Positions 1-64,000 of a DNA stretch of 64,000 bases are shown here, in pieces. The notes beneath the pieces are model-generated. The model searched no databases. It was not told the DNA's origin and was given only the letters and a program-made list of their open reading frames with translations. Position 1 is the first letter of the stretch. The number at the start of each line of letters is the position of its first letter. The DNA lies in contig NZ_JAEHGE010000001.1 of assembly GCF_016097415.1 (NCBI RefSeq), positions 645,001 through 709,000 on the forward strand, given 5' to 3'. This DNA is from a sulfur-oxidizing endosymbiont of Gigantopelta aegis. GTDB lineage: Bacteria; Pseudomonadota; Gammaproteobacteria; GRL18. The position numbers were made by a program, and so were the translations under genes.

Positions 1-129
1 AAAAAAATTGGTTGATACACTCGTACTGTCAATTTCAGCCATAAATTGAGCTGTCAATACTAATATAAGTAAATAAACAGCGATAAGAAAAACATTAATG
101 AAGTAATTGTTATTATTTTTATTGGTCAT
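1..129 (-). CDS. N-terminal part of an unknown membrane-anchored protein, cut by the window edge
   Basis: An open frame begins at an ATG at 129 and runs off the left edge, giving 43 residues. The visible part is an Asn/Lys-rich start followed by one hydrophobic stretch (about residues 11-28) that looks like a signal anchor. It lies in the same direction as the PAP2 phosphatase and sulfatase remnant upstream, about 67 bp from the phosphatase stop, so it may be the next gene of the same operon. Nothing identifies a family. The start is a guess because no strong ribosome-binding site is visible. Confidence 0.4.
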   Translation of the reverse strand, partial: MTNKNNNNYFINVFLIAVYLLILVLTAQFMAEIDSTSVSTNFF

Positions 130-196
130 TATTATCTAATTTGAATTTTGTTAAAGAACACATGGCATAGCATAAACTGCAATACTTAACACAAGC

Positions 197-916
197 TTAA
201 ATTGTTGGTTCTTTTGCTAAAAAATAACGATAAAAGAATAAATTGATCATCCAACAAATAAATACTGTCGTTACATCATGGGATATAAAATGTGCTCCTC
301 TCAATTGCTGAGAAAAACCAAAGATCAGCCCTGCACTAGCAACAACAAGCAATACTTTCCATGCCTGTTTAGGGAAATAATGATAAGCAAAAAAATACAA
401 TGAAAAAAAGGCATAAGCAGCACTGGCATGACCTGAAGGAAAACATTTGCCCCCGTTATCTGCTACAAACAAGCGATTCAGCCAGTCATAATAGGCAATA
501 TCACCACCCAATCCTGATATTGACCACGGACAATCTATTTGGGTGAGTGATTTTAACAACGTGATACTCAGCGTTGCCACTATGGTACTGATAACCAGAT
601 ACTCGAGACCTTTATGATAGGCTTGAGCAAGCCTTATAGGACATCGTTTAAAGAATGATATTATATAAAGGAATGTTAACAATAGATAACCAGCAATAGC
701 CAAGTATTTACCATAGTGATGAATGATGACCTCAGTATAAAAATTATCCTTTAAAAGCCAAGCGCCATTTTGCATATCATAAAAATATAATGATAGGCTA
801 TAATCCCATTGCAGTTGATAAATCATAAAGATTGCAACAATGTAAATTATAAGCGGCAAAAACAAGTGGCTCATAAAGAACGTATTTTTAACAGTGTTTT
901 TAACAGTCATGCACAC
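197..916 (-). CDS. PAP2-superfamily membrane phosphatase (lipid phosphatase type)
   Basis: 239 residues with several hydrophobic segments. The three signature blocks of the PAP2 acid-phosphatase superfamily are visible in order: KSLTQIDCP near residue 122, CFPSGHAS near 160 with the catalytic-type His, and RGAHFISHD near 206 with the second His and an Asp. Members remove or transfer phosphate from lipid pyrophosphates or lipid A at the membrane. The gene follows a sulfatase / phosphoethanolamine-transferase-like remnant with a 17-bp overlap, suggesting an old lipid A or envelope modification pair (inference). The real start may be an internal Met (residue 15), since the first residues overlap the preceding gene. 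The substrate cannot be told from sequence. Confidence 0.8.
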   Translation of the reverse strand: MCMTVKNTVKNTFFMSHLFLPLIIYIVAIFMIYQLQWDYSLSLYFYDMQNGAWLLKDNFYTEVIIHHYGKYLAIAGYLLLTFLYIISFFKRCPIRLAQAYHKGLEYLVISTIVATLSITLLKSLTQIDCPWSISGLGGDIAYYDWLNRLFVADNGGKCFPSGHASAAYAFFSLYFFAYHYFPKQAWKVLLVVASAGLIFGFSQQLRGAHFISHDVTTVFICWMINLFFYRYFLAKEPTI

Positions 917-1456
917 CTATAGCTGCAGACTTCCTATTACATACGTTAATGCTTGAGGCCTTGATTTTTTCATTATTCACAGACCAAGCATTCATTCTGT
1001 TTTTCAATAAATACGCTGCGGTTTGATAGTAGGCAATCGTTTTTTCCAACAAGGAAAAATTCTGTTCTGCTAATGCTTTATTACTTGGCTCAAGTAAGCT
1101 TGTTGTATATTGTACGGTTTGTTTTTTTGGCTTTAAAATACTCAGTATATCCTGTTGATAGAGACCTAAGTATTGATAATTACCAATCAATGCCAATGAG
1201 TTTTCTCTTCTTTCAGACAACATATCCTGACCAAAGAACCATGATTCATAATCCATGTTTAAGATGGCAAGAATTGTCGGTGCCACATCAATCTGTCCAC
1301 CACGTTTTGCTATCATTTGAGCCTCTAAATGCTTAGGACTGTATATCCAAAGAGGAATTTGATATTTCTTAATGGGTAAATTTTCTCTACCAGCACTGCC
1401 GGCATTGTGATCCGCTAAAATAACAAACACCGTATCTTCAAACCAAGCCGATAAAT
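900..1456 (-). pseudogene. C-terminal remnant of an LTA-synthase / phosphoethanolamine-transferase-like sulfatase
   Basis: The frame reads SAWFEDTVFVILADHNAG followed by GRENLPIKKYQIPLWIYSP, the metal-binding Asp-His block and following strand of alkaline-phosphatase-fold sulfatases such as LtaS and EptA. Everything upstream, including the membrane domain and the catalytic Thr, is missing. About 185 C-terminal residues remain, while such proteins usually exceed 500. The break lies near 1450-1460, next to the transposase-like gene on the other strand, so an insertion probably removed the 5' end. The exact junction is uncertain because the frame stays open a little further. It overlaps the PAP2 gene by 17 bp. 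Confidence 0.75.
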
Positions 1457-1463
1457 AAAGGTG

Positions 1464-1492
1464 TTGATAAATGCGATAAATTAAGCTATTAT
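1464..1492 (+). promoter_or_regulatory. Predicted sigma70 promoter of the transposase-like gene
   Basis: TTGATA at 1464-1469 and TATTAT at 1487-1492 are separated by 17 bp. The gene start at 1526 is about 33 bp downstream and is preceded by an AAGGGG ribosome-binding site. Prediction from sequence only. Confidence 0.5.
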
Positions 1493-3055
1493 TCTTGTAA
1501 AATCAACATTTAAGGGGATATCTAAATGGATAAAATATCTTCTGATATAAAACAACCAAGAATTCCAGTTGAAATTAACGATATTCAGGTTAATTTTTGC
1601 AAAAATCCATTGTGCCAAAATTATGGTGTTCCTGCCAGCACAGAAAGCCAAGTTAAACTCCATAAATCACAAAAAGACTGCTACAAATTATCAAGTGGTA
1701 GTCGAAAGCCAGTTACTAAACTGATTTGCAAGTCTTGTAATGAGTTATTCCCAGTTAAGAGCAATCAAGGAATTTGGGATGAATTACAGCGAATTGAAGA
1801 ATATTTAAAAGAAACTCCAGAGGTGTCATGCCCTGATAATTCATGTAAAAATAATCTCATTAGTATTAAGTTAGGAAAAGAATTTTACCAGTCTTTTGGG
1901 AAAACAAAATCAGGTTCTAGTCGTTATCGATGCAAGTCTTGTAAGAAAACATTTTCAGTTAAACAATCTACAACTGGTCAAAAACAGCCTCATAAAAACA
2001 ATCTTATTTTCAAACTTCTAATGAATAAATCCCCTTTAAGGCGAATCTGTGAAGTTGCTGATGTTGGTATGGCGACTGTTTATGCAAAAATTGATTTTCT
2101 GCATAAACAGTGCATGACCTTTGTATCAGAAAGAGAACAGAGGTTAATTAAAAGCAATATAAAGCGACTTTATGTTATCGTGGATAGACAGGAATATATT
2201 GTTAATTGGACAAGACGAGAAGATAAACGAAATATTAAACTTTCAGCAATCGGTAGTGCTGACAATGAAACGGGCTACGTATTTCAAATGAATTTAAACT
2301 ATGATCCTTGTATTAGCCCTATTGAAATAGAAGAAAATGCTTTATCTGTTAATGATTATAATGCCCAATACGCCTATCGAAAACATGCAAGATTCTGGTT
2401 GAATGGTGATTATAAAGAGAGTGTGAAAAATTCAAGATCCAAAAAGACAAATGGATCATCTTTAAGTGCCGATATATCAGCAACATACAAGGATGCAATT
2501 TCTCGTGATGATATAGAAGAATCAGAAGCTCTCTATCAAGTACAAAAATTGCCTCAAAATGGAATGCAGATCCATTCTGAATATACGATGTATGGACATT
2601 TCTTTTTTATACATAAATTGTTCAGTGGTGTTGAAAAAATCAGATTCTTTTTAGATCAAGATTCTGGAATGAGAGCAACCTGCTTAACAGCTTTCCATAA
2701 CGAAATAAAAAATAGAAGCTGTGATGCTTTTTATGTTCGAATAACAAAGGATTTAACTGTTGATGAAAAGCGGAGAACTTTAAATGATTCCAGGAACTAT
2801 TTTTCAGATCAGCAAAAAGAACACCCTGATTTATCAAAAAATAAAATAAAATTAAAAATAATAAAAGATCGATTAGAAAACATGCAGGAAATTGGAAACT
2901 GGAAAGATAAATGGCTTTTACACCCTTTTCCTAATATGTCTGAACCAGAAAAAGCGATTTGTTATCTTACTGATTATGGTGACTATAATGTGGTTATACT
3001 TAACCGGACACACAACTTAAAATAACTAAAAGATAAAAAGTGTGACCTAAAATGA

Positions 3056-3373
3056 ATGATCAAACAAAAAAAACCGAATAAAAGCTATACATCAGAATTT
3101 AAAGAATCAGCTGTCAAATTAGCTAATGAGACGGATCAACCTGTTTCTCAGACTGCCAGGGAGCTAGGTGTTAATGTAAATACTCTACATACCTGGATCA
3201 GTAAATATTCCAAACCGGTGAAGACGGTAGCCAATAGAAGTGATGAACACATTTATGATGAAGTAAAACGTCTGAAAAAAGAATTGGCAAAAGTGATTCA
3301 GGAGCGTGATTTATTAAAAAGGCCACAGCGTACTTTGCAAGGGAAACTTTGTGAAGTACGCATGGATAACTGA
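3056..3373 (+). CDS. IS3 OrfA, helix-turn-helix protein (copy 1, altered C-terminus)
   Basis: 105 residues: a helix-turn-helix of the IS3 OrfA type (SQTARELGVNVNTLHTWISK, about residues 30-50) followed by a leucine-zipper-like helix ([18 protein letters not shown]). Family members normally end shortly after a slippery A6G that gives the -1 shift into orfB. Here the run is TTATTAAAAAGG, five A; with six A the next residues would read [12 protein letters not shown] then stop, the usual ending. The present frame instead continues through 18 unusual residues. OrfA regulates transposition and contributes the DNA-binding half of OrfAB. Confidence 0.8.
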   Translation: MIKQKKPNKSYTSEFKESAVKLANETDQPVSQTARELGVNVNTLHTWISKYSKPVKTVANRSDEHIYDEVKRLKKELAKVIQERDLLKRPQRTLQGKLCEVRMDN

Positions 3374-4213
3374 TCAGGCTAAAGATTACCCGGTAACGAT
3401 TCTGTGCCGTTTTATGGATGTTTCCCGTAGTTGCTATTATGATTGGGTTAGCTCTCCTAAAACGGATAGAGAGAAAGAAAATGAAGCGCTTACTGAGCAG
3501 CTAAAAAACTGTTTGAAGACAGTCGCAAGACTTATGGAACCCGTCGTCTTAAAAGAAAACTGGCTGAAAAAGGCGTTCATATAAGCCGCCGGAGAATTGG
3601 TCGATTAATGAAAAAAGCCGGTTTGTTTTGTAAAACGAAGAGACGCTTTAAAGCGACGACTAATTCCAAGCATAATAAGCGTATATCTCCAAATTTACTG
3701 GAAAGAGAGTTTACTGTCTCTCAACCTGATCGCTACTATGTGGGTGATATTACCTATATTGCCACCAAGGAAGGCTGGTTATATTTAGCGGTTGTCATTG
3801 ACTTATTCTCTAGGCAAATTGTTGGCTGGTCGATGGATGAGCGAATGAAAGCCAAGCTAGTCAATGATGCTTTACTGATGGCCATATGGAAGCGTAAACC
3901 AATGGATGGATTGCTTTGGCATACTGACCGAGGTAGCCAATATGCCTCTGATAGTCATAGAAAAATATTGTCGGATCATAACATAATTCAGTCTATGAGC
4001 CGCAAAGGAAATTGCTGGGACAATGCTGTATCAGAGAGCTTCTTTCATAGTTTGAAAACTGAATTGACGCACCATTGTCGATTCAAAACCAGAGTAGAAG
4101 CAAAGCAGGCAATATTTGAATATATTGAGGTATTTTATAATCGGGAGCGACTTCATTCGGCTAATGATTATTTGTCACCAGTCGATTATGAAATACAGCA
4201 GGAAATAGCTTAA
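3351..4213 (+). pseudogene. IS3 OrfB integrase, frameshifted (copy 1)
   Basis: The frame starting at GTG 3351 ([14 protein letters not shown]) stops at 3584, and the DDE domain continues from about 3608. Catalytic residues are visible in [25 protein letters not shown] and [19 protein letters not shown]. Two A runs differ from the frame I infer for the family: CTAAAAAACTG (six A, seven expected) and CTTAAAAGAAA (four A; five in copy 2). The second leaves this copy out of frame. It may act only if slippage or a copy in trans supplies function. Confidence 0.8.
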
Positions 4214-4824
4214 ATCGATTGATTGAAGAGGGGTAAAGGCGACATAAATGCCGCCCATTACCGTTGACGGCCATCGGCTCCTCAGCCTGTGCCGTGAAGA
4301 TATTGTAACAGGATCATTACCGTTGTGAAAATACCTTGGGTGAATGGAACGGCTCTATCGTTCCAGAGGGCAAAGCCCTTTCTCTTCATCTGTTTAAAGT
4401 TAACATGAGAAACTAAAATGATAGGAAATACAAAATGACAAAAATCACTTGAAACAGCCAAAAAAATATTTAGAAAACTGTCCGGAAAAGTGTTGACACA
4501 TCACTATGATGAAGACCATCAGGCATGGTTATATAACAAAGCCTCCATGCATGGGATTGATAATTTTTTTATGCAGGTTAGACGTAGATTATCATTATTA
4601 GAGCGAGTTATTTCATCTGCCAGCAGTTCTGGCAGAAGGTGGTATGGGTATTCTGCTTACAACCCAAAGAACATTGTTAAGTTACTCGATATATTCCGAG
4701 TTTATTATAATTATTGTATTGCAGGAAAAGACAAAAAACACCCGCTATGCGTTTAGGTCTGGCAAAAGGCATTGTTAGTCCAGAAGACATCATTTATTTT
4801 TCACCTAATTAACTATGAGCCATT

Positions 4825-6277
4825 ATGAATAAAACAATTTTCAAACAACTTAAGAAAGACAAAGGTAACTGGCTCAATGAAACAGAAGTACGCCAGGGAT
4901 GGATAAAGATTATTGGTGATGCTTTAAATATTCCTTTTCAAATGGAGAGGCAAAGAGTTGATGCCAGTTATAACAGAGTTATTATTGAATTTAAGGATAA
5001 GGGCTTATTTAATGGCAGTATTTCCAGTTCTGCATTTAAAAATGCGGTGTTTGATCGCTTAAAAAAATATATCCCGACTCGTGCTAAACTCGAATCCCTC
5101 GACAATGAGGATTATATTGAATAGTTACCGATGCAGAGCATATTGCATTTGCACGGTACAGCCGAGGAAAAATAGTTCATGATGCATTATTACCATTAAG
5201 TGAATCCAGTGTATCTTTGATAGTTAAGGCTCTGACTGATTGTAAATGGGTTCCTGTTACATCAGAAAATCTAATCACTGATTTTGGTCATAGTTCTGAT
5301 GCTGGCTGTAATATGTTACAGGCTTTATCTGACGCATTATCAGAGCGACTGGAAAAGAAAAATAATAATAAAATAAAAATGATCTTTGAAGAGTGGAAAG
5401 CTCTTTATGGACAAACATCAAATCTTTCCATCAGCCAAGTGAATGGGATTCTTGATAATATTGATTTCAAGTCAATTTCTCTGAACAAAAAAAGTCTGAA
5501 GAATTGAAGATCCCTGTTGCACTTTTTGTCATACATACTTACAACTCTCTTTTGATAAAAATTCTTGGTGCAGAAGTTGTTGCCGAACATGCACTAACCA
5601 CTTATAAAGGATTTATCAGAGAAACAGTCAGCCTTGATGGTCAATTATTAATTGACCGAATGGAATATGAAATTGAACAGGGTAATTTCTTTTCTGGTGC
5701 TGGAATAAATGGGTTTGGAGAAGAAGTTATTTTCAGTTGGTATCTTGATGTTGCAAGATTGAAACAACATCAAGCCAAAATAATTGATGGATTAAAAGGT
5801 ATTTTGCTTTCATTCTCCATGTATAGAGCGGATAAATTAACTTCCGCACGTTCAAAAGATGTTCTTAAGTCGTTTTATCAAGATCTCGTGCCAAATGAGC
5901 TACGAAAAGTCTGGGTGAAGTTTATACACCAGAATGGTTGGTTGAAGTCACTCTGGATAGAATCAATGTAAAAAATTTTTTAACTCAACGATTTCTTGAT
6001 CCAACATGTGGTTCAGCTTCTTTCTTACTGGCTTTAATCAGGAAAATAAAAATACAAGCAACAGATGATGGGTGGGGTGATTTAGAAGTGTTAAAACACA
6101 TCATAAACAATGTCTGGGGCTTTGATTTAAATCCTTTAGCAGTCCAGACTGCCCGAGTGAATATATTAATCGCTATTTCTGATTTATTAGACAATAACAA
6201 AGGAACAGATATAGAAATACCGATTCTTTTAGCGGATGCAGTGTATTCCCCAGCTCGAAATCCTAAAAAAGATGAAT
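4825..6277 (+). pseudogene. Broken nuclease plus N6-adenine methylase gene (type IIG-like), truncated by IS3 copy 2
   Basis: Four pieces follow one another in different frames. The N-terminal piece has VDASYNRVIIEFKDKG, compatible with a PD-(D/E)xK nuclease core. The later piece has GEVYTPEWLV and LDPTCGSASFLLAL, the SAM-binding motif of N6-adenine methylases, followed by VWGFDLNPLAVQTARVN. Frame can be restored by one base at three places: GAATAG near 5118 (one A), GATTTCAAG near 5467 (one T) and CGAAAAGTC near 5910 (one A). The catalytic NPPY region and target-recognition part are missing beyond the IS3 copy at 6278. A fused nuclease-methylase resembles type IIG restriction enzymes; BREX PglX-like or type ISP proteins are alternatives. 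Now non-functional. Confidence 0.75.
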
Positions 6278-6347
6278 TAATGTGGCTATACTTAACCGGA
6301 CACACAACTTAAAATAACTAAAAGATAAAAAGTGTGACCTAAAATGA

Positions 6348-6663
6348 ATGATCAAACAAAAAACCGAATAAAAGCTATACATCAGAATTTAAAGAATCAG
6401 CTGTCAAATTAGCTAATGAGACGGATCAACCCGTTTCTCAGACTGCCAGGGAGCTAGGTGTTAATGTAAATACTCTACATACCTGGATCAGTAAATATTC
6501 CAAACCGGTGAAGACGGTAGCCAATAGAAGTGATGAACACATTTATGATGAAGTAAAACGTCTGAAAAAAGAATTGGCAAAAGTGATTCAGGAGCGTGAT
6601 TTATTAAAAAGGCCACAGCGTACTTTGCAAGGGAAACTTTGTGAAGTACGCATGGATAACTGA
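6348..6663 (+). pseudogene. IS3 OrfA, frameshifted near its start (copy 2)
   Basis: The sequence matches orfA of copy 1, but the A run after the start (CAAAC then six A) is two bases shorter than in copy 1 (eight A). From either ATG (6344 or 6348) the frame stops early. The helix-turn-helix region is otherwise intact in nucleotide sequence. The A5G run before the orfB overlap is also one base shorter than the family-type A6G. This copy therefore cannot make OrfA by normal translation. Confidence 0.8.
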
Positions 6664-7504
6664 TCAGGCTAAAGATTACCCGGTAACGATTCTGTGCCGT
6701 TTTATGGATGTTTCCCGTAGTTGCTATTATGATTGGGTTAGCTCTCCTAAAACGGATAGAGAGAAAGAAAATGAAGCGCTTACTGAGCAGCTAAAAAACT
6801 GTTTGAAGACAGTCGCAAGACTTATGGAACCCGTCGTCTTAAAAAGAAAACTGGCTGAAAAAGGCGTTCATATAAGCCGCCGGAGAATTGGTCGATTAAT
6901 GAAAAAAGCCGGTTTGTTTTGTAAAACGAAGAGACGCTTTAAAGCGACGACTAATTCCAAGCATAATAAGCGTATATCTCCAAATTTACTGGAAAGAGAG
7001 TTTACTGTCTCTCAACCTGATCGCTACTATGTGGGTGATATTACCTATATTGCCACCAAGGAAGGCTGGTTATATTTAGCGGTTGTCATTGACTTATTCT
7101 CTAGGCAAATTGTTGGCTGGTCGATGGATGAGCGAATGAAAGCCAAGCTAGTCAATGATGCTTTACTGATGGCCATATGGAAGCGTAAACCAATGGATGG
7201 ATTGCTTTGGCATACTGACCGAGGTAGCCAATATGCCTCTGATAGTCATAGAAAAATATTGTCGGATCATAACATAATTCAGTCTATGAGCCGCAAAGGA
7301 AATTGCTGGGACAATGCTGTATCAGAGAGCTTCTTTCATAGTTTGAAAACTGAATTGACGCACCATTGTCGATTCAAAACCAGAGTAGAAGCAAAGCAGG
7401 CAACATTTGAATATATTGAGGTATTTTATAATCGGGAGCGACTTCATTCGGCTAATGATTATTTGTCACCAGTCGATTATGAAATACAGCAGGAAATAGC
7501 TTAA
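6641..7504 (+). CDS. IS3 OrfB integrase, the only open copy (copy 2)
   Basis: 287 residues from GTG 6641, with the N-terminal HTH_21-like segment and the rve DDE core: Asp in VGDITYI, Asp in [10 protein letters not shown], Glu in [12 protein letters not shown]. Relative to copies 1 and 3 it has one extra A in CTTAAAAAGAAA, which restores the frame. It still shares the shortened CTAAAAAACTG run, so about 16 residues ([16 protein letters not shown]) are read in the wrong frame; the inferred ancestral reading there is [16 protein letters not shown]. The protein is complete in length, but its activity is doubtful because a conserved YGTRR-type segment is lost. Confidence 0.82.
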
Positions 7505-7795
7505 ATCGATTGATTGAAGAGGGGTAAAAGGCGACATAAATGCCGCCCATTACCGTTGACGGCCATCGGCTCCTCAGCCTGTGCCGTGAAGATATTGTAA
7601 CAGGATCATTACCGTTGTGAAAATACCTTGGGTGAATGGAACGGCTCTATCGTTCCAGAGGGCAAAGCCCTTTCTCTTCATCTGTTTAAAGTTAACATGA
7701 GAAACTAAAATGATAGGAAATACAAAATGACAAAAATCACTTGAAACAGCCAAAAAAATATTTAGAAAACTGTCCGGAAAAGTGTTGACACATCA

Positions 7796-7855
7796 GACAG
7801 TGATGGCTATGAAGAACCCGACTACCCCTACTCATGGGTTCCTGATAAATTTTAA
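7796..7855 (+). pseudogene. 19-codon C-terminal remnant of an unidentified gene
   Basis: Immediately after the IS3 right end the sequence reads DSDGYEEPDYPYSWVPDKF then TAA. It has no start and looks like the tail of a gene whose body was deleted when IS3 copy 2 joined two distant sites. The composition (acidic, aromatic, Pro) is protein-like, but no family is recognisable. Confidence 0.45.
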
Positions 7856-7875
7856 GCAATTAAGGCACAAACAGA

Positions 7876-9651
7876 ATGAATTTAAAATATAAATCGAGTG
7901 GTTTAATTTTCCTTGCTTTCATCTTTGTTAGCTGGGCAGTTACTTCCGTAGCGGGTATGCCAGCCGCAAGTGCCTCAATAAAACACGCGACAATTGATTG
8001 GCTACAAGTAGGCATGGGGCTTTTTGGTGGTTTGGCACTTTTCCTTGCTGGACTGGACATGCTATCAGAAGGCCTAAAAAAAGCATCCGGTGAAACCCTG
8101 AAAATACTCTTATCTAAGTTAACGACCAATCGTTTTATGGGTGCTCTCACAGGTGCCTTTGTTACCGGGGTTTTAAATTCATCATCTGTGACTACTGTAC
8201 TTGTTGTCAGTTTTATTACTGCAGGCGTTATGACTTTAAGCCAATCTGTCGGCATCATCATGGGAGCCAATATTGGCAGCACCGTTACCGCACAGTTATT
8301 AGCCTTTAATCTGGCAGCTTATGCTTTGCTACCCATTGCCATTGGTTTTTTTATGACTTTTACCGCCAAGCGTGAAAAAGTAAAATACTATGGCATGATG
8401 CTTATGGGTTTAGGTTTAGTCTTTTTCGGCATGGGGCTCATGAGTGATGCCATGAAACCTCTAAGAACCTTTGAACCCTTCATTGAATTTTTAGAGTCAA
8501 TGAAAAACCCCATTATTGGTGTTTTAGCCGGTGCGATTTTTACCGGACTGGTGCAGTCATCAGCGGCAACTGTTGGTATTGCAATAGCAATGGCCAGTGA
8601 GGGTCTATTAAGCCTACCTGCAGGAATTGCACTGGCTCTGGGGGCAAATATTGGTACCTGTGTCACCGCGATGCTATCTGCATTGGGCAAGCCCGTTGAA
8701 GCAGTTCGTGCAGCCGTAGTACATGTTTTATTTAATGTCCTGGGTGTTTTATTATGGATTATGTTTATTCCACAATTAGCAGAATTTGCGATAGCGATGT
8801 CACCCGTTACTCAGCAAGTTGCCGGAGAAGCAACTAATTCTGATATTCCACGACAAATTGCTAATGCTAACACCCTGTTTAATGTGATCAATACTATTAT
8901 TTTTATTGGTTTTACCGGTTGGTTCGCCAAATTAGCTACCCGTCTAGCCCCCACCCCCACGAGGAAAAAGGGTGTGATCATTGAACCCAAATATCTCAAT
9001 ACTGACTCCATTGAAACACCCTCCCTGTCTCTTGGGATGGTGCGCATGGAATTAGGTCACCTGGGTGGATTAATTAATACCATGATACAATCAATTCAAC
9101 CTGCAATTATTGGCAAAAATCAAAAGCAAATTGATAAAATTATTTCAATGGATAATAAAGTTAAAATTTTGGTTGATGCCATTTTTCAATACATGAGCTT
9201 ATTAAGAAAAGAGCCCTTAACAGAAAAAGAAAGCATTGATTTTCAAACCATGATGACTGCAACAACGCTGATGGATCAAATTTCTGATGTCATTAGCAAT
9301 GATCTTTGTGAAACCGCACTCTATTATATTGAAAGTGGGCAAGTGCCAAGTAAAATTACCAGAGAATTACTGAAAAACTACTATCAGGATGTCTGTCATT
9401 CAGTACAGGATGCAATCAAAGCAATCAGTAACAATGATCAACTGATTGCTGAAAAAGTAATTCTTAGAAAATCAGAGATAAAAGCTTATTATAATAATCT
9501 TTTATCCAGAAAATCCAGTCACCTCGGCAGCGAAGAACCTAACTATCTGGAAAAAGCACGCCAAGAAATGTCCTTAATGGATAAGCTTTTCCGAGTCTAT
9601 TCACACGCTAGTGGAATTGCTAATGTAGTGTTGCCACAAGCTTTGAAATAA
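7876..9651 (+). CDS. Na+/phosphate cotransporter family protein with PhoU-like C-terminal domain
   Basis: 591 residues. It starts with a hydrophobic leader, then two inverted-repeat Na/Pi cotransporter units: GVLNSSSVTTVLVV with GANIGSTVTAQ (about residues 92-140), and GLVQSSAATVGIAI with GANIGTCVTAM (about 224-267). The paired QSSS/QSSA and GANIGT motifs are diagnostic. After about residue 380 the protein turns helical and soluble, as the PhoU-like domain of bacterial NptA/YjbB proteins does. The likely role is sodium-coupled phosphate movement across the inner membrane, import or export not decidable. It stands alone, with the IS3 copy 2 scar just upstream, so its native promoter may have been replaced. 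Confidence 0.88.
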   Translation: MNLKYKSSGLIFLAFIFVSWAVTSVAGMPAASASIKHATIDWLQVGMGLFGGLALFLAGLDMLSEGLKKASGETLKILLSKLTTNRFMGALTGAFVTGVLNSSSVTTVLVVSFITAGVMTLSQSVGIIMGANIGSTVTAQLLAFNLAAYALLPIAIGFFMTFTAKREKVKYYGMMLMGLGLVFFGMGLMSDAMKPLRTFEPFIEFLESMKNPIIGVLAGAIFTGLVQSSAATVGIAIAMASEGLLSLPAGIALALGANIGTCVTAMLSALGKPVEAVRAAVVHVLFNVLGVLLWIMFIPQLAEFAIAMSPVTQQVAGEATNSDIPRQIANANTLFNVINTIIFIGFTGWFAKLATRLAPTPTRKKGVIIEPKYLNTDSIETPSLSLGMVRMELGHLGGLINTMIQSIQPAIIGKNQKQIDKIISMDNKVKILVDAIFQYMSLLRKEPLTEKESIDFQTMMTATTLMDQISDVISNDLCETALYYIESGQVPSKITRELLKNYYQDVCHSVQDAIKAISNNDQLIAEKVILRKSEIKAYYNNLLSRKSSHLGSEEPNYLEKARQEMSLMDKLFRVYSHASGIANVVLPQALK

Positions 9652-10041
9652 ACATAAATTAATCACAATAAAGACTACCGGTGGCCCCTAATTGAGTAAT
9701 TACAAGGGCTATAGTAGCCCCCGAAAACTGGGCAATGGGTTAAGATATAAGAGCCAACCTAATGGGAAACCTAAAAATAAGAATCTTTATATCCTAGATA
9801 TTTCCGCTTTGTGCTTCTGACAATTAAATAAGGAAATACTAATTATACAGCTAAGAGACGGGATGGTAACTGACTACCTGAATGCCCATTATGAATTGGT
9901 AAACAGCCTCTTCTTTAAAATGAATTAATTTCCCGCTATATGCTATATCCCACATCAATTTATTAAAGATTTAAAATGTCTGTTTACTGGGTATGATACT
10001 TTATCACTCTCCCACAATTATAATAATTTTTACACTACAAA
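9652..10041. other. 390-bp intergenic region with a strong hairpin and a possible decayed ORF
   Basis: It lies between the 3' ends of the Na/Pi cotransporter and glmS. GGGCTA-TAG-TAGCCC forms a perfect six-pair stem at about 9706-9720 inside a GC-richer island (9680-9770) that contrasts with the AT-rich surroundings. An open frame without a clear start ends in GMVTDYLNAHYELVNSLF and a stop near 9928, possibly a gene remnant. I recognise no known RNA family or terminator here. Confidence 0.4.
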
Positions 10042-11868
10042 TTATTCAACAGTCACGCTTTTTGCCAAGTTACGAGGCTGATCAACATCAGTACCTTTAA
10101 TTATGGCGACATGATAGGAAAGTAGTTGTAGCGGGATGGTAAAAACCATGGGGGCAATAAGTGAGCCAATTTCGCCGACTTTGATCACTTTGATGGCTTC
10201 TTCTTCCTCAAGCTCAGCATGGGTGTCGGCAAAGACATAGAGTTTGCCGCCACGGGTTTTGACTTCTTGCAGATTTGATTTGAGTTTGCCAATAAGCTCA
10301 TTATTGGGGGCAACGGCGACAACGGGCATGTCGGCATCGACTAAGGCCAAGGGGCCATGTTTGAGTTCACCGGCAGGATAGGCTTCTGCGTGGATATAAG
10401 AAATTTCTTTCAGTTTTAATGCACCTTCCATGGCAATGGGGTATTGTGTGGCTCTACCAAGGAATAAGGTGTGATGCTTGTCGGAGAAATCTTTTGATAG
10501 TTCTTCAATTTCTTTGTCCAGTTTCAGTGCGCTTTCAATTTTACCGGGTAATTTTCGTAATGCACTGACGGCTTCTTTTTCTAAACGAGTATTGCCTTTT
10601 TCTTTGGCGACACAAATAACCAGCAAGAGTAGCGCGACTAATTGTGTTGTAAATGCCTTGGTGGATGCAACGCCAATTTCTGGCCCTGCATGGGTCATAA
10701 AGGCAAGACTTGACTCTCTTACCAAGGAGCTTTCTGGGACGTTACAAATCACTAATGAATGTTTAGCACCTTGTTTTTTTGCTTCTCTCAATGCCGCTAA
10801 GGTGTCAGCGGTTTCACCCGACTGTGAAATGGTGACTATCAATGTTTTGTCATTATAGACTGCTTTTCTATAACGAAATTCACTGGCCACTTCGATCATG
10901 CAGGGGATGCCAACGATGCCTTCAAACCAGTATTTTGCGACTAGGCCTGAGTGATAACTGGTACCACAGGCGATGATATAGACTGATTCGATTTCTTTGA
11001 ATATTTTTTCTGCTTCAAAGCCAAAGGCATTGGTGAACACGTGTTCGTTATCAATACGACCTTCTAGGGTATCTGCCACTGCTTTGGGTTGTTCAAAGAT
11101 TTCCTTCAGCATATAGTGGCGGTATTCACCCCGCTCAACTGCATCCGCGCTGATTTCACTTTTACGCATGGGACGTTCAACTTCGGTACCACTTGCATCA
11201 TAAATGACAATTGAATCACGGGTAATGTCTGCAACATCACCTTCTTCAAGAAAGATGAATTGCTGTGTGACGGGTAGTAAGGCTGACACATCTGAGGCAA
11301 TGAAATTCTCACCAATGCCGATGCCAATCACCAAGGGACTGCCACTGCGCGCGGCAATGAGACGCTCTTCTTTATTATCGATAACACCCAAAGCATAGGC
11401 ACCGTCCAATTCCTTGATGGTGTCTAATACTGCATGGAGTAAGTCCTTACCCTGAGATTTATATTTTCCGATGAGGTGGACAATGCTTTCACTGTCTGTT
11501 TGTGAATAAAAAGTAACACCTTCTGCTTGCAGCTTTGCTTTGATACTTTCATAATTTTCGATAATGCCATTATGAACCAGAGCAACATTATCTTCACACA
11601 TGTGTGGATGGGCATTATGTTTAGCGGGTTCACCATGTGTTGCCCAGCGTGTGTGGGCAACACCGATGCCACCTTTGAGAGGAATTTTTTCTAATTCATT
11701 GGCAAGTTCTGACACCTTGCCCATGGCTCTTTGACGGTTGATGGTTTTATTTTGATCTTGAATTGCCAAGCCTGCTGAATCATAGCCTCGGTATTCCAAT
11801 CTTCTTAAACCTTCTATTAAAATGGCTTCTACATTACGCTCTGCAATAGCACCTACAATTCCACACAT
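10042..11868 (-). CDS. glmS: Glutamine--fructose-6-phosphate aminotransferase (isomerizing)
   Basis: 608 residues, the usual length. It makes glucosamine-6-phosphate from fructose-6-phosphate and glutamine, the first step to UDP-GlcNAc for peptidoglycan and lipid A. The N-terminal Ntn glutaminase starts MCGIVGA with Cys as residue 2; ARWATHGEP and HNGIIENY follow. Two SIS sugar-isomerase domains occupy the C-terminal half ([22 protein letters not shown]), and the protein ends [13 protein letters not shown] as the family does. It follows glmU with a 10-bp gap, so the two are probably cotranscribed. I saw no glmS ribozyme; the short glmU-glmS gap leaves no room for one. Confidence 0.97.
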
Positions 11869-11878
11869 AGTTTTTCCT

Positions 11879-13276
11879 TTACGCCTTATTCTTTGATGGT
11901 CGTTTCCAGCCTTCGATCTTTTTTTGCGGTGCTCTGCTGAAGGTTAGCTTGTTTTCTTCGGCATCTTTATTCAAAGTCGAGCCTGCACCAATGGTAGCAC
12001 CTTCGCCTATTTCGATTGGCGCAACCAGTGCTGTGTTTGAACCAATAAAAGCATTGTCACCAATTTTGGTGATATGTTTGTATGCGCCATCATAATTACA
12101 GGTGATGGTGCCTGCACCCACATTGACGTTTTTACCCATGTGGGTATCGCCGATATAGCTCAGGTGATTTACTTTTGAGCCTTGGGCGATTATGGATTTT
12201 TTAATCTCTACGAAGTTGCCTACTTTGGCATTCTCACCCAGTTCGGTATCAGGGCGTAAGCGAGCATAAGGACCTATATTACAGCCATTTCCCACTATGG
12301 ATTTTTCTAATATACAGTTTTCTAAAATTTCTACATTATCACCAATGATCATATCCTTGATAATGCTATTGGCCCCTATTTTGACATTGTGACCAATTTT
12401 ACATTGGCCTTCTATGATGACATTGATATCAATAATAACATCCATACCCAGTTCAACTTCACCGCGTAGATCAAATCTTGCGGGATCTTTGAGTGTCACG
12501 CCTTGGGTCATTAAACAAATAGCCTGGCGTTTTTGATATTCTCTTTCTAGGTCGGCTAATTGCAGCTTATTATTAATGCCTTCGATTTCTTTATGGTCTC
12601 TGACGATGTAGCTATTCACTGTTTCGCCTTCTTTAACTGCTAGTTCAATCAGGTCAGTGAGATAGTATTCGCCCTGGGCATTATTATTACCTATCTGACT
12701 GAGCCAGGTTTTTAGTTTTTCACCATTCACTACCATGACGCCGCTATTCACTTCGGTGATTGTTTTAATTTCTTCACTGGCATCTTTTTCTTCGACAATT
12801 TTTTCTATTTTATTGTCTGTTCTTACAATACGACCATAACCGCTTGGATTGTCTAAGTTGGCTGTGAGTAAGGCTAAATTTTGCTCAGCCTTGGCTATCA
12901 GTAATTTTTCTAGGGTTTCTTTGCTTAATAAGGGTACATCGCCGTAGAGAATCAAGACATTTGCTTCATCATTGATCGCGCCCACAGCCTGTTGTACGGC
13001 ATGGCCTGTGCCTAATTGCTCTGTCTGCTCACACCAGAGTAGTGATTCATTGCTGAGTGTTTGCTTTACTTGCTCGCCACCATGACCATAAACCAGACTG
13101 ATGGAGGATGCATCAAGTGCTTTGGCACTGTCTATGACATGTTGCACTAGGGCTTTTCCGGCGAGTTCATGTAATACCTTGGGGGTATTGGAATACATTC
13201 GGGTGCCTTTTCCGGCGGCGAGAATGATGACTTGAAGTGGAATCTGTGGCGTATTATGAGTTAAAGGTTCTGACAT
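11879..13276 (-). CDS. glmU: Bifunctional UDP-N-acetylglucosamine pyrophosphorylase / GlcN-1-P acetyltransferase
   Basis: 465 residues. The N-terminal uridyltransferase has the [11 protein letters not shown] nucleotide-binding loop and LYGDVPLL. After about residue 250 a left-handed beta-helix of hexapeptide repeats forms the acetyltransferase ([24 protein letters not shown]). It carries out the last two steps to UDP-GlcNAc in the cytoplasm, directly upstream of glmS, which supplies the pathway's first product. A perfect palindrome sits about 60-80 bp upstream of the start. Downstream of the atp operon, as in many gammaproteobacteria. Confidence 0.97.
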
Positions 13277-13337
13277 TGTTTCCTATTCACTTAAATTGAC
13301 TGACTTTTGTTACAAACTATGGATTACTGACTACGGG

Positions 13338-13359
13338 AGAGAATTATGCATAATTCTCT
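13338..13359. promoter_or_regulatory. Perfect 22-bp palindrome upstream of glmU
   Basis: The arm AGAGAATTATG is followed at once by its exact complement, centred on ATGCAT with no loop. A loopless palindrome suits a dimeric DNA-binding protein better than an RNA hairpin. It lies 62-83 bp before the glmU start and about 160 bp before the small gene on the other strand, so it could control either. No regulator is assigned. Confidence 0.45.
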
Positions 13360-13519
13360 ATTATTGTATTTATTTATGATATTTTAAAGCTGATTTTTCC
13401 TACTATTGCATATTTCGTCACATTACTTCGTATTTCCCCCTTCCAATGTGGGTTTACCCTTGATTTTTGACTCAATAAACACTATATTAACAAATGGTAA
13501 TATATTAAATAGGTGTTTT

Positions 13520-13768
13520 ATGTATATAAAACGGTTTCTTCTTTTGGCAGCGGTAGCAGCGAATCTCAATTCGACAACTATGCTTTATAATGTCAGTAAG
13601 AAACAGGTTGAAGCGGATGCCTCTACTGCCTCTTATCTTTTGAATAATTATTATGATGAGTTTAAGCAACCGTCTGTTATTTCTGACTTTAATAAAAGTA
13701 CAACATCCGAGTTTATGCAAATAAGAAGCTCCTTGGAACAGTATTATTCTGAATTTTCTATTCAATAA
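13520..13768 (+). CDS. Small protein of unknown function with a hydrophobic N-terminus
   Basis: 82 residues from the ATG at 13520, preceded by AGGTG at a good distance. The frame is open further upstream to 13406, but that extension has no convincing ribosome-binding site. The N-terminus MYIKRFLLLAAVAAN resembles a weak signal or anchor. The rest is polar (LLNNYYDEFKQPSVISDFNKS) and ends SLEQYYSEFSIQ. No family recognised. It lies between the divergent glmU and the converging atp operon. It could be a small envelope protein or a chance frame. Confidence 0.4.
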   Translation: MYIKRFLLLAAVAANLNSTTMLYNVSKKQVEADASTASYLLNNYYDEFKQPSVISDFNKSTTSEFMQIRSSLEQYYSEFSIQ

Positions 13769-13895
13769 GGTGTTGTTCCATATTGATGCTCTAGGTAAAG
13801 AGTGTAGCTTTGGTTTTGATGCGCTTTGGTTTTGTTGCGCTTCGTGCCTCAGCAGCATCCTACGTTTATTTGGTTATAGAATTAGATACATAAAT

Positions 13896-13927
13896 AAAAA
13901 AGGCCGTATTAACATACGGCCTTTTTT
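13896..13927. terminator. Bidirectional rho-independent terminator after the atp operon
   Basis: AAAAAAGGCCGTAT, loop TAAC, ATACGGCCTTTTTT: a perfect 14-pair stem including the A/T tracts. It works on both strands, ending atpC on the minus strand and anything arriving from the small gene on the plus strand. Confidence 0.93.
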
Positions 13928-13962
13928 GTGACTCTTTTTAGCGATAGTTAAACCTTTTTGGC

Positions 13963-14391
13963 TTAATGACCGCCTTTTTTCTTACGTAGATTTTCTATCA
14001 TTCTTAATTGTGCAATGGCTTCGGCTAATTGCGCTTCTGCGGCTGCAAAATCAATTTCAGAATCTTGATCACCTAGCATTTCTTCTGCTCTCTGCTTGGC
14101 TTCTTGTGCTGCACCCTCGTCCAAATCACTTGCCCTTAAGGCTGTATCTGAAAGAATCGTCACCACATGGGGTTGCACTTCAAGTAAACCACCCGAAATA
14201 TAGATAGACTCTTGATTACCACCTTGTTCAGTAATGATCACTTCACCGGCTTTCAAGGTTGAAAGTAATTGGGCATGCTGAGGCATAATACCTAAGTCAC
14301 CCATTTCACCCGGGGCGATAACCATCTCGGCTAAATTAGAGAAAATCTCTTTTTCAGCACTGACAATATTTAGCTTCATGGTCATTGCCAT
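13963..14391 (-). CDS. atpC: ATP synthase F1 epsilon subunit
   Basis: 142 residues. Starts MAMTMKLNIVSAEKEIFS and has the epsilon N-terminal beta-sandwich signature (MVIAPGEMGDLGIMPQHAQL) followed by the C-terminal helical hairpin with AEAQLAEAIAQLR. It links the F1 rotor to the c-ring and can inhibit ATP hydrolysis. Last gene of the atp operon, just before the strong terminator. ATG at 14391 is chosen; the internal Met4 is possible. Confidence 0.95.
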   Translation of the reverse strand: MAMTMKLNIVSAEKEIFSNLAEMVIAPGEMGDLGIMPQHAQLLSTLKAGEVIITEQGGNQESIYISGGLLEVQPHVVTILSDTALRASDLDEGAAQEAKQRAEEMLGDQDSEIDFAAAEAQLAEAIAQLRMIENLRKKKGGH

Positions 14392-14481
14392 GATGTATCT
14401 CCTGCACGTTTAATTCAATGGCACGGCTATTACTATAATTAGTAATAGCCGTGCCAATGTTAACTTTCCAAGCCTACAGTT

Positions 14482-15936
<1,455 letters not shown>

Positions 15937-15984
15937 TTAAAATACTTAATCTTGTTAGCTAAAACTTTCTAACTCGTATGAGTT

Positions 15985-16893
15985 TTATACTGCTGCGGCA
16001 CCCGCAACAATTTCTGAAAGTTCCTGGGTAATGGCTGCTTGTCTGGCCTTATTGTAGACCAATTGTAAGTCATCAATCATGTCACCGGCATTATCAGTAG
16101 CACTCTTCATGGCTATCATTCGCGCCGCCATTTCACAGGCCATATTTTCAACCACACCCTGATACACCAATGACTCGATATAACGCATTAATAGCGCATC
16201 GATCACTAATTCAGCATCAGGCTCATAGAGATAATCCCAATGGTATTTCATATTAGCTTCATCATCGGGTGCTTTATGATAACGCACTCTATTTTTGCTT
16301 GATTCTACCTGGCTTACACCAATTGGAACCATTTGTGCAACAATGGGTTGCTGTGTCATGTTATTAACAAATTTGTTAAAAACAACATAGAAGCGATCAA
16401 TACGACCATCATTGTAGGCATCTAGCATTACTTTGATGCCACCAATTAAGGCTTCTAGACTGGGTTCATCACCTAAGTGCTCGGTATGTGAGACCACATT
16501 ACCACCAATACGTTTGAAGAATGAACTGGCTTTAGAACCAATCACACTGACATCGATTTCGATACCCTGATCGTGCCACTCTTTCATTGCAGTCATAGTT
16601 TCTTTAAACAGATTCGTATTTAAGCCACCACATAAACCACCGTCGGAAGATATAACAATATAGCCAACACGCTTTACTTCTCTCTCCACCAGATAGGGGT
16701 GTCTGTACTCAGTATGCGCTTGCGCAAGATGACGAACTACGTCAATCATCTTTTCTGCATAAGGACGAGAGGCTGCCATACGTGTCTGTGCTTTACGCAT
16801 TTTACTGGCAGCAACCATCTGCATGGCACTGGTGATCTTCTGCGTATTTTTAATACTGCTGATCTGACTGCGAATCTCTTTTCCGCTTGCCAT
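15985..16893 (-). CDS. atpG: ATP synthase F1 gamma subunit
   Basis: 302 residues, slightly longer than the common 287. N-terminus [20 protein letters not shown] with the typical [17 protein letters not shown] coiled-coil helix; C-terminus [20 protein letters not shown], the other half of the rotor coiled coil. GLCGGLN is conserved in the middle. It forms the central stalk that couples ring rotation to catalysis. It starts 15 bp after atpA ends. Confidence 0.96.
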
Positions 16894-16908
16894 ACTCAGA
16901 GCCTCCTA

Positions 16909-18450
16909 TTACCAGCTACTATTGGATTTAAAGTGCTTAACAGCTTCATGCATTTTGCTATCAATGTCATCATTATAGTCACCGTTTTCATTGATTAAGT
17001 CCATCAAATCAGAACTATTTGACTTCATGTAATCCTGCATGGCATTTTCAAAATCAACGATTTTGATCACATCAACATCATCCAGATAACCGTTATTCGC
17101 AGCAAATAATGAAATCGCCATTTGCGCAACAGTATAAGGGGTATATTGAGTTTGCTTCATCAATTCTGTGACGCGTTGACCACGTTCGATTTGCTTTCGA
17201 GTGGTTTCATCTAAATCAGAAGCAAACTGAGCAAAAGCCGCTAATTCACGATACTGAGCTAAATCTAAGCGAATACCACCACCCAGCTTCTTGATGATTT
17301 TAGTCTGCGCTGCACCACCGACACGAGAAACCGATAAACCAGCGTTAATCGCTGGTCGAATACCGGCGTTAAACAAGTCAGTTTCAAGAAAGATTTGACC
17401 ATCAGTAATCGAAATTACGTTGGTTGGTACAAAAGCAGATACGTCACCTGCCTGTGTTTCAATGATAGGTAAAGCGGTCAAAGAACCGGTCTTGCCTTTC
17501 ACTTTGCCACCGGTTGCATGTTCGACAAACTCAGCATTCACACGAGAAGCACGCTCTAATAAACGGGAATGAAGATAGAATACATCACCGGGATAGGCTT
17601 CACGACCCGGTGGACGACGTAGTAATAACGACACTTGACGATAGGCCCATGCTTGTTTAGTCAGATCATCATAGACTATCAATGCATCTTCACCGCGATC
17701 ACGGAACACTTCGCCCATGGCACAGCCCGAGTAAGGTGCGATGTATTGCAGAGCCGCCGCATCCGATGCAGTCGCAGCAACAACGATGGTGTTTTTCATT
17801 GCGCCGAATTCTTCTAGCTTACGAACCACTGCCGCAATACTGGATGCTTTCTGACCAATTGCAACGTAGATACATTTAATGCCGGAGTCTTTCTGATTGA
17901 TGATGGCATCAATCGCAACGGCTGTTTTACCCGTCTGGCGATCACCAATAATCAATTCACGTTGTCCACGTCCTACGGGTACCATGGCATCAATTGATTT
18001 CAAACCTGTTTGCACTGGCTGGTCAACGGATTGCCTGGCGATGACGCCCGGCGCAATTTTTTCAATCGGTGAAGTTTCTGTGGTATCAATGGGGCCTTTG
18101 CCATCAATGGGATTACCCAATGAATCAACAACACGACCCAATAAAGCATCACCTACGGGCACTTCTAAAATACGCCCCGTACATTTAACTTTGTCGCCTT
18201 CGGTGATGTGCTTGTAATCACCTAAGATTACTACACCCACTGAATCGCGCTCAAGGTTAAGCGCCATACCAAAAGTATTGCCAGGAAATTCGAGCATTTC
18301 TCCTGACATGGCATCACTTAAGCCGTGAATCAAGGCAATACCGTCACGTAGACTGACAACAGTCCCTTCGGTAGTTGCTTCGGTTTTAGCATCAAAACTT
18401 TCAATTCGACTTTTTATTAAGTCGCTGATTTCTGATGGATTTAACTGCAT
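16909..18450 (-). CDS. atpA: ATP synthase F1 alpha subunit
   Basis: 513 residues, the usual length. It starts [20 protein letters not shown] and contains the nucleotide-binding loop GDRQTGKTA, the [14 protein letters not shown] block and [18 protein letters not shown]. It forms the non-catalytic nucleotide sites in the F1 hexamer with beta. Order delta-alpha-gamma-beta-epsilon is the classical proteobacterial atpHAGDC. Confidence 0.97.
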
Positions 18451-18516
18451 TTTTTAATCCTCTGTGATCTGAATCACTTAGCATTCATTCTTATCTTGTC
18501 TATAAAAAGCTCAGGC

Positions 18517-19053
18517 TTAGCTAAGCAGGGAATGAGTAATTTCTTCCAGTTGAGTTTTCACTGAACCATCAATTACCATATCACCTGCACGAATAATGAC
18601 ACCCCCTAGCAAACTTTTATCTGTGCTAGTTTTGATTGTCACTTCGCGACCGAGTTTCTTTTTCAGCGCTGCTGCAATGCTTTTCTTTTGTGTGGCATTA
18701 ACGGCATAGGCTGAAATCACCTGAGCTTCAATACTGCCTTCTTCTTCAGCGCGCATGGCTTCGAAGCTTTCGGCAATATTGGGAATAATAGCCAGGCGAT
18801 CATTTTCAGCCGCCAGCTTGATAAAGTTTATTCCCTGCTCATCTAATTGATCCTTACAGATATCTACAAACAAGTTAATCACTTGTTCACTACTGACATC
18901 AGGATTATTGATGATCTCGATCATGGCTTTATCTGAGGCGACTTCACAAAGAAGAACCAGTGTCTCAGACCATGCTTTAAGCGTGTTATTGGCATTGGCT
19001 AAATTAAAGATGGCCTGTGCATAAGGTCTTGCTAATGTGCTAATTTCTGCCAT
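18517..19053 (-). CDS. atpH: ATP synthase F1 delta subunit
   Basis: 178 residues. N-terminal helical domain (LARPYAQAIFNLAN) and the conserved C-terminal stretch KSLLGGVIIRAGDMVIDGSV. It joins F1 to the peripheral stalk b subunits. The gene starts 10 bp after atpF ends, in the same operon. Confidence 0.95.
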   Translation of the reverse strand: MAEISTLARPYAQAIFNLANANNTLKAWSETLVLLCEVASDKAMIEIINNPDVSSEQVINLFVDICKDQLDEQGINFIKLAAENDRLAIIPNIAESFEAMRAEEEGSIEAQVISAYAVNATQKKSIAAALKKKLGREVTIKTSTDKSLLGGVIIRAGDMVIDGSVKTQLEEITHSLLS

Positions 19054-19063
19054 TATTGAGTCC

Positions 19064-19534
19064 TCATATCTGCCCTACGACATCTTTTAATAAGTCGCCA
19101 TGTGCTTTGGCATCGATCTCTTTCTTGATGATCTTACCTGCTGCGGCAATAGTGATATCAACCACTTGTGCGCGCAGTGATTCTTTGGCACGATTAACTT
19201 CTTGTTCAATTTCAGCGTTTGCTGCGACAATTAAACGTTCGCCTTCAGCCTTTGCGTCACCTTTCGCTTCTTCTATTATTTCCACACCACGCCTTTGCGC
19301 TTGAGCAAGAATGTCTGCAGCCTGCTCTTTGGCTTCTTTAATATGTTGAGTCGCTTTTTGTTCCGCCAGCTCCTGCTCGTGTATACCACGTTCAGCAGCT
19401 GCAAGACCATCGGCAATACGCTTCTTACGATCGTCCATCATCTGGGTCATTGGACCCCAGAGATATTTGCCTATGAACCAGACTAATATCGCGAACGTTA
19501 TCATCTGGCCTATAAGAGTTGCGGTAATGCTCAT
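19064..19534 (-). CDS. atpF: ATP synthase F0 b subunit
   Basis: 156 residues, the E. coli length. One N-terminal membrane helix (about residues 5-25: ATLIGQMITFAILVWFIGKY) followed by a long charged amphipathic helix rich in Ala, Glu, Gln and Lys that forms the peripheral stalk dimer. FIGKYLWGPM is the usual membrane-exit segment. Between atpE and atpH. Confidence 0.95.
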   Translation of the reverse strand: MSITATLIGQMITFAILVWFIGKYLWGPMTQMMDDRKKRIADGLAAAERGIHEQELAEQKATQHIKEAKEQAADILAQAQRRGVEIIEEAKGDAKAEGERLIVAANAEIEQEVNRAKESLRAQVVDITIAAAGKIIKKEIDAKAHGDLLKDVVGQI

Positions 19535-19590
19535 CGCCTAATTCCTATGTTCATCTTTTGTTTATCTGGTGATTAAATTTAATGGTAAAT

Positions 19591-19881
19591 TTAACCGCCA
19601 GCAACTTTAATTGCATCCATAACTTGAGCTGCAAACGGGTTAGCAAAGATAAACCACATTGACATACCCAAAACGATCATTGGAAAAGCTTCCATTAAAC
19701 CACCGGTAAACAACATTTGACCCATTAATTGTGGGCGCATTTCAGGTTGACGAGCGATACCTTCAAGGAATTTGGAACAGATCAGTCCCCACCCTAAAGC
19801 TGAACCCAAACCTGCTGCCGCCAGAATAATTCCGACAGCTATTGCAGTTGAACCATAAACTGTAGCTAGTGCTGCTTCCAT
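19591..19881 (-). CDS. atpE: ATP synthase F0 c subunit (ring proteolipid)
   Basis: 96 residues forming two membrane helices joined by the ARQPE loop. The ion-binding carboxylate is Glu64 in GGLMEAFPMIV. The residue after it is Ala, not the Ser or Thr of sodium-binding rings, and the first helix lacks the sodium-type Gln, so proton coupling is the better reading (inference). Slightly longer than the 79-residue E. coli protein, with the extra length in both tails. Confidence 0.95.
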   Translation of the reverse strand: MEAALATVYGSTAIAVGIILAAAGLGSALGWGLICSKFLEGIARQPEMRPQLMGQMLFTGGLMEAFPMIVLGMSMWFIFANPFAAQVMDAIKVAGG

Positions 19882-19959
19882 TAGTTTCTCCTAATATACT
19901 TAAATTAAAAAGGTTTGAAAATTTGCCTACTCCGTATGAATAGACTGAATTTGTGTCAA

Positions 19960-20796
<837 letters not shown>

Positions 20797-20922
20797 TTAA
20801 AAAATTTTTTAACGACTCATGCTTTTGTGCGAATTTATTCTTTTATCATCTTTGTTTGATAAAGCAAACTCACAAATTCATTACGACGAGTGTATGTTCG
20901 ACTGATGACTGCTACATTAAGT

Positions 20923-21330
20923 TTAGTTAGTTTCATGACGGGTATCCACTTTATTGGCAATATAACTCAATTGCGTCACAGCAAAACCTATCAATATCGC
21001 TAATGGATCGAGTTTTAAATACCCCATACCAAAAGCCATCAGTACCAGTGTTAGAACAAATTTTTGTATCGCGCCTATGTAGATTTCTACATATCCCTGA
21101 TATTTACCATCAGACATTTGACCGGGTAATGCTGCTTCACCGGCACGACTTATCCGCCAAGCCATTAATAATGTACCTGACAATGTAATACTGCCACCAA
21201 ACAAGGCGGCCAAAAATCCATTTGTATTTTGAAATGCAAGATAAACAAGAGCGACTATTAAAGTCAAAACAACCTGCACGATGATCAGTCGATTGACTAC
21301 TCGACGCATGACCACGTTGGCAAAGCTCAT
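20923..21330 (-). CDS. atpI: ATP synthase protein I
   Basis: 135 residues with four predicted membrane helices (RLIIVQVVLTLIVALVYLAF; GSITLSGTLLMAW; KFVLTLVLMAFGMGYL; ILIGFAVTQLSYI). The GG(S/T) segment ALFGGSITLSG is typical of AtpI/UncI, which helps c-ring assembly in some bacteria. First gene of the atp operon, behind a strong promoter about 140 bp upstream. Confidence 0.9.
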   Translation of the reverse strand: MSFANVVMRRVVNRLIIVQVVLTLIVALVYLAFQNTNGFLAALFGGSITLSGTLLMAWRISRAGEAALPGQMSDGKYQGYVEIYIGAIQKFVLTLVLMAFGMGYLKLDPLAILIGFAVTQLSYIANKVDTRHETN

Positions 21331-21468
21331 TTGCTTATTTTCCTGTATAAATCCGTATAACTATTATTTGTTTATAGCTAATGTATTTGTTAATAGCTAA
21401 TGCTTGTTTGCCGTTGCTAACAGATTAAATTTTAAGATCTAAAAGTCGACTACGTCAACTTGAAGCAG

Positions 21469-21497
21469 ATTATAATAATAAACTTGTGCCAGATCAA
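21469..21497 (-). promoter_or_regulatory. Predicted sigma70 promoter of the atp operon
   Basis: On the minus strand TTGATC (21497-21492) and a perfect TATAAT (21474-21469) are separated by 17 bp. This places the start site about 130 bp upstream of atpI. The leader contains two near copies of TAGCTAATG (about 21378 and 21397). The rest of the 21331-21695 gap shows only an AT-rich inverted repeat (AAGAAAAT / ATTTTCTT near 21660) after parB. Confidence 0.75.
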
Positions 21498-21695
21498 TGA
21501 ACACATGCAAAAACAGTGCATTATTTTATAATACGCTTATATTTATCCCATAATAGGTAGTAATTTTACTTAAACCCTTCCCTTTTGCAGTGGTTATTGC
21601 CTCTTTGGATAGCACCTCTGGGAAGTATAGCCGATGAAATAGCTTTGTCATCTTTTTGTAAGAAAATAAATATTTTCTTTTAAGTCGAGTTTCAG

Positions 21696-22637
21696 CTACT
21701 TTATATGCGCAAGAATACCCTCTAATTCATCGACCGTATTATAGTGAATAACCATTTTGCCTTTACCCTTATTACCGTGCTGAAAAATCACTTTTGCACC
21801 CAGTTTGTCCGTCAGGTTTTGTTGTAGGTTAAGAATATTGGGATCGTCTTTCTTCTCTACTTTTTCTTTTGGATTAAGGATTTTTTTAATCATGCGCTCG
21901 GTTTCTCGAACCGACATGCCTTTGCTGACCACGTGTCGAGCGGTATAACTTTGCTCTTCACCCTTAAGCGCTAATAAAGCACGAGCATGACCCATTTCCA
22001 GATCACCATTTTCTAATAAACGTCGCGTACCCGGTTCAAGCTCTAATAAGCGCAATAGATTAGACACTGCAGCCCGTGAACGGCCTACGGCATCAGCGGC
22101 TTGTTGGTGAGTCATATTGAACTCATCAATCAAACGACGTAAAGCACCGGACTCTTCAATGGGACTCAGTTCTTCACGTTGAATATTTTCAATCAAGGCC
22201 ATGGCAATAGCGGCCTGATCGGGTACATCGCGTATTATTGCAGGGATTTCGGCCAAACCAGCCATTTGACTAGCTCGCCAGCGACGCTCACCAGCAATAA
22301 TTTCGTATTTCTGGTCACCGCTGGCAGTGGACTCACCAATAGGACGGATCACAATAGGCTGGACAACGCCTTGTGCCTTAATCGAATTAGACAATTCTTC
22401 AAGCGCTTCGGGGTGCATATCAATGCGGGGCTGATAGACACCTGGCTGAATGAATTCAACCGGTACATTATGCAGTTCACCATCCATCCTTGCTTTTTGA
22501 CTTGTATCTTCTGTTGCTTCACTTAAATCTGCTCGAGCTTTTTTTGCACTACCACCCAATAAAGCATCCAGACCACGGCCTAGACCACGTTTTTTTCCTG
22601 CCACTATGTGGTTGTCCTTAATTATGTTTATTTCCAA
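21696..22637 (-). CDS. parB: Chromosome-partitioning protein ParB
   Basis: 313 residues. N-terminal KRGLGRGLDALLGG, the ParA-contacting segment; then the CTP-binding ParB/Spo0J core with GVYQPR and GERRWRASQMAGLAEIPAI; a helix-turn-helix (MTHQQAADAVGRSRAAVSNL, about residues 175-195); and a C-terminal dimerisation domain. It loads at parS sites near the origin and works with ParA. The partner parA is 2.5 kb upstream, separated by two envelope genes instead of being adjacent. I found no convincing parS in the window. Confidence 0.96.
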   Translation of the reverse strand: MEINIIKDNHIVAGKKRGLGRGLDALLGGSAKKARADLSEATEDTSQKARMDGELHNVPVEFIQPGVYQPRIDMHPEALEELSNSIKAQGVVQPIVIRPIGESTASGDQKYEIIAGERRWRASQMAGLAEIPAIIRDVPDQAAIAMALIENIQREELSPIEESGALRRLIDEFNMTHQQAADAVGRSRAAVSNLLRLLELEPGTRRLLENGDLEMGHARALLALKGEEQSYTARHVVSKGMSVRETERMIKKILNPKEKVEKKDDPNILNLQQNLTDKLGAKVIFQHGNKGKGKMVIHYNTVDELEGILAHIK

Positions 22638-22760
22638 TGAACACGCTATTATAAAGGAAATTGCTTGTTTTTTACATAGGAATTCAGTTTGAAAATTATT
22701 AATGGCTTTACATAGAGCATTTTATCGCAACTAAAATCCCATGTTTCTTCAGGCCGGCGT

Positions 22761-23873
22761 CTATTTTATAATTAATTCTTTTTGTATTATGCCTGCAACT
22801 ATTCCATGCCCTTTTGAAGTTAAATGCCCTTCATTCGGATGAAATAGCTGTGTTTGCCCTGCTTCGTATTTCTTTCTCAATAGCGTTGCTATATCTATTG
22901 TATTTATCTGCAAGCTTGTTGATAAATCAATGACATACTTCCTAACATACTCTTGAAAAATTGCCGCATAAGAATCGGGGGTAACAACATAAGAGCGTCC
23001 CGGTAAAATTGCGATACTCAATGATGTTTGTTGATGTTTAGCTTCCCGTTGCATGGATTTAAATAAGACAGAAAGCAAGTATTTTTGTTTGCTGAGCCTA
23101 CCATCAAGAATAGCATTAATGGTCGCTCTATCTGTATTGGCTTTTTGCGGGATTAGTAATTTAAGAATTTGGCTTTTTTGTCGCAAGCCATCAAATGCTA
23201 CAGCATATTGATTTAACTCATTGCCAAATAAAATAACTTTCAATGTTTGGCTTCTTAACACAGCAGGTTTCTTAGTTTTGGGCACAGGCATATTCTTTAA
23301 TACCAACACGCCTTCGTTTACCTCAAAAAATGGCTTGGCAGGTTCTGCCTGTAAGGGATGTGGCAGTGCGTTATCAATAATGTCATTGCCTAAATAGAAA
23401 ATCAGCACATAGTCATTAATATTTTCTTTACTTTGTTGCTGCATCAAAAGGTATTCTTGATCGGTACTATATCCAGGTACGCCCAAGTTCAAATATTCAT
23501 TATCAATATCATCCAATGCCAGCTTAGCGGCAAAGGTTTCATAATCATTAACACCAAATCCGAAAGTAAAACTATCACCAATTAAGGCAATTTTTCTTCC
23601 CGTGGTGCTTTTCCCTTCCCGGGGTTGTTGTCTGAACCCGTGTTCATCTGTTGAGTAAGTAACAGAAAAATCATGATGAGAATGCTCGCCTTTCCAGTTT
23701 GGCGTTAAGGCCCAACCGAGTTCAGGATGGTAATGCATCATGCCTGTCGCCATTTTTGAACTGCGTGCTATCGAATTCTGATGCCATGACAATATATATT
23801 CTGATAATAGAATACCAAAAGTAATACTTATTGACACCATAATTAGGGCATAAAGATGTTGCTTTAATTGCAT
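22761..23873 (-). CDS. Membrane-anchored SGNH/GDSL-type hydrolase
   Basis: 370 residues. A single N-terminal membrane segment (about residues 8-27) anchors a periplasmic domain. SGNH blocks are visible: IGDSFTFGFGV (nucleophile Ser, block I), YLNLGVPGYSTDQ (Gly block), IFYLGNDI (Asn block) and LFHPNEGHLTSKGH near the end (the His block). Such proteins de-acetylate or acetylate cell-surface sugars or exopolysaccharide. It sits between parB and a PEP-CTERM gene, an envelope pair inside the partition operon. Substrate unknown. Confidence 0.75.
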   Translation of the reverse strand: MQLKQHLYALIMVSISITFGILLSEYILSWHQNSIARSSKMATGMMHYHPELGWALTPNWKGEHSHHDFSVTYSTDEHGFRQQPREGKSTTGRKIALIGDSFTFGFGVNDYETFAAKLALDDIDNEYLNLGVPGYSTDQEYLLMQQQSKENINDYVLIFYLGNDIIDNALPHPLQAEPAKPFFEVNEGVLVLKNMPVPKTKKPAVLRSQTLKVILFGNELNQYAVAFDGLRQKSQILKLLIPQKANTDRATINAILDGRLSKQKYLLSVLFKSMQREAKHQQTSLSIAILPGRSYVVTPDSYAAIFQEYVRKYVIDLSTSLQINTIDIATLLRKKYEAGQTQLFHPNEGHLTSKGHGIVAGIIQKELIIK

Positions 23874-23973
23874 AATTAAATCTAGCTTCTATTTTTCAAG
23901 AATGTAATAAACCACAAAAAAATTATCAATAGATAATTGACATCAAATTATGCCACCACTTATCACCGGGCAT

Positions 23974-24010
23974 AAAAAAACTGCTCCGCAAACACGGAAC
24001 AGTTTTTTTT
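23974..24010. terminator. Bidirectional rho-independent terminator after the PEP-CTERM gene
   Basis: AAAAAAACTGCTCCG, loop of about six bases, CGGAACAGTTTTTTTT. One C/A mismatch interrupts the stem. It ends the PEP-CTERM transcript and separates it from the SGNH gene. Confidence 0.88.
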
Positions 24011-24035
24011 AAAACTGAGCCTGGAACTATTAAGC

Positions 24036-24791
24036 TTATGCTTTAATCTTACGTCTGCGAACAAAACCCAGACCTAATAGGCTAACACCCATCAAAGACA
24101 ACATAGTAGGTTCAGGAATTGAAAAACCACCATTTATATTGTCATTACCACATGACATTGTCCAATGCGCGTCAATATCAAAGTCACTACCTAGACCTAA
24201 GCCCGTGATATCAAAAGAGACGGTGCGAAAGTAACTATCACTCTCTTGGCCATAATTATTAGTTAATAAACTTTTAACCAATGTACCACCGTTCAGAGCA
24301 AATGGACTTGATTGAGAAGAATAGTAGATATTATTACTCCAAGACGAAGCATTATATAAGCCTGCATCATCTGTACCAGCTATCCCCGTTATCCCCATAT
24401 CAACCCCTGTACCAACGTTATAATAACCTTCAGTATAAAGGCCAAAGTCTACGCCATATTCATAGGTTGAAGCATCACCAATTGTAGTTGCACCATCAAA
24501 AGATAAAGCTAAATCACCTGCATAATAATTTTTGTTACCATACAATAGATGACCGTCTACAACATCAAAACCAGTCTGTAAACCAAGAGACAGTGTATTA
24601 CCATCCTTCTTGTAATAAAGGTACTCAGCATCAAACTCCTGACCGCCGCCGCCTGGACCTGAAGTATGACCTTCGTCATTAGCAAATTGAGTCCAGCCAT
24701 CTGTGTCCCAAAATGTCATTGGCGTCGCAAATACACTTGCTGAAAAAGCAATTAACGAAACAGATGCTGCTACTTTTATTATATTTTTCAT
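24036..24791 (-). CDS. PEP-CTERM sorting-domain protein
   Basis: 251 residues. Cleavable signal peptide (MKNIIKVAASVSLIAFSASVFA, cut about residue 22), a Gly/Tyr/Ser-rich extracellular body, and a C-terminal sorting tail: IPEP, a hydrophobic helix (MLSLMGVSLLGLGF) and the basic cluster VRRRKIKA. PEP-CTERM proteins are processed by an exosortase and often belong to exopolysaccharide-producing bacteria, so an exosortase should be encoded elsewhere in the genome. The body has one visible Cys (SCGND) and no recognised domain. Confidence 0.88.
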   Translation of the reverse strand: MKNIIKVAASVSLIAFSASVFATPMTFWDTDGWTQFANDEGHTSGPGGGGQEFDAEYLYYKKDGNTLSLGLQTGFDVVDGHLLYGNKNYYAGDLALSFDGATTIGDASTYEYGVDFGLYTEGYYNVGTGVDMGITGIAGTDDAGLYNASSWSNNIYYSSQSSPFALNGGTLVKSLLTNNYGQESDSYFRTVSFDITGLGLGSDFDIDAHWTMSCGNDNINGGFSIPEPTMLSLMGVSLLGLGFVRRRKIKA

Positions 24792-25011
24792 TCTGAAATA
24801 CCTCTACCACTTAAAATTACAATAATATTACAACTAACTATAATAATGTAACTACTTAATTATTATAATATTACCACCAAATTATCATACCCAATTATAT
24901 ACAATATTTATGCCAATAAACACATACACTTAATAAACAAAAGGTTATATAAAAATAAGGCGTTGTAATGACATGATTTTAATATTATTGTAAAAAAAGC
25001 TGACACTCATT

Positions 25012-25045
25012 ATCTTCGCGTTTATGTACTCATAAACGTGAAGAT
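25012..25045. repeat. Long hairpin (15-bp arms, TACT loop) downstream of parA
   Basis: ATCTTCGCGTTTATG, loop TACT, CATAAACGTGAAGAT; one G-T wobble is the only imperfection. There is no T tract on either side, so it is not a standard terminator. It lies in the 395-bp gap between the parA stop and the PEP-CTERM start, whose remainder is very AT-rich without a recognisable gene. It could be a processing signal, attenuator or repeat unit. Confidence 0.6.
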
Positions 25046-25186
25046 TAGCGCCCAGCCTTGTTCTAACGATGTGGATTAGTTTTTTAGAAAATTATTATAT
25101 ACTGTACCCTGTAAAAAACCCTGACAATTACAATTCAAGGTGTAAAGCGGGATTGATCTGGCCCAAATGATGTAAGGCTCTCACTC

Positions 25187-25969
25187 TTATGCTGTTTCAG
25201 CAATTTCTTCATCTCGACGTAACATTTCTCCAGCCAGTGCCAGATAGGCTCGTGCACCTTTGGAGGAGCGATCATAGCTGATCACTGGCATACCATGACT
25301 GGGGGCTTCGGCAAGGCGTACATTTCGCGGAATAATGGTGCGATACACTTTATCTTTAAAATGTTCCAATAATTGCCGTGAGACTTCAATCGCTAAACGA
25401 TTACGGGGATCAAACATGGTTCTTAGAATGCCTTCAATTTCTAATTTGGGATTGAGGGATTCTTTAATACTATTAATCGTATCATTCAGAGCGGTTAAGC
25501 CTTCCAAGGCATAATATTCACATTGCATGGGGATAATGATGCTATCGGCTGCGGCCATCGCATTGACGGTCAGCATATTCAATGAGGGAGGACAATCAAT
25601 CAGTATATAGTCATAGTCATCGGCGACTTCTTTGAAGCGATAGCTGAGTTGGCGCTCGCGATCAAATTTAGTCATCAGTTCCACTTCAGCAGCAGTCAAA
25701 TCACCATTGCCGGGAATCAAATCATAACCTGCATCTTCGACAGTCACTTTGACATCTTTAACAGGTGTTCTGGAAATCAATAAATCATAGCCACTGTATT
25801 CAACATCATTTTTGTCAATACCACTGCCGGTAGTGGCATTGCCTTGCGGATCCATATCGACTAATAAAATTCGCCGTTTAGTGGCAGCCAGTGATGCAGC
25901 TAGATTGATGCTGGTCGTGGTTTTGCCCACGCCGCCTTTTTGATTGGAGATGGCGATGATTTTTGCCAT
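25187..25969 (-). CDS. parA: Chromosome-partitioning ATPase ParA
   Basis: 260 residues. Deviant Walker A KGGVGKTT near residue 10, DMDPQGNAT (A' box) and LIDCPPSLNMLTVNA (Walker B region). It binds DNA non-specifically in the ATP form and moves ParB-parS complexes. Follows rsmG by about 60 bp, the standard mnmG-rsmG-parA order near the replication origin. Confidence 0.96.
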   Translation of the reverse strand: MAKIIAISNQKGGVGKTTTSINLAASLAATKRRILLVDMDPQGNATTGSGIDKNDVEYSGYDLLISRTPVKDVKVTVEDAGYDLIPGNGDLTAAEVELMTKFDRERQLSYRFKEVADDYDYILIDCPPSLNMLTVNAMAAADSIIIPMQCEYYALEGLTALNDTINSIKESLNPKLEIEGILRTMFDPRNRLAIEVSRQLLEHFKDKVYRTIIPRNVRLAEAPSHGMPVISYDRSSKGARAYLALAGEMLRRDEEIAETA

Positions 25970-26031
25970 GCTGTTTTTGCCCTCAAGCTAAAATCTCATC
26001 CTGAATATAACGCTGTATAGTAGAGAGACTT

Positions 26032-26691
26032 TTATTCTGAAAAAGCGATCTGAATTAAATGCCGCTGGGCATTTAAACCGGCCACTTTGAGTTCATCGAT
26101 TGCTTCTATTCTAAAGCCTTCTGGCAGTTGTGCAATCTCTTCTTCTGGAATTTGCCCTTTCATAGCAAAAAACCTGCCTTGTTTTGCGCTGAGATGCTGA
26201 CAATAATTCAGCATATCTTCGAGTGAAGCAAAGGCACGGGAAATAATACAGGCAAATTTTTCTTCCTCTGCCCGTTGATAGTCTTCTACTCGAGCATGTA
26301 CTGCAGTGACATTTTTTAAGCCCAATTGTGCAATAGCGGTTTGAATGAAGCGCACTTTTTTGCCCCGGGCATCGAGTAAGACAAAGTCTATTTCCGGCAA
26401 GCATAGCGCTAGGGGAATACCGGGAATACCGCCACCCGTACCGACATCTAAGATAGTTGTTATTTTGTTATCTTGCTGAGTAAAAAAAGGCAGCATCACC
26501 AGGCTATCTAATAAGTGCAGGGTGATCATTTCTTCTGCTCGACGAATCGACGTCAGGTTATACACTTTATTCCATTTGACCATCAGTTCAACGAATTGGA
26601 TTAATTGCTGTTGTTCTTTCAGACCAATCGTCTGACCTTGAACTTGCAAGCCATCGGCCAGTTTTTTACTTAAATCGGGATTCATGGGCAT
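26032..26691 (-). CDS. rsmG: 16S rRNA (guanine527-N7)-methyltransferase
   Basis: 219 residues. The Rossmann SAM-binding motif is ILDVGTGGGIPGIPLA, and VDFVLLDARGKK-type contact follows (FVLLDARGKKVRFIQ). Methylates G527 of 16S rRNA; loss gives low-level streptomycin resistance. The start directly abuts the mnmG stop, so translation is probably coupled. Confidence 0.95.
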   Translation of the reverse strand: MPMNPDLSKKLADGLQVQGQTIGLKEQQQLIQFVELMVKWNKVYNLTSIRRAEEMITLHLLDSLVMLPFFTQQDNKITTILDVGTGGGIPGIPLALCLPEIDFVLLDARGKKVRFIQTAIAQLGLKNVTAVHARVEDYQRAEEEKFACIISRAFASLEDMLNYCQHLSAKQGRFFAMKGQIPEEEIAQLPEGFRIEAIDELKVAGLNAQRHLIQIAFSE

Positions 26692-28566
26692 CTAATGACC
26701 TGCTTTTTTGACAAAGACCAGTAATAATGAAATCGCAGCGGGTGTCACACCGGGCACACGACTCGCCTGACCAACCGTTTGTGGTCGTGCTGCCTGTAGT
26801 TTTTCCCGCACTTCGGATGATAAGGAAGTAATGCTTAAATAGTCAAAACCCTCTGGAATCGCCTTATTTTCATAACGCTTTTGTTTGTCAATTTCTTCTA
26901 ATTGACGTTTGATATAGCCTGAATATTTAGTTTGTATCTCAACTTGTTCAGCAGCAATGGGATCGGCCAGTTTATCGCCGGCAATGTCTAAACTGGTGAG
27001 TGAATCATAAGTCACTTCTGGTCTTCTGAGCATATCATAAAGACTGGTGTCTTTATTCAATGGTGTTTTTAACACTGCCATTGCTTCTTCTTCGGTCAAA
27101 GCCTTAGGGCCAATACGAGTCATTTGCAGACGCTTGATTTCATTATCAACCAGCTCTTTTTTCTTACAAAATGCTTGCCAGCGTTGTTCATCAACCAAGC
27201 CGAGTGCATGTCCTTTTTCGGTGAGGCGCAAGTCGGCATTATCTTCTCTGAGAATGAGTCGATATTCGGCTCTTGAGGTAAACATGCGATAAGGCTCTGA
27301 TGTACCTTGGGTAATTAAATCGTCAATCATCACACCAATATAGGCTTCTTCTCGTCCTGGTGACCAGGCATCTTTGCCCTGTACCTGCAAGGCTGCATTA
27401 GCACCCGCAATGAGACCCTGAGCCGCCGCTTCTTCATAGCCTGTGGTGCCATTAATTTGCCCGGCAAAAAACAGACCTTTAATAAACTTAGTTTCCAGTG
27501 AGGACTTTAGATCCCTAGGATCAAAAAAGTCATATTCAATGGCATAACCCGGGCGAATAATCGTCGCTTGTTCAAAGCCTTTCATGGAACGGATAAAGGC
27601 CATTTGCACATCAAAAGGCAAACTGGTAGAAATGCCATTGGGATAGACTTCATGGGTTTGTAAGCCTTCCGGCTCAACAAAAATTTGGTGTGAATCTTTA
27701 TCGGCAAAGCGATTTATTTTATCTTCAATCGAGGGGCAGTATCTGGGCCCTATGCCTTCAATGACGCCGGTATACATAGGCGAACGATCTAAGCCTGAGC
27801 GAATAATATCGTGTGTTTTTTCATTGGTATGGGTGATATAACAGCTGATTTGTTGCGGGTGATCACTCGCCTTACCCAAAAAGGAAAAGGTGGGAATGGG
27901 CGTATCGCCCGGTTGTTCCTGCAACACTGAAAAATCAATGGTGCGACCATCAAGGCGCGGTGGTGTACCGGTTTTTAAGCGATCCACACCAAATGGCAGT
28001 TCACGCAAGCGTTGTGATAACTTGTTTGCAGGGGGATCACCGGCACGGCCACCTTCGTAGTTTTCCAAGCCTATATGAATCAAGCCACCTAAAAAAGTCC
28101 CAGTGGTTAATACCACAGTATGCGCCTTAAATTTAAGCCCCATTTCTGTTTCAACACCGACAACTTGCTCATTTTCTATAATGAGATCAGTGACAGCCTG
28201 TTGAAATATTTGTAAATTTTCCTGATTTTCCAAGGCATAACGAATAGCGGCCTTATACAGTACTCGATCAGCCTGAGCACGTGTTGCCCGTACTGCTGGC
28301 CCTTTAGAAGCATTGAGACGACGAAATTGAATACCACCCAAATCGGTCGCTTTGGCCATCAAGCCACCCAGCGCATCAATTTCTTTCACTAAATGTCCCT
28401 TGCCTATTCCGCCAATCGCTGGATTACAGGACATTTGACCCAAGGTTTCGATATTGTGTGAGATCAGCAAGGTTTTAGAACCCATACGGCTAGCAGCCAT
28501 CGCGGCTTCGGTGCCTGCATGACCACCACCGATAATAATGACATCAAACTGATCGGTATAAAACAC
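26692..28566 (-). CDS. mnmG: tRNA uridine-5-carboxymethylaminomethyl modification enzyme MnmG
   Basis: 624 residues. N-terminal FAD-binding [10 protein letters not shown], the conserved [16 protein letters not shown] and [15 protein letters not shown] blocks, and PEVTYDSL near the C-terminal helical domain. With MnmE it adds the carboxymethylaminomethyl group to the wobble uridine of certain tRNAs. First gene of the mnmG-rsmG-parA cluster. Confidence 0.97.
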
Positions 28567-28732
28567 TATTTAACTCCAATTTAAAAACACAATAACTAAT
28601 TGCCTAACAATTGCGCATTATAAATCATTCACTTTGTCTGTTGTAATAAATTTATATCAATAAGCATGAACTACTTAATAGTATTCGCCTCAAACACCGC
28701 TATAATAATGAAAAAAGGAAGCTTCTGTTAAT

Positions 28733-29770
28733 ATGTCACTAAATACGCCATCTTATCCATTATTATTTTCTCTGGCCTCTCTGGTGATCATACTGACTGG
28801 AGTTAAATTGGCCGAAGCCATTATATCGCCATTGCTCATTGCCTTATTTATCACTGCCATTAGTGGCCCCGCTATGTTCTGGTTGTTGAACAAAAAAGTA
28901 CCCGCCTCACTGGCTGTGTCTTTAATCATCTTTACGCTGATTATCTTCGGTTTTTTTATTAGTTCGATTGTCAGTAGTTCATTACAGGGCTTCTTTGACA
29001 ATTTACCCAGCTATCAAGATCGCTTGCAAAGCATTACCAAGACATTAGGTCTTTTTTTACAACAATTTGGCATCAATTTGCAGATGACCGAACTCAGTAA
29101 AACATTCAATCTGGGTAAAGTAATGGGCTTTATTGGCTCCACTTTTAATCAGGTGCTTAGTGCCTTAACCAATATTTTTCTGATTTTAATAATGGTGATT
29201 TTTCTATTATTGGAGCTCACTTCATTTCGCCTTAAATTAAGTTCAATTTCTAAAACTCCCACTGAAACGATGGCAAAATGGGCACATATTTCAGCCACCA
29301 TCAGTCGTTATTTTAAAATAAAAACCATGACCAGTTTACTCACTGCGATACCGATCATTTTAGTACTCAGTTTGTTGGAAATCGATTTTCCAATATTATG
29401 GGGAATTGTGGCTTTTCTACTGAATTTTGTGCCTAATATCGGTTCTATTATCGCGGCAGTACCTGCGGTGTTGCTGGCATTGATTCAATTTGGTTTTATT
29501 GCTGCCGGCGAAGTCGCTTTACTCTATCTATTAATGAACAATATTGTCGGCAATTTTATTGAACCCCGTCTAATGGGGCGTAGCCTGGGCTTATCGACAT
29601 TGGTGGTTTTTCTTTCCTTAGTGCTTTGGGGTTGGTTATTAGGGCCCATTGGCATGTTTTTATCAGTCCCCCTCACAATGGCGCTAAAAATTATTAGCGA
29701 TAGTAATGAGAAAACCCGCTGGATTGCTATACTTCTGAGTAATGATATTAAAAATGTAAAAAAAACTTAA
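28733..29770 (+). CDS. AI-2E-transporter-like (PerM/YdiK family) membrane protein
   Basis: 345 residues with a pair of N-terminal helices, a soluble middle segment (YQDRLQSITKTLGLF) and clustered C-terminal helices including LLNFVPNIGSIIAAVPAVLLAL and NFIEPRLMGRSLGLSTLVVFLSLVLWG, both family signatures. Members export autoinducer-2 or, in some cases, act as Na+/H+ antiporters; substrate undecided. It is divergent from mnmG and stops 34 bp before moxR, possibly cotranscribed. Confidence 0.85.
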   Translation: MSLNTPSYPLLFSLASLVIILTGVKLAEAIISPLLIALFITAISGPAMFWLLNKKVPASLAVSLIIFTLIIFGFFISSIVSSSLQGFFDNLPSYQDRLQSITKTLGLFLQQFGINLQMTELSKTFNLGKVMGFIGSTFNQVLSALTNIFLILIMVIFLLLELTSFRLKLSSISKTPTETMAKWAHISATISRYFKIKTMTSLLTAIPIILVLSLLEIDFPILWGIVAFLLNFVPNIGSIIAAVPAVLLALIQFGFIAAGEVALLYLLMNNIVGNFIEPRLMGRSLGLSTLVVFLSLVLWGWLLGPIGMFLSVPLTMALKIISDSNEKTRWIAILLSNDIKNVKKT

Positions 29771-29804
29771 ACATACCCATATAGGCAATAAAGACTAATA
29801 AATC

Positions 29805-30707
29805 ATGCTGACTCACTTATTAAATACCGCCAATACCATTATTTCCGGTAAAGAACAGGCTATTAAATTATCCATTGCTTGTCTACTGTCAAAAGGCCAT
29901 TTGTTAATTGAAGATTTGCCCGGCATGGGTAAAACGACACTGGCACACTTGCTGGCCAAACTCTTTGGCTTGGATTATTCTCGTATTCAATTTACCAGTG
30001 ATATGCTACCGGCTGATATTATTGGTGTGTCTATTTTTGATCGCAATAATACTGAGTTTCAATTCCACCCTGGTCCTGTATTCAGCCAATTAGTATTAGC
30101 CGATGAGATTAATCGCGCTACCGCCAAAACACAAAGCGCCTTATTAGAGGCAATGGAAGAACAACAGATCACCATGGATGGCAAAACCTATCCTTTGGAC
30201 GACCCTTTCTTTGTTATTGCCACACAAAATCCACAAACACAGGCTGGTACGTTTAGCTTGCCCGAATCACAATTGGATCGGTTTTTAATGCGTATCGTTT
30301 TGGGCTATCCCGATCGAAAAACTGAACGGGGAATTTTGAGCGGTGCGGATAGACGGGAATTGTTAAAGAGTATCAAGCCCTCGTTTAGTACAGAGCAGTT
30401 ATTAGCCATGCAAAAGCAAGTACGCGAAGTGCATATTTCCTCGGCCTTACTGGATTATGTGCAAGATATTTTGCAGTTTTCTCGCCAAAGTCAGGCATTT
30501 CTCACTGGCCTATCACCCCGCGCGGGTTTGGCTTTATTACGCGCCGCACAAGCCTGGGCTTTTATTCATAATCGAGAGATGGTTATTCCTGATGATATTA
30601 AGGCTGTTTTACCGTCAATTATTCTACATCGACTGGTCAGTCAAGATGACCAAAAGCAGAATGAAAGCCAGGTTATGGCGCTGTTTGATGCCCTGCCTAT
30701 TCCTTAA
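29805..30707 (+). CDS. MoxR-family AAA+ ATPase
   Basis: 300 residues. Walker A EDLPGMGKTTLAH, Walker B LVLADEINRA, sensor 1 ATQNP and arginine-finger segment QLDRFLMRI are in order. MoxR proteins act as chaperones that insert cofactors or mature envelope proteins, typically with a DUF58 partner. The DUF58 and transglutaminase genes that normally follow directly are 2.2 kb away, behind rpsA. Confidence 0.92.
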   Translation: MLTHLLNTANTIISGKEQAIKLSIACLLSKGHLLIEDLPGMGKTTLAHLLAKLFGLDYSRIQFTSDMLPADIIGVSIFDRNNTEFQFHPGPVFSQLVLADEINRATAKTQSALLEAMEEQQITMDGKTYPLDDPFFVIATQNPQTQAGTFSLPESQLDRFLMRIVLGYPDRKTERGILSGADRRELLKSIKPSFSTEQLLAMQKQVREVHISSALLDYVQDILQFSRQSQAFLTGLSPRAGLALLRAAQAWAFIHNREMVIPDDIKAVLPSIILHRLVSQDDQKQNESQVMALFDALPIP

Positions 30708-30748
30708 ATATCAGCCCAATTTCACCCCTAAAATAAATTGATAAGTCT

Positions 30749-30777
30749 TTGATCATACAATAAAAGACTGTTATAAT
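30749..30777 (+). promoter_or_regulatory. Predicted sigma70 promoter of rpsA
   Basis: TTGATC (30749-30754), 17 bp, TATAAT (30772-30777). The leader to the rpsA start is about 275 nt. Long leaders are usual for rpsA, where S1 represses its own translation; I can see AT-rich stem potential but did not fold it. The promoter begins only 42 bp after moxR stops. Confidence 0.75.
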
Positions 30778-31059
30778 ATCCGGCCTTATATTTAAGGTTT
30801 TGCGATTATTGTAGCGGTATCCGCTCTTCCTCTTTAAACTAGAACCAATCTAAGTGATTGATTTTTAGTCCATTTTTAATTCCTGGGTTTTTTACTCATT
30901 TATTTTAAATTAGGAATAAAAGCACCTTAATAGCCCTATGATTAACTCATCATAGGATGAAACGATTTATTAACTGTGAAAACCTTCTTTTAAAATAACT
31001 TAAAATGATAGTTTTTTACCCTAACCAGTGATCAGATTTTTTGATCAAGGATATACCCG

Positions 31060-32718
31060 ATGAGCGAGAGCTTTGCTGATTTATTTGAAGAGAGTCTATT
31101 AAAGACTGAAATGAAACCAGGTTCCCTGGTAACAGGCGTTATTGTTAGCATCGACAACGATTTTGTTGTTGTTAATGCAGGCCTAAAATCTGAGGGGGTT
31201 ATCCCTCTGCACCAGTTTGCTAGTGATGGTGAGATCAACGTCGGTGACGAAGTTGAGGTCTCTCTAGACACTATCGAAGATGGTTATGGTGAAACTCGCC
31301 TGTCTCGTGAAAAAGCGAAGCGTGCTGCAGCTTGGATTCGTCTTGATAAGGCATTTGATGCTGACGAAACTGTCACGGGTACTATCATTGACAAGAACAA
31401 AGGTGGCTTCACTGTGCAATTGGGTGAAATCAGCGCATTCTTACCGGGTTCACTGGTTGATGTACGTCCTATTCGTGATGCTTCTTACCTTGAAGGTAAG
31501 GAATTAGAATTCAAAGTTATCAAGCTTGACCAAAAACGTAACAACATCGTTGTTTCTCGTCGTGCTGTCCTTGAAATTGCTAACTCTGCTGAGCGTGAAA
31601 AATTACTTGAGAACCTGGAAGAAGGTCAGACTGTTAAGGGTATCGTTAAGAACCTGACTGACTATGGTGCTTTCATTGACTTAGGTGGTGTTGACGGTTT
31701 ATTACATATCACTGATATGTCATGGAAACGTGTTAAGCATCCTAGCGAAATCATTGCTGTTGGTGATGAAATTGACGTTAAAGTGCTTAAATATGATCGC
31801 GAGCGCACCCGTGTTTCTCTTGGTCTTAAGCAGACTGGCGAAGATCCTTGGTCGAAGATCAAAGAACGTTATGCAGAAGGCACACGCCTAATGGGTAAAG
31901 TAACCAACTTAGCTGACTATGGTTGTTTCGTTGAAATCGAAGAAGGCATTGAAGGTTTGGTTCACGTATCTGAAATGGATTGGACCAACAAGAACATTCA
32001 CCCCTCTAAAGTGTGTAATGTAGGTGATGAAGTTGAAGTCATGGTTCAGGACATCGATCCAGAACGTCGTCGTATTTCTTTGAGCATGAAGCAATGTTCA
32101 CAGAGCCCATGGGAAGTTTTCTCAGCCACTCATACTAAGGGCGATAAAGTCATTGGTAAGATCAAATCAATCACTGACTTCGGTCTGTTCATTGGTTTAG
32201 AAGGCGGCATTGACGGTTTGATTCACTTATCTGATATTGCCTGGAACACCACTGGCGAAGAAGAAATCACTGGCTTTAACAAGGGTGATGAGCTAGAAGC
32301 TGTGGTACTTGAAATCGATTCTGAACGTGGTCGTATTTCACTGGGTATCAAGCAATTGGATCAAGACCCATTCTCAACTTACGTTGCTGCGAATCCTAAG
32401 GGTTCTATTGTTACCGGTACAGTTAAAGAAGTTGACGCTCGTGGCGCAATCATTGAGCTAGCAGAAAATGTAGACGCAAGCCTACGTGTTTCTGAACTGT
32501 CTCAGGATCGTATTGAAGATGCTTCAACTATTCTGAAAGTTGGCGAAACTGTTGAAGCTAAGTTCATTGGTGTTGACCGTAAGAGTCGCGTCATTAACTT
32601 ATCTATCAAAGCAAAACTAGTTGCTGATGAAGCTGAAGTCATGTCAGGTTATACTGATGGTGGTTCTGCAACAACTTCTCTAGGTGCTTTGTTAAAAGAT
32701 CAGCTCAACAAGAAGTAA
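31060..32718 (+). CDS. rpsA: 30S ribosomal protein S1
   Basis: 552 residues, close to E. coli (557). Six S1 (OB-fold) repeats at about residues 20-85, 105-170, 190-260, 277-345, 363-430 and 450-518, with typical FxxG...H/L...S lines such as [20 protein letters not shown] and [19 protein letters not shown]. It recruits mRNA to the small subunit. It ends at a strong terminator. It is not next to cmk or ihfB, its usual partners, but between moxR and DUF58. Confidence 0.97.
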
Positions 32719-32752
32719 TTCTAACTTGGCTTAGCTAAGCTTAGAAAGCAGT

Positions 32753-32782
32753 AAAAAAAGGGAGCTTATAGCTCCCTTTTTT
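32753..32782. terminator. Rho-independent terminator of rpsA
   Basis: AAAAAAAGGGAGC, loop TTATA, GCTCCCTTTTTT. Perfect stem with A and T tracts, 35 bp after the rpsA stop. It makes rpsA a single-gene unit inserted among the MoxR-DUF58-TgpA genes. Confidence 0.93.
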
Positions 32783-32873
32783 ATGCCCCATCCTTCCGAT
32801 TTAATTATCAAATGCTTTGCTAAACTCAATATTCGTTCTATGCTCTAAAGATATCTCATTATAAAGTGACTTT

Positions 32874-33848
32874 ATGACGCTTACAGCTAAATTACATATT
32901 TGGTTACTCAAACGGGTTTCACAAGAAAAATCGGTTACTCTCTCTTCCCGAGGCATTTACATCCTGCCCACGAAAGAAGGCGTGATTTTTGCCCTGTTGA
33001 TTTTATTGATGCTTTCAGCCGCGATAAATTTTAATAATTCTTTGATCTTTTTCTGCACATTTTTACTCGCTGGCATGGGCATTATTTCCATGCACATGAC
33101 ACAGCAAAATTTACTCAATCTAAAATTCTCCATCGCACATGTAAAAGCCGTTTTTTCTGGTCAGGCACTGAGTCTGCCACTGATTATTCATCATGCTGAA
33201 CAAACCCAAAATAAAAAAAACACCACGCGTTATTCTATTGCCATTCAATTTTCCAAAGCGGTTTCACCGGCCAAGGAATTAACAGATGTGAGAAGTGATG
33301 AAAACTCCCAAGTACTATTAAGCACCTTGAGTTCTCAACGTGGCCATTATCAATTAGAACCCATTACTATTTCTACTCTATATCCCTTAGGCTTGTTTCG
33401 TGCCTGGACGAATATTCAATTAGATTGTGATGCCATTGTTTATCCCAAGCCTAGCGACGCCTTTGAACATACATCAAACCAAGGCTCAAATAGTGAGGGA
33501 CAAACAGACAAGGGTCGTGGCTTTGATGATTTCAGTGGTTTCAAGAGTTACCAAAGGGGTGAATCCTTAAAACACATTCACTGGAAAGCTTATGCCCGTG
33601 AACAAGGCTTGCTGACAAAAACTTTTTCTGGCGCTAATAACAATGAGTATTGGCTGGATTGGAATGATTTGAGTGGTGACAATGAATTACGTCTCAGTCA
33701 ATTATGCCGCCTTATTATTGATGCTGAAAAACAGGGCGATCGATACGGACTCGTTTTACCGGGAACAACACTGCCCATTCAACGTGGGCAAAAGCACTAT
33801 CAGCAATGCCTAAAATCACTGGCTTTATTTAGGCAAGCCGATGTATAA
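32874..33848 (+). CDS. DUF58-domain membrane protein (MoxR partner)
   Basis: 324 residues. Two adjacent membrane helices at about residues 34-75, then a cytoplasmic domain with GRGFDDFSGFKSYQRGES and IHWKAYAREQGLLTKTF, the DUF58 signature (R-x-Y-x(2)-G-D-x(3)-I-H-W variant). These proteins pair with MoxR ATPases and a TgpA-type transglutaminase. Its stop overlaps the next start by 8 bp, indicating translational coupling. Contains an A8 run in frame (near 33210), useful as a control for frameshifts elsewhere. Confidence 0.88.
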   Translation: MTLTAKLHIWLLKRVSQEKSVTLSSRGIYILPTKEGVIFALLILLMLSAAINFNNSLIFFCTFLLAGMGIISMHMTQQNLLNLKFSIAHVKAVFSGQALSLPLIIHHAEQTQNKKNTTRYSIAIQFSKAVSPAKELTDVRSDENSQVLLSTLSSQRGHYQLEPITISTLYPLGLFRAWTNIQLDCDAIVYPKPSDAFEHTSNQGSNSEGQTDKGRGFDDFSGFKSYQRGESLKHIHWKAYAREQGLLTKTFSGANNNEYWLDWNDLSGDNELRLSQLCRLIIDAEKQGDRYGLVLPGTTLPIQRGQKHYQQCLKSLALFRQADV

Positions 33849-35892
33849 ATTATTTCAAGCAAAACTATTTTTTTCGCAAACAACACTCATAAGTCTAGTC
33901 AACGTATTGTTCTTATTAGCAAGTGTCTTATTGCTTGTTTTAACCCCGCATTTATTATCAGTTTCTTTCACTATCGTGGTCTTTATTTTATTTATCTTAA
34001 CTTGGTTTTGCTTGCATACGCTGGGGATCATCCCAGGTGCCGGGGTCATTATACGCTTTATTTTAGTCGCTATGGCCATTGCTATTTTAGTCATGAATTA
34101 TGGTCTGCATTTTTCTCAACAAGCTTCGATGAGTTTTTTGTCCATACTCATCTGTTTAAAATTATTTGAAATAAAAAATATTAACGACCGTCGCAATATT
34201 TTTCTGATCATTTTTTTAGCTTATTTTGTGCTAATGACTTATTTTTTAAACTCTCAGGATATTTTACTCAGTCTATATATAGTATTTAATATCATCATTC
34301 TCAGCCTCTTACTCAGTGCTTTTAATCGCATTCCACAATCACCACTGGCCATTATAGAAAATCTTTATTTAATTGGCCGTATAATGCTAAAGGCTATTCC
34401 CATAGCGATTATTCTCTTTCTTTTTTTTCCACGCATCCCCGGCCCCTTATGGACTTTACCTGAAACTGGCCGTTCAGCAAGTACTGGCTTATCCGATAAA
34501 ATGTTTCCTGGTAGTGTGACTAATTTAGCTGATTCAAATGAAATCGCTTTTCGAGTTGATTTTGATGGTGAGCCGCCTACTGCCGATAAGCTCTATTGGC
34601 GTGGCCCAGTTTTGACTAAGACCGATGGGTTTATCTGGTCTCAAGCAGCACAAAAAAAGCTGCATAAGAAATTGTCAGATGTTATCAGTAATAGTGATGG
34701 TTTTGTTTCTTATACCGTCACCTTGGAACCACATCAGCAAAAGTGGTTATTCAGCCTTGAGATGCCCAGTAAGTATCAGGGTGATAGTATAAATGGAGCT
34801 TATTTAAGCACCGATTTACAATTGCTCAATAACAATAATATTTATCAGCTAACACAATATCAAGTCACCTCTGCAACACAATTCTCTCTCAAAACAATTA
34901 ATCAGCATGAACGTCAAGAAGCACTTTATTTTCCTGACAATAGCAATCCGAAAACATTTGCCTTAGGTCAAACATGGCAACAGTCTTATAAAAATAAAAC
35001 ACAGATTATTAGCACTGGCTTAAACTATTTCAGAGATCAGCCCTTCTATTACACCAAACAACCTGATGTCATGATCGATAACCCAGCCGATCAATTTTTA
35101 TTTCAAACTCGACGCGGTTTTTGTGAACATTATGCCAGTAGCTTTGTATTATTGATGCGCGCTGCCGGCATCCCTGCACGAGTCGTGACCGGCTATCAAG
35201 GTATAGAAAAAAATGATGTGGGGGATTATTATATTGTACGTCAGTCCAATGCCCATGCCTGGGCTGAAGTTTGGTTAGATAAAAAAGGCTGGATTCGAAT
35301 TGATCCAACGAGCATGATTCCGCCTGAACGTATAGAAGCGGATATATTTCAAACCAATTTAGATCGACTGAGTTTTTCTTCCTTAAATATTCCTGACTTA
35401 GCGCAACTCAGCGCCCAGCAAAAAACACAACTCTATAATTTTTATAAGAAAATACAACAATCAATTGATAATGTAAAATTTCTTTGGAATAACTGGATTT
35501 TAGATTATGGCCAAAGCAAACAGAATTTATTATTAAAATTATTAGGCTTTGATGTTCATTGGCAAAGTTTAATCTTCTTATTAATAGGCTCTTTTATTAG
35601 CCTATTGATTTTATATCAGGTCTATAATTATTTTCACCAGCGTAAAAAAATCGATCCTATAGTCAAAAACTATGCCCGTTTTATTAGCAAGCTTAATCGT
35701 GCTGGTTTATCGGTAAGTAATAATCATGGGCCAAAAAAAATTAAACAATTGGCAATTCAACAATTTCCCAAACAACAACAAGCCATTGCACTTATCATCA
35801 ATCATTATATTCAGATCCGTTATGCTAAACATACCGACAAAAGTGTCATTTTAAAATTTATTGCTGCAGTAAAAAATTTACAACTGACTTAG
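33841..35892 (+). CDS. TgpA-like membrane transglutaminase (DUF3488 + transglutaminase core)
   Basis: 683 residues. Six or so N-terminal membrane helices (residues 15-200), then a periplasmic transglutaminase-like core with the Cys-His-Asp triad in GFCEHYASSFVLLMRAAGIP, SNAHAWAEVW and WIRIDPTSM. A last membrane helix (about residues 575-595) precedes a short cytoplasmic tail. TgpA of Pseudomonas is an essential periplasmic enzyme of this type. Ends 5 bp from the converging GIY-YIG gene. Contains in-frame A7 and A8 runs (near 34650 and 35735). Confidence 0.9.
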   Translation: MYKLFQAKLFFSQTTLISLVNVLFLLASVLLLVLTPHLLSVSFTIVVFILFILTWFCLHTLGIIPGAGVIIRFILVAMAIAILVMNYGLHFSQQASMSFLSILICLKLFEIKNINDRRNIFLIIFLAYFVLMTYFLNSQDILLSLYIVFNIIILSLLLSAFNRIPQSPLAIIENLYLIGRIMLKAIPIAIILFLFFPRIPGPLWTLPETGRSASTGLSDKMFPGSVTNLADSNEIAFRVDFDGEPPTADKLYWRGPVLTKTDGFIWSQAAQKKLHKKLSDVISNSDGFVSYTVTLEPHQQKWLFSLEMPSKYQGDSINGAYLSTDLQLLNNNNIYQLTQYQVTSATQFSLKTINQHERQEALYFPDNSNPKTFALGQTWQQSYKNKTQIISTGLNYFRDQPFYYTKQPDVMIDNPADQFLFQTRRGFCEHYASSFVLLMRAAGIPARVVTGYQGIEKNDVGDYYIVRQSNAHAWAEVWLDKKGWIRIDPTSMIPPERIEADIFQTNLDRLSFSSLNIPDLAQLSAQQKTQLYNFYKKIQQSIDNVKFLWNNWILDYGQSKQNLLLKLLGFDVHWQSLIFLLIGSFISLLILYQVYNYFHQRKKIDPIVKNYARFISKLNRAGLSVSNNHGPKKIKQLAIQQFPKQQQAIALIINHYIQIRYAKHTDKSVILKFIAAVKNLQLT

Positions 35893-35897
35893 AATAC

Positions 35898-36176
35898 TCA
35901 CTCTGTAATACCCTCAAAGATAAGCGTGTTCTTTTTACTTCGGCTGAAAGTTTTTATTTCATATTCTCGTTGACTCGCACTGACACGATCATGGCCTTGT
36001 TCTATAAACACTATTTTTTCAGGCTTTCGCCCATAAAAATATTTCGCTCCTTTTTTGCTTTTATGTTGCTCAAAACGTCTAATAATATCCGTTGTAATTC
36101 CAGTATACAATGATTGATCACTGCACAAGATAATATAAACCAACCAGTTTTTCTTATTTTTTTGAGAGTCTTGCAA
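35898..36176 (-). CDS. GIY-YIG nuclease-fold small protein (UPF0213-like)
   Basis: 92 residues. LVYIILCSDQSLYTGIT is the GIY-YIG core (variant VYIIL...YTGIT), with the Arg of RRFEQHKSKKGAKYF and the Glu of REYEIKTFSR. Small stand-alone GIY-YIG proteins of this type (YhbQ-like) are common and their role is unsettled, perhaps DNA repair. It lies 15 bp after the response-regulator gene and may be cotranscribed with it. Confidence 0.85.
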   Translation of the reverse strand: MQDSQKNKKNWLVYIILCSDQSLYTGITTDIIRRFEQHKSKKGAKYFYGRKPEKIVFIEQGHDRVSASQREYEIKTFSRSKKNTLIFEGITE

Positions 36177-36191
36177 AATAAAATCAGCGTA

Positions 36192-36566
36192 TTATTTTTC
36201 TAAAATTCTTTCAATAGTTTCTATCAACTCATCTGTTTTCACCGGTTTTGCTAAAAATTCATTGCCACCGATAGTATTACCCATATCTTCTGTTTCTGCC
36301 TTGGTGACAATGGCCGTTAAAAAAACATAGGGAATAGATGCTAAATTATCATCTTCTCTGATTTCTGCAATGGCTTCATCACCACTCATGTCCGGCATCA
36401 TGACATCCATAAAAATAAGGTCGGGTTTAAACTCTCTAGTGGCTTGTAATGCTTTGCTTCCTTGATTTTCTGTACGTACTTCATAATTGCCTGTACGCTC
36501 AAGATTCATTTTTATCATCTTGGTTAGGACAGCTTCATCATCTACAACTAATATTTTTTTAAGCAT
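36192..36566 (-). CDS. Response regulator, receiver domain only (CheY-like)
   Basis: 124 residues covering a single receiver domain: acidic pair VVDDEAV, phosphoacceptor Asp in DLIFMDVMMPDMSGDEA, Thr/Ala switch in PYVFLTAIV, and Lys in FLAKPVKTDE. There is no output domain. Immediately upstream is a MITE, then the sensor kinase in the same direction; the kinase probably phosphorylates this regulator, but the MITE may affect coupled transcription or translation. Confidence 0.92.
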   Translation of the reverse strand: MLKKILVVDDEAVLTKMIKMNLERTGNYEVRTENQGSKALQATREFKPDLIFMDVMMPDMSGDEAIAEIREDDNLASIPYVFLTAIVTKAETEDMGNTIGGNEFLAKPVKTDELIETIERILEK

Positions 36567-36583
36567 TTTCCTTGTCTCCTTTT

Positions 36584-36763
36584 ATCCTAAAATAATCAGT
36601 TGAATCGTAGCGAGAGCGACTTAGGTGCTGAAGATTAAGGGTTTTACAGGTTATTTTGGCTTTATTCGTAGTCACCCTACGGGTGAAGTCAAAATGTTCT
36701 GGAAAATCCTTAAGATTCAGTGCATAAGGCGGTCGCAGTAGGTTCAACTGATTTTTTTAGGTT
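36584..36763. mobile_element. MITE-like 180-bp element, copy 1 (between response regulator and sensor kinase)
   Basis: The two ends form a near-perfect inverted repeat: CCTAAAATAATCAGTTGAA on the left and the complement of CCTAAAAAAATCAGTTGAA on the right. The interior matches the copy at 56561 except for a few bases. There is no transposase. On the minus strand it contains an ORF of about 60 codons starting MNLLRPPYALNLKDFPEH, present in both copies but not convincingly a gene. Its right end lies inside the kinase frame and supplies the last 15 or so codons and the stop. Confidence 0.85.
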
Positions 36764-38488
36764 TATGGCTAAATAAATTGTCACGATAACACCCTGGGCG
36801 TTATTATCTTTACGGTTTGTCATCGTAATCATACCATGATGCAAGCCTATAATTGTTTTTGATACTGACAAGCCTAATCCAGTTCCCTCACCAACTGCCT
36901 TAGTGGTAAAAAAAGGCTCAAAGATATTTTTTTCGTGCCCCTTATCCAAGCCATAACCTGTATCTAAGATTTCAATTACAATGACTTCCTGATGTAGATA
37001 AAAGTGTCCAGCCGATTTTTTTACTTGTTTTACATCTTCAATATGATCTAAAAACGTACGGACAATTATTTCACCATCACTATTATCGGTGTTATTGATA
37101 TGATTTTCTCTTTGTTCCTTAATGGCATGTACCGCATTCATAAGCAAATTAATAAAGACTTGCTGTAAGCGATTTTTATCCATATCGATATTAGGGATAT
37201 ACTTATCCAAGGACTTTTGTAATACGATATTATGCTGCTTAAATTCATGTTCTACTAATTTAAGCGATTTTTCAATCACTTCATTGATATTACCCTGACT
37301 GACAATCAGCTCTTTTTCTCGGGAATAATCCAGCAGCCCTTTAATAACCCTATCAGCTCTTGCAATGGCATCATCCATATCATCTAGAATGGTAACAATA
37401 GTCTCATTATTTTTTTCACCTTTTAAATAATCTATACTCATTTGTAAAATGGCCAAAGGATTTTTTACTTCATGTGCAATACCTGCCGATAAACGCCCTA
37501 TTGATTCCATCTTTTCTGCATGAATAAGTTTCACATTGGCATTTTCCAATGCCTTACTACGGCGTGCAACCTGCATTTTTAGACTACGATTCCAAAAAAG
37601 TATGGCAATAAAGCCTATCATAATAATAAGACTGATCAGTAATGCTTTGGTACGAAATTCACTGGATTGCCAAAAAGAAACCTTCTGTAATTTTATCCAT
37701 TTATTATGAATCACTTCCATTTCTTTTGTTTGTAAGCTGGCCAAGGTTTTATTGAGTATCTGCTGAAAAATGGGCCAATCTTTTCTCACACCCAGTGCTA
37801 ACTCCATGAACTGTCTTTTTTTTGCTTGTACCGGTACAACATGTAAATTTGTTATGCCATCATGGTGAACAATATAACTCACCGAGGCCAAGTCACTGAC
37901 CATTGCATCAATTGCACCTAATACCGCTAACTCGATACCCATTTGTGTGGTTTCCACACGCACTATTTCAATTTCATTATCATGTTCAGAAATCAATTCA
38001 TCCCAAATGTAATTACTAACCACTCCTACTTTTTTACCATTGAGTGCTTTAATGCTGCTATATTTTTGAGCAGAAATAATCACCCCAGGGATTTTGATAT
38101 GACTTTTGGTAAACAACATATATTGTTCACGTTGTTTATTTTTTGCAATGGTGGGCAATAGATCGATCTGTCCAGACTTAAAAGCATCTAATACGGCTGT
38201 CCAGTCCTTTTTTTCTATTAATTTAAAATTAATATCTAATTTTTGTTCTATCAGATTTAAAATCTCAATTGACATGCCACGATATTCATCGTCAACATCC
38301 TGCCATTCAAAGGGTGGGAAGTTTTTATCATGAGCGATACGAATATTGGGGTGCTCTTTGAGCCATTGTTGTTCTTTCTGACTCAATAAGAGCGTGTCAG
38401 CGTAACATTCTGTGAATGTGATAATCACTAAAAAAATGAATATTTTTAGTCGTGTGGGATTGCTCATTGTCGTCTCTATATCCGTCAC
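36710..38488 (-). CDS. Periplasmic-sensing histidine kinase (SBP_bac_3 sensor, HisKA, HATPase)
   Basis: 592 residues. Signal peptide, then a family 3 solute-binding domain (about 35-265) as periplasmic sensor, a membrane helix (KALLISLIIMIGFIAILFW), a short coiled coil, HisKA with GRLSAGIAHEVKNPLAIL, and HATPase_c with FINLLMNAVHAI, LDTGYGLD and GEGTGLGLSVSK. BvgS/EvgS-type sensors share the SBP_bac_3 input. The last residues KKSVEPTATALCTES are encoded by the MITE, so the native C-terminus or stop has been replaced, apparently without loss of catalytic boxes. Start may be Met8 (38467), which gives a better signal peptide. Confidence 0.9.
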   Translation of the reverse strand: MTDIETTMSNPTRLKIFIFLVIITFTECYADTLLLSQKEQQWLKEHPNIRIAHDKNFPPFEWQDVDDEYRGMSIEILNLIEQKLDINFKLIEKKDWTAVLDAFKSGQIDLLPTIAKNKQREQYMLFTKSHIKIPGVIISAQKYSSIKALNGKKVGVVSNYIWDELISEHDNEIEIVRVETTQMGIELAVLGAIDAMVSDLASVSYIVHHDGITNLHVVPVQAKKRQFMELALGVRKDWPIFQQILNKTLASLQTKEMEVIHNKWIKLQKVSFWQSSEFRTKALLISLIIMIGFIAILFWNRSLKMQVARRSKALENANVKLIHAEKMESIGRLSAGIAHEVKNPLAILQMSIDYLKGEKNNETIVTILDDMDDAIARADRVIKGLLDYSREKELIVSQGNINEVIEKSLKLVEHEFKQHNIVLQKSLDKYIPNIDMDKNRLQQVFINLLMNAVHAIKEQRENHINNTDNSDGEIIVRTFLDHIEDVKQVKKSAGHFYLHQEVIVIEILDTGYGLDKGHEKNIFEPFFTTKAVGEGTGLGLSVSKTIIGLHHGMITMTNRKDNNAQGVIVTIYLAINLKKSVEPTATALCTES

Positions 38489-38536
38489 AATTATTCAAGT
38501 ATCATGGGTATAGAGTTAGTTTATAGCTTTATTGGC

Positions 38537-39541
38537 CTAAAAAGATAGTTTTGCCTGATTATTAAGAGTATTAAAGAACGCTTTAATTGCTAACACTTCT
38601 TGATTTCTTAACTTAATGCCTAATTGATGCCAGCCGGTATCTTTGATGGCCTGCTCTATTGTTATACCAGCACCATCATGAAAATAGGGTGCGGTATTAA
38701 TGACATTACGCAAAGAAGGTACTTTGAAAAAATAATTATCACCAGAATTATTGGTAATGTGAGCAAGCCCTCTATCGATTTTATTGGGGTAAGGATGCAC
38801 CAAGCCCATTTTCATAAATAATTGCCCCCCTAATAAGGGGCCGTTGTGACATGCGACACAGCCTTTTTCGATAAATACACTTAAGCCTATTTTTTCTTGC
38901 TGATTAATGGCTGCTTTATTGCCCGCCAAATACGCATCGAAGCGATCTTTGGATATTAATGTTCGTTGAAATGCAGCCAGTGATTTGGAAATATTCTCTA
39001 TTATTATTGGCTCAATATGATCTGGGAAAGCCTGTTTAAATTCATCGAGATAGCCATTATCAGTCAATCGTTGAATAAGTGCTTGTTTGGAGGGTATTGC
39101 CATTTCTTTTGGATTAAAAATAGGAAATGAGGCTTGTTGTTCTAATGTTTTTGCTCGTCCATCCCAGAATTGTGCCACCTGTAGTCCGGCATTCCATGTA
39201 CTCGGTGAGTTGCGTGTACCCATTTCGCCTAAGGCTCCCATCGATACTTTTTGGTGATCGACACCTGGAGCATTATTAATAATATTATGACAAGTATTAC
39301 ATGATTGACTATTGTTTATGGATAGTTGAGTGTCAAAATATAATTTTTTGCCTAGCTTAATCTGTGCCTGAGTATCGTCTTCACTGCCTGGCATTGTTTC
39401 AGGGAGGGTAGCAAAGAATGATAATGCAACTTCATGAATAGAATCTTGTGCATGGCCTTTATTGATCGTCAATAGAGAAAAAACGAGCAGTATAAATAAA
39501 CTCGATTTAATCTGTGGAATTTTTACATATTTTTGTTTCAT
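38537..39541 (-). CDS. Diheme cytochrome c peroxidase (CcpA/MauG family)
   Basis: 334 residues. A signal peptide (about residues 12-32) precedes two c-type heme sites: SCNTCHNI near residue 80 and GCVACHNG near 229. GTRNSPSTWNAG and FWDGRAKTLEQQ are family blocks. Located in the periplasm it would reduce hydrogen peroxide with electrons from cytochrome c. Its neighbour is an exported catalase-peroxidase, so both handle peroxide outside the cytoplasm. Confidence 0.93.
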   Translation of the reverse strand: MKQKYVKIPQIKSSLFILLVFSLLTINKGHAQDSIHEVALSFFATLPETMPGSEDDTQAQIKLGKKLYFDTQLSINNSQSCNTCHNIINNAPGVDHQKVSMGALGEMGTRNSPSTWNAGLQVAQFWDGRAKTLEQQASFPIFNPKEMAIPSKQALIQRLTDNGYLDEFKQAFPDHIEPIIIENISKSLAAFQRTLISKDRFDAYLAGNKAAINQQEKIGLSVFIEKGCVACHNGPLLGGQLFMKMGLVHPYPNKIDRGLAHITNNSGDNYFFKVPSLRNVINTAPYFHDGAGITIEQAIKDTGWHQLGIKLRNQEVLAIKAFFNTLNNQAKLSF

Positions 39542-39593
39542 CTGCTTACTATTTTAGGTTTAAGTACCAGTCAAACTTTAGGCGTAATAATTG

Positions 39594-39620
39594 CGTAAGG
39601 AGGGCATAGCCCTCCTTACG
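39594..39620. terminator. Strong hairpin between katG and the peroxidase gene
   Basis: CGTAAGGAGGGC, loop ATA, GCCCTCCTTACG: perfect 12-pair stem, 28 bp after the katG stop. It lacks a T tract, so it may act as a transcript-end stabiliser or a rho-assisted stop rather than a classic terminator. Confidence 0.7.
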
Positions 39621-39647
39621 TTTAGTACTTATAAAACTAACTTACGT

Positions 39648-41870
39648 TTATTTTAAATCAAAGCGATCGAGTTTCATCACTTTAACCCATGCGACTACAA
39701 AGTCTTTTATAAACTTCTTATCCGCATCATCGGAAGCGTAAACTTCAGCAATGGCTCTTAATTCAGAGCTAGAACCAAAAATTAAATCAACCGGTGTTGT
39801 CTGCCATTTTAACTTACCTGAAGCACGATCATGTCCTTCATAAATGCCTGCTTTAGACTCAGATTTTGTCCATGCAGTTGACATATCTAATAAGTTGACA
39901 AAGAAGTCATTACTTAACACGCCTGGCTTATCCGTTAAAACACCTAAAGCTGAACCATCATAGTTTGCATTTAATGCCCGTAGTCCACCAACCAATACGG
40001 TCATTTCTGGTACATTTAAGCCTAAAAGATTAGCCTTATCCACTAACATTTCTGCTGGAGACATATAGCTATCTTCCGTGTAGTAATTACGGAAACCATC
40101 TGCTTTTGGTTTTAGGTAATTAAATGACTTAACATTAGTTTGCGCTTGTGATGCATCGGTACGACCCGGTGTAAAAGGCACTTCTACTTTATAGCCTGCT
40201 TGTTTTGCAGCACTTTCTATTGCGCTTGCTCCTGCTAAGACAACCATATCGGCTAAAGATATTTTAGCTTTTGGTGATTGCTTATTAAACTTGTTTTGTA
40301 CTGATTCAAGCTTATTGAGCACTTTCTTTAACTCTTTAGGATTATTCACAGCCCAATTAACTTGTGGCTCAAGTCTGATACGTGCACCATTAGCACCGCC
40401 ACGCATATCTGTCACACGATGACTTGATGCAGCTGCCCAAGCAGTTCTGACTAATTCAGATGTTGTTAAACCTGAAGCTTGTATTTGCTTTTTAAGCGCA
40501 GCGATATCACTCTCTGTCACTAAGGCATGCTTCACTTCAGGAATAGGATCCTGCCATGAAAGCACTTCACTAGGCACATCAGCACCTACGTATCTTGCAC
40601 GAGGCCCCATATCACGGTGAGTCAGTTTAAACCATGCTTTAGCAAAAGCCTTATCAAACTCCTTAGGGTTTTTTCTAAAGCGTTCAACCACTTTGCGGAA
40701 ACTTGGATCTTCTTTCAGCGCTATATCGGTAGTAAACATAATCGGTGCATGACGCTTATTAGGTATATGCGCATCGGGTACTAAATTCGCTGCACCCTTA
40801 TTATCAGGAATCCATTGAATTGCACCGGCAGGGCTTTTTGTTTCCACCCAATTAAAGTTCATCAGGTTATCCAAATAATTAGATGACCACTTAGTAGGTG
40901 TCACTGTCCAGGCACCTTCTAAACCACTGGTTGTAGTATCAGCACCTACACCCGTACCACATTTATTTTTCCAGCCTAAGCCTTGTGCTTCAATGGGTGC
41001 TGCGGCAGGTTCTGCGCCAACACATTTATCCGGTCTTTTTGCTCCATGTGCCTTACCCAGGGTGTGACCACCAGCGATTAAAGCAACAATTTCTTCATCA
41101 TTCATTGCCATACGGCCAAAGGACATTCTAATATCTTCAGCGGCAAGTAATGGATCAGGCTTGCCATGTGGTCCTACGGGGTTAACATAGATTAAGCCCA
41201 TTTCAACAGCGGCTAGAGGACCTTTAAGTTTGCCTTTTTTATCTCTGCGCTTATCAGCAAGAAATGCAGTTTCTGGTCCCCAATAAACTAAATCTGGTTC
41301 CCAATCATCGGTTCTACCACCCGCAAAACCAAAGGTTTTGAAGCCCATTGATTCAAGTGCTACATTGCCTGACAATACCATTAAGTCAGCCCAGGAAATT
41401 TTACGGCCATATTTTTGTTTGACAGGCCATAGTAAACGACGCGCCTTATCTAGGTTGGCATTATCCGGCCAGCTATTAAGTGGATCAAAACGTTGTTGAC
41501 CACCCGCAGCTCCACCACGACCATCATGTACACGATAAACACCTGCACTATGCCATGCCATACGGATCATTAAGGGCCCATAATGTCCCCAATCTGCAGG
41601 CCACCAAGCTTTAGAATCTTTTAAGGTGGTTTCTATGTCTTTCTTTAACTGGGCTAAATCCAGGCTAGCAAATTCTTTAGCATAGTTAAACTTGTCACCA
41701 TAGGGATTGGATTCATCACCATGTTGACGTAAAGGGCTTAGGTTTAGTTGATCTGGCCACCAAAATTGGTTGGTTTTTACATGCCCAGCAGCAAAGACTG
41801 TTGAAGCATGCGACATGGTAGTGATAGCAATTGAGATTGCTGCGACAATTGGAAGTGTTCTTTTTAACAT
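39648..41870 (-). CDS. katG: Catalase-peroxidase with a signal peptide (periplasmic KatG)
   Basis: 740 residues, two peroxidase-fold halves. The N-terminal half has the distal [10 protein letters not shown] (Arg, Trp, His), the Tyr of LIYVNPVGP and Met of GRMAMND that form the Met-Tyr-Trp adduct, and the proximal His of [13 protein letters not shown]. The C-terminal half is the usual degenerate copy. Unlike most KatG it begins with a signal peptide ([22 protein letters not shown]), as in KatP-like enzymes, so the enzyme should act in the periplasm. An upstream palindrome GAAGAT-A-ATCTTC at 41972 may be regulatory; no clear OxyR box seen. Confidence 0.93.
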
Positions 41871-42039
41871 GATTGTTTCCTCATATTTTATAAGTTGCTT
41901 ATATGACTGCTTATACGTAAGTTGGATAAATCATAGAGCTTTACAGGTTTTTTTTAAAATTGATTAACTTGAAGATAATCTTCTATTTTTTCTAAGGGTA
42001 TTAATTTCCTTTTTTAAACAATGAGTTAATAAAATTTTA

Positions 42040-43949
42040 GGGTAACTTCTCAATAAGTCTGTGCAAAACTTGAAATAAAAACAAAAAAAGTCTTGACAGC
42101 ATTTTAGAGGACAAAAATTGCATTTTCACTGCCCCATGTAATTTATCCCTATAAATGATCCTGTCGATCTGTCTCAGATCGAAATAGAATATTTTTGAAT
42201 ATTATCTTAACTGAGAGGGAGTTTGATCAACACAGGGCAAACTAAAGAGCCTTAAAAAGCCATGATACAATTGTTTTATTGAAAACAACCTGTATTGATT
42301 ATAGTGAAAAAATTACCTCCAATTCCAGAGATACCTGAAGAAGAAAAGACACCGGTAGTCCGATTACTCCTTGCTTTCATGGAGCAACAACAGGAAATCA
42401 TTCAAAACCAACAGGTTGAAATCGATGCCCTTAAAACAGAAGTTGCTAAGCTTAAAAAGCTACCTCCAAAGCCTAAAATAAGAGCCAGTAAATTGCCAAA
42501 GGATGATGACAATGATAATCCGACAGGTCATTCAGGAAGCAAGAAAAACAACTCAGGAAATGGGACTAGTAAAAGTCGTAAACGAAAGAAGAAATTGGCT
42601 ATTCATAAAACCACCGTTATCAAACCAGATAACCTGCCAGAACATTCACGTTTTTTAGGGTATCAGGATTATTTTGTTCAGGAGCTGCTGATTAAGCCTT
42701 TCAATACTCGTTATCGATTGGCTCGCTATAAAACACCCGATGGTGATACCTGTATAGGAAAATTGAGCTTTGATACACATATAGGACATTTTGGCCATAC
42801 ATTACAGAGTTATATCGTTTATCAATATTATCACCAGAGAGTGACTCAGCCATTGATAATACAACAATTAACAGAATTAGGTTTTGATATTTCAACGGGT
42901 CAGATCAATGAGATTTTAATCCATGACAAAGACCATTTTCATACTGAAAAAATACATTGCTAACTGCCGGTATCAACAATAGTACTTATATCCATGTTGA
43001 TGATACGGGTAGTCGTCATGATGGAAAGAATGGTTATTGTACTCACGTTGGCAATGAAACCTTTGCCTGGTTTTCAAGTACTCGATATAAGAGCCGGATT
43101 AATTTTCTACAATTGTTACGAGGTGCTGCTGTTGATTATACGCTCAACGATGCAGCACTTGATTATATGAGAGCAGAAAAATTACCTCACAAGCCATTGA
43201 GCGTTATTGAACAAAGTCATCAGACTTGCTTTGATAATGAAGAAGCCTGGAAATACTATCTGCAGAACAATAGTATCATAACACAACGGCATGTTCGCAT
43301 TGCCACAGAAGGCGCTTTACTGGGGGCATTAATTAACAGTGGCTTTCCAAGTGATTTGGTGATTGTGAGTGATGATGCAGGACAATTTGATATTTTGTTG
43401 CACGCATTATGTTGGATACATGCAGACAGAGTGTTTCAGCGGATACTACCACTCAATGAGCGACATGATAAAGAACTGAACTGGGTACATACTCAGATTT
43501 GGGAACTATTTTATGATCTCAAACAATATAAACTTGAGCCAGATGATCCGTTGAAGTCAGCGATTGCTGAACATTTTGATGAATTGTGCCGGACTAAAAC
43601 AAGCTTTGAAACGTTGAATCAGGCACTGAAACGATTGGCAAGAAATAAAACAGAATTACTGCTGGTATTGGAACGGCCTGATATTCCTCTTCATAATAAT
43701 TTGAGTGAAAATGATATTCGAGAATATGTTATTAAGCGTAAAATTAGTGGTAGTACACGCTCAAAGGATGGGCAACTTTGCAGAGATACCTTTGTCAGTT
43801 TAAAGAAAACTTGTTTGAAACAAGGAATTTCATTCTGGGATTTTATTAATGACCGGATCAGCAAGAGAAATTTGATCCCATATCTGCCTGAGTTGCTGAA
43901 AGGTAAAGTTTGTGCTGTTTAAATGCACAGACTTATTGAGAAGTTACCC
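42040..43949 (+). mobile_element. IS66-family insertion sequence (about 1.9 kb)
   Basis: A perfect 26-bp inverted repeat bounds it: GGGTAACTTCTCAATAAG on the left and its complement on the right; IS66 ends normally begin at the GTAA inside it, giving 42042-43947. No 8-bp target duplication is found (left ATTTTAGG, right CCACACTC), so the flanks were probably not originally contiguous. On the left is the katG upstream region, on the right the interior of mshQ. It carries a single transposase gene, broken once. Confidence 0.9.
42295..43922 (+). pseudogene. IS66 transposase TnpC, split by an A-run frameshift
   Basis: The first part (222 residues) has the coiled-coil start, a Lys/Asn-rich linker and zinc-finger-like segment; the second part (from 42957) has the DDE core: VDDTGSRHDG, SDDAGQFDILLHALCWIHADR and NNLSENDIREYVIKRKISG. 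The frame is lost at GAAAAAATAC near 42948, where seven A rather than six would read EKNTLLTAG and rejoin the halves. The restored product would be about 540 residues. Confidence 0.85.
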
Positions 43950-45071
43950 ACACTCAATCAACCTAGCTCAGGTAATAACCCAACTCTAAGTGGTAATACC
44001 ACCTTATCATCACCCACTTGGAGTGCTTCTGATATAGCCTATAATGAAGTTGGTATCATCGAACTAAAGGCAAATTTAACGGATAATAGTTATCTTGGAA
44101 TTGATGATATTTTAGGTAAAAGTGGTTATGTCGGCCGCTTTACTCCCGATCACTATAGAGCCACCATCGACAGCCACGGAGCCTATCAGGCCATGTGCAG
44201 CGGTCTCTTTACTTATAGCGGACAAGCTATGAACTACCTCAGCACACCATCATTATTCATTAGCGCAGAAAATGCTGCCAACAATACGACTCTCAACTAT
44301 CGTGATGGCTTTATCAAGCTTGATAATAGCTCCGTCACCATTCAAGCACCTTCAAGTGATAGCACCAATAGCCTCAGCCTTGAAGTGCGTGATGCCTTAC
44401 TCAATACCGTATTAAGCAATTTAAGTGACGGTACACTGGTCAGCAATAACGATGGCACGGTTACTTACACCCTGAATGCCACGGACAAACTCAACTACAT
44501 TAAGAATTCAGCCGCTCAGCTCAATCCCTTTCAAACCAACATTGATTTAATCACCAACAATATTATTGATAGTGATAGCATCACTTATCTTGGCACCTTA
44601 CCCACTATCGAGCCAAGTGCAGTGGAGCTTCGCTTTGGCCGTATCGTCACAAAAAATGTATTTGGCTCAGAATTAATAGCGCTGGATATGCCTATGTATG
44701 TGCAATATTATAATAATGGTTTTATCCTCAATAGTGATGATACTTGCAGCATTAATCCATCATCAATCACCTATAACAAGCAAGTAACAACAACTGAAAA
44801 CATCAATGGTACTTTATCAGTCGCTTCTGATGGCATTAATTTTTCACCCCCGGGAACAGGGACAGGCTATGTTGATGTTGTCATGGACATTGGTTTGAAT
44901 GGTGATCAGTTTTTCTGGCTACAATATGATTGGGATGGCGATGGTGATTATTTTGATACCGCAGGTGATGCTAGCCTGCCTGGAAAGGGCAATAACCCAC
45001 CCTACAGTCGAGCAAGCTTTGGTATTTATAATCGCTCTAAACGTATTATTTATACCCGTGAATTATACTGA
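43950..45071 (+). pseudogene. mshQ: MshQ C-terminal fragment (MSHA biogenesis, adhesin-like), truncated by IS66
   Basis: About 373 residues remain, with the C-terminal region of MshQ-type proteins: long beta-rich stretch (FTPDHYRATIDSHG, ALDMPMYVQYYNNGF) and the diagnostic tail RASFGIYNRSKRIIYTREL. The N-terminal half, signal peptide and LamG-like part are lost at the IS66 end. The gene runs opposite to mshP and meets it stop-to-stop with only a few bases between, whereas MSHA clusters usually have mshQ in the same direction after mshP. Confidence 0.75.
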
Positions 45072-45076
45072 ATGGG

Positions 45077-45538
45077 CTACGAGCCATCATAGGAAATACT
45101 GCTTTGAATTTTTCTAAAAACATAAAAAGTATCACCGACTAAACCTCTTCTGGCACTAATAGCGATCGTCGTTATTCTGGGATTTAAAGAACAAGCACCC
45201 GGTGTCGCATCACAACAAGCTGGGCAAACATCATCACAGCGTTCAATCTTTATAGTATAACCTTCTGTGGTTTGCCATTCATTGCCCGGCACCACCCCCG
45301 TACAACTATCAACAAAGTTTTGATCATTGTTAGTGACAATAGCAATGGCCCATTCCATACCACTTTTGGCGGCATATAAAGCGCGTGACTGTTCAACATT
45401 TAATGCCGATGTGGTCGTTGTGGTGCTATTTAAAGTGACCATAGCAATGCCTACCGATGCTAAAGCAACTAAAATAAAAATCGCGCCAACCAAGGAAATA
45501 CCTCTTTGTTGTTTAGGCAACGAAGCAATAATGTTCAT
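45077..45538 (-). CDS. mshP: MSHA minor pseudopilin MshP
   Basis: 153 residues. N-terminal PilX-like segment QQRGISLVGAIFILVALASVGIAM with a hydrophobic helix, then SALNVEQSRALYAAKSGMEWAI, typical of MshP/PilX proteins. The C-terminal part has several Cys (SCTGV, CDDVCPACCDATPGAC). Member of the minor pilin complex that primes pilus assembly. Overlaps mshO by 4 bp. Confidence 0.85.
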   Translation of the reverse strand: MNIIASLPKQQRGISLVGAIFILVALASVGIAMVTLNSTTTTTSALNVEQSRALYAAKSGMEWAIAIVTNNDQNFVDSCTGVVPGNEWQTTEGYTIKIERCDDVCPACCDATPGACSLNPRITTIAISARRGLVGDTFYVFRKIQSSISYDGS

Positions 45539-46326
45539 GGCTGATTCTCAACAAAAACCTGATTCATCAAAGTAATTTTTTCTCCATTGTCACTGATAGT
45601 AATGGCTAGTGTGACCAAGCCGGGGCGAGTGGTGCTTCCCGCTGAATAACTAAACTGGCAATTAGTAATGTTTTTTGCCAACAATGCATCACTGCTGCTC
45701 ACACTGCCCATGTTTGCTGTAATCGCATAATCCTGTTTTAAATAAAGGCTATTATTAGCCAATAAGCAACCAAATAAAATCGGTTTATCTACGATCATAT
45801 AACGCGCTTGCGGCGAAGACAGAGGAAACTGAATGGCGCTATAAGAGATTAAGCTATCCGTTAGTGCTGTAATCTCAGAGCGGTTTTCAAGAGGGGCTGT
45901 CTGATAAGCATCTGATCCACTTTCACCCAAATTATATACCACGACATTTAAGCCAACGGCCTGAGCTGCACTAATGCGTAATGGCTGCAACAAAGCAAAT
46001 GAGGTACTCGAAGCAGTAGTAGTAAAAACATCTGTACCACTGCTTGCATAGCGCCCACCATCAATCGTATGCAGCATTTCTAGACTGAGTTGATCGGCAC
46101 TAATACGCACACTATTGGGTAAGGCATGATGAATATCTCTCGCCATGCGATGCAGTGTTAACTCAGCAATGTCCACTAGTTCTGCCCGCCGTTTTAAATC
46201 GGCATAAGCCGTCATGGGCGAGGCAATTAGGTTCACCACCAACATGGCCACAATGCCGCTAATGACCATAACAATAATGAGTTCAACTAAGGTGAAACCC
46301 TGCTGTTTGTTCACGGACGTTTTCAT
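45535..46326 (-). CDS. mshO: MSHA minor pseudopilin MshO
   Basis: 263 residues. Class III-type prepilin leader with cleavage at G|F in QQGFTLVELIIVMVISGIVA, followed by the MshO/PilW-type beta-rich domain. It acts in the initiation complex of the pilus with MshD and MshP. Start and stop overlap neighbouring genes, as expected for one operon. Confidence 0.85.
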   Translation of the reverse strand: MKTSVNKQQGFTLVELIIVMVISGIVAMLVVNLIASPMTAYADLKRRAELVDIAELTLHRMARDIHHALPNSVRISADQLSLEMLHTIDGGRYASSGTDVFTTTASSTSFALLQPLRISAAQAVGLNVVVYNLGESGSDAYQTAPLENRSEITALTDSLISYSAIQFPLSSPQARYMIVDKPILFGCLLANNSLYLKQDYAITANMGSVSSSDALLAKNITNCQFSYSAGSTTRPGLVTLAITISDNGEKITLMNQVFVENQP

Positions 46327-46799
46327 TAATAATCTGTTCGATAAGCAGTCAAAGGAATGGTCGTATTCAGACCTGCATGGCTAATGCTAACAATAATTTT
46401 TTTGGCGCTCACAGCATCCAATTCATTGCCACAACTGGATACCGTGCAAAGACTCACCACCACTTCAACCGAATAGCCGCTCAGAGCACTAATGCTATTG
46501 CCATATTGATCGGCAATCGCAGTGCCAGCAATAATGGCATTGTAATCGTCAACTTCATTATAATTCGCCCTGCCGGTGGTCGCCCCATCAACAAGATTCT
46601 CATAGGGCTGCATCATAATTTCATCAATATAGCTTTTAGCAATGGCTAATTGTTGTGCACGTACCATGGGATCTGCACTAGTGGTGCTAGTACCAATAAA
46701 TAACGCCGTCACTCCAGCAATAGCAATGCTGATGATCACAATTGAAATCACTAATTCTATTAAGGTCACACCCGCTTGAGTATTTTTAATCATGGACAT
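46326..46799 (-). CDS. mshD: MSHA minor pseudopilin MshD
   Basis: 157 residues. Prepilin leader AGVTLIELVISIVIISIAIAG, with V rather than F at the +1 position (as in PilV/GspI-type minor pilins), and ARAQQLAIAKSYIDEIMMQPYEN-type second helix. Overlaps mshC by 14 bp. Role: minor pilin that primes assembly. Confidence 0.85.
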   Translation of the reverse strand: MSMIKNTQAGVTLIELVISIVIISIAIAGVTALFIGTSTTSADPMVRAQQLAIAKSYIDEIMMQPYENLVDGATTGRANYNEVDDYNAIIAGTAIADQYGNSISALSGYSVEVVVSLCTVSSCGNELDAVSAKKIIVSISHAGLNTTIPLTAYRTDY

Positions 46800-47262
46800 A
46801 ACCCGTTATGGGTTCAACAATAACCACCCGCGCACTGTCACCCACGGTAAAAGAAAATGCGCCGGTGGAGCTGGCAATCCCCTGTGCATCATAAGTAAAG
46901 GTTGGTGTTGGGCTGATGATGACCGTGCCCGTATCACTATAGGCCGATTGAGAAGCTGGTTTTTTTAATATCTGAGCGGCACACAATGAACTTGCTGCGT
47001 AATTTAAGGCATAGTTATCACCGCCCAACACAATATCAACATCACACTGGCTGGCAATGGCAATTTTTTGTGCATAACGAAAAGCTGAGATGATTTCTTG
47101 ATGATATTGGCTGTCTTGAAAGGAAGATTGACTAAAGAATTTTGCTGCACCGACTGATGCCATAATGCCGACAATGATGATCACCGTCACAAGTTCAACG
47201 AGTGTAAAACCCTGGTTTCTTGTCAGCTCATTATTTCGAAAATTGCTATTATTCGTTTGCAT
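46786..47262 (-). CDS. mshC: MSHA minor pseudopilin MshC
   Basis: 158 residues. Prepilin leader NQGFTLVELVTVIIIVGIMA, then GspH/FimT-like second segment SAFRYAQKIAIASQCDVDIVL. The Cys pair later in the protein suits a disulphide. It lies about 80 bp after mshA; mshB was not found between them. Confidence 0.85.
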   Translation of the reverse strand: MQTNNSNFRNNELTRNQGFTLVELVTVIIIVGIMASVGAAKFFSQSSFQDSQYHQEIISAFRYAQKIAIASQCDVDIVLGGDNYALNYAASSLCAAQILKKPASQSAYSDTGTVIISPTPTFTYDAQGIASSTGAFSFTVGDSARVVIVEPITGYVHD

Positions 47263-47343
47263 CTAAAAACCAATGATACAGGCGGATTTAAACTAGGCAG
47301 ATTGCGGTGAGCGGTGAGCAGCGCCCATTCTACTCACGACGCT

Positions 47344-47853
47344 TTAATTGATTGCATCAACCACTACTGCACCATTAGCAGGATTATAAGTAATGCTCAT
47401 AGTCGATGCAGCGGTACCTGTTTTATTAGCACGATAGTTGTAAGTACATAACGAACTAGCAAAAGTCGCGGTATAGTCATTGGTCGTATCCGTAGTAGAC
47501 GTACCCGCGCTGATTGTAGGTGGGTTTTGCATTACTGCCTGCCAAACATTTGAGATACACGTTGCATCAGTTGTTGCTGTGGGCCAACCACTTGCGCTAA
47601 CTACTGGCACAATACCATCACCAAAGCCTGGTACGGTTGTCGCCGAAGTGTCACCATTAGCAATCCACTGTGCATGCGCTAGAGCAATACCACTACCCAA
47701 ACCACCACCGACACCTGCTACTGCTGCCTCATGAGCCTGATCGGTTACATCCATAAATTTTGGTAAAGCAGTCGCCGCCAAAATACCTAAAATCAAAATT
47801 ACGGTAATTAATTCTATCAGGGTAAAACCTGAGTTTGACTGTTTACTATACAT
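47344..47853 (-). CDS. mshA: MSHA major pilin MshA
   Basis: 169 residues from the ATG at 47853, chosen for its GAGAGG ribosome-binding site; an upstream start at 47868 is less likely. Type IV pilin leader with cleavage G|F in SGFTLIELITVILILGILAATALPKF, where Glu5 is present. Two cysteines (ATCISNVW, SSLCTYN) can form the C-terminal disulphide loop. It is the pilus building block. The 190-bp upstream region has a nested stem structure. Confidence 0.92.
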   Translation of the reverse strand: MYSKQSNSGFTLIELITVILILGILAATALPKFMDVTDQAHEAAVAGVGGGLGSGIALAHAQWIANGDTSATTVPGFGDGIVPVVSASGWPTATTDATCISNVWQAVMQNPPTISAGTSTTDTTNDYTATFASSLCTYNYRANKTGTAASTMSITYNPANGAVVVDAIN

Positions 47854-47898
47854 AAAATAACCTCTCAAATCTGAATATTATATTCTTTGACTACTAAT

Positions 47899-47962
47899 GT
47901 GTTTTTTAAGCTATCATCTCTGTGTCGCTGCCAATTACATTGGCGTCCCAGATTAAAAACAC
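47899..47962. promoter_or_regulatory. Nested stem structure in the mshA leader
   Basis: Outer arms GTGTTTTTTAA and TTAAAAACAC pair with one bulged T; inside, GCCAAT-TAC-ATTGGC is a perfect inner stem (47930-47944). It lies 46-109 nt before the mshA start, in a place where an mRNA leader could fold. Possible translational control of the major pilin; inference only. Confidence 0.35.
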
Positions 47963-48055
47963 TTTATAGTCAAAATATAGCAGTGAATCGGGAAAATACC
48001 ATATTTTTCATAATATATTTAACAAATGACTCTATGCTAATGAAAAATATCATCT

Positions 48056-49273
48056 TTACTTCATTTTTCCGACCAAATCCCACATCGGCATAAAAATACC
48101 TAAAGCAAGAATAAGTACCATGCCCGCAATCACTAAAATAAGAGCCGGTTCAATTTGTGCACTGAGAAATTTAATTTCATAATCCACCTCATCTTCATAA
48201 AATTCAGCCACTTTAACCAACATATCATCCACTTGACCGGTTTCTTCACCCACCGCAATCATTTGCAATACCAATGGGGTAAACATGCCTGTTGCGGCGG
48301 CAGTATTGGTCAGATTGTCACCGCGTTCAACGCCCTTGCGCATTGCAGCAATGCGATCAGCGACAAACACGTTGCCCACCGCTTTGGATACTAGATTCAA
48401 TGCCTGTACCAGTGGCACACCGGCTCTTTGAGTCAAAGCAAAGGCACGACAAAAACGTGCCAGAGTCGCTTTACGTAAAATTTCCCCGATATAAGGAATT
48501 TTAAATTTGAATTTATCCAGACGAAAGCGCCCCCCTTCTGAGCTGATATAATGTCGCACTCCCAGTACCACAAGCGCTGTGCTTGCAAACATCCAAGGCC
48601 AAAAATTGACAAATAATTCCGAGGTAGCCAATAATATTTTGGTATAAATGGGCAGGTCTAAATTCATTTTACTAAACACGCTAGCAAATTTGGGGATCAC
48701 AAAGATATTCAACACCACAAGGGCAGCCGCCAAAAAAATCAGCACAAAAGTTGGATAGCGGGTCGCTTCTTTAATTTTATCTTTAATCAACTTGTCTCTT
48801 TCCAGATAAAAAGACAATTGCTCAAAAGCATCATCCAAACGCCCGGTACTTTCCCCCACTTTCATGACACTGAGAAACACCGGCGGAAAAACTTCCGGGT
48901 ATTTTGCCAAGCCTGTAGATAATGGCTGACCGGCTTCAAGTTGCTTGATGCTATGCTCTAAAATTTCTTTTAAATAATCATTGTCAGTGGTTAATGCCAA
49001 GCTATTCATTGCCCGAATAATTGGAATTCCAGCCTTAAACAAAGTGCTCATTTGTTTGGCAAATAAAATCAATTCTTCGGTACGGGGTTTACCTAGCCCA
49101 AAACGACGTTTCCAGGGGATAGTTTTAGGTGCAGTGACCGCCAGACTGATTTCAATTGGGGTGATCCCCGTATTAAATAATTGCTCAGCCAGCGCATCTT
49201 CTGAGCTTGACTCTACAGTATTTTCTACTGCATCACCCCGTGCCGTACGTCCTTTATAAAAATATCGTGCCAT
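48056..49273 (-). CDS. mshG: MSHA inner-membrane platform protein MshG (PilC/GspF family)
   Basis: 405 residues, two T2SSF domains (about 65-190 and 270-395) with paired helices: LFKAGIPIIRAMN and LTQRAGVPLVQALN mark the repeats, and VGESTGRLDDAF / VGEETGQVDDML are the usual conserved loops. It forms the platform that the MshE ATPase turns to assemble the pilus. Next to mshE, 5 bp away. Confidence 0.92.
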   Translation of the reverse strand: MARYFYKGRTARGDAVENTVESSSEDALAEQLFNTGITPIEISLAVTAPKTIPWKRRFGLGKPRTEELILFAKQMSTLFKAGIPIIRAMNSLALTTDNDYLKEILEHSIKQLEAGQPLSTGLAKYPEVFPPVFLSVMKVGESTGRLDDAFEQLSFYLERDKLIKDKIKEATRYPTFVLIFLAAALVVLNIFVIPKFASVFSKMNLDLPIYTKILLATSELFVNFWPWMFASTALVVLGVRHYISSEGGRFRLDKFKFKIPYIGEILRKATLARFCRAFALTQRAGVPLVQALNLVSKAVGNVFVADRIAAMRKGVERGDNLTNTAAATGMFTPLVLQMIAVGEETGQVDDMLVKVAEFYEDEVDYEIKFLSAQIEPALILVIAGMVLILALGIFMPMWDLVGKMK

Positions 49274-49653
49274 GCTATTTATTGCTCTTCAAGTACTGCA
49301 TGTTCTTCAATAGAACCCGCCAATCTCAAGACCTCATCAATCGAAGTAATGCCTTGTTTGGCTAGTTCAAAGGCACTATTGACCAAGGGTATATAACCCG
49401 GTGCGCTACGGGCTTTTTTAACAAAGGCACGGGCATCACTAGAGCGCAAGGCTTCTGCCAGTGCATCATTGATTTCCAGAATTTCATGCACACCCTGACG
49501 ACCTTTATAACCGGTGTTATTGCATAGATGACAGCCATTGCCCTGAGAAAATTGATTGTTTTTTAATGGCTCATTCACCGCCCTAATGTGGCTATACTTA
49601 ACCGGACACACAACTTAAAACAACTAAAAGATAAAAAGTGTGACCTAAAATGA

Positions 49654-49967
49654 ATGATCAAACAAAAAAACCGAATAAGCTATACATCAGAATTTAAAGA
49701 ATCAGCTGTCAAATTAGCTAATGAGACGGATCAACCCGTTTCTCAGACTGCCAGGGAGCTAGGTGTTAATGTAAATACTCTACATACCTGGATCAGTAAA
49801 TATTCCAAACCGGTGAAGACGGTAGCCAATAGAAGTGATGAACACATTTATGATGAAGTAAAACGTCTGAAAAAGAATTGGCAAAAGTGATTCAGGAGCG
49901 TGATTTATTAAAAAGGCCACAGCGTACTTTGCAAGGGAAACTTTGTGAAGTACGCATGGATAACTGA
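49654..49967 (+). pseudogene. IS3 OrfA, truncated by an A-run frameshift (copy 3)
   Basis: The start region differs from copy 1 by two balanced small deletions (A7 instead of A8, and AATAAGC instead of AATAAAAGC), so the frame is kept as MIKQKNRISYTSEF. It is then lost at CTGAAAAAGAATTGG, one A shorter than copy 1, stopping at 49890 after VKRLKKNWQK. The helix-turn-helix is intact but the C-terminal zipper is missing. Confidence 0.8.
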
Positions 49968-50807
49968 TCAGGCTAAAGATTACCCGGTAACGATTCTGTG
50001 CCGTTTTATGGATGTTTCCCGTAGTTGCTATTATGATTGGGTTAGCTCTCCTAAAACGGATAGAGAGAAAGAAAATGAAGCGCTTACTGAGCAGCTAAAA
50101 AACTGTTTGAAGACAGTCGCAAGACTTATGGAACCCGTCGTCTTAAAAGAAAACTGGCTGAAAAAGGCGTTCATATAAGCCGCCGGAGAATTGGTCGATT
50201 AATGAAAAAAGCCGGTTTGTTTTGTAAAACGAAGAGACGCTTTAAAGCGACGACTAATTCCAAGCATAATAAGCGTATATCTCCAAATTTACTGGAAAGA
50301 GAGTTTACTGTCTCTCAACCTGATCGCTACTATGTGGGTGATATTACCTATATTGCCACCAAGGAAGGCTGGTTATATTTAGCGGTTGTCATTGACTTAT
50401 TCTCTAGGCAAATTGTTGGCTGGTCGATGGATGAGCGAATGAAAGCCAAGCTAGTCAATGATGCTTTACTGATGGCCATATGGAAGCGTAAACCAATGGA
50501 TGGATTGCTTTGGCATACTGACCGAGGTAGCCAATATGCCTCTGATAGTCATAGAAAAATATTGTCGGATCATAACATAATTCAGTCTATGAGCCGCAAA
50601 GGAAATTGCTGGGACAATGCTGTATCAGAGAGCTTCTTTCATAGTTTGAAAACTGAATTGACGCACCATTGTCGATTCAAAACCAGAGTAGAAGCAAAGC
50701 AGGCAATATTTGAATATATTGAGGTATTTTATAATCGGGAGCGACTTCATTCGGCTAATGATTATTTGTCACCAGTCGATTATGAAATACAGCAGGAAAT
50801 AGCTTAA
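49945..50807 (+). pseudogene. IS3 OrfB integrase, frameshifted (copy 3)
   Basis: Same state as copy 1: one frame 49945-50178, then the DDE domain 50202-50807. The A4 run in CTTAAAAGAAA is one base shorter than copy 2, which is the only copy with an open orfB. The DDE motifs DITYI, HTDRGSQ and NAVSESFFH are intact in the second frame. Confidence 0.8.
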
Positions 50808-52628
50808 ATCGATTGATTGAAGAGGGGTAAAAGGCGACATAAATGCCGCCCATTACCGTTGACGGCCATCGGCTCCTCAGCCTGTGCCGTGAAGATATTG
50901 TAACAGGATCATTACCGTTGTGAAAATACCTTGGGTGAATGGAACGGCTCTATCGTTCCAGAGGGCAAAGCCCTTTCTCTTCATCTGTTTAAAGTTAACA
51001 TGAGAAACTAAAATGATAGGAAATACAAAATGACAAAAATCACTTGAAACAGCCAAAAAAATATTTAGAAAACTGTCCGGAAAAGTGTTGACACATCACC
51101 CCTTGTAACCAGCTCATTTCATGCTCATCCAGCTCATGATCAATTTTACAATTTTCACAAATTTTTCTTATCAGTCTTTGTGCCACAATGGCTTGTAGCG
51201 AAGTCGCAATTAAATAACCCTCTACGCCCATATCCTGCAAGCGATATACGGAACTAATCGCATCATTAGTATGCAGGGTGGAAAGTACCATGTGACCCGT
51301 CATAGCCGAACGAATAGCTATGTCTGCAGTTTCTGGATCACGCATTTCACCAATCAGAATAATGTCCGGATCTTGGCGCAAGGCGGTGCGTAAAACATTG
51401 GAAAAAGTCAGACCAATTTTGGCATTGATCTGTACTTGGCTGATGCGCTCCAATCGATATTCCACCGGATCTTCAGCAGTAATGATTTTTTTTTCGCTAT
51501 TATTGAGCTCATTTAAAGCCCCGTATAAGGTGGTAGTCTTACCGCTGCCCGTGGGGCCGGTCAGTAATACTAAACCATGTGGGCGATGAATTGATTTGCG
51601 AAAACGTGTTAACAAATCAGCATTCATACCCAATTGATCTAAATTTAGAATACCGGCACTTTGATCCAATAAACGCATAACCACTGATTCACCGTGCTGG
51701 GTTGGCATGGTTGATAGACGTACATCCAGTGAATGTTTTTTGATTTTAATATGAAAACGCCCATCCTGGGGCAAGCGTTTTTCAGAAATATTAAGGCCAG
51801 ACATTAATTTCAGCCGGGAGACCAAGGCTGCGACAATGCGTTTTTCATTCATTACCTGCTCATTGAGCACCCCATCGATACGCATACGAATGCGCAATAC
51901 TTTTTCATCTGGTTCAATATGAATATCCGAGGCATTAACCTGTAAGGCATCTTCAAAAATGGTTTGTAATAAACGCACGACCGGAGCATTTTCAACATCA
52001 TCACTTTGTGCCAATTGCTCCAGATCGATATCTGTTTCAGATAATTCTTCATCTAACTCTTCGACCAGAGAATTGATTTCATCTTTACGACGATACACAT
52101 TGTCCATTACCGCCAACAGATCTTTTTCTCTGATCAAAGCCAGAGTGATGGGACGCTTAAGTACCTTGTGAATATCATCATAGGTAAAAATATCAGACGG
52201 ATCAGCCATGCCCACTAATAGGCCATTTTTTCTATCCGCCAGGACAATAGCACGATAGCGCCGTGCCAGCGTTTCAGGCAGGAGGCGCACCACTTCTGTT
52301 TGATAGTGGTATTGTCTCAAGTCGATAAAGGGGACGTTCAGTTGACGGGATAAAAAAGAGAGAAATTTTTGCTCAGAAATATAGCCATTTTCAATTAACA
52401 CCTGCCCTAATTTGCGCCCCGATGTTTTTTGATCAGCCAATGCCGCACTTAACTGACCCTCAGAGATCAACTTGTGTTCAACCAATAGGTCGCCGATTCT
52501 AATTCTTTTCTTTGGCTGTTCCAAAATACCTTGTTCCTTTTACTATGACTCCTTAAGTCTAGAACAAAATACTAGAAAAGCTATTGATATACCTGCTGTA
52601 CTTCCAAGTCTCATGGCTAGAGATGGTG

Positions 52629-53483
52629 TTAAGTCGCTTGCTGGCGCATTTTTTTTGCTTGTTTGAATTCCATATCCAAGCGTTCCAGTTCCTGCATCTC
52701 ATTAAGGCTAAAGCCTGCTTTTAATCTAGCATCACGATTAAACGGGCCTCTCGGCGTCGAATTCAGGTATTTTTTTATTAAAGTGAAAAACATCTTATCC
52801 GGATCAAGTTGTTCACGTTCACATTGATAACGAAACCAGCGAGTCCCTGCATTGATATGACCAATTTCATCATTGGCGATAATGGTCAGGGCATCGGCAG
52901 TTTGCGGATCACCCACATCACGAAATTTGCCCATAGAAAAGGGGATGACATCGAGGGCACGGGCTTCCAGCACCCGATGCACAATGGCCATACGTGCCAT
53001 GAGATCATCTGCCGTAGTTACCGCCATTTGCCACAATTCATTATGCGCGGGAAAATCACCATAGTCATAGCCCATATCTCTGAGACTCTGACGCAATAAA
53101 TTAAAATGCAGGCTTTCTTCTTTTGCTGTTTTAACCCAATCATCATAATATTCTTTGGGCATGTGGCGATAGCGATAAACACTATCCCAGGAGAGGTTCA
53201 CAGCAGTTAATTCAATATGTGCCAGAGCATGGATCAATGAGGCACGTTGCTGAATGGATTTAAAACCACGATTTTTTAACTTGCTCACTTCAACGAGCAG
53301 AGGTTTTGACTGTCGTCCCGGCTCATTAAGCTGTAGCGGTGCATCCTGAGAAAGGGAATCACCTTCTTGCCACTCTAATAGGCCAGCATCCCATGCTGAG
53401 GCGATTTGTTGGCTTAATGCGAGTTTTTCATCGGGATTGACACATAAGAAGCAATTTTTTGCTTCCTGATACAAGTTTTTCAT
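52629..53483 (-). CDS. DUF455 family ferritin-like protein
   Basis: 284 residues. Ferritin-like four-helix features include ALAHIELTAVNLSWD, TAKEESLHFNLLRQSLRDMG and ADALTIIANDEIGHINAGTRWF, whose Glu and ExxH-type residues could bind two metals. DUF455 proteins are widespread and of unknown biochemical function. Monocistronic by appearance; the 105 bp between it and mshE has no obvious feature. Confidence 0.82.
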   Translation of the reverse strand: MKNLYQEAKNCFLCVNPDEKLALSQQIASAWDAGLLEWQEGDSLSQDAPLQLNEPGRQSKPLLVEVSKLKNRGFKSIQQRASLIHALAHIELTAVNLSWDSVYRYRHMPKEYYDDWVKTAKEESLHFNLLRQSLRDMGYDYGDFPAHNELWQMAVTTADDLMARMAIVHRVLEARALDVIPFSMGKFRDVGDPQTADALTIIANDEIGHINAGTRWFRYQCEREQLDPDKMFFTLIKKYLNSTPRGPFNRDARLKAGFSLNEMQELERLDMEFKQAKKMRQQAT

Positions 53484-53522
53484 GGCTTGGGCTACCTATT
53501 AGAGCGATTATGTAAGACGCGC

Positions 53523-54293
53523 CTAACTCTTTTTGTTACTTGTTAATTTGACCCATAGTTTACCACTCCAATACCAATGCAGATAGTAGGCTTCTTTGAG
53601 TAGACGAAAAACAGACTTTACACGCCATTCGAAGCGCTCTTCTGCCGCCACTGCGGATAAATGCATACTAAGTCCCTGTGCTAGGGTTAGGATTCGGTAG
53701 AGGTGATAACGACTACTGATAATGGCGACTTGATGGGCGCCTGATTGCTCGTTTAATTGCTTGTGTGATTGTTCGTGTGCCGATAATGATGAGAATAGCA
53801 AAGCACGAGCGTGTTGCAGATTTTCCAGAGTGTGACGTGACTTTTCTTCAATAATCACTTGCGCTTCACTGACGCCCTGTGATTTTAAATACATTGCACC
53901 AGCACGGGATTCTGAAATCGTATTAGCCCCCGTCATACCACCCAGTAGAATGATTTTCATTGAATGAGAGGCTTTTTTACCAGCATACCCCCTATCCGAC
54001 TGCTGTTGTTGCAATAATGACAAGGCTCGATTCAAACGACGCTTAAATGCTTCAGTGGGAGCATTATTAATTAAACACAGACCCGCGACTAAAATACTCT
54101 GAACGTTTGTCTTCGGCAACTGAGTGGTTGTTTGCAATGCTGTTTTCGTTGTCTGCCATAGCAAATACAAAAAAACCAGACCGACGGTGAGGAGTAATAA
54201 AATATTGGAAAAAATAAAAGTAGACAGTCCATCCCAACCGAAGGCACTGTCTTTAAAGAATTGTTTTTTTAATGGCAACTTTTTTACTGGCAA
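53523..54293 (-). CDS. DUF218/YdcF-like membrane protein
   Basis: 256 residues. One N-terminal membrane helix (about residues 28-48), then the DUF218 domain: SILVAGLCLINNAP (usually VLGG), ALSLLQQQQS, ILLGGMTGANTISESRAGAMYLKSQGV, IIEEKSRHTLENLQHARAL and VAIISSRYHLYRI. These match YdcF/SanA-type proteins, possibly involved in envelope or vancomycin-barrier functions. The first motif is unusual (VAGLCLI rather than VLGGG). Confidence 0.8.
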   Translation of the reverse strand: MPVKKLPLKKQFFKDSAFGWDGLSTFIFSNILLLLTVGLVFLYLLWQTTKTALQTTTQLPKTNVQSILVAGLCLINNAPTEAFKRRLNRALSLLQQQQSDRGYAGKKASHSMKIILLGGMTGANTISESRAGAMYLKSQGVSEAQVIIEEKSRHTLENLQHARALLFSSLSAHEQSHKQLNEQSGAHQVAIISSRYHLYRILTLAQGLSMHLSAVAAEERFEWRVKSVFRLLKEAYYLHWYWSGKLWVKLTSNKKS

Positions 54294-54388
54294 GAGAGGC
54301 CCACTGATCGCTCATAATGGAATGACTAAATAACCATTTTAACAGACCCATCATAAAACGATAGCGTAAAATTATGTCCTAAATATCT

Positions 54389-56341
54389 CTATAAATTAGC
54401 AATTTGTTGTTGGACTTTGCTGATTTTTCGAATCCAGGGTGTCCCTATGGCAACATATTGAGGCAATGACTTTGCCGCATTTTTAGCCTGTTCTTTATTG
54501 GCATAAGTACCATAAGTCACTAAATAAAGCGGACGATTTTTTTTATTTACCGATAAAAAATATAAGTTATTATCAGCAATGCCCGAGGTGTTTTGTGAAA
54601 TACGCTTTACCTTAAAGGGATTATTTGACTGTAAAATTTGTAGCGTAAAGTTATCACCTGATAATTTGCTAAAGCGTGCCTGATCGGTTTCATTGCTCTT
54701 ATCTATATTGCTTAAGCTAGCCAAGACAGGAGCAGGTCGATTAGGCCGTTTAGCTTGTTGCACCAGCATTGACGGTACTTTTGGCACGGCCTTTTTTGTC
54801 GAACTTGATGGCACTGATGGCTTAGCGACTCGCTTAAGCAAAGGCTTATCTAATGCTTTAGAGACAGGCTTCACCTTACGACTAAAAAAGCCCAATTGTT
54901 GTGGTTCACCGGAGCGATTATAGCGCTGAAAAACTATCGCCTTTGAATTACTTTTGTTAGTCTCTGATGCTGTTCCAATTTGTTTAGGCAATAGACTCGG
55001 CTCATATTTACGCACTGCTCTGAGTTCATAATCAGCCCCAGCCTGCGCCAAGCCAAAGATGCGTTTATAATTACCTCGCCCCCCCAAGGACTTTGCTTGC
55101 GCGGCAAATGCTTGATCAAATTGCGCATCAATATCCTTATAGTCAACCAATTTATCATCACTCAAATTGACTACAGCATCATCTAGATATTGCCAATCAT
55201 CCAAAGCCGCCATGTTGTTATCTTTGCCATCATCCTTGGTTCTTGCAGTTGAGCGATAGGCCGACAAATCTTCGTTATAAAAATCATAAAACTGTTTATC
55301 GGCAGTTTCAGCCTCCGGGTCAACCAATTGAACCAGTTCTTCTGAAACCTGCTCTGCTTCATTAGCAGGTTCAGGTGCTTTTTCCGGTGCATTTGCGAGT
55401 TCAGTTTCAGCTTCCGGCTCAGACGGCAGATGGGCAATTTGTGCTAAAGCAGCCTCGGCCTTGGGATAGCCTGATTTTTTTGCCTCAGCAAACCAGTGCT
55501 TAGCCTGACGAATACTTTTCGCTAAGCCCTGACCACCATTAGCATAAAGCTGACCTAATAAATATTGTGACACGGGGCTGCCTAAGGTCGCCGGATTGTT
55601 TAACAATTTCGCCGCCTCAGCAAAATCTCGTTCTACGCCCATGCCCTGCATATACAAAAAGCCTAAATCTCTTTGCGCCAGCATATTTTCCTGCTCTACC
55701 GCATGCTTGAGCCAAAAAACAGCCTTATCGACACTGGTCATCGTCCCATTGCCGGTCATATAATGAGATGCCAGTGTATGTTGAGCTGGACCAAAACCAT
55801 TCTCTGCTGCCAGCAAATACCAGCGAATCGCCTCTGTCGCATCCTGTTTGAAACCCAGCCCATCAGAGGCCATACGGCCTAATTGATATTGCGCCTCAGG
55901 ATAATCCTGAGCGGCCGCTTTGAGTAAGAGTTGAATGGTTTTATTAAAATCTTGCTCAACACCATAGCCAGCAAAATATTTCATTGCCAGCGTATACTGA
56001 GCCTTGTTCATGCCTTGCTTGGAAGCCAGATTCAAATAATGAATTGTTTTCTGGTGTGATTGATGCTCACCACGTTGCTCATACAGCACCCCCACGGAAT
56101 ACTGAGCATTGACATCCCCTGCATCAGCCAATTTGCTCCAAAGTGTTAATGCGCCTGCTATATCACCCTCATTAAGACGTTTTAAAGCAATTTCATAGCT
56201 GGCAAAGACAGTGGCTGACATGGCCAGCATGGATAACAAGATGATTGAGATTAAGGCGGCACGGAGAAGTCCCCACCGAAATAAAACGGCAGAGTCAGCA
56301 CCTTGCTTGCTTGCAGAAGTTTTTATATCCATATACCACAT
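54389..56341 (-). CDS. Sel1-repeat and SPOR-domain protein
   Basis: 650 residues. An N-terminal membrane anchor (AALISIILLSMLAMSATVF) precedes about seven Sel1-like repeats (residues 60-300; ADAGDVNAQYSVGVLYEQ, AAQDYPEAQYQLGRMASDG, AAENGFGPAQHTLASHYM). A Glu/Pro-rich linker follows, then a Lys/Pro linker, and a C-terminal SPOR domain (DNFTLQILQSNNPFKVK ... PLYLVTYGTYANKEQAKNA) that can bind denuded peptidoglycan at division sites. The mix suggests a scaffold in the envelope; precise role unknown. Monocistronic. Confidence 0.82.
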   Translation of the reverse strand: MWYMDIKTSASKQGADSAVLFRWGLLRAALISIILLSMLAMSATVFASYEIALKRLNEGDIAGALTLWSKLADAGDVNAQYSVGVLYEQRGEHQSHQKTIHYLNLASKQGMNKAQYTLAMKYFAGYGVEQDFNKTIQLLLKAAAQDYPEAQYQLGRMASDGLGFKQDATEAIRWYLLAAENGFGPAQHTLASHYMTGNGTMTSVDKAVFWLKHAVEQENMLAQRDLGFLYMQGMGVERDFAEAAKLLNNPATLGSPVSQYLLGQLYANGGQGLAKSIRQAKHWFAEAKKSGYPKAEAALAQIAHLPSEPEAETELANAPEKAPEPANEAEQVSEELVQLVDPEAETADKQFYDFYNEDLSAYRSTARTKDDGKDNNMAALDDWQYLDDAVVNLSDDKLVDYKDIDAQFDQAFAAQAKSLGGRGNYKRIFGLAQAGADYELRAVRKYEPSLLPKQIGTASETNKSNSKAIVFQRYNRSGEPQQLGFFSRKVKPVSKALDKPLLKRVAKPSVPSSSTKKAVPKVPSMLVQQAKRPNRPAPVLASLSNIDKSNETDQARFSKLSGDNFTLQILQSNNPFKVKRISQNTSGIADNNLYFLSVNKKNRPLYLVTYGTYANKEQAKNAAKSLPQYVAIGTPWIRKISKVQQQIANL

Positions 56342-56392
56342 CCTTGTCTTTAGCTATAAACAACTGAATTACTAGAACATTTATCAATCCTT

Positions 56393-56426
56393 GTTATTTA
56401 AAAAGTTATTTAAAAAGTTATTTAAA
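56393..56426. repeat. Short tandem repeat, 12-bp unit GTTATTTAAAAA
   Basis: Nearly three units (12, 12 and 10 bp) in an AT-rich gap between the Sel1-SPOR gene and the MITE. It could vary in copy number by slippage and lies upstream of the Sel1-SPOR start at 56341, so it may alter promoter spacing. Confidence 0.6.
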
Positions 56427-56560
56427 TGTCAGTTACATGAAATTATTACAAAAAATAATACAAGAATATATAGAGAGAAACCCTGATAATAAAAAATCCT
56501 CATTAATTTAGTGTATTTCAATATTAAAGCATCAAGAGATCGAGTAAAATTTGTCTATTG

Positions 56561-56740
56561 AACCTAAAATAATCAGTTGAATCGTAGCGAGAGCGACTTA
56601 GGTGCTGAAGATTAAGGGTTTTACAGGTTATTTGGGCTTTATTCGTAGTCACCCTACGGGTGAAGTCAAAATGTTCTGGAAAATCCTTAAGATTCAGTTC
56701 ATAAGGCGGTCGCAGTAGATTCAACTGATTTTTTTAGGTT
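56561..56740. mobile_element. MITE-like 180-bp element, copy 2 (upstream of ppnP)
   Basis: Starts with CCTAAAATAATCAGTTGAA and ends with the complement of CCTAAAAAAATCAGTTGAA; the interior is almost identical to copy 1 at 36584. It lies 32 bp before ppnP and may have changed the gene's promoter. No clear target duplication is visible (left flank ATTG, right GAAG), and no transposase with matching ends occurs in the window. Confidence 0.85.
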
Positions 56741-56772
56741 GAAGCACATACATTCTGTAAACTGGAGTTTTT

Positions 56773-57060
56773 ATGTTTGAAGTAAATGAGTATTTTGACG
56801 GCAAGGTAAAGTCCATTGCCTTTAATAGTGTTGATGGTGATGCGACGGCAGGCGTTATGGCAGCAGGTGAATATACTTTTGGTACGAGTAGCATTGAATT
56901 AATGACAGTGACCAGCGGTGAAATGCAGGTTAAATTGCCCGGTGCTGATACTTGGCAAACTTATACAAGCGGCGAAACATTCAGAGTCGAAGCCAAGCAA
57001 TCCTTTGATGTCAAAATGACCACAGATGTCGCCTATCTCTGTGTTTATATCAACGAATAA
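56773..57060 (+). CDS. ppnP: Pyrimidine/purine nucleoside phosphorylase PpnP
   Basis: 95 residues, a single small cupin: FEVNEYFDGKVKSIAFN, ATAGVMAAGEYTFGTSS, EMQVKLPGADTWQTY and YLCVYIN are the YaiE/PpnP family lines. Phosphorolysis of several nucleosides in the cytoplasm. It follows the MITE and is 14 bp before the DUF3025 gene, so the three genes to 58123 probably form one operon. Confidence 0.92.
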   Translation: MFEVNEYFDGKVKSIAFNSVDGDATAGVMAAGEYTFGTSSIELMTVTSGEMQVKLPGADTWQTYTSGETFRVEAKQSFDVKMTTDVAYLCVYINE

Positions 57061-57074
57061 GCATACTCTCAGCC

Positions 57075-57935
57075 ATGGCTAAAAATATCAACAATGATTG
57101 GGATAGTCATTTTCTTGAGCAGTCATTAATTTTTGCTGATTTAAAATTGCTCTTAGAACAGAGCAATTGGACTGATTGGCCGGGTAGTCAGGGCTTGCTG
57201 GCACTACTGGATAAGCCAGTCATTTTATCCAGCGGCCATACATTAGCTATGCATCCTCAGGATGAGACATTACCATTTCCTGATATGGGTTATGAAGAAC
57301 GTGTCTACAAAAAAGGCATTATCAGTACCCGTGAACAAAACTGGCATGACTTGTTTAATGCCCTTATCTGGGTGCTATTTCCCCAAACAAAAATTCTACT
57401 TAATTCCCTGCATATACAGGAACTCGAACGTCAGCCCGGCAAAAAAAGAACGCCAGCCCGAGATGCCATTACCCACTTGGACGAGTCCGGCATCATTATT
57501 GCTAGTAGCAACCCAACTTACCTTCAAGCCCTGAAAGATCATCAATGGCAAAGTGTGTTTTTACAGGCTCGTTCGCACTGGTTTTCTAAAGATGGCTTTT
57601 CTGAGAGTAGGCAGCAACAAAGTATCGGTGCCTTTGTCTTCGGTCATGGCATGTATGAAAAAGCCTTTACGCCCTTTATCGGTTTTACCGGCAAAGCCTA
57701 TTGCCTTGAAGTGGATGATAATTTTTTTCAATGTGACAAAATGAGTCAATATAAAAAGCTAGATCAATTATTGTCATCTGACATTAAGACCAATAATTCA
57801 CTGGCTGATTCCAGCTACCTTTCTCCGTTACCTATCTTAGGTATTCCTGGCTGGGCCAAAGAAAACGAATCGCCTGAATATTATCAAAACACTAATTATT
57901 TTCGCCCTAAAATACGTCACAAAGCAAAATCATGA
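57075..57935 (+). CDS. DUF3025 family protein
   Basis: 286 residues. The family blocks are YEERVYKKGIISTREQNWHD, LFNALIWVLFPQTK, RDAITHLDESG, FVFGHGMYEKA and PLPILGIPGWAKEN. Function unknown; widespread in gammaproteobacteria and often next to the CPXCG protein, as here (4-bp overlap). Confidence 0.88.
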   Translation: MAKNINNDWDSHFLEQSLIFADLKLLLEQSNWTDWPGSQGLLALLDKPVILSSGHTLAMHPQDETLPFPDMGYEERVYKKGIISTREQNWHDLFNALIWVLFPQTKILLNSLHIQELERQPGKKRTPARDAITHLDESGIIIASSNPTYLQALKDHQWQSVFLQARSHWFSKDGFSESRQQQSIGAFVFGHGMYEKAFTPFIGFTGKAYCLEVDDNFFQCDKMSQYKKLDQLLSSDIKTNNSLADSSYLSPLPILGIPGWAKENESPEYYQNTNYFRPKIRHKAKS

Positions 57936-58123
57936 ATCATCAGGAAGAAGCGACTATCGCCTGCCCTTATTGCGGTGAATACATTGATGTCTTAATTGAA
58001 CAAGGCGATATTGAACAGGAATACATTGAAGACTGCCAGGTTTGTTGCCGTCCGATTACATTTCAGGTGCAATATGGCCATGACCAATCATTACAAGTGC
58101 TGGTAAAACATGAAAATGAATAA
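57932..58123 (+). CDS. CPXCG-motif small cysteine-rich protein
   Basis: 63 residues. Two Cys pairs, IACPYCGEY and DCQVCCRPI, form a likely zinc site; acidic stretch between them (QGDIEQEYIE). Typical small CPXCG protein, function unknown. Overlaps the DUF3025 stop by 4 bp (ATGA), suggesting coupled translation. Confidence 0.9.
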   Translation: MNHQEEATIACPYCGEYIDVLIEQGDIEQEYIEDCQVCCRPITFQVQYGHDQSLQVLVKHENE

Positions 58124-58149
58124 GCCTATACCCAAAATGCTTGTGAAGT

Positions 58150-58632
58150 TTATTTATTAATACCTGAGAAGGTGCGTTTGTTGTATAAATCAGGGAGTGC
58201 TTTAATTAACTTTATTTTTTTGCTGGAGGGATGATTAGGGTTCATCAGCGCTATTTTTTCCAAGCCACCCGGCACTGCACAACTTGGCACTATCATTAGC
58301 AATGCTTTATTTTTCGCAAGCCATTGAGAGCCTAATGTTTGCGTTGAGAGTGGATAAGGAAATTTTGCCCAGTCATCAGGCAGTTTTTTATCACTTAAAG
58401 TATCGTATTTAATATCATCTGGCAATTGGTAAACACCCAGTCGATAACTTTTGGGCACTAAATACGGTGACGGAATATAATTTGCCATTTCTAACAAAGC
58501 CGTTGCCGAAGACAAGGCAAAATAAAGCACCGGTTCACCCGCCTTATTCCACCTCGCCCCGTCTTTGTAGCTTGCACCCAAGCCCTGATAATTTTCTAAA
58601 TAAGACTCCGGAGCAATACGGTAAAGCAGCAT
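58150..58632 (-). CDS. RES-domain toxin of a RES-Xre toxin-antitoxin pair
   Basis: 160 residues. RES features: YRIAPESY (Arg), GARWNKAGEPVLYFALS and ATALLEMANYIPS (Glu), then LGSQWLAKNKALLMIVPSCAVP (Ser). RES toxins degrade NAD+ through an ADP-ribosyltransferase-like fold. Its start touches the antitoxin stop, so the two are translated together. Confidence 0.9.
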   Translation of the reverse strand: MLLYRIAPESYLENYQGLGASYKDGARWNKAGEPVLYFALSSATALLEMANYIPSPYLVPKSYRLGVYQLPDDIKYDTLSDKKLPDDWAKFPYPLSTQTLGSQWLAKNKALLMIVPSCAVPGGLEKIALMNPNHPSSKKIKLIKALPDLYNKRTFSGINK

Positions 58633-59057
58633 TAAACAAATTCACCATATTCAATTTTACCTAAGACCTGAGCAACCCACTTGCGTCCTTCAAAGGTATC
58701 AAATAAATCTTCTGGTTTTTCACCGGATAAAGCAGGAATCGGTGATTTTATCCATTCTTTTGCCTGCTCCATGCTACCAAATACTCGCGCAGCCTTATCG
58801 TATACGCGAATGGTGTCGAGCATTTCTTCACTATCCGTTCTGCTCATATTTTTAAGCCGATAATAGCGATTCAAATTGCTGGATGTTGTTCCTAGGATGC
58901 GTACTATAAGTTCCCTATTTTCCAGTAACTTGACTGTGTTTTTAACGACCACACCGGATAAGCCCTTTCTGACAGAACGAATGTATTCAATTTTATCACT
59001 TAATGAATCAGGGTTAAGTCCTAATTCACTAAGTAGTTTATGTTGACTGGCTGACAT
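58632..59057 (-). CDS. Xre/MbcA/ParS-type antitoxin of the RES-Xre pair
   Basis: 141 residues from the ATG at 59057, chosen because GGAGGGGC precedes it; the longer frame to 59156 reads through the operator palindrome and is unlikely. The N-terminal part is a helix-turn-helix-like region (GLSGVVVKNTVKLLENRE) and the C-terminal part is the DUF2384 toxin-binding domain (YDKAARVFGSMEQAKEWIKS, ALSGEKPEDLFDTFEGRKWV). It neutralises the RES toxin and probably represses the operon through the upstream inverted repeat. Confidence 0.88.
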   Translation of the reverse strand: MSASQHKLLSELGLNPDSLSDKIEYIRSVRKGLSGVVVKNTVKLLENRELIVRILGTTSSNLNRYYRLKNMSRTDSEEMLDTIRVYDKAARVFGSMEQAKEWIKSPIPALSGEKPEDLFDTFEGRKWVAQVLGKIEYGEFV

Positions 59058-59067
59058 TGCCCCTCCA

Positions 59068-59110
59068 AAAACATCTATTTGATGTAAAGATAGCATCAAA
59101 TAGATGTTTT
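59068..59110. promoter_or_regulatory. Perfect inverted repeat operator of the RES-Xre operon
   Basis: Arms of 17 bp (AAAACATCTATTTGATG and its exact complement) separated by 9 bp, 11 bp before the antitoxin start. Each arm itself contains CATC...GATG, so four half-sites are present. This is the position where Xre antitoxins autoregulate; binding is inferred. Confidence 0.8.
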
Positions 59111-59238
59111 GTAAAGCCATCCCTATAATGTCTAAAACAAATTTGCTACTATCCAAGCTCAGTTTTTTAACACTTAATAAAAATTATCCCTATTGCATTG
59201 TTAATTCAATAAATGGAGAGAAAATATGGAGAGAATAA

Positions 59239-60129
59239 ATGCCAGAACAAGCGATACAAGCCGAAGCAATGAATGTTGCTAACACAGTGACAGAATTAAT
59301 GGATCCTGATAAATCATCCGAATTGCTCAATGCCGGGCTGGATTTAGTCATACAATATGGTCCCAATCTTATTTTTGCCCTGCTGATTTTTTTTATTGGT
59401 AAGTTCATTGCCAATATAGTGAAAAAAATGGTTCAGGGAATGATGGCAAAAAGCCGGGTTGATCCTTTGATCATTGGCTTTACCAGTAGCCTTGTTTATA
59501 TGGGCGTTATGATCTTTATCGTCATGGCGGCATTAGGGCAGGTTGGCATACAAACAACCTCATTTATCGCTATCTTAGGTGCTGCCGGTCTGGCCATTGG
59601 TCTTGCCTTGCAGGGTTCATTAGCGAACTTTGCCGCTGGTTTTCTGCTAATTATCTTCCGTCCCTTTAAAGAAGGCGACGTTATTGAAGCAGCCGGTGTC
59701 GTGGGTAAAGTTGAAGTGATACAAATCTTCACTACCACCTTAAAAACACCTGATAATAAGACCATCATCATACCGAATAATAAATTGGGCAACGACAACA
59801 TCATCAATTATTCCACTCAGGATACTCGTCGTGTTGATTTGACTGTGGGCGTTTCCTATGACGCAGACTTAAAAGAAGTGCGCACCATTCTTGAAGACAT
59901 CGTCGCAAAGGATCAACGCATATTAAAAGATCCCACCCATTTAATTGTTGTTGGTGAACTTGCAGACAATAGTGTTAACTTTTTTGTTCGGGTCTGGGTC
60001 AAATCTGAAGACTATTGGAATGTCTATTTTGATGCGAATGAAACAGTGAAATTACGTTTAGATGCAGCGGGCATAGGCATACCCTATCCTCAACGAGATG
60101 TACATCTCTATGAACATAAAGCAGCCTAA
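59239..60129 (+). CDS. MscS-family mechanosensitive channel
   Basis: 296 residues, E. coli MscS-like length. Three membrane helices, the pore-lining TM3 with GAAGLAIGLALQGSLANFAAG and FRPFKEGDVIEA, then the beta domain (KTIIIPNNKLGNDNIINYS) and the cytoplasmic vestibule (SYDADLKEVRTIL; DNSVNFFVRVWV). Opens under membrane tension to release solutes during osmotic downshock. An inverted repeat follows the stop. Confidence 0.93.
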   Translation: MPEQAIQAEAMNVANTVTELMDPDKSSELLNAGLDLVIQYGPNLIFALLIFFIGKFIANIVKKMVQGMMAKSRVDPLIIGFTSSLVYMGVMIFIVMAALGQVGIQTTSFIAILGAAGLAIGLALQGSLANFAAGFLLIIFRPFKEGDVIEAAGVVGKVEVIQIFTTTLKTPDNKTIIIPNNKLGNDNIINYSTQDTRRVDLTVGVSYDADLKEVRTILEDIVAKDQRILKDPTHLIVVGELADNSVNFFVRVWVKSEDYWNVYFDANETVKLRLDAAGIGIPYPQRDVHLYEHKAA

Positions 60130-60146
60130 TATTATAACTTAATGCT

Positions 60147-60197
60147 CTTAATTCTTTGCAAATGTCTTTTATAAAAAGTTTTTGCAAAGAATTTAAG
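60147..60197. repeat. Long inverted repeat after mscS
   Basis: Arms CTTAATTCTTTGCAAA and TTTGCAAAGAATTTAAG, complementary with one extra base, separated by 18 bp. It sits 18 bp after the mscS stop and may end or stabilise the transcript; it lacks the T tract of a classic terminator. Confidence 0.6.
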
Positions 60198-60322
60198 TTT
60201 TAGAAAAATTAAAAATCTTTAATCTTGGTGCAAGGTTCCTGAAAGTATCGCTGATGTATAGTAGTTCCCATAGCAAGACAAACTTTAAGTCTTAAGCAAA
60301 CAAACACATCGAGGATACTATC

Positions 60323-60664
60323 ATGAAAACTTTAGCCACTTTATTATTCGCAGCAACCGTCGCCGTTTCTTTCAATGCTAATGCAGATTCTGTTTACGGT
60401 GATCCCAGCATGGGCGATGTCTTCCCTATGCAAGAGGTTACTTTACAAACACAAGCATTGAAAACTGTTGCTGATACCGGTGAACAAGTTTGGAGTGTTG
60501 CTTATGAAGAGTATGTGAATCCAGCAGATTTCAATCTAAGCACTCAACCAAATCAGACCGTAGCCAGCGCATTGCAGTCAATGGATAACAATCCTCCTGC
60601 TACCGGCAGCCAATCTCAGGATGTTTTTCAGTGGGACGAAACAGCGGATGAATTTCAACTGTAA
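60323..60664 (+). CDS. Small exported protein of unknown function
   Basis: 113 residues. A clear signal peptide (KTLATLLFAATVAVSFNANA, cut about residue 21) and an RBS (GAGGA) precede a short acidic, Gln/Thr-rich mature protein without Cys. Resembles the small DUF4148-like exported proteins in style (VYGDP near the start) but no firm match. A terminator follows. Confidence 0.75.
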   Translation: MKTLATLLFAATVAVSFNANADSVYGDPSMGDVFPMQEVTLQTQALKTVADTGEQVWSVAYEEYVNPADFNLSTQPNQTVASALQSMDNNPPATGSQSQDVFQWDETADEFQL

Positions 60665-60707
60665 TAAAACAATGAGTGTCTCACAATAATTAATTAAAAA
60701 TTGTCTT

Positions 60708-60743
60708 AAAAACCTGTCTAAATTATTATTTAGGCAGGTTTTT
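60708..60743. terminator. Bidirectional terminator between the small exported protein and the JetD-like gene
   Basis: AAAAACCTGTCTAAAT, loop TATT, ATTTAGGCAGGTTTTT; one T-G wobble in the stem. The T tracts lie on both sides, so it can end transcripts converging from both directions. Confidence 0.85.
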
Positions 60744-61793
60744 AATCCGCTTCCTGATCAACAAATCGTAAATATTTTTTCAACGCTACCAGTAACACTT
60801 TATCTGCATATTGAGAACCGGTTAAATCAGGCATCTTTTGTCCCTGTTTATTACTTTGTTCTGGAGTATGACCGTATCCATTTTTTAATTTTTCTAATAA
60901 TAATTCATAACCTGGCTTCCATGCCTCTATATTAGGAAACTGTTTTCTCAATTGACCAAGAATACCCAAGCCTGAATAATCTAAATCACCATAAAAATAA
61001 CAGGGCAATAACTTATCTGTTTTTCCAAACCACCATTGTTTAAACTGCTCAAAGACTACTTGTTCAAACTCCGACTCAACGAGACTAAAAACAACTCCTT
61101 TCTCGGTCCGAACTGATTTCATAGTTGCGCGAAAGCCCGCGCTATAAATAAGCAGCTGGTTTTCTGGTTGACTATTGACTCTTTTTATAAAAGTATCTTG
61201 ATTTTCAATAAATAAAACTTCATGAAACTGGTTTGGGATATAACAATTCAATATAACAGGGCGAGTGATTAAATTAACCAATAAGGATGGATACAATTTT
61301 TCTATTAATACTTGACGATTATCTAAAAATTTAGATTCTGAAAAAAAGCACTGACTTGATAGTTGCCTAAGTGTTTGTGGTGTTTGTAATACCTGACCGA
61401 TAGAAATTAATCCTTGCATAATTTGTTCTGCAGACCAACCAGAAGGCTTTATTGGCTTATCCGTTAACGATAAGCCACCATCTTCAAAACAATTTTTATT
61501 TATACTGAGCAATTGATTCCAATGTTTAATATCTGCTGATATGATCGGTCGTTGTAGCCACTCTCGTACTAATACTTCAGACATATAGAGGCCAGAAGCA
61601 TCTTGTGCTTTATTAAAAATCAGTTTTGAATTTTCATATTTTACATCGAGATAATGATGATCTTTCGCAAGCTTAATTGAAAAAATATTATATTCAGTCT
61701 CTAACTGTTCAAGACAAGACCATTGATACTCAGGATCAGCATTATAATTAAATAACCTATTACACAGTTTGTTATTTTTTTTTATTGTAAAAG

Positions 61794-63132
61794 CTGAGTT
61801 ATCCCCACGAATTTTTTTAGTAACTCGTTGAAATTTTAGAAATTGATCGACTTTCATGGCGAACTATGATCAAATTAGTTCACCACAAAGCAATTTGGAG
61901 AACGCCATGAAAGCAACACAATTATTACATAAAAAATTATTATCTGCATGCCCTGATATGCATAAAATCAGATTAAAGGCACTCATCGCAGGTGTTAATT
62001 CAGCAATATCTGAGCATCAGGTAACAGTGACTGGCTTGGGCAGAAACTTGAGGGCTCATTCAAAAACGAAAACAAAGCATGATATCAAAAGAATGGACAG
62101 ATTAATTGGCAATATACACCTGCACAATGAACGTAAAGATCTCTATCAGTATTTGACATTGCAATTGGTTGGTGAACAAAAGCACCCTGTTCTTATAGCT
62201 GATTGGTCGCCAATACCAGGTAGTGAAATTTTTCAACTACTCAGAATATCCATACCAATGGGTGGTCGTTCACTTACTATTTATGAAGAATGTTTCGAAG
62301 AAAAGAAATTGAATAATACTCAGGTTCATAATACTTTTCTGGATGAACTTGAAGCAATATTGCCAGAGGGTTGCCAACCCATTATCTTATCCGATGCAAT
62401 TTTTAAAACACCCTGGTTTGAAACAATTGAAGCAAAGGGATGGTTTTGGGTTGGTCGAGTTCGGGGCAATGTACAGATCTCATTAGAGGGTGAAAAATTT
62501 GAAGGTTGTACTACTATAATGAAGCAAGCGACCACAACGCCAACAGGATTAGGTACGATCTTCTATAGCAAAAGCACAGCATTTCCTTGTGAGGGTACTT
62601 TATTTCATGGGACTGAAAAGGGAAAACATAAAAAGAAAAAACGTGGAGGAATTTCTCAAGATGCAAAGAGCCTTTACTATTCTAAAAAAAGCAAAACAAC
62701 CCTGGCTATTAGTTTCTCATTTACCTAAAGAAATCAACAAGCCAAAGAAAGTCGTTAGGCTGTATAAATTTCGCATGCAAATTGAAGAAGGTTTCAGAGA
62801 TACAAAAAATCAACAGTATGGTATTGGTCTTGCACAAGCAAAATCTAAATCTGCAAAGCGATATAATAATTTATTATTAGTCGCAGCACTGACACAGTTT
62901 TTACTTTGGTGTATTGGCAAAGTTGCTGTGAATAAAAAATATCACTATGACTTACAAGCCAATACAATCAGGCATAGAACTGTGCTTTCTAACGTTTATA
63001 TTGGGATTCAAATTATTCGAGATAAACGGTATAAAATTAAAAAGAAGGAAATTAAAATGGTTTTTGAAAATATTTCAAATTTTACGCAACAAGTTGTTGA
63101 CATTTGTTAAAAAATTCGTGGGGATCCCTCAG
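61794..63132 (+). mobile_element. IS4-family (IS10-like) insertion sequence, 1339 bp
   Basis: Inverted ends: CTGAGTTATCCCCACGAA on the left and the complement of CTGAGGGATCCCCACGAA on the right, resembling the CTGA...ATCCCC ends of IS10. Flanked by perfect 9-bp duplications TTGTAAAAG (61785-61793 and 63133-63141). One transposase, frameshifted. It disrupts the JetD-like gene. Confidence 0.92.
61907..63110 (+). pseudogene. IS4-family transposase, split by an A-run frameshift
   Basis: Start at ATG 61907 with RBS TTGGAG. DDE residues in ADWSPIPG and LSDAIFKTPWF. The frame stops at 62728; the rest is in the next frame and contains the YREK signature in YKFRMQIEEGFRDTK. The shift lies in TCTAAAAAAAGC near 62690: seven A where six would read KKAKQPWLLVSHLP. 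Thus here the run is one base too long, unlike the other elements. The restored protein would be about 400 residues. Confidence 0.88.
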
Positions 63133-63285
63133 TTGTAAAAGACAATGCATTTTTTCGCATCGATAAAGCTTGCAAATCTATTTGATCAATAAATTTATGT
63201 AGAATAGCAGTCGCAACACTATCTTCCTGAATAAATTTTGGAGTCATTATTTTGTTAATCACCATCTCATTCAAATGACGCGGAT

Positions 63286-64000
63286 TCAACTCTGAAGTGC
63301 AACGCAGGAAATTCCAGTTCTTGCAAATGATTTTTTCATTGCCTGGAATGGTGTTTGAAAGCCGAGTGCCTTTCTAGGTCTATTATTAAGTTTTTCCATC
63401 ATGTTGTAAACCTCTTTATCAGTCACTTCTTTAAAGTCTGTATCTTTAGGAAAATATTGTCTAATCAGTCCATTAGTATTTTCATTTAACCCTCGCTCCC
63501 ATGAAGAATAAGGGTGGGCAAAATAAAATGCTGTATCAAGAGCTTTGCTTACCTGCTCATGATAAGCAAACTCTTTGCCATTGTCTGCGGTAATACTATG
63601 AAGCCTGTCTTTAAAGGGTTTAAGCAATTGTATTGTTGCTTGTGTCACCCAATCAGCCTGTTTGCCATTCACTCTTGCTACTAATGTGTAAAGCGTTTTT
63701 CTTTCTACAATCGTGACCAGAGCACCACTGTGTCCTTTACCGATCACTGTATCAATTTCCCAGTCACCAACACGACGTTTATCATCAACAATCTTAGGTC
63801 GGTCATCAATGGAAATTCGATTAATTATTTGTCCTCGACTGCTTTTACCGTTACTACCACGCTTTTGGTATTTCTTTCCCTGACGCCTTAAATACTGATG
63901 TAAATCACCACCTTGCTTCTTATCATCCCATATGTGTTAATAAATACGTTCATGGCTAAGAAGTAGCATTTTGTCATTCAGTAACCAACCTGATATCTGT
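63286..64000 (-). pseudogene. IS30-family transposase (C-terminal part), nonsense mutation, cut by the window edge
   Basis: On the minus strand the frame from the right edge reads KYQKRGSNGKSSRGQI, GDWEIDTVIGKGHSGALV, NGKEFAYHEQVSKALD, YFAHPYSSWERGLNENTNGL and RQYFPKDTDFKEV, the IS30 DDE core. An in-frame TAA at 63939-63937 replaces what should be the CAA (Gln) of YQHIWDDKKQGG. It ends VALQS at 63286, overlapping the IS end TTGCACTTCAGAGTTGAA. The start and left end are beyond the window. Confidence 0.85.

Follow-up and report, generated by a model that had tools for sequence, protein, structure and literature searches.

An IS1380-like MITE at a kinase-regulator junction and strand-specific covariation of the hairpin in its family

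Introduction

How has a MITE come to lie between a sensor kinase and its response regulator, what has it changed there, and why does its family favour one strand of its own palindrome? These questions are raised by a window of 64,000 nucleotides, the whole stretch of DNA analysed here, from the genome of a sulfur-oxidizing endosymbiont of Gigantopelta aegis. An earlier note on the same DNA had described two near-identical copies of a MITE with terminal repeats and no transposase, the first of which supplied the end of a sensor kinase with complete catalytic boxes, and had proposed that the insertion altered only the kinase tail and the spacing to the regulator. Here the element is delimited and traced through its own and related genomes, the junction is compared with that of relatives lacking the element, and the palindrome is analysed for covariation.

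Results

Bounds and ends of the two copies

The features of the two copies in the window are as follows.

36586..36761, + strand (the strong-hairpin strand): MITE copy 1, IS1380-type, 176 bp
36581..36585, no strand: target duplication TTTAT, left, of copy 1
36762..36766, no strand: target duplication TTTAT, right, of copy 1
56563..56738, + strand: MITE copy 2, 176 bp, 98.3% identical to copy 1, upstream of the ORF at 56773
56558..56562, no strand: target duplication TTGAA, left, of copy 2
56739..56743, no strand: target duplication TTGAA, right, of copy 2

CCTAAAATAATCAGTTGAATC opens copy 1 and the complement of CCTAAAAAAATCAGTTGAACC closes it; 19 of 21 bases match between these ends. The imperfect palindrome takes in the entire 176-bp element, ends included, and a transposase ORF is absent from it. 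With 3 of 176 positions differing between the copies, the earlier description of two near-identical, transposase-less copies with terminal repeats is borne out. The bounds given at the time, 36584-36763, held the element and in addition a few bases of the target duplication; the 5-bp duplications themselves, present at both copies, had been overlooked.

A recently active family of insertions

In the window's genome (4.9 Mb in 11 contigs) at least 40 full copies were scored, with identities of 99-100%. The 19-bp end was found 79 + 90 times at up to 2 mismatches (169 ends), while the reversed pattern, searched in the same genome with the same tolerance, gave 0 + 0 matches. The many near-identical copies and the contrast with the control exclude chance similarity, and the element belongs to a recently active transposon family. 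At least 56 distinct insertion contexts were read, which answers the call for a search for further copies, and the counted ends correspond to about 80 copies, all copy numbers being derived from sequence searches. Of the 30 listed copies of this genome, 25 lie between perfect 5-bp AT-rich duplications, 5-bp duplications also flank most copies in relatives, and matches to the MITE occur in 21 of the 24 genomes of the taxonomic family.

Short derivatives with an internal deletion and both ends kept were seen at L031 1501-1555 (~55 bp) and at G000 C1:3640669-3640772 (L063; ~104 bp). Two copies on contigs C10 and C1 (L004 and L007) agree in their flanks and in an imperfect duplication, TATAT/ATTAT, and represent either a duplicated segment or an assembly overlap.

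The autonomous partner

An exact scan for the 19-bp end over 84,980 genomes yielded 68 stretches, mostly from Gammaproteobacteria (Methylococcales, vent or symbiont MAGs) and from Nitrosomonas. Single matches in unrelated phyla are likely to be due to chance, and viral contigs gave no exact match to the 19-bp end. In 5 MAGs (L105, L116, L124, L139 and L151) the end bounds a 1695-bp IS with the inverted end at the far side and one transposase ORF of ~500 aa. This transposase matches Pfam DDE_Tnp_1_4 with 62.7 bits, above the Pfam cut-off, and in NCBIfam it matches IS1380 best, with 125.6 bits; since the latter score is under the family cut-off of 180, we name the element IS1380-like and regard its transposase as a divergent relative of that family. 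The sequence which the MITE has in common with these ISs is limited to the ~19-bp ends. CCT ends and AT-rich 5-bp duplications are in keeping with the IS1380 family, as seen in ISEcp1.

In the window's own genome two decayed and interrupted IS1380-like transposase copies were found (C1:879-881 kb and C1:3492.7-3494.4 kb), with ends CCTAAAAACCGCAG / CCTATAAAAATCAGTT that are related to those of the MITE and with 5-bp duplications TTAAA and ATAAA; an intact IS1380-like transposase was not found in this genome. Another genome of the genus (G013) holds an uninterrupted IS1380-like transposase ORF at 60% identity. The search for an autonomous IS with the same ends, suggested by the earlier note, was thus successful in five other MAGs, and in the window's genome only as far as decayed copies with related ends. 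The element is short, has terminal inverted repeats and target duplications, is dispersed in dozens of copies and shares its ends with IS1380-like elements elsewhere, and its designation as a MITE stands on this anatomy; from the same features we infer mobilisation in trans by an IS1380-like transposase.

Further candidates for a mobiliser or autonomous element were rejected. An intact 502-aa ORF near C1:3495.7 kb (L301) encodes a DDE transposase without CCTAAAAWAATCAGTTGAA ends. In the stretch L144, with inverted ends 1.6 kb apart, Cas1- and Cas2-like genes and no transposase lie inside, and in the stretch at G000 C1:848130-852295 (L061), with inverted ends 4.2 kb apart, a MITE is split by an ISL3-type transposase gene, which an IS21-type insertion interrupts in turn.

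As side observations, the Cas1-/Cas2-like genes of L144 (positions 603-2226, a Methylococcaceae MAG), named by reading the proteins, lie within or beside inverted MITE ends. The 1.9-Mb genome G008 of the same genus has 38 matches, with dozens of IS1380-like transposase fragments, a pattern suggestive of an IS that multiplied and afterwards decayed as the genome shrank.

The kinase-regulator junction

The genes at copy 1 are the following.

36710..38488, - strand: sensor histidine kinase (SBP_bac_3 + HisKA + HATPase_c), 592 aa, ending inside the MITE
36710..36761, - strand: MITE part of the kinase ORF, yielding LKKSVEPTATALCTES and the TAA stop
36192..36566, - strand: stand-alone response regulator (Response_reg), 124 aa

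The kinase ORF overlaps the MITE by 52 bases and its tail reads N-LKKSVEPTATALCTES-stop, the N codon consisting of 2 duplication bases and the first MITE base. The residues and stop codon had been rightly assigned to the element, in a string that begins late with respect to this partly duplication-derived codon. Six frames enter the MITE from its two ends, and the one used by the kinase (the second frame from the right end) runs by far the furthest without a stop; read from the sequence, the other frames stop within 18 bases. HisKA (residues 331-391) and HATPase_c (437-573 of 592) are whole, in agreement with the claim that the catalytic boxes are complete. From the kinase stop to the regulator ATG there are now 143 nt, and the ribosome-binding site of the regulator, AAGGAG, lies just outside the MITE. 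Because the MITE folds upon itself, this site is predicted to be unpaired, with a probability of 0.89 in the presence of the MITE and 0.78 in the empty site. Downstream of the regulator, a small ORF at 35898-36176 (- strand) looks by eye like a GIY-YIG nuclease domain.

The state before insertion is visible in relatives. In 7 genomes of the genus an orthologous regulator (81-89% identity) comes after an orthologous kinase (51-61%) and no MITE separates the two; this is the comparison with element-free relatives for which the earlier note had asked. The regulator of these 7 pairs starts 2-21 bases past the last aligned kinase codon, and in 3 of them an ATGA is common to kinase stop and regulator start. 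When the flanks in the window are joined at one TTTAT, the kinase tail becomes ...VTIYLAIKGDKENA-stop (...YLAIKGDKENA and the stop) and overlaps the regulator ATG; its IKGDKENA resembles the IKGTKST and VKGEKKQ found within the orthologous tails FVIKGTKST and FAVKGEKKQ, other such tails being SINGE and FALKEEQGK. Seven tight MITE-free junctions and the overlapping rejoined tail indicate therefore that the ancestral junction was an overlapping one. Compared with the rejoined flanks, KGDKENA at the kinase end has given way to NLKKSVEPTATALCTES, and the near-contiguous pairs and the likeness of the rejoined tail to those of relatives support the earlier proposal that tail and spacing were changed. 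The kinase tail KSVEPTATALCTES in a gene without the MITE, named in advance as the observation that would speak against it, was not found among 16 genomes of the genus.

Gene ends are a common destination for this family. When genes are called simply from codon usage, a stop codon is supplied by about 9 of the 56 copies, with gene overlaps of 5, 10, 18 or 52 bases as the frames of the MITE dictate, and many further copies in the same 56 contexts are no more than 20 bases away from a stop codon. Since so many copies supply stop codons, the case of the kinase tail is routine for the family. Insertions next to tandem genes show no significant bias in orientation (18 sense, 12 antisense), a distribution which does not speak for any regulatory action of the strong strand at host genes; transcription of the kinase operon reads the strand with the weaker hairpin. 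Searches within the MITE for an internal promoter or an intrinsic terminator gave nothing above shuffles.

It is well possible, though we would put it somewhat below an even chance, that the MITE is inert junk in the kinase operon and that the new tail and spacer are without effect on either protein. HATPase_c extends to residue 573, short of the changed tail, the regulator has retained its ribosome-binding site, neither the sequence nor the length of the tail is kept among orthologues (SINGE, FVIKGTKST, FALKEEQGK), and many copies sit at gene ends. What speaks against inertness is the junction itself, tight in 7 of 7 orthologous pairs, which suggests that coupling is normally kept. Our best estimate for the kinase locus remains an effect on the operon, in which the coupling by overlap would be lost and the kinase:regulator ratio modestly changed.

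Strand-specific hairpin

The predicted RNA fold of the MITE has an energy of -91 kcal/mol on the + strand (z -13.6) and of -57 on the - strand (z -8.4), because some pairs that are G-U on the + strand are A-C on the - strand. Every full-length, well-bounded copy in the genus (73-89% identity to copy 1) folds more strongly on the + strand, typically by 20-35 kcal/mol.

Covariation was assessed in 29 non-redundant copies, <95% identical to each other, and since these copies are related the cell counts are to be read as non-independent events. The consensus structure comprises 70 pairs with 1646 Watson-Crick, 334 G-U, 9 A-C and 36 other cells, the A-C cells being 9 of 2025 filled, and double changes from one Watson-Crick pair to another were found in 37 of the 70 pairs. 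On the + strand 97.8% of the cells pair, against 81.7% when the same columns are read as the - strand. When the letters of the 3' side were dealt anew, 89.8 +/- 0.35% of cells paired, and shuffles gave 21.5 +/- 1.9 compensated pairs with a maximum of 29 in 500 shuffles, compared with the 37 observed; with columns slid by 1-3 the paired fraction was 34-49%. The 70-pair structure had been predicted on the + strand, and the count was repeated with a strand-neutral palindrome alignment, which gave 321 G-U against 32 A-C and more G-U than A-C in 29 of 29 copies. In 16 held-out copies of a second genus, unused for the structure and 89-96% identical to the nearest training copy, the figures were 180 and 5.

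A double-strand process makes no distinction between G-U and A-C, and for this reason the bias is ascribed to selection on one strand. This comparison shows a family held by selection, in two genera, to a hairpin of ~80 bp on one strand only. The strand-specific covariation is new with respect to the earlier note, and more interesting than the case of the kinase tail. The family with a near-exclusive G-U wobble hairpin consists of 36586-36761 in the window and the relatives L214-L271 and L305-L324. A scan of the window with Rfam 15 at the gathering threshold gave no match, and a literature search for RNA covariation in bacterial MITEs returned nothing on point.

In REP and IS200/IS605 systems hairpins show strand polarity as a rule, and selection could in the present family likewise act on a hairpin of single-stranded DNA during replication or transposition. 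The + strand folds better with DNA energy parameters too (-45.8 vs -32.6), by a smaller advantage than with those for RNA. We nevertheless consider this explanation improbable, as 5-bp duplications and a DDE-transposase partner point to a double-strand mechanism and a G-T pair adds far less stability to DNA than a G-U pair does to RNA. A mutational origin of the G-U bias with no RNA function, either by C-to-T change on one strand of a perfect palindrome or by homogenisation of the arms, is very improbable: the + strand has little C in paired as well as in unpaired columns, and the two arms of a long inverted repeat may become homogenised, but G-U interchanges with both G-C and A-U (columns 75-107: GT 17, AT 7, GC 4; columns 68-114: TG 16, TA 12), the A-C intermediate that double-stranded DNA should yield equally often is almost absent, C-to-T bias alone yields neither T-G to T-A changes nor 37 compensated pairs, and arm conversion would leave Watson-Crick pairs on both strands without preference for G-U. 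The conserved hairpin is thus most likely an RNA, made by transcription in the + direction.

Elements with the same ends and other arms

The same 19-bp ends are found in L097, L109, L117, L123, L129 and L144, several of which have unrelated arms. These six share a central motif resembling TCACCC-N3/4-GGGTGA, and on reading of the strand-neutral palindrome alignment L097, L117/L129/L144 and L123, with otherwise unrelated arms, have it in common with the MITE family. The Methylococcaceae members L117, L123, L129 and L144 are without G-U bias, and strand selection is therefore not general to elements with these ends. The unrelated-arm family of L097 was dropped as a covariation set, since a single full copy, beside two fragments, is all that its genome contains. 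In the Methylococcaceae elements L111, L117, L123, L125, L129 and L144 the sequence CCGTTCGTGCTGAGYNTRTCGAA was noticed; it resembles a widespread intergenic palindrome and is possibly another repeat captured by the MITE.

Discussion

The explanation that we propose for this locus begins with an IS1380-like DDE transposase, which would recognise CCTAAAAWAATCAGTTGAA ends, move the MITE in trans and make 5-bp AT-rich target duplications in doing so. The MITE inserted at TTTAT into a kinase-regulator operon with overlapping genes, replacing KGDKENA by NLKKSVEPTATALCTES, abolishing the overlap and placing 143 nt with a self-contained hairpin in front of the regulator, which keeps its own ribosome-binding site, predicted to be unpaired. 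The presumed consequence is a loss of translational coupling and a modest shift in the kinase:regulator ratio while kinase catalysis stays intact. The explanation as a whole, an IS1380-like MITE moved in trans, a rewritten kinase tail and a family with a hairpin selected on one strand, is in our judgement very probably correct. The locus provides a tested case of a mobile element that rewrites the end of a protein and removes the gene overlap of a two-component operon, the empty state being visible in relatives.

One may go further and speculate that the family is itself a selected RNA, which spreads or persists by means of its ~80-bp one-strand hairpin and whose apex, TCACCC-N3/4-GGGTGA, is recognised; we offer this tentatively and hold it to be rather doubtful. 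If it were true, G-U pairs would let the RNA pair fully while the DNA remains an imperfect palindrome (~72% self-complementary), and this imperfection might spare the MITE from nucleases that cut palindromes. With ~80 natural insertions in one genome, hundreds in relatives and a covariation of this strength, the family lends itself to the direct question of whether MITEs of bacteria are maintained as RNA hairpins, and why on a single strand.

Among known systems, ERIC or RU-1 of enterobacteria is a 127-bp imperfect palindrome in many copies with a long RNA stem-loop and a reported orientation-dependent effect on neighbouring mRNA (PMC2229807, PMC10969869, PMC2267715); for ERIC at the 3' ends of genes, exposure to RNase E has been published (PMC10969869). 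ERIC has a 7-bp TIR with 5'-TA (PMC2229807), whereas the present MITE measures 176 bp and has ~19-21-bp CCTAAA ends and 5-bp duplications; in length, ends and sequence it is not an ERIC element. The Correia or NEMIS elements of Neisseria form a transcript hairpin that is cut by RNase III in the mRNAs containing it (PMC10969869, PMC2229807). They resemble the present MITE, in which such a hairpin is predicted, and differ from it in their ends and host. Correia, ERIC and related elements are also known to fuse with reading frames (PMC2229807).

The likeness to QMITE1 and QMITE2 of Coxiella burnetii concerns the gene ends, and the comparison is made by description. The QMITEs are gammaproteobacterial MITEs at the 3' ends of functional genes, the hairpin transcript of QMITE2 is predicted at -113 kcal/mol, and one QMITE supplies the last 33 residues of EnhC (PMC5896051). 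They share with the present family a long hairpin at gene ends and the supply of a protein tail. Covariation on one strand, seen in the present family, was not found in the consulted passages of that paper (PMC5896051), and set beside the QMITEs our MITE is distinguished by an identified partner IS type, IS1380-like, and by the disruption of a kinase-regulator junction. By analogy with these systems, the rewriting of a kinase tail by a MITE has its precedent among known MITEs.
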